From Paucibacter sp. Y2R2-4 (GTDB lineage: Bacteria; Pseudomonadota; Gammaproteobacteria; Burkholderiales; Burkholderiaceae_C): 64,000 bases of DNA. Position 1 is the stretch's first letter. Every line of letters starts with the position of its first letter. The notes beneath the pieces are model-generated. The model did not search any database. It was not told the origin of the DNA and saw nothing but the letters and a program-made list of their open reading frames with translations. Location of the stretch: NCBI RefSeq assembly GCF_025717535.1, contig NZ_JAJIRO010000002.1, positions 496,001 through 560,000 of the forward strand, given 5' to 3'. Both the position numbers and the translations under genes were made by a program. Of the stretch, positions 1 to 64,000 are shown in pieces.

Positions 1-1
1 C

Positions 2-157
2 GCCGGCCCCTGGCAACCGAGCGCGGGGCATGGCGTGGTCATCAGCCATGGGGGCTGGATGCTGGCCAGGCGCTGGCTCGCCGAGCACGGTCAGCAAATT
101 CCAACAGCAGCGAACTGGTCCAAACCGCCCCGCTACGGAGAATGCTGGCAGCTCTAG
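2..157 (+). CDS. C-terminal end of a truncated gene, possibly histidine phosphatase family
   Basis: An open frame enters from the left window edge and stops with TAG at 155-157, giving 51 residues. It contains a valine/isoleucine strand followed by Ser-His-Gly-Gly-Trp, which resembles the second catalytic His-Gly motif near the C-terminus of histidine phosphatases. That is the only basis for the name; the N-terminal half is outside the window. It runs in the same direction as the lipoprotein gene that follows 55 bases later. Confidence 0.45.
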   Translation, partial: AGPWQPSAGHGVVISHGGWMLARRWLAEHGQQIPTAANWSKPPRYGECWQL

Positions 158-212
158 CCCGAATGCCCAGCGGAACGAGGGCGTGGGTCGGCGACTGGGC
201 TAGCATTGGCGC

Positions 213-767
213 ATGACCTACGCATTCCACTCCTCCTTCGCGCGGCTCACTCCCTGGCTCTTGGTCCTGGGCGTCTTCAGTGGCTGCGCCAGCATGAGCG
301 AATCGCAATGCCAGCAAGCCGACTGGCGCGCCCGAGGCTTGGCCGACGGCCGCGCCGGCCACAGCGCAACGCGCATCGACGAGCATGTGGACGCCTGCAG
401 CAAAGCAGGCATCACACCCGACAACCGCAGTTGGACGCAAGGCTGGGAGGACGGCATCCGCAGCTATTGCACCGCCAACAACGGTTGGCAAGAAGGCTCG
501 CGCAACCAGATTTACTGGGGTGGCTGCCGAGGGCAAGCGGGTGAAGATGCCTTCTTGAACCACTATCGCCTGGGTCAGCAGCTGTATGGCCTGCTGCAGC
601 AGGTACAGCGCAATGATGTCGAGAGCAAACGCCTGGAACAGCTGCTGCGTGACGCAAAAACGGACGAAGCACGCAGCAAGGCGCGCGAACAATTGCGCCG
701 CGTCGACTACGACCAGCTGCGCCTGCGCGCCTTGATCACCGGCATGCACTTGATGGCGCCCCGATAA
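213..767 (+). CDS. DUF2799 lipoprotein
   Basis: A 184-residue protein with a hydrophobic N-terminal segment ending in a lipobox-like Phe-Ser-Gly-Cys at about residues 22-25, so it is probably a lipoprotein. The body matches DUF2799: a DWR..G..DG segment, His and Cys spaced through the domain, then a YC...NG..EG segment and a Y.G.C. segment. The last 60 residues look helical and rich in Leu, Arg and Gln. The molecular function of DUF2799 is not known. It is followed by the oppositely oriented yciI-like gene. Confidence 0.8.
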   Translation: MTYAFHSSFARLTPWLLVLGVFSGCASMSESQCQQADWRARGLADGRAGHSATRIDEHVDACSKAGITPDNRSWTQGWEDGIRSYCTANNGWQEGSRNQIYWGGCRGQAGEDAFLNHYRLGQQLYGLLQQVQRNDVESKRLEQLLRDAKTDEARSKAREQLRRVDYDQLRLRALITGMHLMAPR

Positions 768-782
768 GGGCTGGTCAGCGTT

Positions 783-1079
783 TTAAATCAAAGCTTGGCG
801 CTCGCCATTGGCCTTGGACCAATGCAAGATCTCATAGCTTTGCCGCAAGCCCGCGGTGTAGAAGGGGTCGGTCTTCAACAAGGTCTCGAGCTGAGCCTTG
901 GAGTCGGCATTCGCCACCCACAGCCCACCCTTGGGCGTTTGCCCTGGTTCATGGCGCAAAGAGCCGCCCACGGGGATCACATCGCGATGGCTTTCAAGCC
1001 AGTCGATATGCGCTTGTAGATTGGCGGCCCGCACTTCGGCGTGGTCGGGCTTATCGGTGAAGATGACAGCAAATAGCAT
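783..1079 (-). CDS. YciI family protein
   Basis: A 98-residue protein with the layout of the YciI-like dimeric alpha+beta (ferredoxin-fold) family: an N-terminal beta strand, the R..HL..H-type helix (residues about 17-30), and a Gly-Gly-Ser-Leu strand. The conserved Asp-Pro-Phe-Tyr segment near residue 71 is usual for the family. The substrate is unknown. It ends 15 bases from the convergent DUF2799 gene and lies downstream of the Lrp-type regulator on the same strand, so the two may be cotranscribed. Confidence 0.85.
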   Translation of the reverse strand: MLFAVIFTDKPDHAEVRAANLQAHIDWLESHRDVIPVGGSLRHEPGQTPKGGLWVANADSKAQLETLLKTDPFYTAGLRQSYEILHWSKANGERQALI

Positions 1080-1118
1080 GCAGGCCTAGGCAAAAAGTTA
1101 AAGAATCTGCGGGCCGCT

Positions 1119-1604
1119 CTACTCAGGGCGGTCCAGTTTCTTGCTCAACAAGATGGTTGAGACCGTATCGACCACCCCCTTGATGGCGCGGATGCGGTCC
1201 AGCAAGCTGTCCAGCTCCTCGGTGGAGTCGGTGGTCAGCATGGCGCACAAATCAAAGCGGCCGCTGACGGCGTAAAGCTGGTGTATCTCATGCCGGCGGG
1301 TCAGTTCGCGGGCCACCTCGGGCTCCAGCTTGGAGTCGACCGAGATCAAGACCATCACCCGGATGCCCGGTGCCGCGCGCCGCGCGGCCATGCTGATGGT
1401 GTAACCGGTGATGTGGCCGCCATCTTCCAGCGCCTTCAAGCGCAGTTGCACCGTGCTGCGCGCCACGCCCAAAGCCTTGGCCAGCTTGACCACCGGCAGG
1501 CGCGCATTGACCCGCAAGAGCTCCAAGAGCTGACGATCCAGATCGTCCAGGGCACTCAGCAGCACTGCGTCTTTAGAAGCTACCAATTGGAAACCACCAC
1601 TCAC
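1119..1604 (-). CDS. Lrp/AsnC family transcriptional regulator
   Basis: A 161-residue regulator with an N-terminal winged helix-turn-helix (Leu-Asp-Asp-Leu-Asp-Arg start, recognition helix around the Arg-Ser-Thr-Val-Gln segment) and a C-terminal ligand-binding RAM/AsnC domain. The start is GTG at 1604; no ATG is available near the domain start. It is divergent from the kamA cluster, with a 151-base shared region containing palindromes. Lrp-type proteins commonly sense amino acids, so a lysine- or beta-lysine-responsive regulator of the neighbouring cluster is a reasonable inference, not shown. Confidence 0.9.
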   Translation of the reverse strand: MSGGFQLVASKDAVLLSALDDLDRQLLELLRVNARLPVVKLAKALGVARSTVQLRLKALEDGGHITGYTISMAARRAAPGIRVMVLISVDSKLEPEVARELTRRHEIHQLYAVSGRFDLCAMLTTDSTEELDSLLDRIRAIKGVVDTVSTILLSKKLDRPE

Positions 1605-1645
1605 TTTGCTCGAATGCCTTGCATTATGACCGACGCTATCGAGGC

Positions 1646-1679
1646 ATTGAATTCAATTTGCACATAGGGTTCGGCCGAA
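1646..1679. promoter_or_regulatory. Candidate operator palindromes between Lrp-type gene and kamA
   Basis: The divergent intergenic region (1605-1755) holds a perfect 12-bp palindrome, ATTGAATTCAAT, at 1646-1657 and a 10-bp palindrome, TTCGGCCGAA, at 1670-1679. AT-rich palindromes of this kind suit a dimeric Lrp-type protein. I could not place a convincing -35/-10 pair with normal spacing. A good ribosome binding site (AAGGAG) precedes the kamA ATG. Assignment as operator is inference from position and symmetry. Confidence 0.4.
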
Positions 1680-1755
1680 CTGATTTCTAGAATTCTTCCA
1701 ATACCCCTAGGGTCGCAAAGGCCATCCAGGCCATCGGGGGAACAAGGAGACAAGC

Positions 1756-3012
1756 ATGCTGCAAAAAGTGATCGAAGTTAAATCGGCCAACGCTGGAGCC
1801 ATTTCGGCTGCCATTGACAATGCCGCTACGGGGGCCATTGCACAGGCCCCCACCGCCACCCAAAAGCTGCTGACCCGCGCAGAGCTGGACGCTTATGACC
1901 CCCGTGCGGAGTCATGGCAAAAGCAATTCGCCCGCCGCTACACCCACCACTCCGAACTCAATGGTGTGTTGAACGGGGTGGAGAACGTCGACGAGACCGT
2001 CTACAGCAAGTTCGCCGTGGCCTTGACGCCCTATATGGCGCAGCTGATGGACAAGGACGATCCGAACTGCCCGATCCGCCTGCAATACCTGCCCAGCCAC
2101 CATGAGCAAACCAAGCCCGGCTTTGCCACCATGTTGGACCAGCTCGGCGAAGAAGGCGACACCATCCCCGGCACCAGCATCGTGCACCGCTACCCACGCC
2201 GCGTGCTGTTCCTGGTCTCCAATACTTGCGCCACGCTGTGTCGTTTCTGCACCCGCAAGCGCATGGTCTCGCAGCCCAGCGGCTCGGTGCACAAGGATGA
2301 GATCGAAGCCTCGATCGACTACATCGCCGGCAACCCGCAAATTCAAGACGTCTTGCTGTCCGGCGGCGATCCGCTGACCTTCACCGACGAGCGCCTGGAC
2401 TACATCCTCGGCGAACTGCGCCGCCGCGCCCCGCATGTGCGCTTCTTGCGCATGGGCTCGCGCATGGTGGTGCAGCTGCCCACCCGCATCACACCGGAGC
2501 TCTGCGCCGTGCTCGAGAAGCACCGGGTGCAGATGGTCAACATCCACATCAACCACCCCAAGGAAATCACGCCGCTGCTGCGTGAGCGCGTCAAGCTGAT
2601 CCAAAAAGCCGGCGTGATGATGGGCTTGCAGACCGTCTGCCTGAAGGGCGTGAACGACGATGTGGAAGTGATGCGTGAGCTCTTCATGCAAACCATCGAG
2701 ATGGGCGTGCGCCCCTATTACGTCTATTCGACCGATATGGTCGAGGGCGCCCACCACTTCATCGTGCCGCATCAGCGCATGATCGAGTTGTACGAAGGCC
2801 TGCGCGGCTGGATCAGCGGCCCGGCCGTGCCGACCTTCATCGTCGACGGTCTGGGTGGCCTGGGCAAGCTGCCCATCATCCCGAGCTATGTGCGTGAAGA
2901 GGAGTTGCCTGACGGCAGCGGCACCACTGTCAAATGCCGCAACTACGCCGGCAAGACCGTGGAGATGCCGGGCCTGGGCCAAAACTACAGCTTGCCTACC
3001 CGCAGCAACTGA
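1756..3012 (+). CDS. kamA: Lysine 2,3-aminomutase
   Basis: A 418-residue radical SAM enzyme that converts L-lysine to L-beta-lysine with SAM, a [4Fe-4S] cluster and PLP. The cluster motif CxxxCxxC is at Cys158, Cys162 and Cys165; the SAM-binding Gly-Gly-Asp-Pro follows at about 203-206. Lys371, in a glycine-rich loop (GLGGLGK), fits the PLP-binding lysine. Length matches clostridial KamA. A short EF-P-modifying EpmB would be about 340 residues and would not sit in a kdd/kamDE/kal/kce cluster. First gene of a seven-gene lysine degradation unit. Confidence 0.95.
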   Translation: MLQKVIEVKSANAGAISAAIDNAATGAIAQAPTATQKLLTRAELDAYDPRAESWQKQFARRYTHHSELNGVLNGVENVDETVYSKFAVALTPYMAQLMDKDDPNCPIRLQYLPSHHEQTKPGFATMLDQLGEEGDTIPGTSIVHRYPRRVLFLVSNTCATLCRFCTRKRMVSQPSGSVHKDEIEASIDYIAGNPQIQDVLLSGGDPLTFTDERLDYILGELRRRAPHVRFLRMGSRMVVQLPTRITPELCAVLEKHRVQMVNIHINHPKEITPLLRERVKLIQKAGVMMGLQTVCLKGVNDDVEVMRELFMQTIEMGVRPYYVYSTDMVEGAHHFIVPHQRMIELYEGLRGWISGPAVPTFIVDGLGGLGKLPIIPSYVREEELPDGSGTTVKCRNYAGKTVEMPGLGQNYSLPTRSN

Positions 3013-3022
3013 GGGAGCCAGC

Positions 3023-4072
3023 GTGCAGTTTTCTCCTTCCGCACCGTCGCCCTTCGGTATTCACCGCGTCATCGAGCCCCAGGGCGTTTTGCCCCAGGGC
3101 GCCTGGAAGATCTCCAACGCCATGGAGATCGCTGACAACGAAATCTTGATCGATGTGAGCGCGCTGAATATCGACTCGGCCAGCTTCACCCAGATCAAGA
3201 AAGAAGCCGGTGGCGACCCGGCCCGCATCGAAGCTGCGGTGCGCGGCATCGTCGAGCAGCGCGGCAAGATGCACAACCCGGTGACTGGCTCGGGCGGCAT
3301 GTTGATTGGCAGCGTGGCGCAAATTGGCGCCGCTCTGGCCGGCAAGATCGATCTGCAAGTGGGCGACAAAATCGCCACCTTGGTGTCGCTGTCTTTGACG
3401 CCTTTGCGCATCGACGCAGTGAAGAAGATTCACGTCGAAAAAGACCAGATCGAGATCAGCGGCCGCGCGGTGCTGTTCGAAACCGGGCTTTACGCCAAGC
3501 TGCCCACCGACATTCCCGAGAACGTGGCCCTGGCCATCTTGGACGTGGCGGGTGCGCCTGCGCAGACAGCTCGGCTGGTGCAAGCCGGCGACACCGTGGT
3601 GGTGATCGGCGGCGGCGGCAAATCGGGCACCCTGTGTGTGTATGAAGCCAAGAAGCGCGTCGGCCCCAATGGCCTGGTGATTGGCGTCTCGCCCTTTGCC
3701 AAAGACTGCGAACGCATGCGCGAGCACGGCTGGGTGGACCATGCTTTGCAAGTGGACGCGACCAATGCGGTGGCGCTGATGGAAGCCGTTAGCGCGGTGA
3801 CCGGCGGTCGCATGGCTGATGTGGTGATCAACTGCGTCAACATCCAGAACACCGAGATGGGCAGCATTCTGGCCACTCGCGATGGTGGCAAGATCTACTT
3901 CTTCTCCATGGCCACCAGCTTTACCGCGGCCGCCTTGGGCGCCGAGGGCGTGGGCAAAGACATCGAGATGATCGTGGGCAATGGCTATGCCAAGGGCCAC
4001 GCGGCCTTCTCGCTGGCCTTGCTGCGCGAAAGCCCGCGCCTGCGCCAGCTGTTCGAAGAGCTGTATGTCTGA
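3023..4072 (+). CDS. kdd: L-erythro-3,5-diaminohexanoate dehydrogenase
   Basis: A 349-residue NAD(P)-dependent dehydrogenase that deaminates 3,5-diaminohexanoate to 3-keto-5-aminohexanoate. The reading frame stays open further upstream, but a GTG at 3023, preceded by GAGGGAG just after the kamA stop, gives the family N-terminus (a Gly-Ile-His-Arg-Val segment follows). A Rossmann glycine loop (VVVIGGGGKSG) starts at about residue 190. It lies 10 bases after kamA. Identification rests on the fold plus its cluster position. Confidence 0.92.
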   Translation: MQFSPSAPSPFGIHRVIEPQGVLPQGAWKISNAMEIADNEILIDVSALNIDSASFTQIKKEAGGDPARIEAAVRGIVEQRGKMHNPVTGSGGMLIGSVAQIGAALAGKIDLQVGDKIATLVSLSLTPLRIDAVKKIHVEKDQIEISGRAVLFETGLYAKLPTDIPENVALAILDVAGAPAQTARLVQAGDTVVVIGGGGKSGTLCVYEAKKRVGPNGLVIGVSPFAKDCERMREHGWVDHALQVDATNAVALMEAVSAVTGGRMADVVINCVNIQNTEMGSILATRDGGKIYFFSMATSFTAAALGAEGVGKDIEMIVGNGYAKGHAAFSLALLRESPRLRQLFEELYV

Positions 4073-4099
4073 CGGATGGCTTGACGGATGTTCTAAGCG

Positions 4100-5254
4100 A
4101 TGGACATGAAAGTAATTCCGAATTCCAGCTGCTCGCAGTCCAGTCTTTGGCAGCGCATCCGCAAGGGCCAGATCGAAACGCTGGCCGTGATGGGCATGGC
4201 CAAAAACACCGGCAAGACGGTGGCACTGAACCATGTGCTGGCCGAGGCCCATGCGGCCCAGGTACCGGTGGGCGTGACCTCCATCGGCCGCGACGGCGAA
4301 GACCGAGACCAAGTCTTTCTCTTCCCCAAGCCACCGGTGCTGATCTGGCCCGGCAGCTTGGTGGCCACCGCGCGCGACACCCTGGCGCGCGCCAAGCTGA
4401 AGTTCAAGCTGCTGGGTGGCACCGGTATGGACTCGCCGATGGGCGAGATCGTCATCGTCAAAGCGCTCGAATACGGCGAGATGGAAATCGCCGGCGCCTC
4501 GCGCAGCAGCGATCAGCTGAAGATCATTCATCGTCTGAAGCAAGCCGGCTGCGAGCTGGTGGTGCTGGACGGCGCCTTGGGCCGCAGCCATCACGCCTCC
4601 CCGGCCATTGCCGACGGCGTGATTCTGGCCACCGGCGCGGCGCTGGGCGGCGGCATCGGTGATGTGATCCGAAAAACCGGCGACCGTTTGGCCATCCTGG
4701 GTCTGCCGCAGGTGCCGGCCGAGGTCGGCGCGCGGGTGCAAGACGTGTTTGCACGTGGCGGTGTGGCCCTGTGGGACGGCCAGGGCCGGCTGCTCTATCG
4801 CGCCGAGATCGCCAGCCTGAATGCAGCCTCGGTGCTGCTGGCCTATGCCGAGCATGATGTGGGCACCATCGCCGTCAGCGGCGCCGTCGGTCGCCTGCTT
4901 TGGAAGGCAATGAGCCAACTGGCCGCCTTGCGCAGCGGCGAAGCCAAGGGTTTGCAAATCGTGGTGGCCGATGGCACCAAGCTCTTCGTCGACGCGCTGG
5001 AAGTGCAAGCCTTGGCGCGTTCAGGCGGACAGCTTTTTGGCTACCGCAGCATCCGCATCCTGGGTCTGACGCTGAACCCCTTCTCGCCCATGGGCGGCAG
5101 CTTTGAAGGGCGGGAGTTTTTGCTCCATGCGCGCGAGGCCTTCAGCGGCTACGACGTCAGCGATGTGGTGCTGGAGTCTGGCGCCGCACAAGAAATCAAA
5201 CAACAAGTACAACAACATTCCGGAGACTTTCAACATGTCGCAACTGCAACTTGA
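4100..5254 (+). CDS. P-loop protein of lysine cluster, probable aminomutase reactivase component (KamB-like)
   Basis: A 384-residue protein with a clear Walker A motif (GMAKNTGKT) at about residues 32-40. A long conserved block follows, including Val-Leu-Asp-Gly-Ala-Leu-Gly-Arg and Ile-Leu-Ala-Thr-Gly-Ala-Ala. The B12- and PLP-dependent lysine 5,6-aminomutase suffers suicide inactivation, and anaerobe clusters carry accessory genes kamB and kamC in this position. I infer a KamB-type reactivation or repair role from P-loop plus location; I did not confirm homology. Its last 20 bases overlap the start of kamD, implying translational coupling. No MutS-like kamC is present. Confidence 0.6.
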   Translation: MDMKVIPNSSCSQSSLWQRIRKGQIETLAVMGMAKNTGKTVALNHVLAEAHAAQVPVGVTSIGRDGEDRDQVFLFPKPPVLIWPGSLVATARDTLARAKLKFKLLGGTGMDSPMGEIVIVKALEYGEMEIAGASRSSDQLKIIHRLKQAGCELVVLDGALGRSHHASPAIADGVILATGAALGGGIGDVIRKTGDRLAILGLPQVPAEVGARVQDVFARGGVALWDGQGRLLYRAEIASLNAASVLLAYAEHDVGTIAVSGAVGRLLWKAMSQLAALRSGEAKGLQIVVADGTKLFVDALEVQALARSGGQLFGYRSIRILGLTLNPFSPMGGSFEGREFLLHAREAFSGYDVSDVVLESGAAQEIKQQVQQHSGDFQHVATAT

Positions 5255-6824
5255 CGCGAGTCAGATCGATCGCGCCCGCGACTCGGCGCGCCGCATCGCC
5301 CACAGCGTGTTCGATGAAATGAGCCAGTTCACCACCACCACGGTGGAGCGCGCCACGCTACGCCTGCTCGGCGTGGACGGTGTCGATGAAAACTATGTGC
5401 CCTTGCCCAACCGCGTGGTCAGCCATCTGCAAGATCTTGACTTGCTGCAGCATGGGGCCGCCTGGATCATGGCCGGCGCCATGCAAGCGCATGGCCTGAC
5501 GGCTCAGCAAGTCGCCGAGGCCGTGGCCAAGGGCTCGCTGGTGCTCACGCTGCCCAAGGACGGCGACGCCGCCCGCAAAGCGGCCGAAGCGCACGCCAAG
5601 ACCATGTGTGATCACATCGCCGCGCATCGTCACTACCGCGCCGAGGAGATCAAAACCGTTGGCGAGGCCAAGACGCCCTGGCTCTACCTGATCGTGGCCA
5701 CAGGCAATATCTATGAAGACGTGACGCAGGCCTGTGCCGCCGCCGAGCAAGGCGCCGACATCATTGCGGTGATCCGCTCCACCGGCCAAAGCCTCTTGGA
5801 CTATGTGCCTTACGGCGCCACCACCGAGGGCTTTGGCGGCACCTATGCCACGCAAGAGAACTTCCGCCTGATGCGCAAGGCCTTGGACGAGGTGGGCAAG
5901 AAGCTGAACCGCTACATCCGCCTCACCAACTATTGCTCCGGCTTGTGCATGCCCGAGATCGCGGCCATGGGCGCGATGGAGCGCCTGGACATGATGCTGA
6001 ACGATTCGATGTACGGCATCATCTTCCGCGACATCAACATGAAGCGGACCTTCATTGACCAGTTCTTCTCGCGCATGGTCAATGCCTACGCCGGCATCAT
6101 CATCAACACCGGCGAAGACAACTACCTGACCACCGCTGATGCTTATGAAGCGGCCCACACAGTGCTGGCCTCGCAGCTGATCAATGAGCAGTTCGCCTAC
6201 CTCTCAGGCCTCAAGCCCGACCAGATGGGCCTGGGCCATGCGTTTGAGATCAACCCCGAGTTGGAGAACGGTTTCCTCTGGGAAATTGCCCACGCTCAGC
6301 TGGTGCGCCAGGTCTTCCCTGAGGCCTCGCTGAAGTACATGCCGCCCACCAAGCACATGACCGGCAATATCTTCAAAGGCCATATCCAAGACGCCTTGTT
6401 CAATATGGTCAGCAGCATGACCGACCAGAACATTCATCTCTTGGGCATGATGACCGAGGCCATCCATACGCCCTTCATCCAAGACCGTTTCTTGGCGATC
6501 CAGAACGCCAAGTATGTGTTTGGCACGATGAAAGACCTGGGCTCGGAGATCGAGTTCAAGCGCGGCGGCAAGATCGAAGCGCGCGCCCAAGAGGTGTTGG
6601 CCGAGACCGAATCCATCCTGGCCGAGATCGAAAAAATTGGCCTGCCTTCCGCCATCAGCAAAGGCACTTTCGCCGAGATCTCGCGCACGCCCACCGGCGG
6701 CAAGGGCCTGGACGGCGTGATCGCCAAAGCCCCCGACTACTTCAACCCCTTCCCCCAATTGATGATGCCGGAACTGAAGCAATTGCAGGCCCAGCAAGCT
6801 CAACAAGCGCAGGGAGGACTGTGA
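5235..6824 (+). CDS. kamD: Lysine 5,6-aminomutase alpha subunit
   Basis: A 529-residue catalytic subunit of the adenosylcobalamin/PLP enzyme that moves the terminal amino group of D-lysine or beta-lysine (beta-lysine to 3,5-diaminohexanoate). The long conserved TIM-barrel region with RSTGQSLLDYVPYG and the Asn-Tyr-Cys-Ser-Gly stretch are typical. ATG at 5235 follows CGGAG and matches the family N-terminus; the frame is open further upstream but that part overlaps the preceding gene. It ends two bases before kamE. Confidence 0.95.
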   Translation: MSQLQLDASQIDRARDSARRIAHSVFDEMSQFTTTTVERATLRLLGVDGVDENYVPLPNRVVSHLQDLDLLQHGAAWIMAGAMQAHGLTAQQVAEAVAKGSLVLTLPKDGDAARKAAEAHAKTMCDHIAAHRHYRAEEIKTVGEAKTPWLYLIVATGNIYEDVTQACAAAEQGADIIAVIRSTGQSLLDYVPYGATTEGFGGTYATQENFRLMRKALDEVGKKLNRYIRLTNYCSGLCMPEIAAMGAMERLDMMLNDSMYGIIFRDINMKRTFIDQFFSRMVNAYAGIIINTGEDNYLTTADAYEAAHTVLASQLINEQFAYLSGLKPDQMGLGHAFEINPELENGFLWEIAHAQLVRQVFPEASLKYMPPTKHMTGNIFKGHIQDALFNMVSSMTDQNIHLLGMMTEAIHTPFIQDRFLAIQNAKYVFGTMKDLGSEIEFKRGGKIEARAQEVLAETESILAEIEKIGLPSAISKGTFAEISRTPTGGKGLDGVIAKAPDYFNPFPQLMMPELKQLQAQQAQQAQGGL

Positions 6825-6825
6825 G

Positions 6826-7608
6826 ATGAGCGAACAACAGAACACCGCTGCCGAGACCCACGACCAGATCCCCGCCCAATGGGTCAAGCCCTATGGCGAC
6901 ACCCTGGACGACGGCCGCGTGCAGGTCTCCTTCACCCTGCCAGTGCCGCTGGATGAGACCGCCAAAGAAGGCGCCAAGATGCTGGCCCTGCAGATGGGTC
7001 TGGAAGAGCCGGCCGTGGTGCATTCAGAAGCGATGGGCTCGGGCTTTTCCTTCTTCGTGGTTTACGGGCAATGCAAGCACCGAGTCGACCTGAGCAAGTT
7101 GAAGGTCGCCAAGCCGGACTTCGAGGTCTTGGACAAGGACGGCGTCAACGCCCTGATCGCCGAAAAAATGGGCCGCCGCATGGTGGTGGTGGGAGCCTGC
7201 ATCGAGACCGATGCCCACACCGTCGGCATCGACGCGATCATGAATATGAAGGGCTACAACGGCCACAAAGGCTTGGAGAGCTATCACGAGATCCGCGCCA
7301 TCAATATGGGGGCGCAGGTGGACTCGGAGGAACTGGTCAGCCGCGTGATCGAAGAGAAGGCCGATGTGATCTTGGTCTCGCAAGTGGTGACGCAAAAGAA
7401 CATCCACCTCGACAACCTGACCAAGCTGAGCGATTTGCTGGAGGCCGAGGGTCTGCGCGACCAGGTGATCCTGATCGTCGGCGGCCCGCGCATCAGCCAT
7501 GAGTTGGCCAAGGAGCTGGGCTATGACGCCGGCTTTGGTACCAAGACCTACGCCGAGGATGTGGCATCGTTTGCCATTCATGAATGGATCAAGAGGAAAG
7601 CCGCATGA
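6826..7608 (+). CDS. kamE: Lysine 5,6-aminomutase beta subunit
   Basis: A 260-residue B12-binding subunit. The cobalt-ligating DxHxxG motif is Asp129-Ala-His131-Thr-Val-Gly134. Lys142 lies 11 residues after that histidine, the same spacing as His133/Lys144 in the Clostridium sticklandii enzyme, so it is the expected PLP lysine. The C-terminal Rossmann-like cobalamin domain includes an Ile-Val-Gly-Gly-Pro-Arg strand. AGGGAGGACT precedes the ATG. A repeat element separates it from kal. Confidence 0.95.
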
Positions 7609-7612
7609 CTTA

Positions 7613-7690
7613 TCGAGCCCCCACGCTCACTTCGTTCACTGCCCCCCGAGGGGGCGCGGGCCGCCCTTGGGGCGGCCCGGCGGGAGTCCC
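7613..7690 (+). repeat. GC-rich intergenic repeat (Burkholderiales type)
   Basis: The 85-base gap between kamE and kal is almost filled by a GC-rich block: a CCCCCA start, a GCCCCCCGAGGGGGC hairpin, then GGGCCGCCC...GGGGCGGCCC as a second hairpin. A diverged copy lies at 14391-14457 inside the hisC 3' end. I recognise this layout from intergenic regions of many Burkholderiales genomes. Its function is unknown; the hairpins could modulate mRNA stability or expression between the two genes. Confidence 0.7.
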
Positions 7691-7693
7691 AAC

Positions 7694-8101
7694 ATGACGA
7701 CCATCACTAGCCTGATTCGCCTGCGCATGAGCGCGCACGATGCCCATTACGCCGGCAATCTGGTCGATGGCTCGCGCATGCTGAACCTGTTCGGCGATGT
7801 GGCCACCGAGTTGCTGATCCGCAGCGATGGCGACGAAGGCCTCTTTGTCGCCTATGACAAGGTCGAGTTCTTGGCCCCGGTTTTTGCGGGCGACTACATC
7901 GAGGCGACCGGCAGCATCGTCAGCCTCGGCAAGTCCTCGCGCAAGATGGTTTTTGAGGCGCGCAAGGTCATCAGCGCCGCCAACATCCCCGGCCAGGTTT
8001 CGGCCGCCGATGTCTTGGCCGAGCCCATCGTCGTTTGCCGCGCCTCCGGCACTTGCGTGGTGCCCGTCGCCCTGCAGCGCGGCCCGGCCAGCAAGACCTA
8101 A
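7694..8101 (+). CDS. kal: 3-aminobutyryl-CoA ammonia-lyase
   Basis: A 135-residue single hotdog-fold protein. In lysine fermentation it removes ammonia from L-3-aminobutyryl-CoA to give crotonyl-CoA. Its [11 protein letters not shown] start, the Asn-Leu-Val-Asp-Gly helix start and the Tyr-Asp-Lys-Val-Glu-Phe segment fit Kal rather than a general thioesterase. ATG at 7694 sits just after the repeat element, whose final GGGAG supplies the ribosome binding site. The open frame extends upstream through the repeat but that part is not conserved-looking. Confidence 0.88.
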
Positions 8102-8144
8102 GCTAGCTGATGCCACCGAATGCCACATAGTGCCACCTAACGCC

Positions 8145-8963
8145 ATGGACAAGCTGATCATCACCGCCGCCCTGACTGGCGCCGAAGTCACCCGCGAGCA
8201 GCAACCGGCCTTGCCCATCACCCCGGACGAGATCGCCGAGGCGGCCGCCGAATGCGCGCGGGCCGGTGCGGCTATCGTTCATGTACATGGTCGGCTGGCG
8301 GATGGCAGTTCCACGCAAGACAAAGAGGTCTATCGCCAGATCATCGAGAAGACTCGCGAGCGTTGCGATGTGATCGTGCAGGTCTCCACCGGCGGCGCTG
8401 TGGGCATGACGCCGCAGGAGCGTCTAGCGCCGGTGACGCTGAGGCCTGAGATGGCCACCTTGTCGATGGGCACCGTCAACTTCGGCGGCGATGTGTTCAT
8501 GAACCATCCGGCCGATATGGAAGTCTTCGCCGCAGCGATGCTTGAGCACGGCGTCAAGCCCGAGTTCGAAATCTTCGACAGCGGCATGCTCACCACCACG
8601 CTACGTTGGCTCAAGAAAGGCGTCGTCCAAGGCCCGCTGCACTTCGACTTTGTGCTGGGCATTCCAGGCGGTATGGCGGGGACGCCTGAGGCGCTGATGT
8701 ATCTGCGCTCGCAACTGCCCGCCGGCAGCAGCTGGACCGTGGCCGGTATCGGCGCGGCTCAGTTGCCGCTGGGCGCCTTGGCCATTGTGCTGGGGGGCCA
8801 TGTGCGCGTCGGCTTTGAAGACAACGTCTACTTCCGCAAGGGTGAGTTGGCGCGCAGCAATGCGCAATTGGTCGAACGCATAGCCATGATTGCCCAGCAA
8901 CTTGACCGGCCCGTGGCCACGCCTGATGAAGCGCGCGCAATACTGGGGATCAGTAAGCGCTGA
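8145..8963 (+). CDS. kce: 3-keto-5-aminohexanoate cleavage enzyme
   Basis: A 272-residue zinc-dependent TIM-barrel enzyme of the BKACE (DUF849) family. It condenses 3-keto-5-aminohexanoate with acetyl-CoA to give acetoacetate and 3-aminobutyryl-CoA. Metal ligands His46 and His48 are present in an IVHVHGR segment, and a Val-Ser-Thr-Gly-Gly loop follows at about 90. The ATG at 8145 lacks a clear ribosome binding site and is preceded by a short tandem repeat. The 3' end overlaps the convergent DoxX gene by 14 bases. Other BKACE enzymes act on other beta-keto acids; context fixes this one. Confidence 0.92.
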   Translation: MDKLIITAALTGAEVTREQQPALPITPDEIAEAAAECARAGAAIVHVHGRLADGSSTQDKEVYRQIIEKTRERCDVIVQVSTGGAVGMTPQERLAPVTLRPEMATLSMGTVNFGGDVFMNHPADMEVFAAAMLEHGVKPEFEIFDSGMLTTTLRWLKKGVVQGPLHFDFVLGIPGGMAGTPEALMYLRSQLPAGSSWTVAGIGAAQLPLGALAIVLGGHVRVGFEDNVYFRKGELARSNAQLVERIAMIAQQLDRPVATPDEARAILGISKR

Positions 8964-9411
8964 GGCTCGGCCGCTTGGCCTCCTCGGCTTGGCCCAGAGG
9001 CCAGTATCGGCTGGACCGGTTCTCCCAGGCCACGGCGACAAAGCAGGTGATCAGCAGCGCGCTGTACTCCCAGCCGTCAGAGCCGGGGCCGACCACAAAA
9101 AAACCGGCTTCACGATGGAAGATGACGATTCCGGTGAAGTAAATCACCGAGAAGGCGGCGCATAAGGGCCAAACCATGATGCGCAGGGCCAAGAACACCG
9201 CGCCAAAGGTTTCGACCAGATTCACAACGCAGGCCAAGGCATAGCCACTGCCCTTGGGAAAGCCGCTCAACTCAAGGAGCTTTCCCATGATGGGCAAACT
9301 GCCCTCGTCATAACGGTACATTCCGTGGACAAAGACGATGGCGCACAAAACCAAGCGCAACAGGTCCGGGCCTAAGCGCTGCGAAGAGATGATCCGATTC
9401 AAAAACGACAT
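8950..9411 (-). CDS. DoxX family membrane protein
   Basis: A 153-residue protein with about four hydrophobic segments and the DoxX layout (RL.L...F..HG near the N-terminus, then a long L..SGFP helix connection and V...E..GA). Start chosen at 9411 because GGGACA lies six bases upstream; the frame remains open to 9525 but gives an atypical extra hydrophobic leader. Function of DoxX proteins varies (quinone- or thiol-linked redox membrane proteins). Convergent with kce. Confidence 0.75.
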   Translation of the reverse strand: MSFLNRIISSQRLGPDLLRLVLCAIVFVHGMYRYDEGSLPIMGKLLELSGFPKGSGYALACVVNLVETFGAVFLALRIMVWPLCAAFSVIYFTGIVIFHREAGFFVVGPGSDGWEYSALLITCFVAVAWENRSSRYWPLGQAEEAKRPSLSAY

Positions 9412-9562
9412 GTGCTGTCCCATCAGTGCATAAGTAAGAGCCAGGGCACATGCTAGAACTGCACCCACAGCTGATCCAGACTCACTGAGACGAACGACGG
9501 CAAACAGGCATCCAATCGACGCCAAACCGAACTGGGGCTGGACGTTAGAGCGGCAGAATCGC

Positions 9563-9826
<264 letters not shown>

Positions 9827-10327
9827 TCAGCCTTTCGCTTGCAAGCGCTGCTTCAAGCGCTCCAGCACCAAGGGTGACACGAACTTGGAAACATCACCGC
9901 CCAAGGTGGCAATCTCGCGCACAAAAGTGCTAGAGATAAATTGATATTGATCCGAAGGTGTCAGAAAAACGGTTTCGGCTTCAGGCATCAATTGCCGGTT
10001 CATGCCCGCCATTTGAAACTCGTACTCAAAGTCACTAACCGCGCGCAGCCCGCGCACCAGCACCGTGCCTTGATGCTCGGCCACAAAGTTGCGCAACAAG
10101 CCCTCAAAGGGCAGCACCTCCACATTGGGGTACTTGGCCGCCAACTCGCGTGCCATCTCCAGCCGCTCGGCGATGCTGAACATGGTCTTTTTGTGATGGC
10201 CCGCGGCCACGGCAATGATCAGCCGCTCGAACAAACGGCTGGCACGACGCATCAGGTCTTCATGGCCAAGCGTCATCGGGTCAAAGGTGCCAGGGTAAAC
10301 GGCGGTAAGAGCGGTGGCTGAGGTCAC
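9827..10327 (-). CDS. coaD: Phosphopantetheine adenylyltransferase
   Basis: A 166-residue nucleotidyltransferase that adenylylates 4'-phosphopantetheine in CoA synthesis. The N-terminal [15 protein letters not shown] segment has the T/HxGH-type nucleotidyltransferase signature, and [15 protein letters not shown] plus the C-terminal [10 protein letters not shown] segment are hallmark CoaD motifs. Length is standard. It is followed directly by the ferredoxin gene and preceded by a 449-base gene-free region. Confidence 0.97.
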
Positions 10328-10464
10328 GCGGGAGCCCAGGTGGAGGAGATCCGCCGATTATCCCTGCTTGGCGAACCGGTCGATGCCGGCTCCACCTTGC
10401 CTGTAGAAACCGCCCGGATTCAGCGCTGACTTCGATGGATGGTCGGGCCGACTGGGCGCTCTGC

Positions 10465-10656
10465 TCCGTTCATGTCCTCCGTCCCGAGCAAAGCTCGGGC
10501 CTCCCCCTTTACTTCACTTCGCAGAACACCCAGCCGACCCTTTGCCGCAGCAAGGCTCTGGCGGAAAGAGCAAACGCCAAGGGCATCGGGTGTGCGGTGA
10601 AGTGAGGTAAAGGGGGAGGCCGCAGGCCGGAGGACACGAACGGAATCGCACACCCG
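10465..10656. repeat. Long imperfect inverted repeat with alternative pairings
   Basis: The 449 bases between coaD and rsmD (10328-10776) hold no convincing gene. Instead, 10465-10531 and 10588-10643 are imperfect inverted copies: both arms contain the CCTCCCCCTTTAC block, a GTCCTCC block and a TCCGTTC block on opposite strands. The segment CGGGTGTGCG (10587-10596) can pair with the left arm or, perfectly, with CGCACACCCG at 10647-10656. The intervening bases carry a small extra hairpin. It could be a structured RNA, a double terminator or a degenerate mobile repeat. Confidence 0.6.
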
Positions 10657-10776
10657 AGGGCCTTGGCCAATGGAAAGCGATAGCAGCGCCGAGAGCGGGA
10701 TGGAGTCAAAGCTTTTGAATTGAGCACTAGCTCAACCAACTCGACGACCTAGCCTTGGCCATTGAGATCAGTTTCC

Positions 10777-11403
10777 TCATGCGCTCCTGCGCAAGAGCTG
10801 AAAATGCACCGCTCCCGCCCGCCCAGAGCGCCAGGCCTCCAAGCCCAGTTCCGGCGGCGGCACGATCACCTCCGCCGCTTCAAGATACACAAAGCCGCCA
10901 GGGGCCAAGAGAGGTGCAGCGGCTCGCAAAGCGGGCAAGAACAAGTCTTGCTGAAACGGCGGATCCAGCAGGATCAGCTCAAAGCGGGCCGGCGCGGAGC
11001 GTCCCATCCAGTTGAGCGCGTCGCTGCATTCCACCCGCAGATTGGCGGCCTTCAGGCGTTCGCGGCTGCTGTTCAGGCTGCGCGCCAATTCGGCGTCACG
11101 TTCCAGCAGCAAGACCTCGGTCGCACCGCGCGAGGCGGCTTCAAAGCCCAGGGCGCCACTGCCGGCAAAGGCGTCGAGCACACGCCAGCCGTCGAGGTCT
11201 TGGCCCAGCCAGTTGAACAAGGTTTCGCGCACGCGATCGGGCGTGGGGCGCAGGCCGGGCTTGTCGGCCACCGGCAGCTTGGAGCGCTTCCATTGCCCAC
11301 CGATGATGCGCACCTCGCGCGCGGCCATGCGAGGGCCACCGGCCGCTTTTTGAGTTTGCGCGGCCATGGCCTTGGCGGCACCGCTGGAACGGGGTCGATT
11401 CAT
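10777..11403 (-). CDS. rsmD: 16S rRNA (guanine(966)-N(2))-methyltransferase
   Basis: A 208-residue SAM-dependent methyltransferase of the RsmD family. It has the Arg-Ile-Ile-Gly-Gly start of the domain at about residue 32, the RPTPDRVRETLFNWL segment, the SAM-binding DAFAGSGALGFEA loop and the catalytic Asp-Pro-Pro-Phe motif at about 147. The first 30 residues are a basic extension of low conservation, so the true start could be internal. It begins three bases after the hisF stop. Confidence 0.93.
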   Translation of the reverse strand: MNRPRSSGAAKAMAAQTQKAAGGPRMAAREVRIIGGQWKRSKLPVADKPGLRPTPDRVRETLFNWLGQDLDGWRVLDAFAGSGALGFEAASRGATEVLLLERDAELARSLNSSRERLKAANLRVECSDALNWMGRSAPARFELILLDPPFQQDLFLPALRAAAPLLAPGGFVYLEAAEVIVPPPELGLEAWRSGRAGAVHFQLLRRSA

Positions 11404-11405
11404 GC

Positions 11406-12185
11406 TCAGACCCGCACCGGAATGCCGCGCGCGGCCATCAAGGCCTTGGCCTCGGCGACGGTGTGGTGGCCGTAGTGAAAAATGCTGGCGGCCAGCACCG
11501 CATCGGCGCCGCCGATCTGCACGCCATCGGCCAGGTCTTCCAGCGAGCCGACACCACCGGAAGCAATCACCGGCACCGGCACCGCGTCGCTGACGGCGCG
11601 GGTCAATTCAAGATCGAAGCCGCTGCGGGTGCCATCCCGGTCCATGCTGGTGAGCAAGATTTCGCCGGCGCCGTGCTCGGCCATTTGGCGCGCCCAGGCG
11701 ACCGCGTCCAGGCCGACATTCTTGCGGCCGCCATGGCTGTAGATGTCCCAGCCCGGGCCGCGGGCGGCCAGGTCTTCGCCTTGCCGGCGCTTGGCGTCGA
11801 TGGCGACGACGATGCACTGCGCACCGTACTTGTCGGACGCATCCCGTATCACCTGTGGGTTAGCAATCGCTGCGGAGTTGAAGGACACCTTGTCGGCACC
11901 GGCATTCAACAAGCGCCGCACATCGGCCACCTCGCGCACGCCACCGCCCACCGTCAGCGGGATGAAGACCTGCGAGGCCACCGCTTCGATGATGTGCAGA
12001 ATCAAATCGCGCCCATCGCTGGTGGCGGTGATGTCCAAAAAGGTCAGCTCGTCGGCGCCCTGCTCGTTGTAGCGCGCGGCGATCTCCACCGGGTCGCCGG
12101 CATCGCGCAGCTCAGTGAAGTTGACGCCCTTGACGACGCGACCGCCAGTCACGTCCAGGCAAGGGATGATGCGTTTGGCCAGCAT
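11406..12185 (-). CDS. hisF: Imidazole glycerol phosphate synthase, cyclase subunit
   Basis: A 259-residue (beta/alpha)8 barrel that, with HisH, turns PRFAR and glutamine-derived ammonia into imidazole glycerol phosphate and [16 protein letters not shown] with the catalytic Asp11 starts the protein; the second catalytic Asp lies in the TSMDRDG segment near residue 130. Start at 12185 chosen because the upstream extension is not family-like. It is separated from hisA by a terminator-like hairpin. hisI and hisE, often found next, are replaced by rsmD and coaD. Confidence 0.97.
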
Positions 12186-12210
12186 GGGAATAAGACTCTC
12201 GCGATAAAAC

Positions 12211-12237
12211 AAAAAAGGCCGTGCCGGGCACGACCTT
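12211..12237 (-). terminator. Terminator-like hairpin between hisA and hisF
   Basis: Read on the minus strand, a 9-bp GC-rich stem (12229-12237 with 12215-12223, one G-U pair) with a five-base loop is followed by a T-rich run (TTTTTTG then TTTT). It sits in the 75-base gap between hisA and hisF and 26 bases before the hisF start, so it may attenuate transcription into hisF and rsmD. Confidence 0.65.
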
Positions 12238-12260
12238 GGTAAGCCAACTGTCGACGCGGC

Positions 12261-13004
12261 TCAGCCTAAAGAAAGCTCGTCGGCACGCGCCTGAGCGGCC
12301 GTCAGGTCCAAGTCGCCGGTGTAAATGGCGCGTCCGCAGATCACGCCCTCCACGCCTTCGTCTTCCACGGCGCACAAGGCCTCGATGTCCGCCATATTCG
12401 ACAGGCCGCCTGAGGCAATCACGGGAATGCTCAGGGCCTGAGCCAACTTGACTGTCGCTTCGATATTGATGCCGGTGAGCATGCCATCGCGGCCGATGTC
12501 GGTGTAGATCACGCCTTCGATGCCATAGCCCTCGAACTTGCGCGCCAGATCGACCACTTCATGGCCTGTCAGCTTGCTCCAACCATCGGTGGCGACCTTG
12601 CCGTCCTTGGCGTCCAAGCCCACGATGATGTGGCCGCCAAAGGCGGTGGCCGCGTCTTGCAAGAAGCCAGGGTTCTTGACCGCGGCTGTGCCGATGATGA
12701 TGTAGGACAGGCCGGCATCCAAATAGCGCTCGATGGTATCCAGATCGCGAATGCCGCCGCCGAGTTGCACCGGAATCTCGCCGTTCACCTCGCGCAAAAT
12801 CGCCTTGATGGCGCCCTCGTTCACCGGCTTGCCGGCAAAGGCCCCGTTCAGATCCACCAGATGCAAGCGGCGCGCGCCCGCATCGATCCAGCGCCGGGCC
12901 ATCGCAGCCGGGTCTTCGCCGAAGGTGGTGGAGTCATTCATATCGCCTTGCTTCAGGCGAACACAGCGACCGTCTTTCAGGTCGATAGCGGGGATCAGCA
13001 GCAT
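12261..13004 (-). CDS. hisA: Phosphoribosylformimino-5-aminoimidazole carboxamide ribotide isomerase
   Basis: A 247-residue (beta/alpha)8 barrel for the fourth histidine step (ProFAR to PRFAR). It starts with [17 protein letters not shown], carrying the catalytic Asp8, and has the second catalytic Asp in [10 protein letters not shown] near residue 130. The paired phosphate-binding glycine motifs (LGGGIRD and ASGGLS) are present. Length is standard. A 118-base purine-rich gap separates it from hisH. Confidence 0.97.
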
Positions 13005-13122
13005 GGCCGAGAGGGTGGGTTAGAAAGAAGAAGGAGGAGGAAGGAGAGGGAGAAAAAAGCGGGGCCGAGTTTCAAGTGGGGAGATCTGCGGGGCCTCAGC
13101 GCCGAAACCCAGGCGGGCTTCA

Positions 13123-13770
13123 TCAAGGCTTCCAATGCAGGAAGTTGCGATACAGGGCGAGACCGAAGGCAGCACTTTTCTCGGGATGGAACTGGGTGGC
13201 GAAAATGTTATCCCTAGCCAAGGCGCAGGTAAAGCGCAGGCCGTAATCGGTTTCACCGGCACTGTGGCGCGCATCTAACGGCGCCGCATAGAAGCTGTGA
13301 ACGAAGTAGAAGTAACTCTCATCCGGTACGCCCGCCCAGACCGGGTGCGGCAAGCTTTGCTTGACGCGGTTCCAGCCCATTTGCGGGACTTTGTAGCGGC
13401 TGCCGTCGGGCTGGATTTGGCCTTCCAGTTGGAAGCGTTTCACCCGCCCCGGGATCAGGCCCAGGCCCGGCGTGTCCTGCTCCTCGCTGTGATCCAAAAG
13501 CATTTGCATGCCGACACATACGCCCATCAAAGGCTTGTTGGCGGCGGCGTGCAGCACGGCCTCTTGCAGGCCGGAGTCGCGCAACTCGCGCATGCAGTCG
13601 CGCATGGCCCCCTGCCCTGGCAAGACCACCCGCTCGGCGGCATAGACCTCGTCGGGATTGGCGGTGATGACCACATCCAAACCGGAGTCTTGCGCCACAT
13701 GCAGCACCGCCTGAGAGACCGAGCGCAGATTGCCCATGCCGTAGTCGACGACGGCCACCGTCTTGTTCAT
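13123..13770 (-). CDS. hisH: Imidazole glycerol phosphate synthase, glutamine amidotransferase subunit
   Basis: A 215-residue class I glutaminase that supplies ammonia to HisF. The nucleophile Cys is in GVCVGMQ near residue 84, and the His/Glu pair is in TQFHPEKS near residue 195. The N-terminal [14 protein letters not shown] matches HisH. It follows hisB by a single base, so they are cotranscribed. The MarC-type gene that often lies between hisB and hisH in relatives is absent. Confidence 0.97.
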
Positions 13771-13771
13771 A

Positions 13772-14371
13772 TCAAAGACTGCCCTTGGTGGAAGGAATCA
13801 CGCCGGCCGAACGCGGGTCCAGCGTCATCGCCATGCGCAGCGCGCGGCCAAAGGCCTTGAAGATGGTCTCACACTGATGATGGGCGTTATGGCCCTTCAA
13901 GTTATCAATGTGCAGCGAGACCAGGGCATGGTTGGAAAAGCCCTGGAAGAACTCATAGGCCAGCTGCGTATCAAAGGCGCCGATCGCGCCGGAGGTGAAT
14001 TTCACATCCATCTCCAAGCCTGGGCGGCCCGAGAAGTCGATGACCACGCGCGACAAGGCTTCGTCCAGCGGCACATAGCTGTGGCCATAGCGGGTCAGGC
14101 CTTTCTTGTCGCCCACCGCCTGCGCCACCGCCAGGCCCAAGGTGATGCCCACGTCTTCCACCGTGTGGTGACCGTCGATGTGCAGATCACCCTTGGCATC
14201 GATGTCGAGATCGATCAAACCGTGGCGAGCAATCTGGTCCAGCATATGGTCGAAGAAGCCGATGCCGGTGTTCAGCTTGGCTTCACCGCTGCCGTCCAGA
14301 TTGACGCGCACGGTGATCTGGGTTTCTTTGGTGTTGCGGGTGACCTCAGCAATGCGCTGCACTTGGCTCAT
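13772..14371 (-). CDS. hisB: Imidazoleglycerol-phosphate dehydratase
   Basis: A 199-residue monofunctional dehydratase (sixth histidine step), without the phosphatase domain found in the enterobacterial fusion. It has the manganese-binding repeats [14 protein letters not shown] and [11 protein letters not shown] in the N-terminal half and [15 protein letters not shown] in the C-terminal half. It starts inside the hisC stop (ATGA overlap at 14368-14371). Confidence 0.97.
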
Positions 14372-15534
14372 GACAGTGATTCCTTAAATTGACCCCCAAG
14401 GTCGCCTTCCGGCGCCCGCCCCCCGGGGGGTGAGCAAGGAAGCTCGGGGCGGCCCAGCGCTTCCTTGAGTGCGGCCAACATGGCCGTGTTTTCTTCGGCG
14501 GTGCCGATGGTGATACGCAGGCAGTTGGCCAGCAAGGGATGCGCGGCCGATGAGTTCTTGATCAGCACGCCGCGCGCCTTCATGCCGGCAAAGGTTTGCG
14601 CCGCATCTGCCACCCGGACCAACAACATATTGCCCTGGCTGGGAAAGACCTGCACGCCGGGCAGTGCTTGCAAGGCCGCAAAGACCCGCTCCCGCTGGGC
14701 ACGCAGCTCGCTGGCTTGGGCCGCGTAAACCTCGGCATGCTCCAGCGCAAACAAGCCGGCCTCGGCGTTCAAAACGCCGATATTGAACGGCGGGCGCAGT
14801 TTGTCGATCTCGGCGATCAAGGCCGCTTGGCCGATCAGATAGCCGATGCGCACGCCGGCCAAGCCGAACTTGCTCATGGTGCGCATCACCAGCACCTGCG
14901 GGTACTTTGACAGCAGCGCCATCGAGTCCGAAGCGGCGAAGGGCTGATAGGCCTCATCCAACACCACCAAGCCGGGCGCGGCTTCAATGATCTGCTCAAT
15001 GGCGGCCATGTCCCACAAATTGCCCGTCGGGTTGTTCGGGTAGGACAAATAAACCAGGGCGGGTTGATGCGTTTGAATCGCCGCCAACATGGCCGGCAGA
15101 TCCAGCTCAAAGTCCTCGGCCCGCAAGGGCACGCCGACAAACTCCAGATTTTGATAGCGCGAAGACAGCTCGTACATCACAAAGCTGGGCAGTGGCGACA
15201 GCACCTTGACGCCGGGCCGGCTGATGGCCATGCTGAGCATGGTGATCAGCTCATCAGAGCCATTGCCCAGGGTGATGGCGCAGCCGGCGGGCATGCCGGC
15301 GTGCGCAGCCAGCGCTCGCGCTAGGTCTTGAGTGCGCTCAGCGGGATAACGATTGATCGCCACGGCGCCCAGCCGCGCGCCCAAGGCGGCCTGCAAATCA
15401 GTTGGCAGGCGGAAGGGGTTTTCCATCACATCCAGCTTGACCATGCCAGCACTGGCAGCGACCGGGTAAGCGTGCATGGCGCGCACATCGTCGCGAATAC
15501 AGCTCAAGGCTTGGTTCAGGTCGGCGGTCTTCAT
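14368..15534 (-). CDS. hisC: Histidinol-phosphate aminotransferase
   Basis: A 388-residue PLP aminotransferase of fold type I. The PLP lysine is in the [13 protein letters not shown] segment, with [11 protein letters not shown] and VLDEAYQPF before it. Start chosen at 15534, which overlaps the toxin stop by four bases; a further upstream start is possible but inside the toxin gene. The last about 25 residues (Pro, Gly and Ser rich) are not aminotransferase-like: they are translated from a GC-rich intergenic repeat that lies in the 3' end. Confidence 0.96.
14391..14457 (+). repeat. GC-rich repeat copy inside the hisC 3' end
   Basis: A block starting ACCCCCA, with a GCCCCCCGGGGGG core and ending GGGGCGGCCCAGCG, is a diverged relative of the element at 7613-7690 in the same strand orientation. 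It lies within the open frame of hisC (antisense to it) and ends close to the hisB start. Confidence 0.6.
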
Positions 15535-15983
15535 GCGCTCAAACGCTCCGTTCCACACAGCTTGGGATTGAGGATGGTGACGCTGTCAAACACGGCCTCA
15601 TGCGCCAAATCGAGGCTCAAAAGCCAGGCGCAGCCTTGCGCCTTGGCGGCCGCGACGATCAAGGCGTCGGCATAGGGCAGGCCAAAGCGACTTTCGATCG
15701 ACCAGGCGCTCTCCACCGTGGCATGGTCAATCGCCCAGGGTTGCCAGCGCTGATAGCGACGCACTTCAGCGCGGGCATCGCCATTCGGCATGGCGGGCTG
15801 AATGCGGGTGGTGACCCAGCGGTAAAAGTCGTTCAAAACCTGGGTCGAAACACGGCCGCTGCGGCTCAGCCACAAATGACGCAGCCAGTGCATGGCCTGT
15901 TCACGTGCGGCCAGATCCGCACCGTCTTCGCTGAGGATGAGCACCGAGGTGTCGACGAAGACCAAGCTTGCCAAGTCGCTCAC
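15531..15983 (-). CDS. PIN domain toxin (VapC-like)
   Basis: A 150-residue PIN-domain protein, expected to be a metal-dependent RNase. The first acidic residue is in the FVDTSVLI strand near residue 10, and further conserved Asp residues are in GLPYADALIVAAA and LLSLDLAHE in the last third. It starts with GTG at 15983, overlapping the antitoxin stop (GTGA), and its stop overlaps the hisC ATG (ATGA). Toxin and hisC are therefore translationally linked. Confidence 0.85.
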   Translation of the reverse strand: MSDLASLVFVDTSVLILSEDGADLAAREQAMHWLRHLWLSRSGRVSTQVLNDFYRWVTTRIQPAMPNGDARAEVRRYQRWQPWAIDHATVESAWSIESRFGLPYADALIVAAAKAQGCAWLLSLDLAHEAVFDSVTILNPKLCGTERLSA

Positions 15984-16204
15984 CGAGCCTCCTCGCCGCG
16001 CTGTGGGTAAGGCTCACCGTTGGAAACCCAGCTGCGCTCGCGGTGCACCCAGTCTTGCAGGGCCCGCTCGTAAGCGTCGTCGTGCCGCATCTTTTCCGCC
16101 AACATCTCGCCCACCAAGCGGGACACGCTGGTGTTGCGGCGGGCGGCCTCAAGGCGAGCCCACTCGGCAACGGAATCTTCCATGGTGACGGTCACATTCT
16201 TCAC
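15980..16204 (-). CDS. Ribbon-helix-helix antitoxin
   Basis: A 74-residue protein with an N-terminal beta strand (KNVTVTMEDSV) followed by two short helices (EWARLEAARRN, SVSRLVGEML), the ribbon-helix-helix DNA-binding layout. The C-terminal half is acidic and probably wraps the partner toxin. It precedes the PIN toxin with a four-base overlap. Two palindromes immediately upstream are the likely autoregulatory operator. Confidence 0.83.
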   Translation of the reverse strand: MKNVTVTMEDSVAEWARLEAARRNTSVSRLVGEMLAEKMRHDDAYERALQDWVHRERSWVSNGEPYPQRGEEAR

Positions 16205-16214
16205 AAGCGCAGTT

Positions 16215-16255
16215 TACACGAAGGACACGAAGTTCGTGCACCACGAAGTTCGTGT
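16215..16255 (-). promoter_or_regulatory. Repeated palindromic operator upstream of the toxin-antitoxin pair
   Basis: The 13-base palindrome CACGAAGTTCGTG occurs perfectly twice, at 16226-16238 and 16242-16254 (16 bases centre-start to centre-start), with a degenerate CACGAAGG half-site at 16216. It starts 11 bases upstream of the antitoxin ATG on the minus strand, where RHH antitoxins usually bind. No clear -35/-10 pair was assigned. It may also affect the divergent chemotaxis gene that starts at 16400. Confidence 0.75.
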
Positions 16256-16399
16256 CATGCGATTCAACAAAAATCTACAGATCACCTGGGTTATTACCGA
16301 CAAACTCCTTCAGGCGGCAAGTTTCTGCGCGCGGCTTGGGTCCAAACCCTGGTCGAATGCAAAACAAGCACTCACCCTTGACTCAAGATTGGATTCACG

Positions 16400-17965
16400 A
16401 TGTCATGGTTCGATCTTTCGGCTCAGTCCTTGCGCACCCGGTTTGCTTTGATGATCGGCGCCAATGTGATGGCCACCGCCGTGTTGCTGGGCCAAGCGGT
16501 CTACAGCTTTGAGCGCTTGCATGAGGATGCCGAACGCAGCTTTGTGGCCAAAGACGTGGTGGCCGACATCCTGCCGCCGCCCATGTACTTGATCGAGCTG
16601 CGTCTGCTGCTCTCAGAAGCCGTGGAAGGCAGCATCAGCCTCGAACAGAGCAAGCAGGAACTCAAAAGACTGCAGTCGGAGTACCAGGCCCGCGTCCAAT
16701 ACTGGACCGAGAACCCGCCCTATGGCTTGCAGAAGCAGCTCCTGGGTGAACAGCACCAGTCGGCACAACAAATACTCGAGCAAGCAAAAAGCCTGGTGCT
16801 GGACCCGCTGGAACGCAAAGACGCCGAGGCGGCCAAGGCCGGCCTGCAAACCGTGCATCAAAGCTACCTGCAACACCGCCGCGCGGTGGACGGCACGGTG
16901 ACCGCCGGCACCACCTTCGCCGAAACAGCAACTCAAAGCTTCAGCCAAGCGCGCCGCAATGGCATTTTGGCCATGGTGCTGGTGGGCGGCTTGGCCGCAC
17001 TGGGTGTGGGCGGCAGCCTATGGGCGCTGCAGCGCACCATCATGGGTTCGCTCAAAAAGGCCTCCAGCATCGCTCGCACCGTGGCGGATGGGGATTTGCG
17101 CATGCAAGAGGCCGGCAGCGGCAAAGACCGTCCTCCCATGCCCAGCCGCAACGAGTTGCGCAGCCTGCGCCATGACATCCATCAGATGGTGTTGCGGCTG
17201 CGGGAGCTGATCTCCCGTGTGCAGCAAGGTGCGCAGCATGTGGAGACCAACTCGCGCAGCATTTCGCAAGCCAACGCCGAGTTGTCCGCACGCGCCCTGC
17301 TGGAAGTGCACGACCTGGAGCAGGCCAGCGAGGCGCTGCAGGCCATGGACCAACAAGCCAAACTCGGCGCCAGTTCCGCAAGCCAAGCGAATGAGCGCTC
17401 CAGCCAGGCAGCAAAGCTGGCGCGCCAAGGCAGCGCGGATATGCAGGCCGTGGTCGGCGCCATGCAAGAGATCGAGCAAAGCAGCCGCCGCATTGCCGAC
17501 ATCACTGGCGTGATCGACAGCATCGCTTTTCAGACCAATATCCTGGCCTTGAATGCCGCCGTCGAAGCCGCCCGCGCCGGTGAGGCCGGTCGCGGCTTTG
17601 CCGTGGTGGCCAGCGAGGTGAGAACCCTGGCCAAGCGCAGTGCCGATGCGGCGCTGGAGATCAAGCAACTGATCCAAGGCAGCAGCGTGCAAGTGGAACG
17701 CGGCGCCGGCGCGGTGCAACACACGCGCAGCACCATCGACGAGATGGTGGAGCAGGTCGCCGAAGTCAGCCGCTTGATTCAGGGCAGCAGCCATGAGTTG
17801 CAACAGCAACTCGGCTCCATCGCCTCACTGAATCAATTGCTTGACGGCATTGCCCATCGCATCCGCGAGAACAGCGAGATGGTGGACCGCACCGCCTCCG
17901 AATCCGCCGAGCTGCAAACCGAGGGCATCGACCTGAACGAGGCCGCGCAGCGCTTCAAGCTCTGA
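16400..17965 (+). CDS. Methyl-accepting chemotaxis protein
   Basis: A 521-residue receptor. It has a short cytoplasmic start, TM1 at about residues 14-34, a helical periplasmic domain (about 35-188) with a distinctive Pro-Pro-Pro-Met-Tyr motif, TM2 at about 189-212 and a HAMP-like linker. The coiled-coil signalling domain contains the hairpin tip [20 protein letters not shown] near residue 375. Ligand unknown. It lies on the opposite strand between hisD and the hisC half of the pathway, which indicates an insertion or rearrangement. Confidence 0.93.
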
Positions 17966-18009
17966 GTCTGAGCGGGCGAGCGGCCTGCCTACTTTTCTGC
18001 CTGCCCAGA

Positions 18010-19317
18010 TCAGCGCTTCAAGCGCATTTCTGCCGCGCGGGCATGACCTTGCAGGCCTTCGCCATAGGCCAGCTCGGCCGCAATCGGGCCTAGCTTTTGC
18101 GCTCCGGCCTCGCTGACCTCGATCAGGCTGCTGCGCTTTTGGAAGTCGTACACGCCCAGCGGCGAAGAGAAGCGCGCCGTGCCCGAGGTGGGCAAGACAT
18201 GGTTGGGGCCGGCGCAGTAGTCGCCCAAGCTTTCGCTGGTGTAGGCGCCCAAGAAGATCGCACCGGCATGGCGCAGCAAGGGCTCCCACTTCTGCGGATG
18301 CTCGCTCGACACCTCCAAATGCTCAGGCGCGATACGGTTGGAAATCTCGCAGGCCTCTTCCATCGAACGCGTCAGGATCAAGGCGCCCCGCCCTTCCAGT
18401 GAGGCGCGAATCACCTCCTTGCGCGGCATCTCGGGCAACAAGCGCTCGATCGAGGCGCGCACCAGCGCCAAGTACTCGGCGTCGGGGCTCAGCAAAATGC
18501 TTTGCGCCAATTCGTCATGTTCGGCCTGGCTGAAGAGATCCATGGCCACCCAGTCCGGCGGCGTTGTGCCATCGGCCAGCACAAGAATTTCGCTGGGGCC
18601 GGCAATCATGTCGATGCCCACTTGGCCGAACACATGCTTTTTGGCGCTGGCCACATAGGCATTGCCGGGGCCGGTGATTTTGTCCACGCGCGGCACCGTG
18701 GCCGTGCCGTAGGCCAAAGCCGCCACGGCTTGCGCGCCGCCCAGCGTAAAGGCCCGGTGCACACCGGCCACATAGGCGGCCGCCAGCACCAAGGGGTTCT
18801 TTTCACCGCGAGGCGTGGGCACCACCATGATGATCTCGGGCACACCTGCCACTTGGGCCGGGATGGCGTTCATCAACACCGAGCTGGGGTAAGCCGCCTT
18901 GCCGCCGGGCACATAAATGCCCACGCGGTCCAGCGGCGTGACCTTTTGGCCCAAGAGCGTGCCGTCTTCGTCGCGGTAGCTCCAGCTCAGGCCGCACGCC
19001 TCTTTCTGGCGCTCGTGATAACTGCGCACCCGGGCGGCCGCAGCCTCCAGGGCCGAGCGTTGGGCCGGGTTGATGGCCTCAAACGCGGCCTTCAACTCTT
19101 CGCGCGTCAGCTCCAAATTGGCCACGCTGGCGGCATTCAAATGGTCGAAGCGCTGGGTGTACTCCAGCACCGCAGCGTCTCCGCGCGCCTTCACATCGGC
19201 CAGGATCTCGGCCACGCGACCTTCAATGGCGGCGTCGGTCTCGGCGGACCAATGCAGCACGCGCTGGAACTCGGTTTCGAAGTCGTCGGAAGCGGTGCTG
19301 AGTTGGCGCAGATTCAT
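18010..19317 (-). CDS. hisD: Histidinol dehydrogenase
   Basis: A 435-residue zinc enzyme that oxidises L-histidinol to L-histidine in two NAD-linked steps. The family stretches [28 protein letters not shown] and AGPSEI are present, as is the catalytic [12 protein letters not shown] segment with its Glu-His pair near residue 338. Start chosen at 19317 (25 bases after hisG); the frame extends to 19365 into hisG without family-like sequence. It ends 44 bases from the convergent chemotaxis gene. Confidence 0.97.
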
Positions 19318-19342
19318 GGCAGCTGTGGGTTGGCGAGAGTCT

Positions 19343-19984
19343 TCAGGCTTGGATGGCGGAGGCAAAGGCGTCGATCATGCGACGCAGCGGCTCTCGCTTG
19401 AGCTTGAGCGCCGCCTGGTTGACCACCAGGCGCGAGGAGATTTCCATGATGTGCTCCACCTCGACCAAATGATTGGCACGCAAGGTGTTGCCGGTGGAGA
19501 CCAAGTCCACGATGGCATCGGCCAAACCGGTCAGCGGCGCCAACTCCATCGAACCATAAAGCTTGATCAGGTCGACGTGCACGCCCTTGTCGGCAAAGTG
19601 CTGACGAGCGATTTCGGTGTACTTGGTGGCCACGCGGATGCGCGAACCCTGCTTGACCGCAGCGGCGTAGTCGAAGTCATCACGCACCGCCACGCTCATG
19701 CGGCAGCGGGCGATGTTCAGGTCCAGCGGCTGGTACATGCCGTCCACGCCGTGTTCGATCAAAACATCGCGACCCACCACGCCGAGGTCGGCGCCGCCGT
19801 GCTGCACATAAGTGGGCACATCGCTGGCACGCACCAGCACCACCCGCACCTCCGGGCTGTTGGTGCCCAGAATCAGCTTGCGCGAGGTTTCCGGGTCTTC
19901 CAACACCTGAATGCCTGCGGCTTTCAGCAGCGGCAGGGTTTCTTCAAAAATGCGGCCTTTGGACAGGGCTAAGGTAATCATCAA
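19343..19984 (-). CDS. hisG: ATP phosphoribosyltransferase, short form
   Basis: A 213-residue short-form HisG catalysing the first committed step (ATP + PRPP). The N-terminal [18 protein letters not shown] segment and the phosphate loop [12 protein letters not shown] near residue 160 are typical. The short form lacks the regulatory domain and needs a HisZ partner, which is not in this window. It is the first gene of the hisG-hisD pair; only 85 bases separate it from bolA, where murA is often found in relatives. Confidence 0.96.
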
Positions 19985-20069
19985 GGAGCACTCGGGTGAA
20001 ATGACGGCGCTAAAAACCCGCGGGGCACGGAAGGCTGACCGGGGACAGGTCTTGCGCGAATCGTGGGAC

Positions 20070-20336
20070 TCAGTGCCCCGTGGCTTGGGGCTTGGGGTCC
20101 GCCGCCCATTCGGCCGGCGTCAGCGTCTTCATTGACAGCGCGTGGATCTGCTCGCGCATGCGTTCACCCAGCGCTTGGTACACCCGCTGATGACGGCGCA
20201 CCCGGCTCAGGCCTTCAAACTCGGAGGAAACAATGGTGGCAAAGAAATGCCGTCCGTCGCCCTCGACTTGCAGGGTTTCGCAGGGCAGCCCGGAGGCGAT
20301 GTATTGCTGGACTTCAGCGGGAGTAGGGTCGGCCAT
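20070..20336 (-). CDS. BolA/IbaG family iron metabolism protein
   Basis: An 88-residue BolA-fold protein. It has the helix-turn-like [15 protein letters not shown] region containing the conserved His, and the C-terminal [13 protein letters not shown] segment typical of the IbaG/YrbA subtype. Such proteins partner monothiol glutaredoxins in iron-sulfur handling. It lies downstream of the ABC exporter genes on the same strand. Confidence 0.92.
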
Positions 20337-20386
20337 AGTGCGCAGATTCTAGTTTGTGAGTTTTTGCCGCTTGCCAAGTCGATGCT

Positions 20387-21163
20387 TCAGCTGCGGATCT
20401 TGTAGCCGCGCCGCAGCAGTTCCAAGGCAATGCCCGCCACCAAGCAAAAGCTCGCGCCGACCACGCCCAGACTCACCCAAGGCGAGACATCGCTGACCCC
20501 GAAGAAGCCGTGGCGGAAGCCATCGATCATGTAGAAAAACGGGTTCAGATGGCTGACGCCTTGCCAGAAAGCGGGCAAAGAGCCGATCGAATAAAACACG
20601 CCCGACAAGAAGGTCATGGGCATGATGATGAAGTTCTGAAACGCCGCCAGTTGATCGAACTTCTCGGCCCACAGGCCGGCAATCAGACCCAAAGTGCCCA
20701 TCATGGCTGCGCCCAGAACGGCGAAGGCCAAGATCCACAGCGGTTGATCCAGTCCCGGCGGCGCAAACCACACCGTCACCGCCAACACGCCCGTGCCCAC
20801 AGCCAATCCACGCACCACGGCCGCGCCCACATAGGCCACAAACCAGGCCCAATGCGAGAGTGGCGTGACCAGCAGAAACACCAGATTGCCCGTCACCTTG
20901 CTCTGGATCAGGCTGGATGAGGAGTTAGCAAAAGCATTTTGCAGCACGCTCATCATCACCAGACCCGGGATGAGGAAGCTGGTGTAGCCCACCGTGCCAT
21001 AGACCTTCACATGGTCTTCCAAGACATGGCCGAAGACGAGCAAATACAGCACGGCCGTCAGGACCGGCGCCGCCACGGTTTGGAAGCTCACTTTCCAAAA
21101 GCGCAGCACTTCTTTGTAAAACAAGGTGCTGGCACCCTTCAATGCAATAGCGCTGCTCATCAC
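20387..21163 (-). CDS. ABC-2 type transporter permease
   Basis: A 258-residue inner membrane protein with about six hydrophobic helices and the ABC-2 signature near LNPFFYMIDGFRHGFFG in the C-terminal third. GTG at 21163 overlaps the stop of the ATPase gene; an ATG follows directly at 21160. It forms a YadG/YadH-like two-gene exporter with the ATPase. Substrate unknown. Confidence 0.9.
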   Translation of the reverse strand: MMSSAIALKGASTLFYKEVLRFWKVSFQTVAAPVLTAVLYLLVFGHVLEDHVKVYGTVGYTSFLIPGLVMMSVLQNAFANSSSSLIQSKVTGNLVFLLVTPLSHWAWFVAYVGAAVVRGLAVGTGVLAVTVWFAPPGLDQPLWILAFAVLGAAMMGTLGLIAGLWAEKFDQLAAFQNFIIMPMTFLSGVFYSIGSLPAFWQGVSHLNPFFYMIDGFRHGFFGVSDVSPWVSLGVVGASFCLVAGIALELLRRGYKIRS

Positions 21164-22122
21164 GCGGCCCCTTTCTGCGAACTTGCAGGTTGTTCTTCTT
21201 TTTGCATGATCTCGAGGAACACATCCTCCAGATCGGCGCGGCCAATCTCCAAGTCTTCAATCGGGCAGCCTGCAGCGCGCAGGGTAGACAAGATGCCTTC
21301 CACCTCCGAGGCGTCATGCGCCTTGATCTGCACGATGCGGCCTGTGACACGCGAGCGATCCAGCAGCGGCGCCGGCAGTTGCGCATCGGTCTTGAAGCGC
21401 AACATGGTCGAGGCCCGGCCCTTGAGCAGTTCGGAGGTGCGCTCCAGCGCCACCACCCGGCCCTGCTTGAGCATGGCGATGCGGCCGCACAAGGCTTCAG
21501 CTTCCTCGAGGTAGTGCGTGGTCAAAAGCACGGTATGGCCCTCGCGGTTCAGTCGCGCGATGAACTGCCACAAGGTTTGGCGCAACTCCACATCGACGCC
21601 GGCGGTTGGCTCATCCAACACGATCACCGGGGGGCGGTGCACCAGGGCCTGTGCCACCAGCACGCGGCGCTTCATGCCGCCGGAGAGTTGGCGCATATTG
21701 GCTGAAGCCTTGCTGCTCAGGCCAAGGTTCTCCAGCAACTCGTCGATCCAGGCCTCGTTGTTCTTCACGCCGAAGTAGCCGCTTTGAAAACGCAGCGCTT
21801 CGCGCACATTGAAGAAGGGGTCGAAGACCAGTTCCTGCGGCACGATGCCCAGGGCTCGCCGGGCGGCGGCGAAATCGCTCACCACATCATGGCCCAGCAC
21901 CTGGACTTGGCCACCGCTGGCCTGGGCCAGGCCGGCCAAGATGGAGATCAAACTGGTTTTGCCGGCACCGTTGGGGCCGAGCAGGCCGAAAAACTCGCCT
22001 TGCTGAATGTCAAAAGAGACACCGTCCAAGGCCCGGACTTGGCCCCCACGATAGGTCTTGCTGACGTTCTGAAATGAAATGGCCGGCACGGAGCCGGCAC
22101 TGCGCTGGTCGGGTGATTGCAT
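21160..22122 (-). CDS. ABC transporter ATP-binding protein
   Basis: A 320-residue ATPase. Walker A is GPNGAGKT near residue 48, the signature LSGGMKRR near 147, and Walker B VIVLDEPTAG near 168, followed by the switch His in LLTTHYLEEAE. About 75 residues follow the ATPase core, as in YadG/DrrA-type exporters. Start at 22122 chosen because the extra 13 residues of the longer frame look unconserved. Overlaps the permease gene by four bases. Confidence 0.92.
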   Translation of the reverse strand: MQSPDQRSAGSVPAISFQNVSKTYRGGQVRALDGVSFDIQQGEFFGLLGPNGAGKTSLISILAGLAQASGGQVQVLGHDVVSDFAAARRALGIVPQELVFDPFFNVREALRFQSGYFGVKNNEAWIDELLENLGLSSKASANMRQLSGGMKRRVLVAQALVHRPPVIVLDEPTAGVDVELRQTLWQFIARLNREGHTVLLTTHYLEEAEALCGRIAMLKQGRVVALERTSELLKGRASTMLRFKTDAQLPAPLLDRSRVTGRIVQIKAHDASEVEGILSTLRAAGCPIEDLEIGRADLEDVFLEIMQKEEQPASSQKGAA

Positions 22123-22272
22123 GGCGTGATTGTAGGAACAGGGACACAAACGCGCCGCCACAGGGTTTCTATGCGCCCAACTCAGGCCCTATCGCCCCTC
22201 TATGGAGCCAAATCCCTAGGGAACTGCGCGAGCTTGATGCCAGAATCAAGGCAGTAGGAGACAAGCCCGCCC

Positions 22273-22929
22273 ATGGCCACCAAGAAACCGCCACGCCGAA
22301 CAGCCGAACGCATCCTCGAAGTCACGCTCGACTTGTTCAATCGCTTTGGCGAACCGAATGTGTCGACCACGCTGATTTCGGCCGAGCTCGGCATCAGCCC
22401 CGGCAATCTGTACTACCACTACCCAGCCAAAGACGAGTTGATCAACTCGCTCTTCAACCGATACGAGCGCGAGCTCAACGAGTTGTTGGGTGCCGCAGAA
22501 AACGTGCGTCATGTTGAGGATGCTTGGTTGTTCTTTCATATGCTCTTTGAGCTGGTCTGGAAGCACCGCTTTCTGTACCGCGATCTGAACGATTTGCTGT
22601 CCAAGAACCGGCGCCTGGAGATGCACTTTCAAAGCGTGCTGAACCAAAAGGGTCAGGCCATGCGCAATGTGCTGTCCGGCTTGCAACATGGCGGCGCGCT
22701 GAAGATGGATGCCCGGGAAGCTGGGCCTTCTGCCAATGCGATGGTGGTGCTGCTCAGCTACTGGCTCAGCTACGAATATGTGCGCGACCCGCGCCACGCG
22801 CTGGAACCCGAGCAGGCCAATGCGGCCCTGATGCGCGGCGCCTTCCATGTGCTGAGTTTGCTGCTGCCCTATCTGGAGCCCGAGTCCAAGGAACATCTGT
22901 TCGCGCTTGCCAACAAGTACCAAAGCTGA
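22273..22929 (+). CDS. TetR family transcriptional regulator
   Basis: A 218-residue regulator: N-terminal helix-turn-helix (RILEVTLDLFNRFGEPNVS then ISPGNLYYHYPAKDELI, residues about 12-55) and a helical ligand domain of the type with an FLYRDLNDLLSKN stretch near residue 98. AGGAG precedes the ATG. Its 3' end is 13 bases from a TPR gene. Regulators with this C-terminal type often control fatty-acid or PHA genes; that role here is inference from nearby lipid genes. Confidence 0.9.
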   Translation: MATKKPPRRTAERILEVTLDLFNRFGEPNVSTTLISAELGISPGNLYYHYPAKDELINSLFNRYERELNELLGAAENVRHVEDAWLFFHMLFELVWKHRFLYRDLNDLLSKNRRLEMHFQSVLNQKGQAMRNVLSGLQHGGALKMDAREAGPSANAMVVLLSYWLSYEYVRDPRHALEPEQANAALMRGAFHVLSLLLPYLEPESKEHLFALANKYQS

Positions 22930-22942
22930 AGGAGACAAGACC

Positions 22943-23716
22943 ATGGCCAAATGGACCACCTTTCCCCATGACAACGCCGCGTTTCAATACAGCGCTGCCA
23001 GCCTGAAAAAGAACTGGGCGCGCCTGCACGCCGGCGATGCCGAGCCTTGGCCCAAGGACGCAGCCGTGGTCGAGGCTTGGATTCACTTCCACGCCGGCGA
23101 ATTCCAAAAGGCCTATGAGGCGGGTTTGGCCGCCGGTGGTGCCGGCGTCACCGTCGCCAACAAGGCGCAAGCCATCTACGCCAACTATCTGGAAAAGAAA
23201 GAAAAGGTGAAGTTGGAGATGTTCCTCGAAGTGGCCGAACGCGCCGCCGCTTTGCAGACCGAGGAGCCCAAGAACGCCAATGCCTACTACTGGCAAGCCT
23301 ATGCGATTGGCCGCTACGGCCAGGGCATCAGCGTGGCCAAGGCCCTGGCGCAAGGTCTGGGCAGCAAGGTCAAGAATGCCTTGGAAACCACCATCGAGTT
23401 GGCACCCAAGCATGCCGATGCCCACATCGCCCTGGGCGCCTTCCATGCCGAGGTGATCGACAAGGTGGGCAAGCTGCTGGGCAAGACCCAAGGCGCCGAC
23501 ACCGCCACTGGCCTGAAGATGTTTGAGCAAGCGCTCAAACTCAACCCCGGCTGCGCGATTGCCATGATTGAACGTGCCAATGGCTTGGTGATGCTAGAAG
23601 GCGATAAGCGCATGAAGGAGGCCGAAGCTCTTTATGCCGACGCCGCCGCTTGCGAAGCCATGGATGCGATGGAGTATCTCGACATCGCCATGGCCCGCGA
23701 GGAAATGGAAGACTGA
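22943..23716 (+). CDS. TPR-like repeat protein
   Basis: A 257-residue, probably cytoplasmic helical protein with TPR-like repeats: an Ala/Tyr-rich pair near residues 40-70 (AGEFQKAYEAGL), ETTIELAPKHADAHIALGAFHAE near 150 and MFEQALKLNPGCAIAMIERANGL near 193. No catalytic motif or signal peptide seen. AAGGAG precedes the ATG at 22943; a longer frame starts inside the TetR gene. Cotranscription with the TetR gene is likely. Partner unknown. Confidence 0.75.
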   Translation: MAKWTTFPHDNAAFQYSAASLKKNWARLHAGDAEPWPKDAAVVEAWIHFHAGEFQKAYEAGLAAGGAGVTVANKAQAIYANYLEKKEKVKLEMFLEVAERAAALQTEEPKNANAYYWQAYAIGRYGQGISVAKALAQGLGSKVKNALETTIELAPKHADAHIALGAFHAEVIDKVGKLLGKTQGADTATGLKMFEQALKLNPGCAIAMIERANGLVMLEGDKRMKEAEALYADAAACEAMDAMEYLDIAMAREEMED

Positions 23717-23904
23717 GCCCTTTGCAGATGCCCGCCGTGAGATTGTTCACGCTTGAGGCCTGAAATGCGGGGCTTAACCCCCGCACTTGCGGTTGGCCAA
23801 AGCCGGCCAAACTGCCTTAAGCTGCAGCTATCGGATCGGTTTCAACAGCCCCCGAAAAGTCTCCGGGAATACCCTGAACTCCGCAACAGATGAGGTTGAA
23901 CACC

Positions 23905-24261
23905 ATGAAGCGCACCCTGATGACCCTGATCCTGGCACCCTTGGCTGCAGCCTCCTGGGCCGGTGGCAATGAAGTGACCGCCCTGCGCGCCGAATGCGCC
24001 GCCAAGATGAGCGCCGCTGCCGATGTGAGCAGCACCGCCGCCAGCGAGTACCAATTCGTTTACCGCAAGGGCGAGTACCGCGGTGAAAAGCAAAACGGCA
24101 AGACCGTGGCCTGCAATGACTCTCAGTACAGCGCCTTCTTGGCCAGTGCTGACCCGACCCGCGTGATGGCCGCCTACCCCACCGCCGCCGGCAAGCCCAA
24201 TATCAAGCCGAACCTGAAACCCAATCTGGCCGATCAAGCCACCAAGGTGCCCGCCAAGTAA
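23905..24261 (+). CDS. Small secreted protein of unknown function
   Basis: A 118-residue protein with a signal peptide (Lys-Arg, hydrophobic core, Ala-x-Ala-type cleavage near residue 18). The mature part is short, with two Cys, a YRKGEYRGEKQNGKTV segment and an Asn-Pro-Lys-rich tail with near-repeats (PNIKPNLKPNL). I recognise no family. AGGTTG-type spacing precedes the ATG at 23905. A strong terminator follows, so it is probably monocistronic. Confidence 0.65.
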   Translation: MKRTLMTLILAPLAAASWAGGNEVTALRAECAAKMSAAADVSSTAASEYQFVYRKGEYRGEKQNGKTVACNDSQYSAFLASADPTRVMAAYPTAAGKPNIKPNLKPNLADQATKVPAK

Positions 24262-24285
24262 TTGGCCGACCGGCAGTGAGATCTA

Positions 24286-24308
24286 AGGGCGCCTCTGGCG
24301 CCCTTTTT
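24286..24308 (+). terminator. Rho-independent terminator
   Basis: Perfect 8-bp stem AGGGCGCC / GGCGCCCT with a three-base loop, followed by TTTTT. It ends the small secreted protein gene and lies just before repeat copy A. Confidence 0.85.
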
Positions 24309-24356
24309 CATTCTGTCGTCCATTGTTGCCACATCGCCAACTTTGAACTTGCGCGA

Positions 24357-24890
24357 CCGGCACTGCGGCCCGGGCAGCCGTCTGGCTCATGGCTCGGGGG
24401 CCGTCACTACGTGTCGGCTTCCCTGCGCTGCTCGCATCTTGGGGCCGGCGCAGAACTCACTCCACTCGCTGCGCTCGTTTCGTTCAAACATGCTGCGCCA
24501 AGTCAGATGTTGAAGCGCGCTGCGCGCGCACCCCAAGCTGCTGCGCTGCTCAGCCCCTCACAAATCGCCCGGCAACTGCCCGGCCCGCAGTGCACTTGCA
24601 TAGCGAGCGAGGTGCTTTGCCTCGGTGGCAAAAACCAAACCCGCAGGTGGCCCGGCCTGCCGACGGGCTATTTGCGCCCGGCCGAGGGCGCAGCGGAGCG
24701 GGTCAGGCGCGCGGAGCGCGCTTCAACTTCTGACTTGGCGGCACTTGTTTGAGCGCAGTGAGCGAAGCGAACGCAGCGAGTTTGCCGCCGCTGACCCGTG
24801 CAGTGAGCAGCGAGGGCAGTCGGCTCGCCAGAGCCGACCCGGGCACCATGAGCACGGCGGAAGGCTGGGTGACCGGAGCGAGCGAACTCC
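24357..24890 (+). repeat. Long interspersed repeat, copy A
   Basis: About 534 bases that align along their length with the reverse complement of 46078-46605. Shared landmarks in order are a GGCACTGC start, CTCATGGCTCGGGGGCC, CCCTGCGCTGCTCGCATCTTGGGG (split by small differences), a GAGCG/GCGAGC-rich stretch and the hairpin GTCGGCTCGCCAGAGCCGAC near the end. Open frames cross it, but the frames differ between copies, so it is probably not coding. It fills the gap between a terminator and the convergent wax ester synthase gene. No other gene seen in 24309-24901. Confidence 0.8.
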
Positions 24891-24901
24891 AGCCTAAAAC
24901 A

Positions 24902-26326
24902 TCACTCCCAAGGCAACATCATCGTCAGCATCAGCAACTTGTCGAACTCAGGCGAGAAGCGCTTGATGATGTTCTCGGGGTCGGGGCAAAGTTGGGTGTC
25001 GGTGATCAGGCCAAACTGCACCCGCCCGGCATAGGTGAGGATGCTGACGCCCACACCGATATCGCCCGACTGCGGCACCCAGAACAAGACCCGTTCCACC
25101 GTGGAGCCGCAGAACTTCATCGGCTCGGTCGGGCCCGGCACATTGGTCATCACGGCCGTCGCCTTCTTCGCGAAGATGTTCAGCATCGCATGCTGCACCG
25201 GCTTGATCAAAAGCCCCGCCACCGACAAGAGACCAAAGGCCAAGACCGGCTGGAAGCTGCCCTTGAGCTCATTCATGCGCGCCTTGACCGCGAACAGTCG
25301 CTCGACAGGATTGGCAATGCCAATTGGCAGCACCAGCGGCACCAGGCCGAAACGATTCCCCAGCTGATAAGCCTTGTCCAACGGCCGCAAATTGACCGGC
25401 ACCATGGCGCGGATCTCTTTGCCCGTGGGGTCTTCACCCATGTCGCGCAGATAACTGCCAATCGCACCGGCCACGCAACTCAACAACACATCGTTGATCG
25501 ACGCACCCAAGCCCTTGCCCACCGCCTTGACAGCGTCGAGCTGCAAATCATCGCCCCAGGCCACGCGCTTGGTGGTGCCGGGTTTGCCTTTGAGCCGGGT
25601 ATGCGAGTCATCCGGCATGAAAGCAAAAGCCGCCACATCGCTGACGGCTTGGGCCCCCATGCGGGCCATGTCCACCGAGCTGTCGATCGGGTGCGGCGGA
25701 TGCACCCAGGCATCGACCGATTTGGCCATGCCGGAACCGGCCACGCCAATGGCCTTGATAGCCAGATCGGACATGGGGCGAAGCAGGCTGTCGGTCAGCC
25801 AATCGGCATCATCGCGAGGCTGCTGCTTGCGACGCGGCGGCTGGCGGCCACCGTCGGTGATGGACAGCATCACCGAGGTCAGCGCTATGCCGTCGCCAAT
25901 GCAATGGTGGATGCGCACGATCAGACCGCTGCTGCCGTCGCCCAAGTCCTCGATCAGTTGGAATTGCCACAAGGGATGAGCCGGGTCCAAGGGCTGCATC
26001 GCCACCTCGCCCACGCGCTCCATCAAGGCGGCTTGGCCCGTCTGGCCGGCCTTGCCGCGCACCGGCAGCAAAACCTCGGCCACCACATGGCGGTCAATGT
26101 CAAAGTCTTCGTCATCCACCCATTGCGCGCCAAGCGCGTCTTCCACCACCTTTTGGTGAAAACGCGTGTACTGCAAAAGCTTGTCCTGCACCCGCTCTTT
26201 CAGTGCGGCCAAGGTGATTTGCGGTCGCAAGTACCAGACCCCGACGATCATCATCAGATTGGACTCGGTGTCCATGCGCAGCCAGGCGGTATCCACCTTG
26301 GACATGCGTTCTTGCAGTTGAGGCAA
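24902..26326 (-). CDS. Wax ester synthase / diacylglycerol acyltransferase
   Basis: A 474-residue bifunctional WS/DGAT enzyme that esterifies acyl-CoA with fatty alcohol or diacylglycerol for neutral-lipid storage. The catalytic HHxxxDG motif is HHCIGDG at about residues 140-146, and the C-terminal DUF1298 part has NVPGPTEP. Start: a TTG at 26326 has a good GAGGAG ribosome site six bases upstream; ATGs at 26353 and 26305 lack one, and 26353 lies inside a palindrome. Divergent from the acyl-CoA-binding protein gene. Confidence 0.92.
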   Translation of the reverse strand: MPQLQERMSKVDTAWLRMDTESNLMMIVGVWYLRPQITLAALKERVQDKLLQYTRFHQKVVEDALGAQWVDDEDFDIDRHVVAEVLLPVRGKAGQTGQAALMERVGEVAMQPLDPAHPLWQFQLIEDLGDGSSGLIVRIHHCIGDGIALTSVMLSITDGGRQPPRRKQQPRDDADWLTDSLLRPMSDLAIKAIGVAGSGMAKSVDAWVHPPHPIDSSVDMARMGAQAVSDVAAFAFMPDDSHTRLKGKPGTTKRVAWGDDLQLDAVKAVGKGLGASINDVLLSCVAGAIGSYLRDMGEDPTGKEIRAMVPVNLRPLDKAYQLGNRFGLVPLVLPIGIANPVERLFAVKARMNELKGSFQPVLAFGLLSVAGLLIKPVQHAMLNIFAKKATAVMTNVPGPTEPMKFCGSTVERVLFWVPQSGDIGVGVSILTYAGRVQFGLITDTQLCPDPENIIKRFSPEFDKLLMLTMMLPWE

Positions 26327-26351
26327 AGCGGTCTCCTCGTGTATTAGAGTC

Positions 26352-26376
26352 ATTGCCCAACACAATGCTGGGTAAT
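26352..26376. promoter_or_regulatory. Candidate shared operator between WS/DGAT and ACBP genes
   Basis: ATTGCCCA at 26352-26359 and TGGGTAAT at 26369-26376 form an 8-bp inverted repeat with one mismatch and a nine-base centre. It lies in the short region between two divergent lipid genes. Binding by a TetR-type regulator is conjecture. Confidence 0.35.
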
Positions 26377-26421
26377 ATGCTCGGCGTCCATCCCGATTGT
26401 TACCACTATCTAGGAGTCTCA

Positions 26422-26673
26422 ATGAGCCTTAAAGATCAATTTGAAGCCGCCGTTGCAGGATCGAAGCAGTTGCCAGAGCGTCCCGACAATATGACCTTGC
26501 TGAAGCTCTACGCCCTGTACAAACAAGGCAGCAGCGGGGATGTCGAAGGCTCGCGCCCAGGCTTCACCGATATGGTGGGCCGCGCCAAATGGGATGCATG
26601 GAATGAGCTCAAGGGCACCAGCCAGGACGAGGCGATGCAGAGTTATGTGGACCTGATCGAATCGCTGAAGTAA
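26422..26673 (+). CDS. Acyl-CoA-binding protein
   Basis: An 83-residue four-helix acyl-CoA-binding protein. The family core is present: DNMTLLKLYALYKQG near residue 22, then RPGF.DMVGRAKWDAWNELKG near 45, containing the Tyr, Lys and Trp residues that contact the CoA. TAGGAG lies seven bases before the ATG at 26422. It is divergent from WS/DGAT, so it may supply acyl-CoA for storage lipid synthesis. A terminator follows. Confidence 0.95.
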   Translation: MSLKDQFEAAVAGSKQLPERPDNMTLLKLYALYKQGSSGDVEGSRPGFTDMVGRAKWDAWNELKGTSQDEAMQSYVDLIESLK

Positions 26674-26704
26674 GTCCAGTCGACGCGATCAAGACCCCTC
26701 ATCC

Positions 26705-26742
26705 AACCGGCCTTGGGTTCAGCCTCAGGCCGGTTTCTTTTT
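26705..26742 (+). terminator. Rho-independent terminator after acyl-CoA-binding protein gene
   Basis: Perfect 9-bp stem AACCGGCCT / AGGCCGGTT (26705-26713 and 26727-26735) with a 13-base loop, then TTCTTTTT. Its right arm overlaps the 3' end of the convergent PHA-system gene. Confidence 0.85.
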
Positions 26743-27072
26743 GCCTGCAGCTTTTGACGCTGTTTTGACGGGCGATGCCGCTTCGGCGCTCAGCAAGGCA
26801 TCCAGTTCCTTTTGGATCTCGCCCTCGATGCTGCTCTTGAAAGCACCTAGCAAGAGCCCCAGCTTGGCGCTCAGCTCGAAATGCTTGGCCGCCACGATCA
26901 GCTCACCCTTCACGCCGGAGCGGGTGAACTCCACGGTGTCGCTGGTCTTGCCTTCCAGCACGGTGCATTCCATATCGAACTTGGCCTCCACCTGCTCGGC
27001 CCAGGCCCAGGCGATTTCGCGGGCGCGCTTCAGGCCCAGCTCATGATCTCGGTGAATGCGGATTTCAGCCAT
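26725..27072 (-). CDS. Polyhydroxyalkanoic acid system family protein
   Basis: A 115-residue protein. MAEIRIHRDHELGLKRAREIAWAW-type N-terminus (here split for length), a middle beta-rich part with VEFTRSGVKGELIV, and an Ala/Lys-rich tail match the short 'PHA_gran_rgn' family found beside PHA granule genes. The exact role is not established. Start chosen at 27072; the eight extra residues of the longer frame are not conserved. It lies 20 bases after the peptidase gene start region on the same strand. Confidence 0.8.
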   Translation of the reverse strand: MAEIRIHRDHELGLKRAREIAWAWAEQVEAKFDMECTVLEGKTSDTVEFTRSGVKGELIVAAKHFELSAKLGLLLGAFKSSIEGEIQKELDALLSAEAASPVKTASKAAGKKKPA

Positions 27073-27092
27073 TTCTTCGTTCTCCTGTGTTC

Positions 27093-28193
27093 TCAAGGCA
27101 AGACCGGCTTGCCCGTCAGCTGCGATCTTCGCTCAGGCTTGGGCAGTTTCGCCAAGCGTTGGACCTCGGCGTAAAAGCGCGCCCAATCATCGCCCTCTCG
27201 GGCCAAGAGCGCATCGAATGCCGGCGTCAGCTCGGTATAGGCGGCCAGCAGCGCAAAGCTGGCATTGTTGGCGCGGGCGAACCAAGCGTCATAGCCTGAA
27301 TCTCCGCCCCATGAAGACTTGAGCTGCGCATAGTCCTGGCGCAGTTGCTGCATCAAGGCCGCCTTGGCCGCGCGCTTGGCAGTGTCACTCTGATCACTGG
27401 TGTAAAGCGCCAGCAGCCGGCCCCGGTAGGCATCGGTCAGCTCACGAAACTGCGCACGCCGCTCCAGGCGGCGCTGATGTTCAGCCCGCAACGCTTCGCC
27501 GGCCGCTCCTTCGTGGCGGGCCAGCCAGGCTGCCGTGCCGCGCCGCTCGACTGCGGTGGCGAAGCTTTCGTTGAATTGGGTGTCGTCGGCCGCATAGGCC
27601 ACTTGATGCGCCAGTTCATGAAAAATCATGCCGGCCAACTCGGCCTCCGGGTATTTGATGAAAGTGTTCAGCAAAGGATCGCCGCCCAGCAGATTGCTCC
27701 AGCCCAGGGTGGAGTAGGCCGGCACCGGGTAGACCTGCACTTCCAGCCCTTCGGCCCGCAGCTGCGCGGCATAAGCCTCGGCCTCAGCGCGTTCAAAATA
27801 ACCCCGGTAGCCGACGCAGCCCATCACGGGGTAGCACCAAGTCTTCAGCGTCAAGCTGAGCTCTTCGGTGGCCACCACATTCCACACCGCGGCGGGCCGC
27901 CCCAGATCGGCATAACGCCGATAGCTGTCGTTATCGGGCAGCTTCAATGCCTGCACCGAGAACTGGCGCATGGCCTGGCTGAGCGCCAAGCGCTCACGCA
28001 ATTCAGGCGACAGCGCCGGGTCATTGAGCCAATCTTGCACCGGGCGCGCCGCCTGCATCAAACGCAGATGCCCGCCCACGGACTGCCCCAGATAACTCAG
28101 CTGGGCACAGCCACTCAGCAAGCACAAGCCGCCCAAGAGCAGCGCCAGCGCGCCGCGCCGCATGGTTTGAAACGGGCGCAGGGTCTGGCTCAC
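27093..28193 (-). CDS. Putative lipoprotein aminopeptidase (PF10023 type)
   Basis: A 366-residue protein with a lipoprotein signal peptide (lipobox LLSGC at about residues 25-29) and a zinc-peptidase HExxH motif (FHELAHQ near residue 191). The family, annotated as predicted aminopeptidase, also shows the segments YRGYF and FNESFA seen here. Probably membrane-anchored in the periplasm. Its start overlaps the stop of the molybdenum enzyme gene by four bases (ATGA), so the two are coupled. Substrate unknown. Confidence 0.85.
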   Translation of the reverse strand: MSQTLRPFQTMRRGALALLLGGLCLLSGCAQLSYLGQSVGGHLRLMQAARPVQDWLNDPALSPELRERLALSQAMRQFSVQALKLPDNDSYRRYADLGRPAAVWNVVATEELSLTLKTWCYPVMGCVGYRGYFERAEAEAYAAQLRAEGLEVQVYPVPAYSTLGWSNLLGGDPLLNTFIKYPEAELAGMIFHELAHQVAYAADDTQFNESFATAVERRGTAAWLARHEGAAGEALRAEHQRRLERRAQFRELTDAYRGRLLALYTSDQSDTAKRAAKAALMQQLRQDYAQLKSSWGGDSGYDAWFARANNASFALLAAYTELTPAFDALLAREGDDWARFYAEVQRLAKLPKPERRSQLTGKPVLP

Positions 28194-30244
28194 GCCCGCG
28201 TCGTCACTTCGTCGGCCAGCGCCACCTCGACCAGGCAGTCATAGAAACTCGGCGCCCGGCCCATATCGGTCAGGCCTTGGTGGGTCACTTCATTGACATT
28301 GCTGCCGCGTGGCCCCAGCTTGCGCCACCAGATGCCCAGACCATTGACCACGCCCGGCCGAGCCCGCGCGCTGATGCGCATGCGGCAGTGGTAGTCGCCC
28401 CGCTCGTTGAAGACCCGCACCATGGCGCCATCGTGCAGACCGCGCTGGGCGGCATCGTCCGCATGCATCTCCAGCACCGGCTCGCCCTCGATATCGCGCA
28501 AGCTCTTCACATTGACGAAGGTGGAATTCAAAAAGTTACGCGCCGGGGGCGAGATCATCGCCAAGGGATAACGGCGCGCCAGCTCCGGGCTGGAAGTGCG
28601 GCTCTCGTAATTGGGCACATAGTCGGCGCCGCCGGCTTGCGCGCGGCCATTGGGGGTCAAGAACTGACCCTCGGCAAAGGGCGCTTCTTTCAAAGGCAGG
28701 GACTGCCAGCCCTGCGCACGCAAGGCCTCGAAGTCAATCGCTTCAGTGAAGACCTGGCGAGCCAGTTGCTCATCGCTCTCCTGAAAGCAAGGCTCATCAA
28801 AGCCCATGGCCGCGGCCAGTTCCCGAAAGATTTGCGAGTTCGGCTTGGCTTCGCCCAGCGGAGCAATCGCCGGCTCATTGAGCAAAACATCGGTGTGGCC
28901 ATAGCTGCTGTGCACATCCAGATGCTCCAACTGCGTGGTGGCGGGCAGCACATAGTCGGCCAGATCGGCGGTATCGGTCATGAAGTGTTCCAAGACCACG
29001 GTGAACAAGTCCTCCCGCTGGAAGCCTCGCACGACCTTGGGCGACTCCGGGGCCACCGCCACCGGATTGCTGTTGTAGACGATCAGCGCTTCAATCTGGG
29101 GGCCAAACTCTTTTGATGCCGGGCGCAGCAACTCATCGCCAATGCTGCTCATGTTGATGGTGCGGGCCGCTGATCGGCGCAGCTCGGGGTGATCCAGCAG
29201 ATCGTTCTTGTAAGGCGCAAACCAGCCGGAACTGGACAGCAGCAAGCCGCCGGCGCGGTGACGCCAGGCACCGGTCAGGCAGGGCAGCAAGGCCACCAGG
29301 CGCACCGCATTGCCGCCACCGCGCACCCGCTGCATGCCGTAGTTCAGCCGGATGGCGGCCGGCGCCAAGGTGCCGTAGTCGCGCGCCAGACCCTGCACTT
29401 CAGCGACCGTGATGCCGCAGAGCTCGGCGGTGCGCTCGGGCGGCCACTGCATGGCCTTGGCGCGCAGTTCTTCCCAACCGTCCACATGCCGGGCCAAGTA
29501 GTCGTGGTCCAACCAGTCGTTCACGATCAGCTCATGCATCAGGCCCAAGGCCAGTGCCCCATCGGTGCCGGGCAGCAAGCCGATGTGCTGATGGCATTTA
29601 TCAGCGGTCTCGGTCTTGCGCGGGTCGATGCAAATCAGCTTCGCCCCGGCCCGCTTGGCCTGGTTGGCATAGGTCCAGAAATGCAGATTGGAGGCGATGG
29701 AGTTGCTGCCCCAAATCAGGATCAGCTGGCTCTCGGCAAAGTGCGGCAGATGCATGCCGACCTTGTGGCCATAGGTGGCGCTCAAGGCTGCAGCACCGGC
29801 CGAGGCGCAAATGGTGCGATCCAAAAGGGACGCGCCCAAGCGGTTGAAAAAGCGCCCCGCCATGGCCTCGCCTTGCACATAGCCCATGGTGCCGGCATAG
29901 CTGTAGGGCAGGATGGCCTGCGGGTCGCGGGAGGCGATGGCCTTCAGTCGACCCGAAATATCGGCCAAGGCCGTGGCCCAGCTGACCTCTTCAAAACGCG
30001 GCGCCTCGTGCTTGGCGCTGACCCGGCGCAGCGGCTTGAGCAGGCGCTCGGGGTGGTAGCTGCGCTCGGCATAACGCGAGACCTTGGTGCACAGCGCACC
30101 GTGGGTGCTGGGGTGATCGGCGGCGCCTTGCACCTTGATCACGCGCCCCCCCTCCACCGTGATGCGCAGCGCGCAGGTGTCGGGGCAGTCATGCGGGCAG
30201 GCGCCCTTGACGATATGGGTGTCAGAGAGAGTCAGATCTTGCAT
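28190..30244 (-). CDS. Molybdopterin-dependent oxidoreductase
   Basis: A 684-residue protein of the DMSO reductase/formate dehydrogenase superfamily. N-terminal [4Fe-4S] cysteines are Cys16, Cys20 and Cys24 (CPHDCPDTC) plus one in the GALCTKV segment. The molybdopterin core and the C-terminal dinucleotide-binding domain (ANDFLNST-like PPARNFLNSTFVN segment) follow. No twin-arginine signal, so probably cytoplasmic. The start is ATG at 30244; the open frame continues 150 codons upstream through non-conserved sequence. Substrate not predictable from sequence. Confidence 0.88.
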   Translation of the reverse strand: MQDLTLSDTHIVKGACPHDCPDTCALRITVEGGRVIKVQGAADHPSTHGALCTKVSRYAERSYHPERLLKPLRRVSAKHEAPRFEEVSWATALADISGRLKAIASRDPQAILPYSYAGTMGYVQGEAMAGRFFNRLGASLLDRTICASAGAAALSATYGHKVGMHLPHFAESQLILIWGSNSIASNLHFWTYANQAKRAGAKLICIDPRKTETADKCHQHIGLLPGTDGALALGLMHELIVNDWLDHDYLARHVDGWEELRAKAMQWPPERTAELCGITVAEVQGLARDYGTLAPAAIRLNYGMQRVRGGGNAVRLVALLPCLTGAWRHRAGGLLLSSSGWFAPYKNDLLDHPELRRSAARTINMSSIGDELLRPASKEFGPQIEALIVYNSNPVAVAPESPKVVRGFQREDLFTVVLEHFMTDTADLADYVLPATTQLEHLDVHSSYGHTDVLLNEPAIAPLGEAKPNSQIFRELAAAMGFDEPCFQESDEQLARQVFTEAIDFEALRAQGWQSLPLKEAPFAEGQFLTPNGRAQAGGADYVPNYESRTSSPELARRYPLAMISPPARNFLNSTFVNVKSLRDIEGEPVLEMHADDAAQRGLHDGAMVRVFNERGDYHCRMRISARARPGVVNGLGIWWRKLGPRGSNVNEVTHQGLTDMGRAPSFYDCLVEVALADEVTTRA

Positions 30245-30318
30245 GGCCGAACTATTGCACAAAGCTATTGCGCGAGCGCCGATTCGGATACCCTTGAAGC
30301 TCTGGGCCGCCGGGAGGC

Positions 30319-30690
30319 ATGATGAATGACTACATGGGCTTGCTTGCTTTGATCGTCGGTGCAGGCTTGGGCGGCTTGATCGCGAGTTGGTGGTGGCTAC
30401 GCCCCTTGAATGCCGCGAAGGCGCGCGTTGCCAAGCTCGAAGCCGCCCGTGAAGCACTGAAGCAGCAGAATGCCCAAGCACGCAAACAGGTCGAGCAGTT
30501 GCACGCCGATGTGGCCGAGTTGCGTCATGCACTCGGCAAGATCGACGCCGCAAGAGCGCAAGAACTGCGCGTGCAAGCCGCCAGCCGCAGCCTGCCCGAT
30601 CAGGGCCCCTTTCTTGGCGAAGCCCAAGCCCCCTCGCCGGCCGGCGATGGTTTTGCACAGACCCAAGTCTTTCTGCCCAGGGCGGGCTGA
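30319..30690 (+). CDS. Membrane-anchored coiled-coil protein, unknown
   Basis: A 123-residue protein with one N-terminal transmembrane segment (glycine/leucine-rich, ending in a Trp-Trp-Trp-Leu-Arg boundary), a heptad-like coiled coil over residues about 32-80, and a Pro/Gly-rich tail. GGGAGG precedes tandem ATG codons. The layout resembles DUF1043/YhcB-like envelope proteins, but I do not claim homology. It is divergent from the molybdenum enzyme gene. Confidence 0.6.
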   Translation: MMNDYMGLLALIVGAGLGGLIASWWWLRPLNAAKARVAKLEAAREALKQQNAQARKQVEQLHADVAELRHALGKIDAARAQELRVQAASRSLPDQGPFLGEAQAPSPAGDGFAQTQVFLPRAG

Positions 30691-30806
30691 GCACTTGCCC
30701 CTGCCGGCCTGAGGCCAGGGCGACGGCAGTAAACTGACTCTCTCAAAAACAGGACTGTGGCCGCCTGCCTTTCAAGCCGTTGCGCCGCCCGCTCTGACAC
30801 ACGCCC

Positions 30807-32003
30807 ATGAAGCCGATCGAATCCATCCTCCAAGACGCCCCCGCCATCACCGCGCTGAGGCGTGATCTGCATGCGCACCCCGAGCTTTGCTTTCAGGAGC
30901 AGCGCACCTCGGACCTGATCGCCAAAGTCCTGACCGAATGGGGCATTCCGGTCCATCGCGGCCTGGGCACGACCGGCGTGGTGGGCATCGTCAAAGGCGG
31001 CAACTCCGACCGAGCTGTGGGCCTGCGCGCCGACATCGACGCCCTGCCCATGAGCGAGCACAACCAGTTCGCCCATGCCAGCACCTACCCCGGCAAGATG
31101 CACGCCTGCGGCCACGACGGCCACACCGCCATGCTGCTGGCCGCCGCTAAACACCTGGCCACGAACCGCAACTTCGACGGCACCATCTATCTGGTCTTCC
31201 AGCCAGCCGAAGAAGGCGGTGGCGGTGCCCGCGAGATGATCAAGGACGGGCTCTTCAAACTCTTCCCCATGGAGGCCATGTTCGGCGCCCACAACTGGCC
31301 CGGCATGGCGGCTGGCCAGTTCGCCGTCAAGACCGGGCCGGTGTTTGCCTCCAGCAATGAGTTCAAGATCACGCTGCGCGGCAAGGGCGCCCATGCAGCC
31401 ATGCCACACAACGGCATCGACCCCGTGCCGGCCGCCTGCCAGATGGTGCAAGGCTTCCAGACCATCATCAGCCGCAACAAGCGGCCCATCGATGCCGGCG
31501 TGATCTCGGTGACCATGATCCACACCGGCGAGGCCACCAATGTCATCCCCGACTCCTGTGTGATCGAGGGCACGGTGCGCACCTTCACCCTAGAGGTGCT
31601 GGACATGATTCAGCGCCGCATGCAGCAGATGGCCGAGGCCACGGCGCAAGCCTTCGAAGTCAGCTGCGAGTTCGAATTCCGCCGCAACTATCCACCGACC
31701 ATCAATCACCCCAAAGAAACCGAGTTTGTGCGCAGCGCGCTGAGCGAGATGGTCGGGGCTGCCAATGTGCAGGAGTTCGAGCCCACCATGGGCGCGGAGG
31801 ACTTCAGCTTCTTCTTGCAAGAAAAGCCGGGCTGCTACTTCCTGATCGGCAACGGCGACGGCAGCCACCGCGTGGGCGGTCACGGCATGGGCCCTTGCAT
31901 GCTGCACAACCCCAGCTATGACTTCAATGACGAGTTGATCCCGCTGGGCGGCTCGATGTGGGTGCGCTTGGCCGAGGCCTGGCTGAATCAACCCCGGCCT
32001 TGA
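30807..32003 (+). CDS. M20 family amidohydrolase
   Basis: A 398-residue metallo-amidohydrolase of the HipO/N-acyl-amino-acid hydrolase group. The first metal motif is MHACGHDGHTA near residue 98, the catalytic Glu-Glu follows in FQPAEEGGGGA near 137, and further ligands are in MFGAHNWPG and MGAEDFSFF near 330. The N-terminal RRDLHAHPELCFQE is typical. Cytoplasmic. Substrate could be hippurate, indole-amino acid conjugates or N-acetyl-diaminopimelate; not decided. Confidence 0.92.
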   Translation: MKPIESILQDAPAITALRRDLHAHPELCFQEQRTSDLIAKVLTEWGIPVHRGLGTTGVVGIVKGGNSDRAVGLRADIDALPMSEHNQFAHASTYPGKMHACGHDGHTAMLLAAAKHLATNRNFDGTIYLVFQPAEEGGGGAREMIKDGLFKLFPMEAMFGAHNWPGMAAGQFAVKTGPVFASSNEFKITLRGKGAHAAMPHNGIDPVPAACQMVQGFQTIISRNKRPIDAGVISVTMIHTGEATNVIPDSCVIEGTVRTFTLEVLDMIQRRMQQMAEATAQAFEVSCEFEFRRNYPPTINHPKETEFVRSALSEMVGAANVQEFEPTMGAEDFSFFLQEKPGCYFLIGNGDGSHRVGGHGMGPCMLHNPSYDFNDELIPLGGSMWVRLAEAWLNQPRP

Positions 32004-32043
32004 AGCCTCTGCCCGCATGGCCTCACTGCCGCGCCGCTCAAGC

Positions 32044-33126
32044 ATGAAGGCTGCCGAACATTTTTCGCAGAGCTATGCCGAGGCGCGGGCCAAGTTCCTC
32101 GCCGCTGCCACGGATGCGGGCTTGGATCTCACGCCGCATTGGCACCCGCTGCTGGGCAGCGAAGGCGAGCGCCTGGCCATGGATGTGTTGCGCCAAGGGC
32201 CCAAGGCGGCCGAGAAACTGCTCATCATCAGCAGCGCCTGCCACGGCGTGGAGGGCTTTGCGGGCTCCGGCATTCAAACCTATCTGCTGCGTGAGCCGCA
32301 ATGGATGCAGGCCGTGGCCGACAGCGGCGTGGCCGTGCTCTACATCCACGCGCTGAACCCGCATGGTTTTTCCTGGTGGCGGCGTGTCACGCAAGAAGGC
32401 GTAGACCTGAACCGCAATTTTCACGACTTCCACCAGCCCTTGCCGCACAACGCAGGCTACGAAGAAATCGCCTCGGCTCTTCTGCCGCCGCATTGGCCGC
32501 CGCGGCCTGCCGACGAGGCGGTGTTGGCCGACTATGCGGCGCGGCATGGCGAAGCGGGATTGCAGGCGGCGGTTTCCGGCGGCCAATACAGCCACGAATT
32601 GGGCTTGTTCTACGGCGGCCGCGCGCCCACCTGGAGCCAGCAAACGCTACGCCATGTCTTGGAAGAACAGGGGGCCGGCGTGAAAGAGCTGGCCTGGATC
32701 GACCTGCACACGGGCTTGGGGCCGAGCGGCCATGGCGAGCGCATCTTCACCGGTCACGAGGACCCAGCCTCGCTGGCGCGCGCCAGGCACTGGTGGGGTG
32801 AGGCCGTCACCTCGCTGACTGACGGCAGCTCCAGTTCGGCGCCCCTGGTCGGCCTGATGTGGCAGGTGGCTGCGCAAGTGTGCCCACAGGCCCGCTACAC
32901 CGGCATTGCGCTGGAATACGGCACCCTGCCCCTGGCGCAAATGTTTGAGGCCTTGCGCGCCGACCACTGGCTGGCAGCCCACCCCGAGGCGCCTAGCGAT
33001 TTGGCCCGGTCGATCAAGCAACAAATACGCGACGCGTTTTACGTCGATACCGACCCGTGGAAACAAGCTCTGCAGGAGCAGGCTCTGGAAGCCGGCCTTC
33101 AGGCATTGAAAGGTTTGAACGAATGA
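32044..33126 (+). CDS. DUF2817 family hydrolase
   Basis: A 360-residue protein of the M14-like DUF2817 family. It has the Ser-Cys-His-Gly-Val-Glu-Gly motif near residue 66 (His and Glu as zinc ligands), GVDLNRNFHDF near 121 and a third His in WIDLHTGLG near 222. A peptidase or amidase activity is expected; substrate unknown. Start at 32044 gives the family N-terminus. It follows the amidohydrolase by 40 bases and overlaps DUF1415 by four. Confidence 0.87.
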   Translation: MKAAEHFSQSYAEARAKFLAAATDAGLDLTPHWHPLLGSEGERLAMDVLRQGPKAAEKLLIISSACHGVEGFAGSGIQTYLLREPQWMQAVADSGVAVLYIHALNPHGFSWWRRVTQEGVDLNRNFHDFHQPLPHNAGYEEIASALLPPHWPPRPADEAVLADYAARHGEAGLQAAVSGGQYSHELGLFYGGRAPTWSQQTLRHVLEEQGAGVKELAWIDLHTGLGPSGHGERIFTGHEDPASLARARHWWGEAVTSLTDGSSSSAPLVGLMWQVAAQVCPQARYTGIALEYGTLPLAQMFEALRADHWLAAHPEAPSDLARSIKQQIRDAFYVDTDPWKQALQEQALEAGLQALKGLNE

Positions 33127-33731
33127 GCAGCAGTACCACCTCTAACGAGCCCAAGACCGTGCCCGAGTTGAGCCCGCAAGAGATCGAAAAGGTTCAGCAA
33201 GAGACGCAGTACTGGCTGGAGAAGGCAGTCATTGGTCTGAACCTCTGCCCTTTTGCCAAGAGCGTTCATGTCAACAACAGACTGCGTTATGTGGTCAGCC
33301 AGGCCGACAGCCCGGAAGCCCTGCTGCGCGAATTGGCGCATGAGCTCTTGAGCCTGATGCGCGCCGACCCGGATGAGATCGAAACGACCTTGTTGATTCA
33401 TCCGCGCGTTTTGACCGACTTCCTAGACTTCAATGACTTCATCGGCGCGGCCGATGCCTTGGTCGAAGATCTGGAGCTGGACGGCACGCTGCAAATCGCC
33501 AGCTTCCATCCGGACTATCAGTTCGGCGGCACCGAGCCGGACGATGTCAGCAACTACACCAACCGCTCGCCTTACCCGACGCTGCACTTGCTGCGCGAGA
33601 GCAGCATTGAGCGCGCCACTGAGACCATGGCCGATACCGACGCCATCTATGAAGCCAATATGCAAACCTTGGAACGTATCGGCCTGGAGGGTTGGCAGGC
33701 GCTGGGCTTGAAGCTCAGCGACAAGACTTGA
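33123..33731 (+). CDS. DUF1415 family protein
   Basis: A 202-residue protein of family DUF1415. The hallmark VIGLNLCPFAK segment with its Cys is near residue 40, and the later ASFHPDYQFGGTEPDD and YTNRSPYPTLHLLRE segments are strongly conserved in the family. No function is established. The ATG overlaps the DUF2817 stop (ATGA); a longer frame starts inside that gene. Confidence 0.92.
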   Translation: MSSSTTSNEPKTVPELSPQEIEKVQQETQYWLEKAVIGLNLCPFAKSVHVNNRLRYVVSQADSPEALLRELAHELLSLMRADPDEIETTLLIHPRVLTDFLDFNDFIGAADALVEDLELDGTLQIASFHPDYQFGGTEPDDVSNYTNRSPYPTLHLLRESSIERATETMADTDAIYEANMQTLERIGLEGWQALGLKLSDKT

Positions 33732-33914
33732 CCCTAGGCCCCCACCAAAGAGGCCGAGTAAGTCGCGCAGCGGCGCTTGAAATGGGTTCAGAATCCGATT
33801 CAGTCAGCCCGACTCCTGCCGAAACCCTTTCTGAAGGACCTGGATTCGGTTGATCGCTGAGTCCAAAGAGTCCGCCCGTCACCGCAGCCCGCACCCTTGA
33901 CCCAAGAGGCCTTT

Positions 33915-36236
33915 TTGAACGAAACGAAAGCATCCAGCTCCCTGTTCGTCGCCATCGCCTTGGGCGCCAGCATTGGCTTGCTGGTGCCAGCCTTGATCGT
34001 TGGCGGTCTCTTGATCGGTTTGCGCGAGCCCCAGGTCGCCGAGGCTGCCATGCAGCAGGAGATGGAGGCCAAGCTCGATGTGCTGGGCAGCAGTTTGCCG
34101 GAGCTGCTCTGGAACCTCGACACCGTGGCCGCCCGCGAGGTGGTGGCCGCTGTGATGAAGTCCCCCGACGTGGTGCGGGTGGTGGTGCACGACGCCTCGC
34201 AAGGCGCGCCCTTCATCGAGATGGAATTCCCCGATCGCAAAAAAGGCCGCAGCCTGAAAGGGGAGCGCGAAATCTTTCGCGGCCAGGCCCGCATTGGCCA
34301 GCTGTCCGTGGAAGTAGACGACCAACTCAGCACCGCAGCGCTGAGCCGGCAGCGCTGGCTTTACGCCGCCACCGTGGGCGGCCAGCTATTGGCTTCGCTG
34401 GCCTTGATCCTGGCCTTGTTGAACTCTCGCCTGATGCGTCCGCTGCGACGCCTCGGCGGCTTTGCCAATGACCTGGCCGCCGGCCGCTTCGATGCCCAGC
34501 TGCCGCCCAGCAGCACCGATGAAATCGGTCAATTGGGCGGGCATTTGGAGCATATGCGCACCGCCTTGCAACAGCAGTTCGATGCGCAGCGCGCCTTGAT
34601 CGAACGTCTGCGCGGCATGGCGGAGACGGTGCCGGGCGTGGTCTACCAGCTGCGCCTGGGGCGCGACGGCAAGTACGCCTTCGCCTATGTCAGCGAAGCA
34701 GTGAAAGACTATTTCCAGCTGACCGCCAGCCGCTTGGGCAAAGACGCCGAGCGCTGGTTTGAGCAGATTGCCGCGGCCGACCGTGCTGCGGTGCGCGACT
34801 CTTTGCAGGCTTCAGCGCGCCAACTCAGTCCCTGGCAGCAAGAGTTCCGCACCTACCGGGCCGATGGCAGCGAACGCTGGCTGTACGGCAATGCCATTCC
34901 CCAACTGGAAGAAGGCGGCAGCGTGCTCTGGCACGGGTTTTTGACCGACATTTCCAGCCAACGCCGCGATGCCTTGGAGCTGCTGCGTTACCGCAACCAT
35001 CTGGAAGAGTTGGTGGAAGCGCGCACCGCCGAACTGGCCGAGGCCACCAAGGCCGCGCAGGCCGCTAGCCTGGCCAAGAGCGCCTTCCTGGCCAATATGA
35101 GCCATGAGATTCGCACGCCGATGAACGCCATCATCGGCCTGACCTATCTGGTTCAAAGTGACAGCACCGAACCGACCCAGCAGCTGCGCCTGCAAAAGGT
35201 GGCCGATGCCGCCGAGCATCTGCTCAGTGTCATCAACAAGGTGCTGGACTTCTCCAAGATCGAGGCTGGCAAGATGCAGCTGGCCCACGCCGAGTTCACC
35301 GTCGCCCAGGTGCTGGACAGCATCTCCAGCATGTTGGCGCAGCAGGCCAGCGAAAAGCGCCTGCAGATGCAGATCGACATCGCGCCAGGCCTGGAATCCC
35401 AGGTCTTGCTGGGCGATGCGCAGCGCATCATCGAAGTGCTGTTGAACTTTGGCGGTAATGCTTTCAAGTTCACCGAAAACGGCTATGTGCGCTTCAGTGC
35501 CAGCATTGAACGAGACCTGGGCTCCGCGCTGCAACTGCGCTTTGAGGTGCAAGACAGCGGCATTGGCATCAATGAAGAAGCCCAGGGGCGGCTGTTCCAA
35601 GATTTTGAGCAGGCAGACAGCTCCACCACCCGTCGCTACGGCGGCACCGGTCTGGGTCTGGCCATTTGCCGCCGCTTGGCCGAGCTGATGCAGGGCGAGG
35701 TCGGGGTGCACAGCGCACTCGGCCAGGGCAGCCGCTTCTGGTTCACCTTGCGCGTGGACAAGAGTGCGGTCAACACCTTGGCCCAACTGCCCCCTGCCAC
35801 TCGCAGCCATGCGGCCCGCGATCTTTTGCAGCAGTTCAGCGGAACCCGCATCTTGCTGGCCGAAGACAATGCGGTGAACCAAGAGGTGGCGGTGGCCTTG
35901 CTTGGCAGCGCCGGCCTGCGGGTCGATGTGGCGCAAGATGGTCAGGAAGCCCTGCGCATGGCGAGCGAATACGACTACGGCCTGGTGTTGATGGATGTGC
36001 AAATGCCCTTGATGGACGGCTTGGACGCGACCCGAGCGATCCGCGACATGGAGCGTCAACGCGGCAAGCCCAGCACGCCGATTCTGGCCATGACGGCCAA
36101 TGCCTTCGCCGAAGAGCGGCAGCGCTGCCTGGACGCCGGTATGAATGACCATGTCGCCAAACCGGTGGTCGCCGAGCAACTCTTTGCCACTTTGCATATG
36201 TGGCTGAGCCAGAGCAGTAAAACGCGCGCGCCCTGA
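33915..36236 (+). CDS. Hybrid sensor histidine kinase/response regulator
   Basis: A membrane hybrid kinase of about 773 residues. In the longer-frame numbering (start 33897) it has TM1 at about 18-42, a periplasmic domain 43-155, TM2 156-176, HAMP 177-230, a PAS-like fold 240-355, HisKA with phospho-acceptor His403 in [10 protein letters not shown], an HATPase domain with NAFKFTENG and GGTGLGLAI, and a receiver domain with Asp700 in LVLMDVQMP. Two TTG starts are possible; 33915 has AAGAGG five bases upstream. No regulator gene adjoins, so the output partner is unknown. Confidence 0.92.
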
Positions 36237-36338
36237 GGGCTTTCAGAACAGGCGCTGCGCTCTCAGCGAGTCCGGCCACACAACAGCCGAGCTGAGCATG
36301 GACCTCTGCGGGAGCCGCAAGCCTCCGCGCCGCTGGGC

Positions 36339-37376
36339 TCAGTTGGACTCTTTGATCAGCCGGCCAGAGCCGGCCTGGATGGGCCGGGCATTCATCGGGT
36401 AGAGGCGCGAGAAGATACTGATCTGGTTGCTGGACACTTGCACCGGCGAGCGCATCACCATCCACAGCACGCCCTCGGAGCAAGGTGGCGTGGTCAGCGA
36501 GCCCATATAGGTGTAGTAGGCCCGGTCCACCGGCAGCAACTGGGTTAGGTCAATAAAGCCCGGCGCTGGCAAGGCCTCGCCTTTTTCCAGCGGCAGATTG
36601 TTCCAAATGGTCTGAATCAAGGCCTGGTCGCGGCCGCGCTCCAACAAGACGGCCACAACGGCGAGCTTGCCGTCGGGGTCTTTGTGGACCAGATGGGCCA
36701 CCATATCGAATTGACGGCCGTTGATGCGCTCTTCACTCGGGCGGTGGAAGTGGAACTGCAGCAAATCAAAACGACGCCCCATCACCGTCAGCGCATTACC
36801 GGGCGCCACATTGACCTGGATGGTGTGGCCGTTGTCCAGCACCGCAAAGCCGCTGGGGCGGTAGTCGAACTGGATCTTTTCCAGATCCACCCGAATGCCT
36901 TCACGAATATCGATGGGGCTTTGCCGCGTGCCTACCGAGCATTGACGGTTTTCGGGGCTCAGCTCGGCCCAGCGCTCCGGCGCGCCTTCGCCCGCATAGC
37001 CCCAGTGAACATGAGCGCTGGCATGGGCAGGCGCAGGCTCAGCCTTGCTGCCGGCTTTGGATTTAGCACCGGCCTTGCTGCCGCCCTTGCCCTCACCTTT
37101 GCCCTCAGCCTCCTCTGGGCCGCCCTTATTGGCCACCTTCATCTGGCCGCTGGCCCCAGCGGGGGTGTTGCTCAGCCGCTCGGCCAAGCGCTTGCGCAAG
37201 ACATCCAGCGGCTCGCCGTCCGCGCCTGTGGCCGGGGCCGGGGCCGCCTCGGCCGCCTTGGACTTGGGTTCGTTGGCTTGCGCAGCGCCGAATGCCAAGA
37301 CGCCACCGAGCGCCAAAGCTTGCACCGCCAGGGCCAGCTGCGACCTTTTTGCCACCCAAAAACTAGAAACATGCAT
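36339..37376 (-). CDS. Alpha-type carbonic anhydrase with long N-terminal linker
   Basis: A 345-residue secreted alpha-carbonic anhydrase. Zinc ligands His209, His211 (FHFHRPSEE) and His228 (VAHLVHKD) are intact, as are HWGY, RQSPIDI and LTTPPCSEGV. A signal peptide ends near Ala34. Residues about 37-120 are a low-complexity Ala/Gly/Lys/Glu region with GKGEGKGGS-type runs, not part of the fold. It interconverts CO2 and bicarbonate in the periplasm. A standard bacterial alpha enzyme is about 100 residues shorter. Confidence 0.93.
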   Translation of the reverse strand: MHVSSFWVAKRSQLALAVQALALGGVLAFGAAQANEPKSKAAEAAPAPATGADGEPLDVLRKRLAERLSNTPAGASGQMKVANKGGPEEAEGKGEGKGGSKAGAKSKAGSKAEPAPAHASAHVHWGYAGEGAPERWAELSPENRQCSVGTRQSPIDIREGIRVDLEKIQFDYRPSGFAVLDNGHTIQVNVAPGNALTVMGRRFDLLQFHFHRPSEERINGRQFDMVAHLVHKDPDGKLAVVAVLLERGRDQALIQTIWNNLPLEKGEALPAPGFIDLTQLLPVDRAYYTYMGSLTTPPCSEGVLWMVMRSPVQVSSNQISIFSRLYPMNARPIQAGSGRLIKESN

Positions 37377-37467
37377 GATTCAACGCTCCTGGGCGCTTGA
37401 TCGCCCTGATCGTCGAGTCATCGGCTGTTTTGCCCTCGATCTTGAGGGCGAGGGCTGCAACTTAGCC

Positions 37468-38673
37468 TCAGGCCATTTCTCGTTTGACAGCCAACCAAGC
37501 CGTCAAACCGATGGCCATCATGGACATGGAGCCCAGTGCCAGCGTCAGCGTGGAGTGCATCACCAGTGGCACCACCAAGCCAGCCACCAAGCCATTCGCC
37601 GCGCTGCCGATGCAGGCCTGCAGCGATGACGCCATGCCGCGCCGCTCGGGCACTTCATCCAGCACCATCAGCGTCACCACCGGCACCATCAAGGCCCAGC
37701 CAAAAGAGAAGGCGCCGATCACCGGCAAGGCCCAGAAGGGGCTGGGCGGCAGCAAGAGATTGAGCAACACATTCAGGCTGGCAAACACGAACATGATGGT
37801 GAAGCCCCGCCGAATCTGCTGCTTAGGCCGGATCTTGCCGGCCAAACGGCCGCTCAGCCAGGCGCCGCCCATGATGCCGCCAATAGCAAAACAGAAGAAC
37901 CAGAAGAACTGCGTCGGCGCCAGGCCCAGATGCTCACCGACGAACACCGGGGCGGCCAGCACATAGAGAAACATGCCGTTGAAAGGAATGCCGCTGGCAA
38001 GCGCCAGCAAGAGGAAGCGGCGGTTCGAGCACAAGCGCCAGTAGTCCCGCAGCAGCGGCCCAACCTGAAAGGGCTGAACCATGTCTTTGTGCAGCGTCTC
38101 GGGCAGCAGCCGCCAATTGGCGACAAACAGAATCACGCCCACCGCCACCAGGAACCAAAAGATCGAATGCCAGTCGGCGTGCACAAACAAAAAGCCGCCG
38201 ATCATCGGCGCGATGGCCGGCGCCACACCGAAAAAGATGGTGACCTGCGACATCACCCGCTGCGCCTCCGAAGGCGCAAACATATCGCGAATGATGGCGC
38301 GCGACACCACCATGCCGGCGCCAGCCGACATGCCCTGCACCGTGCGCCAAAACACCAGTTGGCCGATGCTACCGGAGAGCGCGCAGCCCACCGAGGCCAA
38401 GGTGAAGACCGCCATGCCCCACAAAACCACCGGCCGGCGACCGAAGCTATCGGACAAAGCGCCGTGGAACAAATTCATCAGCGCAAAGCCAAACAAATAG
38501 CTCGACAGCGTCTGCTGCATCTGCACCGGTGTGGCCTGCAGCGCCGCGGCAATGCCGGAGAAGGCCGGCAGATAGGTGTCAATCGAGAAGGGCCCCAACA
38601 TGGCCAAACCGGCCAACATGACGGCCAAGGCCCAACGCGGTGCGCGCCATAGATTGCTGGCTTCGGGATTCAT
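37468..38673 (-). CDS. Bcr/CflA family drug resistance MFS transporter
   Basis: A 401-residue transporter with 12 predicted helices. The TM1 segment GPFSIDTYLPAF and the loop motif GALSDSFGRRPV are characteristic of the Bcr/CflA branch of drug/proton antiporters, as is VQGMSAGAGMVVSRAIIRD. Start at 38673 matches the family; a longer frame to 38721 adds an Arg-rich leader with no clear ribosome site. Divergent from the oxidoreductase gene. Confidence 0.9.
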   Translation of the reverse strand: MNPEASNLWRAPRWALAVMLAGLAMLGPFSIDTYLPAFSGIAAALQATPVQMQQTLSSYLFGFALMNLFHGALSDSFGRRPVVLWGMAVFTLASVGCALSGSIGQLVFWRTVQGMSAGAGMVVSRAIIRDMFAPSEAQRVMSQVTIFFGVAPAIAPMIGGFLFVHADWHSIFWFLVAVGVILFVANWRLLPETLHKDMVQPFQVGPLLRDYWRLCSNRRFLLLALASGIPFNGMFLYVLAAPVFVGEHLGLAPTQFFWFFCFAIGGIMGGAWLSGRLAGKIRPKQQIRRGFTIMFVFASLNVLLNLLLPPSPFWALPVIGAFSFGWALMVPVVTLMVLDEVPERRGMASSLQACIGSAANGLVAGLVVPLVMHSTLTLALGSMSMMAIGLTAWLAVKREMA

Positions 38674-38780
38674 AGTGGGGCGAGGGACGCGGCGCTGGCG
38701 GCGTCTGGATTGAGCAGCCATGCAGTGTAAGGGCGGGCCCTAAACTGCGGGCTTCAAGGGTTTTGCTGGGCGAACAAACA

Positions 38781-39782
38781 ATGAGTGAAGGTCAATTGAA
38801 TATCGGGGTGATCGGCCTGGGCGTGATGGGTCAGCGCATGCTGGCCCGCCTGGCCACGCACCCGCGCTTGCGCGCGACCACGGTTTGGGACGCTCAGCCG
38901 GCAGCCATCGCTGCCACCTTGCAGGCCTATCCCGAGCTACGTGCCGCTGACAGTGCCGAAGCACTGATTGCCTCGCCCGGCCTGCACAGCCTCTACATCG
39001 CCACGCCACCCGCGCCGCATATGGCGCTGTCCGAACTGGCCTTTGACGCCGGGCTGGCGGTGTTTTGCGAAAAGCCCTTGACGGTGGCCTTTGACGCCGC
39101 GCGCGCTTGCATTGCGCGCATCGAGGCGCAAGGCCAACGCGCGGCGGTGAACTTTGCCTTGGCCTCCTCCAAAGGTTTGGCCCTGCTGCAGTCGCAATTC
39201 GGCAAGGGTACTGAGCGCCCACTGGGGGACTTGCAGTCCATCGAGCTGGAGCTGGCTTTCGCCGCCTGGCCGCGCCCTTGGCAAGCGGCCGCTGGCGCTT
39301 GGCTGGGCGAGCGCATCGAGGGCGGCTTCAGCCGCGAAGTCTTGTCGCACTTCATCTTTGCCCTGCAACGCGTGCTGGCCCCAGCCCAGGTGCACAGCAG
39401 CCGGGTGCAATACCCCGCCGACGGCATTTCGGCAGAAATTGGACTGCAGGCTGAATTGCAAGCGGCCGGCGTGCCGCTGAGCATTCGAGGCAGCGTCGGC
39501 GGCGCGGGCGAGGTCCCGGCGGACCTGAATCGCATGCGCTGGCAAGCGGCTGCGGGACAGATTCAATTGCAGGAGTGGTTCAGCCAGATCGAAGTTCGTA
39601 CTGCGGCTGGACACTTGCTGCCGCAAGAGGTGTCGAACGGCGACTTGCGCCTGAATGGCCAGCGCGACCAGTTGGATCAATGGGTGGCGCTGATCGAAGG
39701 CCGCCCGCATGGTCTGCCCGGCTATGCCGAGGCCTTGGCGGTGCAAGAAACCATCGAGGCGCTGCTGCAAGGGCGCGGCTGA
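38781..39782 (+). CDS. Gfo/Idh/MocA family oxidoreductase
   Basis: A 333-residue NAD(P)-dependent oxidoreductase. The Rossmann loop GVIGLGVMGQ starts at about residue 9, and the family motif EKPLTV is near residue 100 with the expected Lys. The C-terminal part is the alpha/beta substrate domain. Substrate unknown; family members act on sugars, inositols and related compounds. ATG at 38781 preferred over the upstream TTG. Confidence 0.87.
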   Translation: MSEGQLNIGVIGLGVMGQRMLARLATHPRLRATTVWDAQPAAIAATLQAYPELRAADSAEALIASPGLHSLYIATPPAPHMALSELAFDAGLAVFCEKPLTVAFDAARACIARIEAQGQRAAVNFALASSKGLALLQSQFGKGTERPLGDLQSIELELAFAAWPRPWQAAAGAWLGERIEGGFSREVLSHFIFALQRVLAPAQVHSSRVQYPADGISAEIGLQAELQAAGVPLSIRGSVGGAGEVPADLNRMRWQAAAGQIQLQEWFSQIEVRTAAGHLLPQEVSNGDLRLNGQRDQLDQWVALIEGRPHGLPGYAEALAVQETIEALLQGRG

Positions 39783-39811
39783 GCCTGGCCTTGCAGTGTC
39801 AATGAATAAAG

Positions 39812-40184
39812 AGTGAAGCAAGCCGATAGGCCGGATTCTGTGCAAGACCTGGCCCTTGCGGGCCCGGTCTTGTGACCGCCATTCCTCTTGGCCGGACATC
39901 ACTGCCCGGCTCGGTGCCACCTACCCGCCAGCTCTGCGAGCCGCATCAATACTGGCCTACTTGGTGTTGCTGCGCGTAGAGATTGCCCGTTTCACCCGAC
40001 CCCGGAGGCTGCGCTTCCGGTCCCGCAAGGCTTGCGCCCTGCACGTTTGATCGACTCGTCTCTGTTGCTCTAATCCTCGGCTCACGCCGGACAGCCGTTA
40101 GCTGCTACGCCGCTCTATGCAGTCCGGACCTTCCTCCAGCCCCAGGTTTCCCTGATCGGGCCAGCGGCGGTCTGGCTTGCTTCA
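39812..40184 (-). ncRNA. rnpB: RNase P RNA, bacterial class A
   Basis: On the minus strand the region opens with GAAGCAAGCCAGACCGCCGC, continues with the highly conserved GAGGAAGGTCCGGACTGC and ends with ACAGAATCCGGCCTATCGGC and the P1 partner GGCTTGCTTC. This is the catalytic RNA that matures tRNA 5' ends. The 5' and 3' ends are set from the P1 pairing, so each may be off by a few bases. Length about 373 is normal. Confidence 0.96.
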
Positions 40185-40192
40185 CAGCCGCC

Positions 40193-40222
40193 ATTATCGC
40201 CCAGCCTTCAGTGCCTTTAGAA
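40193..40222 (-). promoter_or_regulatory. Likely rnpB promoter
   Basis: Minus-strand GATAAT (40193-40198) lies eight bases before the deduced 5' end of rnpB, a good -10. A weak -35 (TTCTAA, 40217-40222) is 18 bases further upstream. Confidence 0.55.
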
Positions 40223-40292
40223 CGCCCAAGCGAGGCCGCCTCTTTGCCTCTACCATTCGGGCTTCACCGAAAGCCCTGATAGCCCTGATCGC

Positions 40293-40574
40293 ATGCCGCA
40301 CCTGACCTCCATCGACTTGCCCACGCCCACCGGCGATGAACTGAAAGCCGCCCGCATGGCCGCCGGCCTGAGCCAGGTGGAGGCCGCGCAGCTGATGGGC
40401 TACCCGGTGCAAGCCGGCAGCCGCGGCGGCCTGCAATCGCGCACCTGGCAGGCCCTGGAGAGCGCCAGCGACCCGCGCAATATGCCGGGCCCGGTGTTTG
40501 CCCTCTTTCTCTTGATGACCGAGCAGCACCCCGAGTACACCCTGGTGCGCAAAGGGAGCCCCGTCGCGAACTGA
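40293..40574 (+). CDS. Small HTH (XRE-like) protein
   Basis: A 93-residue protein. Residues about 14-55 (ELKAARMAAGLSQVEAAQLMG, then GLQSRTWQALES) resemble a Cro/CI-type helix-turn-helix with an insertion of about 12 residues between the helices. The tail FALFLLMTEQHPEY resembles the end of many XRE antitoxin-like proteins. No toxin partner adjoins. It is 59 bases upstream of cysK and may regulate it; that is conjecture. Confidence 0.65.
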   Translation: MPHLTSIDLPTPTGDELKAARMAAGLSQVEAAQLMGYPVQAGSRGGLQSRTWQALESASDPRNMPGPVFALFLLMTEQHPEYTLVRKGSPVAN

Positions 40575-40633
40575 AGCGCGCATGACGGTCCGCACAAAAT
40601 TCTCACCTTCTGTCTCACCCAAGGAGTTCATTG

Positions 40634-41551
40634 ATGAAAGCCGACAGCGTTCTCGCCACCATTGGCAACACCCCGCATATCCGCATCCAGCGCCTGTTCG
40701 GCGCGCAGGCCCAGGTCTGGGTGAAGTCGGAGCGCAGCAATCCCGGCGGCTCGATCAAGGACCGCATTGCCCTGTCCATGGTGGAAGACGCCGAAGCGCG
40801 CGGCCTGCTCAAGCCCGGCGCCACCATCATCGAGCCGACCTCGGGCAATACCGGCGTGGGCTTGGCCATGGTGGCCGCCGTCAAGGGCTACAAGTTGATT
40901 CTGGTGATGCCGGACAGCATGTCGGTCGAGCGCCGCCGCCTGATGCTGGCTTATGGCGCCAGTTTTGACCTGACGCCGCGCGAAAAAGGCATGAAGGGCG
41001 CTATCGCCCGCGCCCAGGAGTTGATGGCCGAGCACCCTGGATCCTGGATGCCCCAGCAGTTTGAGAACCCGGCCAATATCGCCGTCCATGTGCGCAGCAC
41101 CGCGGAAGAAATCTTGGCCGACTTCCCGGCCGGCTTGGATGCCTTGATCACCGGCGTGGGCACCGGCGGCCACATCACAGGCTGCGCTCAAGTGCTGAAG
41201 AAAGCTTGGCCCAATCTGAAGGTGTTTGCGGTGGAACCCGCCGCCTCGCCGGTGATCAGCGGCGGCGCGCCCAGCCCACACCCGATTCAAGGCATTGGCG
41301 CCGGCTTCATCCCCGCCAATTTGCACACCGGCCTGTTGGACGGCGTGATCCAAGTCGAGGCCGAAGAGGCGCGTGAATATGCGCGCCGCAGCGCTTCGCA
41401 AGAGGGCCTGTTGGTGGGCATTTCCAGCGGTGCCACGCTGGCCGCCATCGCCAAGAAGCTGCCCGAACTGCCGGCTGGCTCACGTGTGTTGGGCTTCAAC
41501 TACGACACCGGCGAGCGCTATTTGTCGATCGAAGGCTTCTTGCCCGCATAA
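40634..41551 (+). CDS. cysK: Cysteine synthase (O-acetylserine sulfhydrylase)
   Basis: A 305-residue PLP enzyme that makes cysteine from O-acetylserine and sulfide. The PLP lysine is in [15 protein letters not shown] near residue 42, the substrate loop is TSGNTG near 71, and the phosphate-binding loop is [10 protein letters not shown] near 177. AAGGAG lies seven bases before ATG 40634. CysM is the alternative isozyme; the SIKDR form fits CysK better. A strong terminator follows. Confidence 0.93.
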
Positions 41552-41572
41552 AGCAGACGCCTGAAAAAAGCA

Positions 41573-41607
41573 AAGCGGCCCGGGTGCAAACCCGGGCCGC
41601 TTTTTTT
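41573..41607. terminator. Bidirectional rho-independent terminator
   Basis: A 13-bp GC-rich stem (41573-41585 with 41590-41602) and four-base loop, followed by seven T on the plus strand and preceded by an A-rich run. It ends cysK and can also end the convergent FHA gene, which stops at 41622. Confidence 0.9.
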
Positions 41608-41621
41608 AGAAGGCGCAGAAC

Positions 41622-42638
41622 TCAGTCTTCGCCGGCCATCTCGGCGCTGGGGTTGTCATTGTCCTTGTCGGCCTGGCGGGCCAATTCCGCCTCCAAGGGA
41701 CGCAAGGCATCGAGCAGGGCTTGCGCCGGCTTGGGCTCCACCAAACGGAAGGCCGGCGGCGGCAAACTGCTCAAATAAGCGGGGCCCAGCCAATGCTGCT
41801 GCTCCTGGCGCCGGGCCACGGTCAAGACCAGCAAGGTCAACAAGCACGCCCCCACCGCCAGCGCCAGCCCGCGACGGGCACGCGGCCACACCAGGCTGGC
41901 GTGCCACCACAGCAAGGCCGCCACGCCACAGGGGAAGGCCAGCGCGTCCAGCACCATCAAACGCGGCAGCGAGAAGGCATAGGCCAGCAGCGGCAGCACC
42001 AAAGCCACCAAGTGCAGACCGGTCACGCCGATCAAGGCGCGGCGCAAATGGGTGACAAAGGGGAAGCGATGCTGGAACACCTGCGTCACCAGCGCCCAAA
42101 CCGCCGACCAGCCCAGGATCACGATCAGCGGCAACAAGACCGCCCCGCTGTACTCAATCCAGGGCGAGCCCGGATTCAGGGCCGACCATTGATCAAACCA
42201 CAGCAAACCCAGCCACAGCAGCACGAGACCCGGCACCCAGGCCGCCGCCACCTTGGCGGCGCGCTGCTGGTGTTGCTGCATGGGCAGCTCCGGCGCCAAG
42301 CTTGCGCTGTCGCGCCGCCAGCGCAGATGGGTGGTACCCAGCTGAAGTAACGCGCTATCCCCCAGCTCAACCGATTGCCCCGCTTGCAGCCGAGCCTCAC
42401 CGTGCCAACCGCCATTCAGGCTGTTCAGCATCTCCACCCGTGGCCCGCCCGCCTCGTCCCAATGCAGGCAGGCATGTTCGGCGGCCAGATGGCCGTCATC
42501 CAGAACCACCTCACAACGCGGCGCCCGGCCGATGCGCGCCGGCCATTCGCTGATGCGTTGAACCAGGCGCGGATGCCCATCGCGCCCCAGGACTTCGATT
42601 ACCGCGATGCGTTGTTGTTGGCGCTCTTCTTGTTCCAC
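41622..42638 (-). CDS. FHA domain integral membrane protein
   Basis: A 338-residue protein with an N-terminal cytoplasmic FHA domain (residues about 25-105; IGRAPRCEVVLDD, then AAEHACLHW and NSLNGGW), which binds phosphothreonine. It then has a linker and about six membrane helices (130-290) and a charged tail. It starts with GTG at 42638 with TGGAGGG upstream, inside the protease gene (40-base overlap), so the two are coupled. No Ser/Thr kinase or phosphatase adjoins. Confidence 0.85.
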   Translation of the reverse strand: MEQEERQQQRIAVIEVLGRDGHPRLVQRISEWPARIGRAPRCEVVLDDGHLAAEHACLHWDEAGGPRVEMLNSLNGGWHGEARLQAGQSVELGDSALLQLGTTHLRWRRDSASLAPELPMQQHQQRAAKVAAAWVPGLVLLWLGLLWFDQWSALNPGSPWIEYSGAVLLPLIVILGWSAVWALVTQVFQHRFPFVTHLRRALIGVTGLHLVALVLPLLAYAFSLPRLMVLDALAFPCGVAALLWWHASLVWPRARRGLALAVGACLLTLLVLTVARRQEQQHWLGPAYLSSLPPPAFRLVEPKPAQALLDALRPLEAELARQADKDNDNPSAEMAGED

Positions 42639-44026
42639 GCGAAGCCCTCCAGGTAATGCGCGGTCAGTTTCAGCGCGTTGTCAAAGCTGACGCCTCGAGC
42701 GTCAAAGCGACCCAAAGCCCCTTCGGTTGAGGCATCGACCGTGGTCACCAGCACACTCAGATCATGCAGACCGCTGAGCTTGCGGTAGGCGCGCATGCAA
42801 ACCACGGCGCGCAAGGGCAAACCATCGCGAGACACAAACTCCTCCTTGCAAAAAGGCGCGGTGCGGAACTTGTCGTCGCGCCCGAGTCGCTCATTGCGAA
42901 AGCTCCCCGAGTACTGCTTGGCGAAACGGATCGCGCCCAGCTTGGCGCCGTCATAGGCCTCATGCGACATATCGAGGTAGCCGGTCTGGATTTGGCCGCT
43001 GACAAAGACCGCATGCTCCATGCGACATTGCGAGCGCTGAAACTCCAGGCCCTTGGTATCGGCCGGTGTGCCGCGCCCCCAGCAACGCATGAACTGCTCC
43101 TGCGGCACTGGCAAAAGGTAATGCGCATGGCCGGCCGAGGCCCAAGGCTGGGCGATAAAGCGGCGGCTCAACTCATCTTGATAGGCCAACAACTGCTCGC
43201 GCAAACGCGGCCAGGCCGGACTGTTCATCGGTTTGGCATTGCGACTGCGCTCGAACAAAGCTTGCGCAAACTGACCCGGCACCAAAAAACTCATCTGCTG
43301 GGCGAAGAACATGGCCGAGACATTGACGCCGACCACGCGCCCATCTTCGTCCACCACGGGACCACCGCTCATGCCGGAGTTGATGCTGCCGGAGTAGTAA
43401 ATCAGCGGATCAAAGCTGCGCTCGACCAGACCGTTGAAATTACCTTCCACCACCGCAAAAGCCACATCATGAGGATTGCCCATCGAATAGATGCGGTCGC
43501 CCTTGGACAGCGGCAGGCTGGGCGATCTAAAACCCAAAGCGCCGCGGTTCTTCAAGGCGCCGGGTGCCGCGCGCAACAGGGCCAAGTCGCGTCGCACATC
43601 AAAGTCCAGCAGTTCCAGCTGTCCTTCCATCCCCTCGGTGGTGGCAAAGCGCAGCCGATAGCGATCCGGCTCCAGGGCGAATTGGCTGATGACGTGATAA
43701 TTGGTCAGCACATGGCCATCTTCGCTGACCAAAAAGCCCGAGCCCACCGAGGCCTGGCTGTCTTGGTTTTTCAACAGCGTGCGGATCTGCAGCAGTTGCG
43801 AGCGCGAGTTGTCGTACAAGCGCCGTGCACTGGCCGAAACCGCAGCGGCCGGCGCCGAAGCAGCAGTGGCCGGCGGCTGTGGAGCCGGCTGCGACACCGC
43901 CGGCAGCTCGGCAGCAGGCTTCAGTTGCGCCGCAGCCAAGCTGCAGGCCACGCTGAAACTGAGCGTTAACAAAAGCTGCGACGCACGGCGCAGCGCCCTG
44001 CCCTTGGGGCTAAAGTGGATCAGCAA
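42599..44026 (-). CDS. Secreted trypsin-like serine protease
   Basis: A 475-residue protein with a signal peptide (residues 1-34), a Pro/Ala linker, and an S1/HtrA-like protease domain. The triad is His111 (TNYHVI), Asp147 (RRDLALL) and Ser220 (NSGMSGGP). No PDZ domain follows; instead there is a roughly 230-residue C-terminal region with several Cys (CWGRG, CRMEH, CKEEF, CMRAY), which I do not recognise. Periplasmic. Its 3' end overlaps the FHA gene by 40 bases. Confidence 0.87.
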   Translation of the reverse strand: MLIHFSPKGRALRRASQLLLTLSFSVACSLAAAQLKPAAELPAVSQPAPQPPATAASAPAAAVSASARRLYDNSRSQLLQIRTLLKNQDSQASVGSGFLVSEDGHVLTNYHVISQFALEPDRYRLRFATTEGMEGQLELLDFDVRRDLALLRAAPGALKNRGALGFRSPSLPLSKGDRIYSMGNPHDVAFAVVEGNFNGLVERSFDPLIYYSGSINSGMSGGPVVDEDGRVVGVNVSAMFFAQQMSFLVPGQFAQALFERSRNAKPMNSPAWPRLREQLLAYQDELSRRFIAQPWASAGHAHYLLPVPQEQFMRCWGRGTPADTKGLEFQRSQCRMEHAVFVSGQIQTGYLDMSHEAYDGAKLGAIRFAKQYSGSFRNERLGRDDKFRTAPFCKEEFVSRDGLPLRAVVCMRAYRKLSGLHDLSVLVTTVDASTEGALGRFDARGVSFDNALKLTAHYLEGFAWNKKSANNNASR

Positions 44027-44105
44027 GCTTGCATCCCATCAAGAAATGAGCGGCACCAAGGCCGAAATGCGGCGGAGCCATTCAAAGCCCGCCGATGCGC
44101 CGATG

Positions 44106-44882
44106 CTAGCGGGTTTGCGCGCTGGGCAAGGGGCGAAAAACCTGGGTGTCCGCATAGAACTCCGGGCTTTGATTGGCCGGCCACCAGCCGGGCACGCCCA
44201 AGACCGGCAGCGGCACAAAGGGTTTGCGCTCCAGCAGCGCCAAATCCAGCGCCGCATCGGGCCAATCTTCCGCAGGCAATTGCTCTGTCGGCAGCGGCTG
44301 AAGCAAGACATGCGCGCAAATGGGCTTGCGCGGCTGCTGCAGCTTTTCCATCAAGGCGTGGCCGATCAATTGCAGCCTCGCCTGAGCCCAAAGAGGCCGC
44401 AAGCTGACGAACACCGTTTGCCAGTCGCGCCGCGCCAAAGCATCGCACAGCGGCGCAGGCGCGCGCAACAAGGCGGCGTTTTCATCGACCACGGTCAGCG
44501 CGTCGCGCAAGGCGCCACGCACTGGCCCGACCGCGCCGCCCATGCGGGCCAGAGCGACGCTGTGGCCCGCATTCAAGCCGGCCTTCAGCAGCGGCCAATG
44601 CAGCCACATCAAGCCGTTCAGCAGATCATGGAGGTTGTCGCGCGTAGGCACAGCGGCTGTGCGATAGATGAAGGCTTCATAGGCTTCACCCTCGGGCAAC
44701 TCGGCCTGGGGGACAAAGCGCAGCGGGCCCTTGGGCAAGACGATGGAGGCCTCGGCGAGGCGTTTCTTCAGCGCCGCATTCAAGGCCTCGGCCACTGTGG
44801 CCCCCGCCGCTATGTCTGCACTCAAGACCTGACCCTGCGCGCGGTACGGCGCCAACCAAGGCGCAGACCAATCGACTTGCAA
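44106..44882 (-). CDS. DUF3025 family protein
   Basis: A 258-residue protein of family DUF3025: WSAPWLAPYRAQG at the start, YEAFIYRTAAVPTRDNLHDLLNGLMWLH in the middle (split here only by its own length) and FVPLPVLGVPGWW near the end. Function unknown. The track-level start is TTG at 44882, 23 bases after pyrC; the frame is open upstream and the true start may overlap pyrC. The pyrC-DUF3025 pair is common in betaproteobacteria. Confidence 0.85.
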   Translation of the reverse strand: MQVDWSAPWLAPYRAQGQVLSADIAAGATVAEALNAALKKRLAEASIVLPKGPLRFVPQAELPEGEAYEAFIYRTAAVPTRDNLHDLLNGLMWLHWPLLKAGLNAGHSVALARMGGAVGPVRGALRDALTVVDENAALLRAPAPLCDALARRDWQTVFVSLRPLWAQARLQLIGHALMEKLQQPRKPICAHVLLQPLPTEQLPAEDWPDAALDLALLERKPFVPLPVLGVPGWWPANQSPEFYADTQVFRPLPSAQTR

Positions 44883-44905
44883 AAGCGCGGGGAACAGGGC
44901 CGGGT

Positions 44906-45964
44906 TCAGAGCAGTTTCCAGCCCAGGGTTTCGCCGCCGCGCAGCGGCTTGAGCTGTGCATCACCAAAGGGCACAGCGCTGGCCAGGGTCCAGTCTTGCT
45001 TGGCCAGGGTGACACGGTCGGTATTGCGCGGCAAGCCGTAGAAGTCGGCGCCATTGAAGCTGGCGAAAGCCTCCAGCTTGTCCAAAGCGCCCATGGCCTC
45101 GAAGGCCTCGGCATACAGTTCAAGAGCCGAAGCGGCGGTGAAGCAGCCGGCGCCGCAGACCGAGTTTTCCTTCATCTGCGAAGCATGGGGCGCGCTGTCG
45201 GTGCCGAGGAAGAACTTGTTGCTGCCCGAGGTCGCCGCCTTCAGCAAGGCTTGGCGATGGACTTCACGCTTGAGCACCGGCAGGCAGTAGTAATGCGGGC
45301 GCAGGCCACCGGTGAAGATGGCGTTACGGTTGTAGAGCAGATGTTGCGGTGTCAGCGTCGCTGCGGTGTAGGCATCGGCCGTTGACACATAGTCGGCCGC
45401 CTCTTTGGTCGTGATGTGTTCGAACACCACTTTCAGCTCCGGCATATCGCGACGCAGCGGCTGCATCACCCGGTCAATGAAGACGGCTTCGCGGTCGAAC
45501 ACATCGATCTCAGGATCGGTGACTTCGCCGTGCACCAGGAAGAGCAGGCCTTCGCGCTGCATCGCTTCCAGCACCTTGTAGGTCTTGCGGATGTCGGTCA
45601 CACCCGCATCGCTATTGGTGGTGGCGCCGGCCGGATAGAGCTTGAGCGCCACCACGCCCGCATCCTTGGCACGCTTGATCTCGTCAACCGGGGTCAAGTC
45701 GGTCAGGTACAGCGTCATCAAGGGCTGGAAGTTCAGGCCTTCAGGAACTGCCGCCAGAATTCGCTCACGGTAGGCTGCAGCTTGCTCGGCCGTCGTCACC
45801 GGCGGACGCAGGTTCGGCATGATGATGGCTCGACCAAACTGGCGCGCCGTATAGGGAACGACGCTTTGCATGGCCGCGCCATCGCGCACATGCAAATGCC
45901 AGTCGTCAGGACGGGTGATGCTCAGCTGCTGCGCAGCCACGGAGGGGGTGGATGTTTGGGCCAT
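44906..45964 (-). CDS. pyrC: Dihydroorotase
   Basis: A 352-residue class II dihydroorotase for pyrimidine synthesis. The metal-binding [10 protein letters not shown] is near residue 20, the carboxylated Lys is in [15 protein letters not shown] near 103, and further ligands are in VHGEV and EHITT. GTDSAPH holds the catalytic Asp. The first ten residues are a non-conserved extension. Upstream is a long gene-free region with repeat copy B. Confidence 0.97.
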
Positions 45965-46077
45965 GGGGGGATTGTCCCAAATCTCTCAGCAGTACTCCCA
46001 GCGAGTCTGATTCATCTGTTTGGCTTTTGAGCACGCTAGGTAACCACCGGCACCAGTCAAACGACTGACAGCGCACT

Positions 46078-46605
46078 GCTTCGCTTCGGTGGACCGGCCC
46101 GCCGCCGTTCTCATAGTGCCCGGGTCGGCTCTGGCGAGCCGACTCCCCTCGCTGCTCACTGCGCGGGTCAGCGGCGGCCAACTCTCTTCGTTCGCTGCGC
46201 TCACTGCGTTCAGACAGGGGCCGCCAAGTCAGAAGTTGAAGCGCGCTGCGCGCGCCTGACCCGGTCCGCTGCGCCCTCGGCCGCGCACAAATCGCCCGAC
46301 GGCGGGCCGGCCCACCTACGGATTTGGTTTTCTCCCTCGCCGAAAACGCCCAACGCTTGCCATGCAAGCGCACTGCAGCCTGGGCTGCTGACGGGCGATT
46401 TGTGAGGGGCCGAGCAGCACAGCAGCTTGGGGCGCGCGCAAAGCGCGCTTCAATTTCCGACTTGGCGCAGCATGTTTGAACGAAACGAGCGCAGCGAGTG
46501 AAGTGAGTTCTGCGCCAGCCCCAAGATGCGAGCAGCGCAGGGAAGTCGTCGCGAAGCGACGGCCCCCGAGCCATGAGCCTGGCGGCTGCCCGGGATGCAG
46601 TGCCG
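46078..46605 (-). repeat. Long interspersed repeat, copy B
   Basis: About 528 bases that match copy A (24357-24890) in inverted orientation, including the terminal 7-bp hairpin GTCGGCT/AGCCGAC near 46122-46141. A 234-codon open frame crosses this copy, but the matching frame is broken in copy A, so a protein is unlikely. Together with the pyrC leader it makes up most of the 706 bases (45965-46670) without a recognisable gene. Confidence 0.8.
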
Positions 46606-46670
46606 AACAAGCAAAACCCAAACTTTACTCAGTGCTACAAGCCCCCAAAAACTCGTGCGCTCAGTCCCGA

Positions 46671-48053
46671 TTAACGCCGCTCAGTGAAACCAAGCCTCTG
46701 CAGCAGACCTTGCTCATTGAACAGCAAAACCAACTCGGTCCCGCGTTCTGGCGCAGCAGGCGCATCAGTTGCTGCCTTGGCCGCAGCGGCTGCAGTTGCA
46801 GAGGCTGCAGCCGAAAGCGAGGGCGGCAAAGCCGCACTGATTTTCTCGACCTCGGCCCGCACCTCTTGCTCAGACTTCTGGCTCATATCGGCCGCGGAGG
46901 GCATGGCGCTGATGGCTGACCGCGCGGCCATCAAGGTCGACAAGGAAGGCAATGCCACGGACTCCGTGCTGTCTTTCTTGGCTGCGTCCTTGCTCGCCGT
47001 CTCTTTCGGCGCCGCTTGCCAGTAACGCAAGATCTGATGACCAAGGTCAAACTTGACCCGTCGACCTTTGCCCAAGGCAGCAGTCACTTGGTCTACGTGG
47101 GTTTCCCCAATCTTCCAGGACTTGGCCGCCTCGGCGAAACGATGCTTGGAGGCTTGCAACTCCTTCACTGGCATGAGGGCCGGCGAGTCCATGGTTTCAA
47201 AAACCACCCGAGTCTCATCGGACCAAGACTTGTCGCCCATGGGCAGGCGGAACATACGGTCACGCAGCAAGAAACCCCAGTCGTAATTCTCCCCACTATC
47301 ATCAAACAGACCATGCAACATGCGATGGTTCAAACGCAAGCGCCGCTCGCCGTCGATCAGCGTGACCGAGAAGATCGGGGCATCGGCGAAGTTGCTGGGA
47401 CTCCAGGCGTTCTCTTCGCATTGCTCATGGCCGGGCCTAAACACCGACTGCAAGAACCGCTGCCAGGACGAATCCGTACGCGCCAAGCCGCTGGCAAAGG
47501 CGATGGGGCATTGCAGTCGCAAATCGCCCAAGCGGCGCTCACCCTCGGGCACACCGGGGCTGCGGATATCGGGGCGCCAAGTGATGCGACCTTCCGCCAA
47601 GCGGCTGCGCACCACGCTGTCTTGATCTAACTTGCGCCAGGCCGGGTCGGCCGCGAAAAGATGTTGATCGTCCAGGGCAATCGGGGTTCGGCCTTGCTCG
47701 CCGACCAAGGCCAAATCGGCGCGATCCACGTCTGAAGCGTACTGGCGCGCATAGACCCGGAACTTCAGTTCCGCCTTCGGCGCCAAGCCCTGATGTTTTT
47801 GAAACAGCGCTTGAGCCTTGAAAATCTGCGCCAAGGTCTTGCGTTCGCGCGGCAGGGTCGATTCACCTTGCGTCTGCACCTGCTGCAACTCCAGCAGCGG
47901 GGCATTGCGGGGGATGATCTTGGCAGCTGGCAGCTCTTCTTCGCTGGGCTCGGCGGCCGAGGCCAGGGTGCTGGCCAGCAGCATGAGCAAGGGACAAAGC
48001 AAGCGGGAAGCGGAAGCGACAAAAGGACGAGCAGTACGAGACATGGCACACAT
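46671..48053 (-). CDS. Secreted protein with split BamE/SmpA-like C-terminus
   Basis: A 460-residue protein of no recognised full-length family. Signal peptide residues 1-33. Residues 50-300 are beta-rich with paired Cys near 182 and 212. Residues about 313-346 (SWKIGETHVDQVTAALGKG then ILRYW) resemble the start of a BamE/SmpA fold, and 440-457 (ELVLLFNEQGLLQRLGF) its end. A 90-residue Ala/Ser/Lys low-complexity insert separates them. The BamE reading is mine by eye. It stops 66 bases from repeat copy B. Confidence 0.6.
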   Translation of the reverse strand: MCAMSRTARPFVASASRLLCPLLMLLASTLASAAEPSEEELPAAKIIPRNAPLLELQQVQTQGESTLPRERKTLAQIFKAQALFQKHQGLAPKAELKFRVYARQYASDVDRADLALVGEQGRTPIALDDQHLFAADPAWRKLDQDSVVRSRLAEGRITWRPDIRSPGVPEGERRLGDLRLQCPIAFASGLARTDSSWQRFLQSVFRPGHEQCEENAWSPSNFADAPIFSVTLIDGERRLRLNHRMLHGLFDDSGENYDWGFLLRDRMFRLPMGDKSWSDETRVVFETMDSPALMPVKELQASKHRFAEAAKSWKIGETHVDQVTAALGKGRRVKFDLGHQILRYWQAAPKETASKDAAKKDSTESVALPSLSTLMAARSAISAMPSAADMSQKSEQEVRAEVEKISAALPPSLSAAASATAAAAAKAATDAPAAPERGTELVLLFNEQGLLQRLGFTERR

Positions 48054-48146
48054 TCAAACCGGAATGGCCGACAGCCTAATGGCGCAAGCCCTCGCCACCC
48101 AGCGGCAAACGACCAACTGCAGAAACAGCAGGATCAACCGCAATTG

Positions 48147-48183
48147 AAAATGGCCCGCTAGACAAGAAGCCTAGGCGGGCCAT
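48147..48183 (-). terminator. Likely terminator of the glt operon
   Basis: Minus-strand stem of about 12 bp (48171-48183 with 48150-48161, one bulge) pairing ATGGCCCGC with GCGGGCCAT, followed by TTTTC. It lies 51 bases after the gltL stop. Confidence 0.6.
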
Positions 48184-48233
48184 ACAAGTTGAGGAGTCGC
48201 CCGAAACGAGGCGCTCCCCGCTGTGTCAAACCA

Positions 48234-48968
48234 TCAGTGCTGCAAGATCTTCGCCAGGAAGTCTTTGGCACGCGGGCTGCGCTCGTCGGGCTTGCCGAAG
48301 AAGTCTTCGCGTTTGCAGTCTTCGACGATCTTGCCGGCGTCCATGAAGATGACACGGTGACTGACGCGTTTGGCAAAGCCCATTTCGTGCGTCACGCACA
48401 TCATGGTCATGCCTTCTTCGGCCAGCTTGACCATCACGTCCAACACTTCACCCACCATCTCGGGGTCCAGCGCCGAGGTCGGCTCGTCAAACAGCATCAC
48501 GATGGGGTCCATAGACAACGCACGCGCAATCGCCACGCGCTGCTGCTGGCCGCCAGACAGCTGGCCAGGGAACTTGTCTTTGTGCGCTGACAAGCCGACT
48601 CGGTCCAACATCTTCAGGCCACGAACCTTGGCTTCATCGGGCGTACGGCCCAGCACTTTGATCTGCGCGATGGTCAGGTTCTCGGTCACGCTCAAATGCG
48701 GGAACAACTCGAAGTGCTGAAACACCATGCCAACGCGCGAGCGCAGCTTGGGCAGCTTGGTCTTGGGGTCGGCCAGAGAAATGCCGTCAACAATGATGTC
48801 GCCCTTTTGGAAAGGCTCCAGCGCATTGACGGTCTTGATCAGCGTGGACTTGCCCGAACCCGAGGGGCCGCACACCACCACCACCTCGCCTTTTTGGATG
48901 CTGGTCGTGCAATCGGTCAGCACCTGGAATTGGCCGTACCACTTGGAAACGTTTTTGATATCGATCAT
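48234..48968 (-). CDS. gltL: Glutamate/aspartate ABC transporter ATP-binding protein
   Basis: A 244-residue ATPase of the polar amino acid uptake family. Walker A is GPSGSGKS near residue 34, signature LSGGQQQR near 135, Walker [14 protein letters not shown] near 155, and the switch His is in CVTHEMGFA. Start at 48968 gives the family start [12 protein letters not shown]; the upstream frame extends into the spacer. It energises uptake through GltJ and GltK. Confidence 0.95.
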
Positions 48969-48987
48969 TTGAAACTCCAGTCCAGCA

Positions 48988-49653
48988 TCAGCGGATGATG
49001 GCAATCTTCTTTTGCAGTCGGCGCACCAGCATGGACATGCTGAAGCAGATCAGGAAGTAAATGGCCGTGGCTACCAAATAGGTTTCCACCGGGCGATTGA
49101 AGTTACGGCCCGCAGTTTCAAAACCCTTCAACAAGTCGTAAGCGCCAATCGCATAGACCAAGGAGGTGTCTTGGAACAAGATGATGGTTTGGGTCAGCAG
49201 CACCGGCAACATATTGCGGAAGGCCTGCGGCAAGACCACCAACTGCATGGTCTGGCCATAACTCATGCCCATGGCGTAGCCGGCATAGGTCTGGCCCTTG
49301 GGCACGCTTTGAATACCGGCCCGCATGATCTCAGCGTAATAGGCGGCCTCGAACAGGGTGAAGGTCAAAATGGCCGATATCTCTGCGCCCAGCGGCCGCC
49401 CGATCACAAAGGGGATCAGCAAGAAGAACCACAGAATCACCATCACCAGCGGAATGCTGCGCATGGTGTTGATGTAAGCGGCGGCCGGCAAGGCCAGCCA
49501 AGACTTGCCGGACAAGCGCATCAAAGCCAGCACGGTGCCCAGCGCAATGCCGCCCACCATGGCGATCAGGGTCAGCTGAACCGAGAAGTACAGGCCCTTC
49601 AGCACATAGCTGCTGACGATGCCCCAGTTGAGGAAAGCAAAATCCAAATTCAT
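48988..49653 (-). CDS. gltK: Glutamate/aspartate ABC transporter permease
   Basis: A 221-residue inner membrane permease of the His/Glu/Gln/Arg family, with about five helices. The EAA loop ([20 protein letters not shown]) that docks on the ATPase is near residue 108. It starts inside the gltJ stop (ATGA) and is 19 bases upstream of gltL. Paralogous to GltJ, with which it forms the channel. Confidence 0.95.
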
Positions 49654-50396
49654 GATTGGCTGCTCCCCACCATGCCAGGCACGCGAGCGCGCAGTTCGAT
49701 GAATCGGGCCACCGCAAAAATCGCAATCGAAGAAATGAAATACAGCGCCGTCACCGCCAGATAGATCTCAATACCCTTGGAGGTTTCTTCCTGCGCTTGG
49801 CGGGCGAACATGATCAGCTCAGGCACCGAGACCGCAAAGGCCACCGCCGAGTTCTTCACAATGCCCATGGCCTCGCTGGTCAGCGGCGGGATCACGATGC
49901 GCAAAGCCACCGGCAAGATCACATAGCGATAGGTTTGCGGCAAGGTGAAACCCATGGCCAAACCGGCATAAGTCTGGCCCTTGGGCAGGCTTTGAATGCC
50001 GGCCTTGACCTGCTCAGAAATCCGCGCCGAAGTGAAGAAACCCAGGCCCAACACCACCAGCAAGAAACTCGGCACCTGCTTCATAAAGGGCAGCAACTCA
50101 GGCACCACGAAGTACCAGAGGAACACCTGCACCAGCACCGGAATATTGCGAAACAACTCGGTCCAGCTGTCGCCCAACAAGACCAGCCATTTGCTAGGCG
50201 TGGTGCGAGCGATACCGATCAAGACACCAAAGAACATGGCGACGATCAGAGCCAGGCCCGAGACCGACAGGGTCCAGCCCCAGGCGGACATCATCCAGTC
50301 CAGATAGGTGATGGAGCCACCGCTGCCAAAGCAGCGCGGTACCACCTCCTGGTCAATGGTGTCTTTACAGAACACCTGCCAATCCCAATTAGACAA
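49650..50396 (-). CDS. gltJ: Glutamate/aspartate ABC transporter permease
   Basis: A 248-residue permease with a WDWQVF start, five or so helices and the EAA loop [20 protein letters not shown] near residue 132. Compared with GltK it has an extra N-terminal loop (residues 10-35), as in E. coli GltJ. It is separated from gltI by 80 bases containing a terminator-like hairpin. Confidence 0.95.
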   Translation of the reverse strand: MSNWDWQVFCKDTIDQEVVPRCFGSGGSITYLDWMMSAWGWTLSVSGLALIVAMFFGVLIGIARTTPSKWLVLLGDSWTELFRNIPVLVQVFLWYFVVPELLPFMKQVPSFLLVVLGLGFFTSARISEQVKAGIQSLPKGQTYAGLAMGFTLPQTYRYVILPVALRIVIPPLTSEAMGIVKNSAVAFAVSVPELIMFARQAQEETSKGIEIYLAVTALYFISSIAIFAVARFIELRARVPGMVGSSQS

Positions 50397-50410
50397 GGCA
50401 CTTCTCCTTC

Positions 50411-50450
50411 AAAAAACTACAAGGCCGCCCGAACACTTGCTGGGCGGCCT
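50411..50450 (-). terminator. Intercistronic attenuator between gltI and gltJ
   Basis: Minus-strand perfect 9-bp stem AGGCCGCCC / GGGCGGCCT (50442-50450 with 50422-50430), an 11-base loop, then after five bases a TTTTTT run. Placed after the binding-protein gene, it would let GltI be made in excess of the membrane parts. Confidence 0.75.
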
Positions 50451-50476
50451 GCTGGTCGGGTGCTGCGCTTAGCGCA

Positions 50477-51373
50477 TCACTTCTTGGCGTAGTCTTCGGC
50501 CGGCTTGTCGTTCGGGTTGGCCCAGGCCTTCTTGGTGTTTTCGTTGGCGGGCATGCCCACCTTGGTGTTGGTCGGCGGAATCGGCTGCTCGAACCATTTG
50601 CTCCAAGTCTTGGCGATATCGCCGGACTTCATCTGAGCCATGATGCTGTCGTCCACGGCCTTCTTGAAGGCGGGGTCATCCTTGCGAATCATGATGGCGA
50701 TGGGCTCAACAGCAAGCACTTCACCGACGATCTTGAAATCAGCCGGGTTCTTGGCCTTGGCCGCCAGGCCCGACAAGATCGCGCCGTCCATCACGAAGGC
50801 GTCAGCGCGGCCCGATTCCAGCAGCAAGAAGCTGTCGGCATGGTCCTTGCCAAACACTTCCTTGAAGTCCACACCGGTGGCGCGCTCATGCTTGCGCAGT
50901 GTTTGCACCGAGGTTGTGCCGGTCGTGGTGGCGACGTTCTTGCCATTCAGCTGATTGATATTGGTGATGCCCGAGTTGGCCTTGACCAAGATACGCACTT
51001 CTTCCACAAATGTGGTGACCGCAAAGGACACGTCTTTTTGACGGGTGGCGTTGTTGGTGGTGGAGCCGCACTCGATGTCGACCGTGCCGTTTTGCACCAG
51101 CGGAATGCGGTTTTGCGATGTGACGGGCTGGTACTTGATGCTCATCGAGCTCAGCCCCAGCTGTTTGCGCACATCTTGCAAGACCTTCTCGCAGATCTCA
51201 ACGTGGTAGCCCACGAACTTGCCGTCACCCAGGGTGTAGGACAAAGCACCGGAGGACTCGCGCACGCCCATGGTGACGCTGCCGCTGTCTTTGATTTTCT
51301 TCAGCGTGTCTTCGGCATGGGCCAGGCCGGTGGCTGCAGCCAGTGCGAGGACAAGCAGTGTTTTCTTGGTCAT
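50477..51373 (-). CDS. gltI: Glutamate/aspartate periplasmic binding protein
   Basis: A 298-residue solute-binding protein of the type 3 family. It has a signal peptide (cleaved after Ala-His-Ala near residue 20), followed by TLKKIKDSGSVTMGVRESSGALSY-like sequence (family motif GVRESS near 37), the VDIECGSTTNNATRQKDV hinge region near 98 and GRADAFVMDG near 183. It delivers glutamate/aspartate to GltJK. First gene of the operon. Confidence 0.95.
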   Translation of the reverse strand: MTKKTLLVLALAAATGLAHAEDTLKKIKDSGSVTMGVRESSGALSYTLGDGKFVGYHVEICEKVLQDVRKQLGLSSMSIKYQPVTSQNRIPLVQNGTVDIECGSTTNNATRQKDVSFAVTTFVEEVRILVKANSGITNINQLNGKNVATTTGTTSVQTLRKHERATGVDFKEVFGKDHADSFLLLESGRADAFVMDGAILSGLAAKAKNPADFKIVGEVLAVEPIAIMIRKDDPAFKKAVDDSIMAQMKSGDIAKTWSKWFEQPIPPTNTKVGMPANENTKKAWANPNDKPAEDYAKK

Positions 51374-51476
51374 AAACGCTCCAATTTCAAAGGTGGCAGG
51401 TACTGAGAATACTGAGGGTAGAGCAGACCACGCCCGGGCGGCGCGGCGAATACGTGTTTCTACGAATCCACGCCAC

Positions 51477-52391
51477 TCATGTGGCCGTCAAGAAATTCCA
51501 CAAGGCCAATGAGGCTGGCTTGTTGCGACGCGACAGCTCAGGGCGCTCGCGGTAGATACGCAACTCCATGGTCAGCTCGAACTCGCCGTCAGGCGCGGCG
51601 CGAACCAGGCGACGTGAGGCCAATTCAACGGCCACCGAGCTGGCGGGCAAAAAGGTCAAACCGTGGCCTTCAAGAGCCATGGCCTTGAGCCCTTCGGCCA
51701 TATCGGTTTCATAGATGGCGTCCAAATTCAGGGGCACGGACGAGGCCTTGACCACCAACTCAACCAGCCGGCCCAAATAGGCGCCGGAGGCATAGCTCAG
51801 GAACGGCAGCTTCTGGCCCGGGTGCCCGGGCAGGCGAAACATCGGCTCGCCACGGCTGTCGGCCTTGGCGTAGGCGGCCAAGGTTTCTTGGCCCAGCGAG
51901 GCCATCTGGTAGCGCTCAGGGTCCAGTTGCAGCGGCTGGCTGGCGTGGTGATAGACGATCAGCAGATCGCAATTGCCCTCGCTCAGCTGGGACATCGCGT
52001 CATGCACATTGAGTGCATTGAGGCGGCATTTGAGAGCCCCAAACCGCTGGCGCAAGCCCATCAGCCAATGCGGGAAGAAGCTGAAAGCCAGCGAATGCGG
52101 CACCGCAAACTCGATCATGTCCTGCCCGGCCGACTGGTGGCTGCGCAGCATGTTTCGCGTCGCCTGCAGATTGCCCAGGATCTCGACCGCCTGCCCCAGC
52201 AGGGTTTCGCCCGCGCCGGTCAAGCGCGTGGGGTAGGAGGAGCGATCAACCAGATCGACCCCGGCCCAGGCTTCTAGCGCCTGAATGCGGCGCGAGAACG
52301 CCGGTTGGGTCACATGCCTCAGTTGGGCGGAGCGCGAAAAGCTGCGCGTCTCGGCCAAGCTGACGAAATCTTCAAGCCATTTGGTTTCCAC
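51477..52391 (-). CDS. LysR family transcriptional regulator (HypT/YjiE-like)
   Basis: A 304-residue LysR regulator. The N-terminal winged helix-turn-helix (WLEDFVSLAETRSFSRSAQL, recognition helix around VTQPAFSRRIQ) is close in wording to E. coli HypT, which senses hypochlorite through methionines; the effector domain follows. That comparison is from memory. It lies 103 bases upstream of gltI on the same strand, so it may regulate the transporter; LysR targets are usually divergent, and here nothing is divergent within 200 bases. Confidence 0.85.
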   Translation of the reverse strand: METKWLEDFVSLAETRSFSRSAQLRHVTQPAFSRRIQALEAWAGVDLVDRSSYPTRLTGAGETLLGQAVEILGNLQATRNMLRSHQSAGQDMIEFAVPHSLAFSFFPHWLMGLRQRFGALKCRLNALNVHDAMSQLSEGNCDLLIVYHHASQPLQLDPERYQMASLGQETLAAYAKADSRGEPMFRLPGHPGQKLPFLSYASGAYLGRLVELVVKASSVPLNLDAIYETDMAEGLKAMALEGHGLTFLPASSVAVELASRRLVRAAPDGEFELTMELRIYRERPELSRRNKPASLALWNFLTAT

Positions 52392-52484
52392 GCCTTCAGT
52401 GTAGCCGCCCCTCTTTGCTCCACGATTTACCCATGCGCCTCACATTCAGTTTGCGTCCGTGCATGACTTGAATGAGGGGATTCC

Positions 52485-52510
52485 TCACCCCGCAACAGAG
52501 GGGGTGAGCC
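52485..52510. other. Hairpin in the LysR-PEP-CTERM intergenic region
   Basis: CTCACCCC and GGGGTGAG form an 8-bp inverted repeat around a short loop, without a T run. It lies midway in the 202-base region (52392-52593) between the divergent LysR and PEP-CTERM genes. It could be an operator; nothing else was recognised there except a lone TTGACA at 52542 without a matching -10. Confidence 0.3.
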
Positions 52511-52593
52511 GCCAAAAGAATCAGGTCCGGCCTGAGTACAGTTGACACAGACAGGGCGTACAACTGGCGCCAAAACTACGGAGCCCGAGCATC

Positions 52594-53286
52594 ATGCAAC
52601 CAGTGACTCAGAAGTTCATCGCTAGCGCGCTTTTGGCGCTGACTCTGCCGGCCTTTGCTGGCACCACCTTGCTGGACTTTGAGTCCGTGCCTGCTGCGAC
52701 CACCGATATGACGTTGGGCAACCCGTATGCGGCCCAGGGCATCAGCTTTAGCAAAAATGCTTGGAGCATGGCCAGCAAGATTGCACAGAGCAATCCAGGT
52801 GACGGCAATTTCTTCCGCGGTTTGGACGCCAATAACAAGAGTCTGACCCGTGGAGCCCTGCACTTGGCGCTCAATCCTGATGCTCCGCCTACGCAAGCCG
52901 ATCAGGCGTTTGTGATCAATGTCGCCGAAGGTTTCGACACAGATTTTTCCTTGCTGTATGCAGCCTCCATCTCAGGCAAAGGCCAAATTTCCATCTTCTC
53001 AAACGCTGATGGGCTGGGTGACGTACTCGGTAGCGTCGATCTGATAGAGGGGGCGCAATGCGTCATTCGGCCAGGCTGGCTTTGCAATTGGACGCCAGCC
53101 GGAGTGCAGTTTTCAGGTGTTGCACATTCGATTCGTATTAGCGGCAACGATGGTCAATTCTTGTTTGACGACATCCGCCTGCAACTCAATCAGGGCGGCA
53201 ATCCTGTCCCAGAACCTGGCGGCATGGCGCTGAGTCTGGCTGCCCTGGGTGCCCTCGCATGGAGCCGCAAGCGCCGCGTCCGCTGA
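52594..53286 (+). CDS. PEP-CTERM sorting domain protein
   Basis: A 230-residue exported protein. Signal peptide 1-22, then a beta-rich domain beginning LLDFESVP (a common opening of PEP-CTERM proteins) with two Cys near 152 and 159. The C-terminal sorting tripartite signal is PVPEPGG at about 205-211, a hydrophobic helix, and a terminal Arg/Lys cluster. It should be cleaved by an exosortase encoded elsewhere and displayed or released. Function unknown. A terminator follows. Confidence 0.93.
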   Translation: MQPVTQKFIASALLALTLPAFAGTTLLDFESVPAATTDMTLGNPYAAQGISFSKNAWSMASKIAQSNPGDGNFFRGLDANNKSLTRGALHLALNPDAPPTQADQAFVINVAEGFDTDFSLLYAASISGKGQISIFSNADGLGDVLGSVDLIEGAQCVIRPGWLCNWTPAGVQFSGVAHSIRISGNDGQFLFDDIRLQLNQGGNPVPEPGGMALSLAALGALAWSRKRRVR

Positions 53287-53325
53287 GACCGCAGACCCCG
53301 ATTCAGCCCTCACAGGCCCAGCGAA

Positions 53326-53356
53326 AAGGCCACGCAATGCGTGGCCTTCTTTTTTC
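53326..53356. terminator. Bidirectional rho-independent terminator
   Basis: Perfect 10-bp stem AAGGCCACGC / GCGTGGCCTT with a three-base loop, followed by CTTTTTT on the plus strand and TTTT on the minus strand. It separates the PEP-CTERM gene from the convergent exporter gene. Confidence 0.9.
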
Positions 53357-53373
53357 ATTGAGCAACGCCTTGC

Positions 53374-55215
53374 CTATGCGGCGACCTCCGCCGTGTCGCC
53401 GCCGCTTTGCTGCAGTCGCCACATGCGTGCGTAAGTCCCCTGCAGCGCCAGCAATTGCTCATGATGACCGCGCTCGACGATGCGGCCTGCTTCAAGCACC
53501 AGGATTTCATGCGCGTCGACCACGGTGGACAAGCGATGCGCGATCACCAGCACTGTTTTGTTCTGCGCCGCCGACTCCAACTCCGCTTGAATGGCGCGTT
53601 CGTTGCTGGAGTCCAGCGCGGAAGTCGCTTCATCAAAAATCAGAATCGGCGGGTTCTTCAGCAGCGTGCGTGCGATGGCCACGCGCTGCTTCTCGCCGCC
53701 GCTGAGCTTGAGGCCGCGCTCGCCGACCATGGTCTCATAGCCTTTCGGGCTGGCGGCGATGAAATCATGAATATGGGCTGACTTGGCCGCTGCCTCCACC
53801 TCTTGCTGGGTCGCGCCGGGGCGGCCATAGGCAATGTTGTAGGCAATGGTGTCGTTGAAGAGCACCGTGTCCTGCGGCACGATGCCGATGGCGCGACGCA
53901 AGCTGCTTTGCGTCACCGAGCGCAATTCCTGGCCGTCGATGCTGATGCTGCCACCATCAATGTCATAGAAGCGAAAGAGCAGGCGTGCCAACGTGCTTTT
54001 GCCGGAGCCACTGGGGCCTACGACCGCCACCTTCTTGCCGGCGGGGATGTCAAAGCTCACGCCGTGCAAGATAGGCCGAGTCTTGTCGTAGGCAAAGCTG
54101 ACATTCTCAAAGCGCACCGCCGCGCCACCTATTTTCAGTGGCACCGCTCCGGCTCCATCGGCCACCTCGCGCTCGCGCTCCAAGAGGGTGAACATCTTGT
54201 CCAAGTCGGTCAGGCTTTGCTTGATCTCTCGGTAGATCACGCCCAGGAAGTTCAAAGGAATGTAGAGCTGGATCATGAAGGCGTTCACCATGACCAGATC
54301 GCCCAAACTCATTTGCCCCGACACCACCCCCTCGGTGGCGCGCCACAACATCAAGACCAGGGCCGTGGCGATGATCAGCTGCTGGCCGGTATTGAGCAGC
54401 GACAGTGTCGACTGAGCCTTCAGCTGAGCGCGGCGCAACTTCTCCAAGCTGCTGTCGTAGCGGCTGGCTTCGAAGTCTTCGTTATTGAAGTACTTGACCG
54501 TTTCGAAGTTCAGCAGCGAATCGATGGCGCGGCTGTGCGCCACCGAATCCAACTCATTGAGCTGCTTGCGGAACTTGGTGCGCCACTCGGTCACCGTGAC
54601 GGTGAAGGTGATGTAGAGCGCCAATGCGGCCAGTGTGATCCAGGCAAACCAAGCGTCAAACTTGATGGCCAAGAGGCTCAAAACCAGCGCCACTTCAATC
54701 AAAGTGGGAACGATGCTGTAGAGCGAATAGGAGATCAGCGAATGCACCGCCCGCGTGCCGCGCTCGATGTCACGCGTCATGCCGCCGGTTTGGCGCTCCA
54801 GATGGAAGCGCAGGCTCAAGTCATGCAGATGGCGAAACACCTGCAGCGAAATGCTGCGCGCCGTGCCCTCGGTGGCCTTGGCAAAAATCAGCTCGCGCAA
54901 CTCGGTGAACAGCGAAGTCATCAAGCGCAAGGCACCGTAGGCCACGAGCAAACCCAGGGGCAGCACGGCAACACTGGCCGCCGAACCTGGCTTGATCGAC
55001 AGGTTGTCCACCAAGGACTTCAGCAATAACGGCACGCCCACATTGCTGAGCTTGGCGCAAAGCATGAAGACCAATGCAATACCCACACGCCAACGGTATT
55101 GCCAGAGATAGGGCAGCAACTTCTTGATCGTTGACCAGTCAGAGCGTTCCGAAGGCGAGGAAGCGGCGCCTGGGATGGCGGGAAGGGCTGATGACGCGGA
55201 GTTGCTAGGGCGCAT
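53374..55215 (-). CDS. Atm1/HMT-type ABC exporter (fused permease and ATPase)
   Basis: A 613-residue half transporter. A six-helix membrane domain (about 40-310) carries the Atm1-family stretch DSLLNFETVKYFNNE near residue 240. The ATPase domain has Walker A GPSGSGKS, signature LSGGEKQR, Walker B ILIFDEATSALD and the switch His in VIAHRLSTV. Atm1-type exporters move glutathione-linked or metal-linked compounds. Start ATG 55215 is favoured over an upstream TTG at 55257. Confidence 0.92.
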   Translation of the reverse strand: MRPSNSASSALPAIPGAASSPSERSDWSTIKKLLPYLWQYRWRVGIALVFMLCAKLSNVGVPLLLKSLVDNLSIKPGSAASVAVLPLGLLVAYGALRLMTSLFTELRELIFAKATEGTARSISLQVFRHLHDLSLRFHLERQTGGMTRDIERGTRAVHSLISYSLYSIVPTLIEVALVLSLLAIKFDAWFAWITLAALALYITFTVTVTEWRTKFRKQLNELDSVAHSRAIDSLLNFETVKYFNNEDFEASRYDSSLEKLRRAQLKAQSTLSLLNTGQQLIIATALVLMLWRATEGVVSGQMSLGDLVMVNAFMIQLYIPLNFLGVIYREIKQSLTDLDKMFTLLEREREVADGAGAVPLKIGGAAVRFENVSFAYDKTRPILHGVSFDIPAGKKVAVVGPSGSGKSTLARLLFRFYDIDGGSISIDGQELRSVTQSSLRRAIGIVPQDTVLFNDTIAYNIAYGRPGATQQEVEAAAKSAHIHDFIAASPKGYETMVGERGLKLSGGEKQRVAIARTLLKNPPILIFDEATSALDSSNERAIQAELESAAQNKTVLVIAHRLSTVVDAHEILVLEAGRIVERGHHEQLLALQGTYARMWRLQQSGGDTAEVAA

Positions 55216-55274
55216 GGGCTTTGTGATTGGCGGACTGTCACCGAGAATGGCGGGCAATTCTCTCAGGAAGCCTT

Positions 55275-55703
55275 ATGTCAGACGCAGTAAATTCTCCCGA
55301 TACCTCAGCCCCCACAGCCGCACCCGTCATGCCCAGGGAATTGGTGCTGCGCGTCATGCCGATGCCGGCCGACGCCAACCACAACGGCGACGTATTCGGC
55401 GGCTGGATCATGGCGCAGGTGGACATTGCGGGCTCCATCTTGCCGGCGCGTCTGTCCAAAGGCCGCGTGGCGACCGTGGCGGTGAAGGAGTTTTTGTTCA
55501 AGCAGCCGGTGTCGATTGGTGACCTGCTGTCGTTCTACTCGCAAGTGACCCGCGTTGGCCGCACCTCCATCACCGTGCGTGTTGAGGTGGTGGCCGAGCG
55601 CAACCCCGCCAACCCTGAGGTGGTGAAGGTCACCGAGGCCGAGCTGACCTTTGTGGCCATCGACCACTCGGGCAAGCCGCGCCATATTGGCCTGTCGGCC
55701 TGA
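55275..55703 (+). CDS. Acyl-CoA thioesterase (YciA type)
   Basis: A 142-residue hotdog thioesterase. The catalytic region PADANHNGDVFGGWIMAQVD near residue 34 includes the Asn and Asp of the YciA/acyl-CoA hydrolase group, followed by VAVKEFLFKQPVSIGD. It hydrolyses acyl-CoA in the cytoplasm. AGGAAG precedes ATG 55275; an open frame continues upstream over the exporter's leader. Divergent from the exporter. Confidence 0.93.
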   Translation: MSDAVNSPDTSAPTAAPVMPRELVLRVMPMPADANHNGDVFGGWIMAQVDIAGSILPARLSKGRVATVAVKEFLFKQPVSIGDLLSFYSQVTRVGRTSITVRVEVVAERNPANPEVVKVTEAELTFVAIDHSGKPRHIGLSA

Positions 55704-55721
55704 CATCTTCAAGAACGCTGC

Positions 55722-56468
55722 TCAAGCATCCTTGAAGGCTTCGAGCGCGATGCGCTCGCTCAGGCTCTCTGCCCAGAGCCGGTAGCCGGCCGGCCCCGGA
55801 TGAAAACCATCGGGGGCCATCAAGGCCTGCACCGCCTCGCGGTTCTGAGCACCGTGAAGTTCATCGGGCATGGCTTGAACACCGCGCTCCGCCGTGCCTG
55901 CCAGCGCCAGCCCTAGGCGCTGATTCAAGCGCATCGCCTGCGCCCCCATCCACCAGCGCAAAGGCTGGGGCAAGAGCGGAAAGGCATGCATTGGCGGGAT
56001 GGCGCTGTGCAAGGTGTAGCGCACACCGGCCACCTGCCGCGCATGCGCATCGATAGCCTGCAAGGTCTGCAGCCAGGAATGTGGCCCGACTTGGCCGACC
56101 ACATCGTTGACACCCAAGGCGGTCACCAAGACATCGGCGGCCTGCAAGTCGGTGGATTGCAGATGGATCAAAGCCTGCGCACTGTTGTGCCCGGTTCGGG
56201 CCACCAATTGCCAGCGGACCCGGCCGCCCAGTCGGCGGGCCAAGGCGCGACTCAAGCGCCCTGCCAGTGCCTCATCTTGGTGGCTGGCGCCAACACCGGC
56301 GCCCGAAGAATCGCCGACGATCAGCAGGCGCAGCATGAGCTCACCATCACCCACTTCGCCGTGGCGAGGGCCTGTGGCCTCGGGCAGGCGCAGCGCCTTG
56401 CGGCGCACCTGGCGCCCTTGCAGGAGCAGCAGCGGCGCCAGCGCGGCCTTGGCCAGCAGCAGCTTCAC
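55722..56468 (-). CDS. SGNH/GDSL hydrolase
   Basis: A 248-residue lipase/esterase-like protein. Block I is VGDSSGAGVGA (nucleophile Ser near residue 53), block III GVNDVVGQ, and block V DGFHPGPAGY with the Asp-His pair near 228. The N-terminus has a Leu/Ala-rich segment that may be a membrane anchor. It overlaps the enoyl-CoA hydratase stop by four bases, so it is the last gene of the lipid operon. Substrate unknown. Confidence 0.87.
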   Translation of the reverse strand: MKLLLAKAALAPLLLLQGRQVRRKALRLPEATGPRHGEVGDGELMLRLLIVGDSSGAGVGASHQDEALAGRLSRALARRLGGRVRWQLVARTGHNSAQALIHLQSTDLQAADVLVTALGVNDVVGQVGPHSWLQTLQAIDAHARQVAGVRYTLHSAIPPMHAFPLLPQPLRWWMGAQAMRLNQRLGLALAGTAERGVQAMPDELHGAQNREAVQALMAPDGFHPGPAGYRLWAESLSERIALEAFKDA

Positions 56469-57229
56469 TCGAACTGACTGAAGTCCGGCTGGCGCTTTTG
56501 GAAGAAGGCCTGGAAGGCTTCCATCGCCTCCGGCGAGCGCAGGCGGGCGCCGAAGATTTCAGCTTCGACCTTGATGGTTTCCATCACTTCGTCGGCGCTG
56601 TGGCGGCGCATCAGGCGCTTGCTTTCACGCACAGCGCTGGGCGCCAGTGCATTGAAGCGTTCTGCCACGCGGCGCGCATGGGCCTGCACTTCGGCAGCCG
56701 GCAGAACCCGGTTGGCAATGCCGCATTCGGCTGCTTCGGCGCCGGTGAAGGGGTCGCCCAGCAGCAGCTTCTCTGCCGCCTTGACGTGGCCCATCAGGCG
56801 CGGCACCACCAGGCTGGAGGCGAACTCAGGCACCAGGCCCAAACCCACAAAAGGCATGGCCAAGCGCGATTCATCTGACACAAAGACAAAGTCGCAATGG
56901 AAAAGCAACGTGGTGCCGATGCCAATCGCTGCACCGGTCACGGCCGCCACCACCGGCTTCTCGCAGCCGACCAGGGCGCGCATGAACTGGAACACCGGCG
57001 CGTCTTCATCGCGCGGCGGGCTGCTCATGAAGTCTTCGATGTCATTGCCGGAGGTGAAGATTTCGGGCTGGCCCTGGATCAGCACCGCCCGCACCGACTT
57101 GGCGCTGTTGGCGGCGACCAAGGCATCGGCCATGGTCTGGTACATCTCGCGGGTCAGCGCGTTTTTTTTCTCGGGGCGAGCGATTTCAATCGTTGCCACA
57201 CCGTTGTGAATCGCGGTCTTGATGCTCAT
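56465..57229 (-). CDS. Enoyl-CoA hydratase/isomerase
   Basis: A 254-residue crotonase-fold protein. The oxyanion-hole segments are FTSGNDIEDF near residue 60 and AVTGAAIGIGTTLL near 98. The usual first catalytic Glu position in this region appears replaced (VSDESRLAMPFVGLGLVPE), so it may be an isomerase-type member. It lies between the DUF1569 and GDSL genes on the same strand. Confidence 0.88.
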   Translation of the reverse strand: MSIKTAIHNGVATIEIARPEKKNALTREMYQTMADALVAANSAKSVRAVLIQGQPEIFTSGNDIEDFMSSPPRDEDAPVFQFMRALVGCEKPVVAAVTGAAIGIGTTLLFHCDFVFVSDESRLAMPFVGLGLVPEFASSLVVPRLMGHVKAAEKLLLGDPFTGAEAAECGIANRVLPAAEVQAHARRVAERFNALAPSAVRESKRLMRRHSADEVMETIKVEAEIFGARLRSPEAMEAFQAFFQKRQPDFSQFE

Positions 57230-57298
57230 GGGTGAATCTCCTATTGGGCGACATTGTCCCGGATCACGGGGTCATGCCTTGCCAGGCTGGCGGCCAGA

Positions 57299-57835
57299 TC
57301 AGCCTTTGTTGCCGAGTTGCTGCCAGTGGTTGGCCAGATGCATCAGGTGGGCACGCTCATAGTCTTCACGACTCAAGGGCCCATAGGCAAAGTGCGGCGC
57401 GTACTCGCCCTTGTGCGCCGCAAAAGCGTCCATGGCGTCGAGCATGCGCTGCACGGCCAGCTTCAAGCTGAGCTCAGCATCCAAAGCCGGCGCGCCCGGA
57501 ATCGGCTCCTCCAAGTTGTGCGACATGCTGCCGCGAGCGTTGAAAAAAGCCCAAGCCGCCTGACCCGCTGTCGATCGAAACCAAGCTGGTTTGAGCTCAG
57601 GATAGCCTTGCACCGAATACTCGATGCTCTGCGCCAGGTGCTGCAGCAATTGCGCCAGCGACCAGGGGCTTTGCATCAGCTTGGGCGCGCCAAACAGCAG
57701 GTCAAAGACCGCCTGGCGCGCCTGCTTCCAGGTCTTGAAGGTCTTCAGATCCCCGGCACAGCCGGTGAGCAGAACCGCGGGAGACGCCAACAGCGCGGGC
57801 GTCGCTCGCAACAGCCGGCGTCTCTCGTTCTGCAT
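57299..57835 (-). CDS. DUF1569 (DinB-like) lipoprotein
   Basis: A 178-residue protein with an Arg-rich start (NERRRLLRATPALL) and a lipobox LLTGC near residues 22-26, then a DUF1569/DinB-type four-helix domain (SLAQLLQHLAQSIEYSV near 60, HLMHLANHWQQLG near the end, with His residues that can bind metal). DinB-like domains are usually cytoplasmic, so the lipoprotein signal is notable. It lies one base after the thiolase gene. Confidence 0.75.
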   Translation of the reverse strand: MQNERRRLLRATPALLASPAVLLTGCAGDLKTFKTWKQARQAVFDLLFGAPKLMQSPWSLAQLLQHLAQSIEYSVQGYPELKPAWFRSTAGQAAWAFFNARGSMSHNLEEPIPGAPALDAELSLKLAVQRMLDAMDAFAAHKGEYAPHFAYGPLSREDYERAHLMHLANHWQQLGNKG

Positions 57836-57836
57836 C

Positions 57837-59051
57837 TCAGACGCGCTCGAGAATGCCAGCCGCGCCTTGGCCGGCGCCGACGCACATGGTCACCATGCCG
57901 TACTTGCCGCCGGTGCGACGCAGACCGTGGATGACCGAAGCCGCACGGATGGCACCGGTCGCACCCAGCGGGTGACCCAGGGCGATCGCGCCGCCGTTCG
58001 GGTTGACCTTGGCGCGGTCCAGCGAGATGCCCTTGCTGTCCAGATCGTTCAGCACAGCCAACGACTGCGCAGCGAAGGCTTCGTTCAGCTCAACCCAGTC
58101 CAGGTCCGCGGCCGAGATGCCGGCCAACTTCAAGGCGGCGGGGATGGCTTCGATCGGGCCGATGCCCATGATTTCGGGCGGCACGCCGCGCACGGCGAAG
58201 CTAACGAAACGAGCCAGCGGGGTCAGACCGAAGCGCTTGACAGCGGCTTCCGAGGCCACGATCAGGGCGCCAGCGCCGTCCGAGGTTTGCGAGCTGTTGC
58301 CGGCGGTGACACTGCCCTTGGCGGCGAACACCGGACGCAGCTTGCCCAAGCCTTCTAGCGAGGTATCCTTGCGGGCGCCTTCGTCCAGGCTGACGGTGCG
58401 GCGCTTTTCGATCACCGAACCATCGGCCAAATTCGGCAGACGCTCGATCAGTTCGAACGGCGTGATTTCGGCGGCGAAGTGGCCGGCTTCCATCGCGGCC
58501 AGGGCGCGCAGATGCGATTGCAGCGCGAACTCGTCTTGCGCTTCGCGGCTGATCTTCCACTGCTGAGCCACCTTCTCGGCGGTCAAGCCCATGCCGTAGG
58601 CGATGCCGATGTTCTCGTCACGCTCGAAAATCAGCGGAGACAGCGAGGGCTTGTTGCCACCCATCGGCACCATGCTCATGGACTCCACGCCGGCGGCGAT
58701 CATCACCTCGGCTTCGCCGACGCGGATGCGATCGGCAGCCATTTGCAAGGCGGTGATGCCGGAGGCGCAGTAGCGGTTCACCGTCACGCCACCCACGCTA
58801 TTGGGCAGGCCGGCCAGCACCGCGCCGACGCGGGCGATGTTCATGCCCTGTTCGCCTTCAGGGAAGGAGCAGCCGACGATGGCGTCTTCAATCGCGGCAG
58901 GGTCCAGCGTTGGCACCTGAGCCAGCGCGGCTTGCATGGCGCGCACCAGCATCTCGTCCGGACGGGTGTTCTTGTAGTAGCCCCGGCCCGACTTGCCGAT
59001 GGGCAGACGGGTGGCGGCGCAGATATAGGCTTCTTGCACTTGCTTGGCCAT
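57837..59051 (-). CDS. Acetyl-CoA C-acyltransferase (thiolase)
   Basis: A 404-residue thiolase for the last step of beta-oxidation. The nucleophile Cys is in NRYCASGITALQ near residue 92, the catalytic His in GGAIALGHPLGATGA near 360, and the second Cys in MCVGAGQGAAGI near 391. It follows the DUF4442 gene by 12 bases. FadA/FadI-type; chain-length preference unknown. Confidence 0.95.
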   Translation of the reverse strand: MAKQVQEAYICAATRLPIGKSGRGYYKNTRPDEMLVRAMQAALAQVPTLDPAAIEDAIVGCSFPEGEQGMNIARVGAVLAGLPNSVGGVTVNRYCASGITALQMAADRIRVGEAEVMIAAGVESMSMVPMGGNKPSLSPLIFERDENIGIAYGMGLTAEKVAQQWKISREAQDEFALQSHLRALAAMEAGHFAAEITPFELIERLPNLADGSVIEKRRTVSLDEGARKDTSLEGLGKLRPVFAAKGSVTAGNSSQTSDGAGALIVASEAAVKRFGLTPLARFVSFAVRGVPPEIMGIGPIEAIPAALKLAGISAADLDWVELNEAFAAQSLAVLNDLDSKGISLDRAKVNPNGGAIALGHPLGATGAIRAASVIHGLRRTGGKYGMVTMCVGAGQGAAGILERV

Positions 59052-59063
59052 GATTTCAACCTT

Positions 59064-59570
59064 TCAGTTTTTGGGGGTCTTGGGTATCCAAGCCCAAACA
59101 AATTCACATTCGACCGGGTTCACGCCGGCTTCATCCGTCACCACCACCGCCACCGTGACCTCGCCCTTGGGCTCGGTCGCCATGCTGTGGCGCTGGGCCT
59201 CGCTGAGGCGAGCCTCGGCGCGCAGAGCACCGGTGGCGCGCTTCTTGAAATCCACTCGCATGGATTTGCACAGCGGCAGGCAGTCATCACGCACATTCAT
59301 GCCCACCACCATGCCGGTGGCCGTTTCGGCCAACAAGCTCATGGCAGCGGCATGCACGCCCTGGATGTGGTTTTGCACCGGGCGGCGGTTGGCAATGCGA
59401 ATGTCCGACTGAGACGGCGTCAAGGCCACAAAGTCCAGGCCCGCCGTGCCGGTGAAGGGCACGGCGCGGCGCAGCGCGAAATTGCGCGCGGCCGGGCGCA
59501 GCACAGCGGGCAAAGCCTCCAGGCGTTGCAGCGTGCGAACCAGTCTGTTTGGAGCAGCCGAGGTCATCAT
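59064..59570 (-). CDS. DUF4442 hotdog-fold protein
   Basis: A 168-residue protein with the DUF4442 (PaaI/YiiD-like hotdog) layout: NFALRRAVPFTGTAGL near residue 29, the central helix NHIQGVHAAAMSLLAETATGM near 67 and long C-terminal strands. A thioesterase or acyl-CoA binding role in the surrounding beta-oxidation operon is likely but not shown. Confidence 0.8.
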   Translation of the reverse strand: MMTSAAPNRLVRTLQRLEALPAVLRPAARNFALRRAVPFTGTAGLDFVALTPSQSDIRIANRRPVQNHIQGVHAAAMSLLAETATGMVVGMNVRDDCLPLCKSMRVDFKKRATGALRAEARLSEAQRHSMATEPKGEVTVAVVVTDEAGVNPVECEFVWAWIPKTPKN

Positions 59571-59591
59571 CAGTCTCTGATCAACTCAGAC

Positions 59592-61988
59592 TCAGTTGCG
59601 AACCGGCTTGCCGGTTTGCAGCATGCCCATGATGCGTTCCTGCGTCTTGGGGTTCTCGAGCAGCGAGCAGAAGTGCTTGCGCTCCAGCGACATCAGGTAC
59701 TCCTCGCTGACCAGCGAGCCGGCTTCGACCTCGCCGCCGCACACCACATCGGCGATGAGGCTGGCCAGATAGAAATCGTGCTGGCTGATGAAGCCACCGT
59801 CACGCATATTGGCCAACTGACCCTTGATGGTGGCGATACCTGAACGACCGGCAACCGGGAACAGAGCCTTCAGCGGCGGACGGTAGCCCGACTCGAACAA
59901 GCCCTTGACCTGGGCGCTGGCCACATGCAGCAACTCGTCCTTGTTGGGCACGATCACATCGCTGTCCAGCAAGAAGCCGTTCTTCTTGGCTTCCAGGGCC
60001 GAGGTCGCCACCTTGGCTGTAGCTGCGGTGGTGAAACCGTCCTTCAAGAAGGCGAACAGATCGACGCCAGAGTTGCCGGCTGCGGCCATTTCGGCTGCGC
60101 GGCGAGCGATATAGGTCAGGCCGCCGCCACCGGGGATCAGGCCCACGCCCACTTCCACCAGGCCGACATAACTTTCCATGTGCGCGACACGGCGTGCGCA
60201 GTGCACGGCCAGCTCGGCGCCGCCACCCAGGGCCAGGCCGCGCATGGCAGCCACCACCGGCACTTGGGCGTAACGCACGCGCAGCATCATGTCTTGCAGC
60301 TTCTTCTCTTCCGGCGCGATGCCCTTAGCACCCGACTTCATGAAGACCGGCATCAGCGCTTCGAGGTTGGCGCCAGCCGAGAAGACATCGTCCGGGCTCC
60401 AGATCACCAGGCCCTTGTAGCTCGCTTCGGCGATCTCGACGGCCTTCAGCAGGCCCTCAGTCACGGTGGGGCTGATCAGGTGCAGCTTGGCGGTGATGGA
60501 GGCGATGACGACTTCGTTGTCCAAGGTCCAGACGCGCACTTCCTCGTTCTTGAACAGCTCGGTACCGGCCTTCAGCGGCTCGACGGCGCCTTCGCCGACC
60601 AGACGCTCGGGGAAGGCCTGACGAGCATAGACCGGCAACTCGACACGGCCCTTGAACTTGCCCTCGGCTGCGCTCCAAGAACCATTGGCGCTGTGCACAC
60701 CACCGTTCTCGGCGACCGGACCTTCAAACACCCAGGCCGGCAGCGGCGCGCTCGACAAGGTCTTGCCTTCGGCGATGTCGGCAGCCACCCACTCTGCCAC
60801 TTGCTTCCAACCGGCGGCTTGCCACAGCTCGAAGGGGCCTTGTTGCGAGCCGAAGCCCCAGCGCATGGCGAAGTCGATTTCGCGGGCGGTGTCGGCCACG
60901 CTGGCCAGATGCACAGCCACATAGTGGAAGCTGTCACGCAGGATGGACCAGAGGAACTGGGCCTGCGGATTGCTCGACTCACGCAGCAGCTTGATGCGAT
61001 CGGCGGCCGGCTTCTTCAGCATACGAGCCACGATCTCATCGGCCTTCTTGCCGCCGGCGACGTATTCACCGGTGGCGAAGTCCAGGCGCATGATGTCTTT
61101 GCCGACCTTTTTGTAGAAGCCCGCACCGGCCTTTTGGCCGAGCGCACCCTTCTCGATCAGACCAGCCAGCACCTTGGGCGTGGCATAGGTGCTGAAGAAG
61201 GGGTCATCCTTCAGGTTGTCCTGCATGGTCTTGACCACATGGGCCATGGTGTCCAGGCCAACCACGTCTGCGGTGCGGAAGGTGCCGCTGGAAGCGCGGC
61301 CCAGCTTCTTGCCGGTCAGGTCGTCGACCAAGTCCACAGACAGGCCGAACTTCTCTGCCTCGATCATCGTTGCCATCATGCCGGCGATACCGACCCGGTT
61401 GGCCACGAAGTTAGGCGTGTCATTGGCGCGGACGACGCCCTTGCCGACGGCGGTGGTGACGAAGCCTTCCAGTTGGTCAATCACTTCCGGACGCGTCGTC
61501 GGGGTGTTGATCAACTCCACCAGGTACATATAGCGCGGTGGGTTGAAGAAGTGGATGCCGCAGAAACGCGGCTTGATGGCTTCCGGCAGCACTTCGCTCA
61601 GCTTGGTGATGCTCAGGCCCGAGGTGTTGGAGGCCACGATGGCGTGCGGGGCGATGAAGGGAGCGATCTTGGTGTACAGATCCAGCTTCCAGTCCATGCG
61701 CTCGGCAATCGCCTCGATGATCAGGTCGCAGTCCTTCAGCAGCTCGAGGTGTTCCTCGTAATTGGCTTGCTGAATCAGCGCGGCATCGGCCACATCGCCC
61801 AGCGGCGCGGGCTTGAGCTTCTTCAGGCCGTCGATGGCCTTGGTGACGATGCCGTTCTTTGGGCCCTCTTTGGCGGGCAGATCAAACAGCACCACCGGCA
61901 CTTTGACGTTGACCAAATGCGCAGCAATCTGCGCACCCATCACGCCAGCGCCGAGCACGGCGACTTTGCGAACTTGGAATCGACTCAC
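59592..61988 (-). CDS. 3-hydroxyacyl-CoA dehydrogenase / enoyl-CoA hydratase fusion (FadN type)
   Basis: A 798-residue bifunctional beta-oxidation enzyme. The NAD-binding loop VAVLGAGVMGAQIAA starts at residue 8, HFFNPP with the catalytic His is near 145, and the dehydrogenase C-terminal domains follow. The crotonase-type domain is at about 490-680 (VWSPDDVFSAGANLEALMP, ALGGGAELAVHCAR). The dehydrogenase-first order is that of FadN, opposite to FadB/FadJ. Upstream in the operon of the DUF4442 and thiolase genes. Confidence 0.94.
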   Translation of the reverse strand: MSRFQVRKVAVLGAGVMGAQIAAHLVNVKVPVVLFDLPAKEGPKNGIVTKAIDGLKKLKPAPLGDVADAALIQQANYEEHLELLKDCDLIIEAIAERMDWKLDLYTKIAPFIAPHAIVASNTSGLSITKLSEVLPEAIKPRFCGIHFFNPPRYMYLVELINTPTTRPEVIDQLEGFVTTAVGKGVVRANDTPNFVANRVGIAGMMATMIEAEKFGLSVDLVDDLTGKKLGRASSGTFRTADVVGLDTMAHVVKTMQDNLKDDPFFSTYATPKVLAGLIEKGALGQKAGAGFYKKVGKDIMRLDFATGEYVAGGKKADEIVARMLKKPAADRIKLLRESSNPQAQFLWSILRDSFHYVAVHLASVADTAREIDFAMRWGFGSQQGPFELWQAAGWKQVAEWVAADIAEGKTLSSAPLPAWVFEGPVAENGGVHSANGSWSAAEGKFKGRVELPVYARQAFPERLVGEGAVEPLKAGTELFKNEEVRVWTLDNEVVIASITAKLHLISPTVTEGLLKAVEIAEASYKGLVIWSPDDVFSAGANLEALMPVFMKSGAKGIAPEEKKLQDMMLRVRYAQVPVVAAMRGLALGGGAELAVHCARRVAHMESYVGLVEVGVGLIPGGGGLTYIARRAAEMAAAGNSGVDLFAFLKDGFTTAATAKVATSALEAKKNGFLLDSDVIVPNKDELLHVASAQVKGLFESGYRPPLKALFPVAGRSGIATIKGQLANMRDGGFISQHDFYLASLIADVVCGGEVEAGSLVSEEYLMSLERKHFCSLLENPKTQERIMGMLQTGKPVRN

Positions 61989-62062
61989 GGACTTCTCCTA
62001 AAAATCTAAAGGAGCCAGGCACTCAAGCGCATGCGAGGCCGGCTCCAGGGAATCAACAGGGC

Positions 62063-62497
62063 TTACTCGGCCCGCACCCAGACCTGGGTGCGATAGAAGA
62101 AACCGATATAGCCACGCATCTCCAGCTTCTTGCCGCCGTCGACGGCTTTCAAGCGGGTCTTGTAGGACTTGCCATTGTTGGGGTCAAGAATTTCGCCCCC
62201 CTCCCAATGCGACTTGTCGTCCGCGCTTTGCTTGACGCCGCGAATGATCTGCATGCCGGTGACCGGCTTGTCCTTGCGGTCATCGGTGCATTTGTCGCAC
62301 TTGGCGTCTTGCTTGGCGGGATCAAACACCTTCTCGATCGTGCCGGTCAGCACGCCACCGTTTTCGGTGATGCGGACCAGCGACTTCTCGGTCTTTCCAT
62401 CGTCATCAATGGTCTTCCACAGACCCACCGGACTGGCTTGAGCCATGGCAATAGTGCTTACGAGGCTCAGAACAGCAGCGGCAACAAAAGATCTCAT
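62063..62497 (-). CDS. DUF2147 secreted protein
   Basis: A 144-residue protein with a signal peptide cleaved near Ala-Met-Ala-Gln (residue 20), then the DUF2147 pattern: SPVGLWKTIDDDGKTEKSLVRI, a CDKCTDD segment and KLEMRGYIGFFYRTQVWVR at the end. Probably a lipocalin-like periplasmic beta barrel; function unknown. Start at 62497 chosen for the signal peptide. It sits between two beta-oxidation genes, a frequent neighbourhood in betaproteobacteria. Confidence 0.9.
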   Translation of the reverse strand: MRSFVAAAVLSLVSTIAMAQASPVGLWKTIDDDGKTEKSLVRITENGGVLTGTIEKVFDPAKQDAKCDKCTDDRKDKPVTGMQIIRGVKQSADDKSHWEGGEILDPNNGKSYKTRLKAVDGGKKLEMRGYIGFFYRTQVWVRAE

Positions 62498-62616
62498 GGT
62501 GTCTCCAATTAGAAGTTTGAGTGGGCCGTTTGGAAATGGCCCTTGTTGTACAGGATCTAGGGCTAACTCTTGATGAACTCTGACAGAAGGCAAAAAGAAG
62601 GGGGCCGCAGCGGGCT

Positions 62617-64000
62617 TTAGAACAGCTCCTCTTCCATTTCCATCAGCGGCGCCAGACCGGCGCGCGCGGTACGGATCAGGGTAGCGGTCTCGGGCAGCAG
62701 CTTCGCAAAATAGAAGCGCGCTGTCGAGAGCTTGGCGATGTAGAACTTGTCGCCGCTGTCCTTCTTGGCCAGCGCCACCTTGGCCATGCGGGCCCAGAAG
62801 TAGGCAAAGGTCAGGTGACCGACAACGCGCAGATAGTCCACAGCGGCGGCGCCCACTTCGTCGGGGTTGCCGAAGGCCTTCATGCCCAGCTCGGTGGTCA
62901 GCTTGGTGACCTTGTCGCCAATGTCAGCCAGCGGGTTGATGAACTCCTGCATCGCCTCATTGGTGCCCTCTTCTTCAACGAAGGCAGCAATCTTGGCGCC
63001 GAATTTCTTCAGCTTGGCACCGTTGTCACCCAAGATCTTGCGGCCCAAAAGGTCCAACGACTGGATGGTGTTGGTGCCTTCATAGATCATATTGATGCGG
63101 GCATCGCGCACGAATTGCTCCATGCCCCACTCGTGGATGAAGCCGTGGCCGCCAAACACCTGCATGCAGTGCGAGGTGGAGATCCAGCCGTTGTCGGTGA
63201 TGAAGGCCTTGATGATGGGCGTCAGCAGCGAGACTTCGGCTTCAGCTTCCTTGCGCTCGTCTTCATCGTCCGAAGCCAAGGCCTTGTCCAAGGTCATCGC
63301 CACATAGGTCGACAGGGCGCGGCCGCCTTCGGCGTAAGCACGCGCGGTCAGCAGCATCTTGCGCACATCGGGGTGCACGATGATGGAGTCGGCCGGCTTC
63401 TCGGGCGACTTCGGTCCGCTCAGGGCGCGCATCTGGATGCGGTCTTTGGCGTAGGCAGCGGCGTTCTGATAAGCCACTTCGGTCAGGCCGAGCGACTGGT
63501 TGCCGACGCCCAGGCGGGCGGCGTTCATCATCACGAACATCGCGGCCAGGCCCTTGTTGGGCTGACCGACCATGGTGCCAACGGCGTCTTCCAGAACCAT
63601 CTGGCAAGTCGAGTTGGCGTGGATGCCCATCTTGTGCTCCAGGCCAGCACAGAAGATGCCGTTGCGCTCACCGATGCTGCCATCGGCATTCACCAGGAAC
63701 TTGGGCACGATGAAGAGCGAGATGCCCTTGGAGCCTTCAGGCGCATCCGGCAGCCGGGCCAGCACCAGGTGGACGATGTTCTCGACCATGTCGTGTTCGC
63801 CGGCCGAAATGAAAATCTTGGCGCCGGTGATCTTGTAAGTGCCGTCCGCTTGCGGCACGGCCTTGCTGCGCAGCAGGCCCAGGTCGGTGCCGCAGTGCGG
63901 TTCGGTCAGGCACATGGTGCCGGTCCACTCGCCGCTGGTCAGTTTGGGCAGATAGGTCGCTTTTTGCTCGGGCGTGCCGTGGGCGTGCAGACACTCGTAA
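62617..64000 (-). CDS. Acyl-CoA dehydrogenase, 5' end outside window
   Basis: The last 460 or so residues of an FAD-dependent acyl-CoA dehydrogenase; the frame is open to the right window edge. Visible are the FAD-binding MCLTEPHCGTDLGLL region, FVMMNAARLGVGNQSLGL, QVFGGHGFIHEWGMEQFVRD with the segment before the catalytic region, and NMIYEGTNTIQSLDLLGRK. A C-terminal extension of about 130 residues marks the FadE-like, long type common beside FadN-type enzymes. Probably the first listed gene of the beta-oxidation block. Confidence 0.95.
   Translation of the reverse strand, partial: YECLHAHGTPEQKATYLPKLTSGEWTGTMCLTEPHCGTDLGLLRSKAVPQADGTYKITGAKIFISAGEHDMVENIVHLVLARLPDAPEGSKGISLFIVPKFLVNADGSIGERNGIFCAGLEHKMGIHANSTCQMVLEDAVGTMVGQPNKGLAAMFVMMNAARLGVGNQSLGLTEVAYQNAAAYAKDRIQMRALSGPKSPEKPADSIIVHPDVRKMLLTARAYAEGGRALSTYVAMTLDKALASDDEDERKEAEAEVSLLTPIIKAFITDNGWISTSHCMQVFGGHGFIHEWGMEQFVRDARINMIYEGTNTIQSLDLLGRKILGDNGAKLKKFGAKIAAFVEEEGTNEAMQEFINPLADIGDKVTKLTTELGMKAFGNPDEVGAAAVDYLRVVGHLTFAYFWARMAKVALAKKDSGDKFYIAKLSTARFYFAKLLPETATLIRTARAGLAPLMEMEEELF

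Follow-up and report, generated by a model that had tools for sequence, protein, structure and literature searches.

The closest described relatives of the locus considered here are the VapBC and FitAB toxin-antitoxin modules. In ordinary type II modules, the antitoxin is lost by protease turnover in amino-acid shortage, and the tail of the antitoxin binds, or plugs, the toxin. PutA, an enzyme that is fused to an RHH repressor of its own operon, has no PIN protein. It has long been asked whether toxin-antitoxin modules on chromosomes come to benefit their hosts.

VapC toxins are described, in the part of PMC7180214 that deals with their active site, as sharing four conserved acidic residues, D, E, D and D/N. 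Table 2 of Makarova et al. 2009 contains 24 cases of a PIN gene beside a pfam00155 aminotransferase gene, which were set aside as parts of larger conserved gene associations; the passages on these cases give the aminotransferase no closer name, and the main text nowhere contains the word histidine (PMC2701414). The his operons of other groups are headed by HisR, a TrpR-family repressor of the his genes, which the text of PMC9413887 reports for Firmicutes and for some gamma- and alpha-proteobacteria, with 0 occurrences in that text of betaproteobacteria under six spellings and names. The his genes and relBE pair of Vercammen 2013 (PMC3948609) are placed by its account on one fosmid, are not adjacent, and hence represent a different arrangement. 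No description of an RHH-PIN module within a his operon was recognised in the open-access literature. In the arrangement detailed below, as judged from genome comparison, the histidine operon has recruited a toxin-antitoxin module on a family-wide scale, broader than one window and with the operator preserved, and the module looks like a former selfish element that has turned into a regulator of histidine synthesis.

Gene order at the histidine locus

The window, which is the whole stretch of 64,000 nucleotides of Paucibacter sp. Y2R2-4 DNA that was analysed, contains the following features.

10777..11403, minus strand: RsmD-like methyltransferase, 2 bp 3' of hisF (Pfam Cons_hypoth95)
11406..12212, minus strand: hisF (Pfam His_biosynth)
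12261..13004, minus strand: hisA (Pfam His_biosynth)
13123..13770, minus strand: hisH (Pfam GATase and position)
13772..14371, minus strand: hisB (Pfam IGPD)
14368..15534, minus strand: hisC, with its ATG start inside the toxin stop overlap (TIGR01141 hisC, above cut-off)
15531..15983, minus strand: PIN-domain protein of 150 aa, VapC/FitB-like toxin fold (Pfam PIN)
15980..16204, minus strand: antitoxin-like, putative RHH protein of 74 aa, GTG start (ORF and overlap read from sequence)
16226..16238, no strand: operator palindrome proximal to the antitoxin, CACGAAGTTCGTG
16242..16254, no strand: operator palindrome distal to the antitoxin, CACGAAGTTCGTG
16400..17965, plus strand: methyl-accepting chemotaxis protein (MCP) gene between the RHH-PIN pair and hisGD (Pfam MCPsignal)
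18010..19365, minus strand: hisD, the upstream operon part in relatives (Pfam Histidinol_dh)
19343..19984, minus strand: hisG (Pfam HisG)

The GTGA at 15980-15983 is common to the antitoxin stop and the toxin start, and the ATGA at 15531-15534 is common to the toxin stop and the hisC start. These overlaps, and the coordinates given in the initial annotation, were borne out when the window sequence was re-read, whereas its description of the pair as translationally fused was not, as the genes overlap and are not fused. The MCP gene is indeed interposed on the opposite strand, leaving hisD 1.8 kb from the antitoxin, and both 13-bp palindromes are perfect, as had been claimed. A half-site had also been proposed; CACGAAG is present at 16217-16223 but is out of step with the conserved operator's 16-bp register.

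The RsmD-like methyltransferase, the gene of which directly follows hisF, possibly shares a transcript with it. A gene with a PRA-PH (hisE-type) domain is located in the same genome at G000:C1:1435983-1436240, on another contig than hisF, so that the his genes are split further. The genome also encodes a second PIN protein (L001, G000:C5:550228-550587), with no his genes within 1.5 kb. At E <= 1, no defence-system or NCBIfam label was obtained for either the antitoxin or the PIN protein of the window. A his leader attenuator was considered for the window and rejected, with 0 Rfam matches at the gathering score between positions 9000 and 21500.

The assignment of the two proteins as an RHH and PIN pair held firmly for the PIN protein, which matches Pfam PIN above the cut-off (E 4.6e-9) with agreement between model and fold matches, and was kept for the antitoxin on its predicted fold, as Pfam gives no RHH model for the window protein. 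The predicted fold consists of an N-terminal stretch, then two helices and a low-confidence tail, and its Foldseek neighbours are mostly RHH proteins at non-significant E-values (0.3 and up). From this predicted fold and its weak matches, the window antitoxin is probably of the RHH type. Thirty antitoxin members compared with Pfam at E <= 1 matched RHH_1 in one case (0.018) and CopG_antitoxin in two (0.043), and the Trp repressor family is absent among the 15 families matched by any of them. An identity as HisR (TrpR family) is not supported, as no TrpR-type domain was found in this comparison and the predicted fold is RHH-like.

Distribution, junctions and operator of the his-linked pair

The initial annotation had suggested that the his loci of relatives be compared for the presence of the pair, and the pair is found directly 5' of hisC in 126 genomes (118 of the 399 sampled family genomes and 8 further genus members), which rules out a local accident. 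In the genus (Roseateles/Paucibacter), the his-linked pair is present in 14 of 18 genomes and a PIN match in 17 of 18, with 14 at 79-91% identity, counting the window's own PIN protein (100%) as the reference, and 3 at 28-29%. At E <= 1e-15, a PIN match was found in 120/399 family genomes, and 118 of these matches are his-linked while those in G234 and G707 are not. Elsewhere in the order, PIN matches were found in 62 sampled genomes that do not belong to the family; none of the 24 loci taken from these, with flanks of up to 1.5 kb, has hisC within 1.5 kb, and at L014 a hisD-like sequence is weakly matched (E 8e-9).

A second collection of 84,980 species, which overlaps the first, was scanned with the antitoxin alignment and yielded 346 antitoxin relatives. 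The best 80 of the 346 all have the toxin and hisC downstream (80/80), and they include Roseateles (with Paucibacter, Pelomonas and Mitsuaria), Ideonella, Rhizobacter, Aquabacterium, Polaromonas, Caenimonas, Variovorax, Curvibacter, Rubrivivax, Methylibium and other Burkholderiales. Roseateles depolymerans and Polaromonas sp. JS666 are among those with the locus. The Methylotenera and Bordetella records among the relatives come from metagenome bins, and their labels may be wrong.

All 126 his-linked PIN genes are preceded by the antitoxin, and the antitoxin alone was found at none of 60 pair-less his loci, which were drawn from the hisD matches listed and so represent closer relatives. Presence of the pair is patchy: the his-protein tree requires 18 changes, where 20 label shuffles required 43-54; the tree covers 106 of the pair-bearing genomes, as the other 20 of the 126 loci lack enough his sequence. 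The his-linked pairs may have a single origin: on a quick tree their label needs two changes, a number imposed by the starred branches in a tree where long branches meet, and a tree with the his-linked pairs as one clade scored better and was not rejected (p-AU 0.962).

The gap between toxin and hisC ranges from -32 to +124 bp and is unopened in all 122 genomes in which hisC was scored. In the remaining 4/126, hisB lies 1.10-1.14 kb after the toxin, a spacing that fits room for a diverged hisC. On the other side of the pair, the distance between antitoxin and hisD stays below 300 bp in 37/126 genomes (32-168 bp) and is larger in 51, with hisD absent from the fetched flank in 38, and this junction has undergone 19 changes on the his-protein tree of 106 pair-bearing genomes. 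The nearest upstream ORF, as given by a greedy ORF estimate of orientation, is on the opposite strand in 56/126 genomes and is another ORF on the same strand in 32, with the flank too short in 1. Within the genus, the contrast is clear-cut, though on small numbers: the hisD side is open by more than 300 bp in 12 of 14 pair-bearing members, and the 4 of 18 that lack the pair also lack the operator, as far as the fetched loci extend, and have hisD directly 5' of hisC in all four, one of them (G413) with a hisC cut by contig ends. No hisD match was found within 6 kb 5' of the pair in L272-L274 and G621 (Roseateles depolymerans, R. terrae, Roseateles sp. YR242), and in G621 hisD is on another contig, so that the pair forms the head of the hisC part.

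Among the pair-less relatives, 59 of 60 could be judged, as L195, the sequence of which ends at hisD, was dropped from the gap counts. In 8 of these 59, hisD and hisC are apart; L216 and L225, without hisC between hisD and hisB, and L202 and L203, with a C-terminal extension of HisD, were counted as unbroken. The hisD junction is broken in 69/106 pair-bearing genomes versus 8/59 pair-less ones (raw Fisher p 7e-11), counts that serve as illustration only, and over phylogenetically independent pairs the association is not significant (median p 0.375). The idea that the pair frees hisC from hisGD is not supported by this phylogenetic test.

Several further arrangements were observed around hisD. 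Chemotaxis-receptor genes recur near the hisD-antitoxin interval, with a match at 18/126 loci, 8 on the his strand and 10 opposite; examples besides the window are L042, L044-L047, L050, L057, L058, L076, L081, L086, L089 and L100. At the pair-less loci L214, L223 and L224, MCP matches are located about 2 kb downstream of hisD. Three other pair-less loci (L191, L194 and L201) harbor a hisD-hisC gap of about 540 bp with small opposite-strand ORFs, one of which resembles by eye a short DNA-binding protein, possibly a different small module. The HisD extension of L202 and L203 (G789 and G598) comprises 168 codons directly 5' of hisC, and that of L202 matches the GNAT acetyltransferase domain of Pfam (E 4e-11).

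The operator consists of two CACGAAGTTCGTG copies 16 bp apart on the 5' side of the antitoxin, and CACGAANTTCGTG is found only at these two places in the whole 5.13-Mb genome. With one mismatch allowed, at least two palindrome matches arose in 1 of 100 window shuffles. In the his-linked genomes, the tandem operator is found within 250 bp of the antitoxin start with at most 4 mismatches of 24 in 126/126, at most 2 in 121 and none in 81, and its central base is variable. Its distance from the start has a median of 14 bp and a range of 3-176 bp, L154 and L165 lying at 123 and 176 bp. The same tandem search gave 9-13 mismatches in controls of 250 bp, comprising the hisD end of 60 pair-less genomes and 124 hisC/hisB junctions. 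The exact tandem pattern occurs in 73/399 family genomes, at a single place per genome and in every case 227-422 bp 5' of a his-linked toxin, and its reversed-pattern control occurs in 0/399. Chance palindromes are ruled out by the shuffles, the uniqueness within the genome, the 0/399 control and the conservation in 126/126. A wider regulon was also rejected in a search limited to the exact palindrome, which has no other place in its own genome, and the exact tandem, which has no second place in any of the 73 genomes.

The operator is looser in PIN-antitoxin pairs that are not his-linked, with a best tandem of 2-11 mismatches in 16, and in L007 and L008 it is interleaved by eye with TTGACA/TATACT-like hexamers. 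The candidate explanation that the operator was invented for his is ruled out by this looser version, which is common to pairs away from his genes and indicates that the operator came with the module. By this comparison it appears to have arrived with the module and then to have been kept almost letter for letter beside his while the antitoxin diverged. The identity of his-linked antitoxins falls to as little as 45%, and W15, R17, S26, S28, G32 and Y45 are kept in 126/126 orthologues.

Decay of the PIN active site and constraint on both proteins

The acidic residues of the window PIN protein are D11, D52, D106 and D125 (D-D-D-D), and with all four kept the protein may still be a nuclease in the window. 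Away from his genes, D-E-D-D is found in 28/28 alignable PIN relatives, out of a control set of 29 (24 from outside the family and 5 from within it, L023 being unalignable), and an antitoxin match lies beside 16 of the 29. The his-linked PIN proteins carry D-E-D-[D/N] in only 37/126, and at least one of the four positions is not acidic, with N allowed at the fourth, in 58/126. The fourth is the position most often lost, being replaced by A, H, S, T, G, V or Q, and acidic and non-acidic states interchange 11 times on the tree of 106 his-linked genomes. Compensation for the lost fourth acid was considered and rejected: of the 52 proteins in which the fourth position is not D, E or N, 25 carry an acidic residue in 121-128, often an E beside D125 that is also common in non-his PIN relatives.

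In five groups, four of them without the fourth acid, the PIN protein has a median dN/dS of 0.09-0.32, near that of hisC in the same groups. For the antitoxin it is 0.05-0.09, a constraint similar to that on HisB, and in one group of the five the antitoxin and PIN medians are about equal. On these ratios both proteins are under purifying selection, and the PIN protein is not a relic. A loose antitoxin tail motif, picked post hoc with the data already seen, is present in 72/74 genomes with an acidic or N fourth PIN residue and in 33/52 without one, being missing in 19/52.

RHH and PIN form a single reading frame of 233-243 aa, with the operator kept, in L111, L113, L116 and L126 (G483, G582, G425 and G695). 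The fusion requires two changes on the his-protein tree, and in the genus of G483 it is found in 2 of 5 genomes while the other 3 gave no match. A toxin that shares one chain with its own antitoxin cannot act by outliving that antitoxin.

Proposed control of hisCBHAF and comparison with known systems

It is more likely than not, in our judgement, that the toxin-antitoxin module has been domesticated, controls the transcription of hisCBHAF locally and represses its own promoter. This promoter would lie under the tandem operator and yield a single coupled message for the antitoxin, the PIN protein and hisCBHAF, and an RHH dimer, probably as an RHH-PIN complex on both palindromes, would repress it. 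When the antitoxin level falls, for instance through protease turnover in amino-acid shortage, repression would be lifted and the His enzymes would rise, the outcome being autogenous control of five His enzymes. An inverted-repeat operator that precedes the antitoxin is a VapBC-type characteristic and is here a candidate site as read from sequence. The module appears to behave like an autoregulated type II module, with a catalytic set that is often broken, and is a candidate rather than a full member of the VapBC type.

The position of the promoter is less readily assigned, as neither a consensus scan nor a relaxed score gives a clean promoter call. The window has no consensus sigma-70 promoter at its own operator, nor any such site before hisC; the initial annotation had named a separate strong hisC promoter inside the toxin gene as a finding that would speak against its proposal. 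Sites with at least 9 of 12 promoter matches occur before hisC in 0/122 genomes and before the antitoxin in 21/126, and the mean score before the antitoxin (7.43) is hardly above that of shuffles (7.21). The initial annotation had also placed hisCBHAF under the promoter of the antitoxin, which we infer as well, with strong comparative support from the operator in 126/126 genomes, the junction that is never opened and the pair-less genus members, which have no operator and carry hisD next to hisC. Its further suggestion that the linkage stabilises the toxin pair is hard to square with PIN active sites that have decayed repeatedly and with antitoxin and toxin fused in some genomes, and because of these two observations regulation is the better reading. 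Counting against regulation, gene overlap alone could protect the toxin-hisC junction, the pair is patchy in its presence, and the window PIN protein has its four acidic residues.

The pair could instead be a working type II addiction module that has settled in an essential operon, where the toxin still cuts RNA, the his genes follow its autoregulation, and the hisC overlap and shared promoter make the module hard to lose. The overlaps, operator and PIN fold are as in ordinary VapBC/FitAB modules, the pair is patchily distributed, and the catalytic set is retained in 37/126 PIN proteins, with four acidic residues also in that of the window. We consider this unlikely, given the acidic positions gone in 58/126, the purifying selection in four groups without the fourth acid, the fused RHH-PIN proteins, and the absence of a second place for the exact tandem operator in any of 73 genomes. 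It is quite unlikely that the operator governs only the antitoxin and PIN genes while hisCBHAF is expressed from another promoter, either in the PIN gene or by read-through. With hisD within 300 bp in 37/126 genomes, read-through from hisGD is possible for some loci, but in 56/126 the pair is preceded by an ORF that runs the other way, no sigma-70-like site precedes hisC, and toxin and hisC are separated in 0/122 measured cases.

An extension of the regulatory reading is decidedly doubtful: a nuclease-dead PIN protein would have been retained to sense RNA, such as uncharged histidine tRNA, and would signal to RHH when to leave the operator, with both functions in one chain in some lineages. 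Finally, regulation by RHH alone, as an activator or with histidine as effector, beside a PIN protein of unrelated function such as RNA processing of the his message, might account for an antitoxin and operator more constrained than the PIN protein (about equal in one group of five) and for the sole solved relative by profile being PcrIIC1, a PIN protein in a Cas9 complex, but is highly improbable with an antitoxin before all 126 his-linked PIN genes, a PIN gene with the best 80 of 346 antitoxin relatives, no antitoxin without PIN at any of 60 pair-less his loci, and the post hoc tail motif in 72/74 against 33/52.

Taken as a regulator of hisCBHAF, the module appears to be caught mid-course within one family: its catalytic set is intact in some genomes and decayed in others, and in a few RHH and PIN have become one protein, with the operator meanwhile nearly fixed and five biosynthetic genes riding on the module. 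It provides a proposal for control of histidine synthesis in a group for which no his regulator was recognised in the open-access literature. HisR, as portrayed in the text cited above, differs from the RHH-PIN module in both protein fold and operator. The recruitment of an RHH domain for a metabolic operon is shared with PutA, the RHH domain of which is among the fold neighbours of the antitoxin. PcrIIC1 (8wmm) is a PIN protein solved in a Cas9 complex, whereas the window PIN protein follows an RHH protein in a his operon. The hisC of the window belongs to pfam00155, as do the aminotransferases in the Makarova et al. 2009 table, and some of those 24 cases may represent the his-linked locus (PMC2701414). 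In comparison with VapBC and FitAB, the module described here is tied to the histidine operon across a bacterial family, its active site has repeatedly decayed, its RHH and PIN proteins are sometimes fused, and its antitoxin is about as constrained as HisB.
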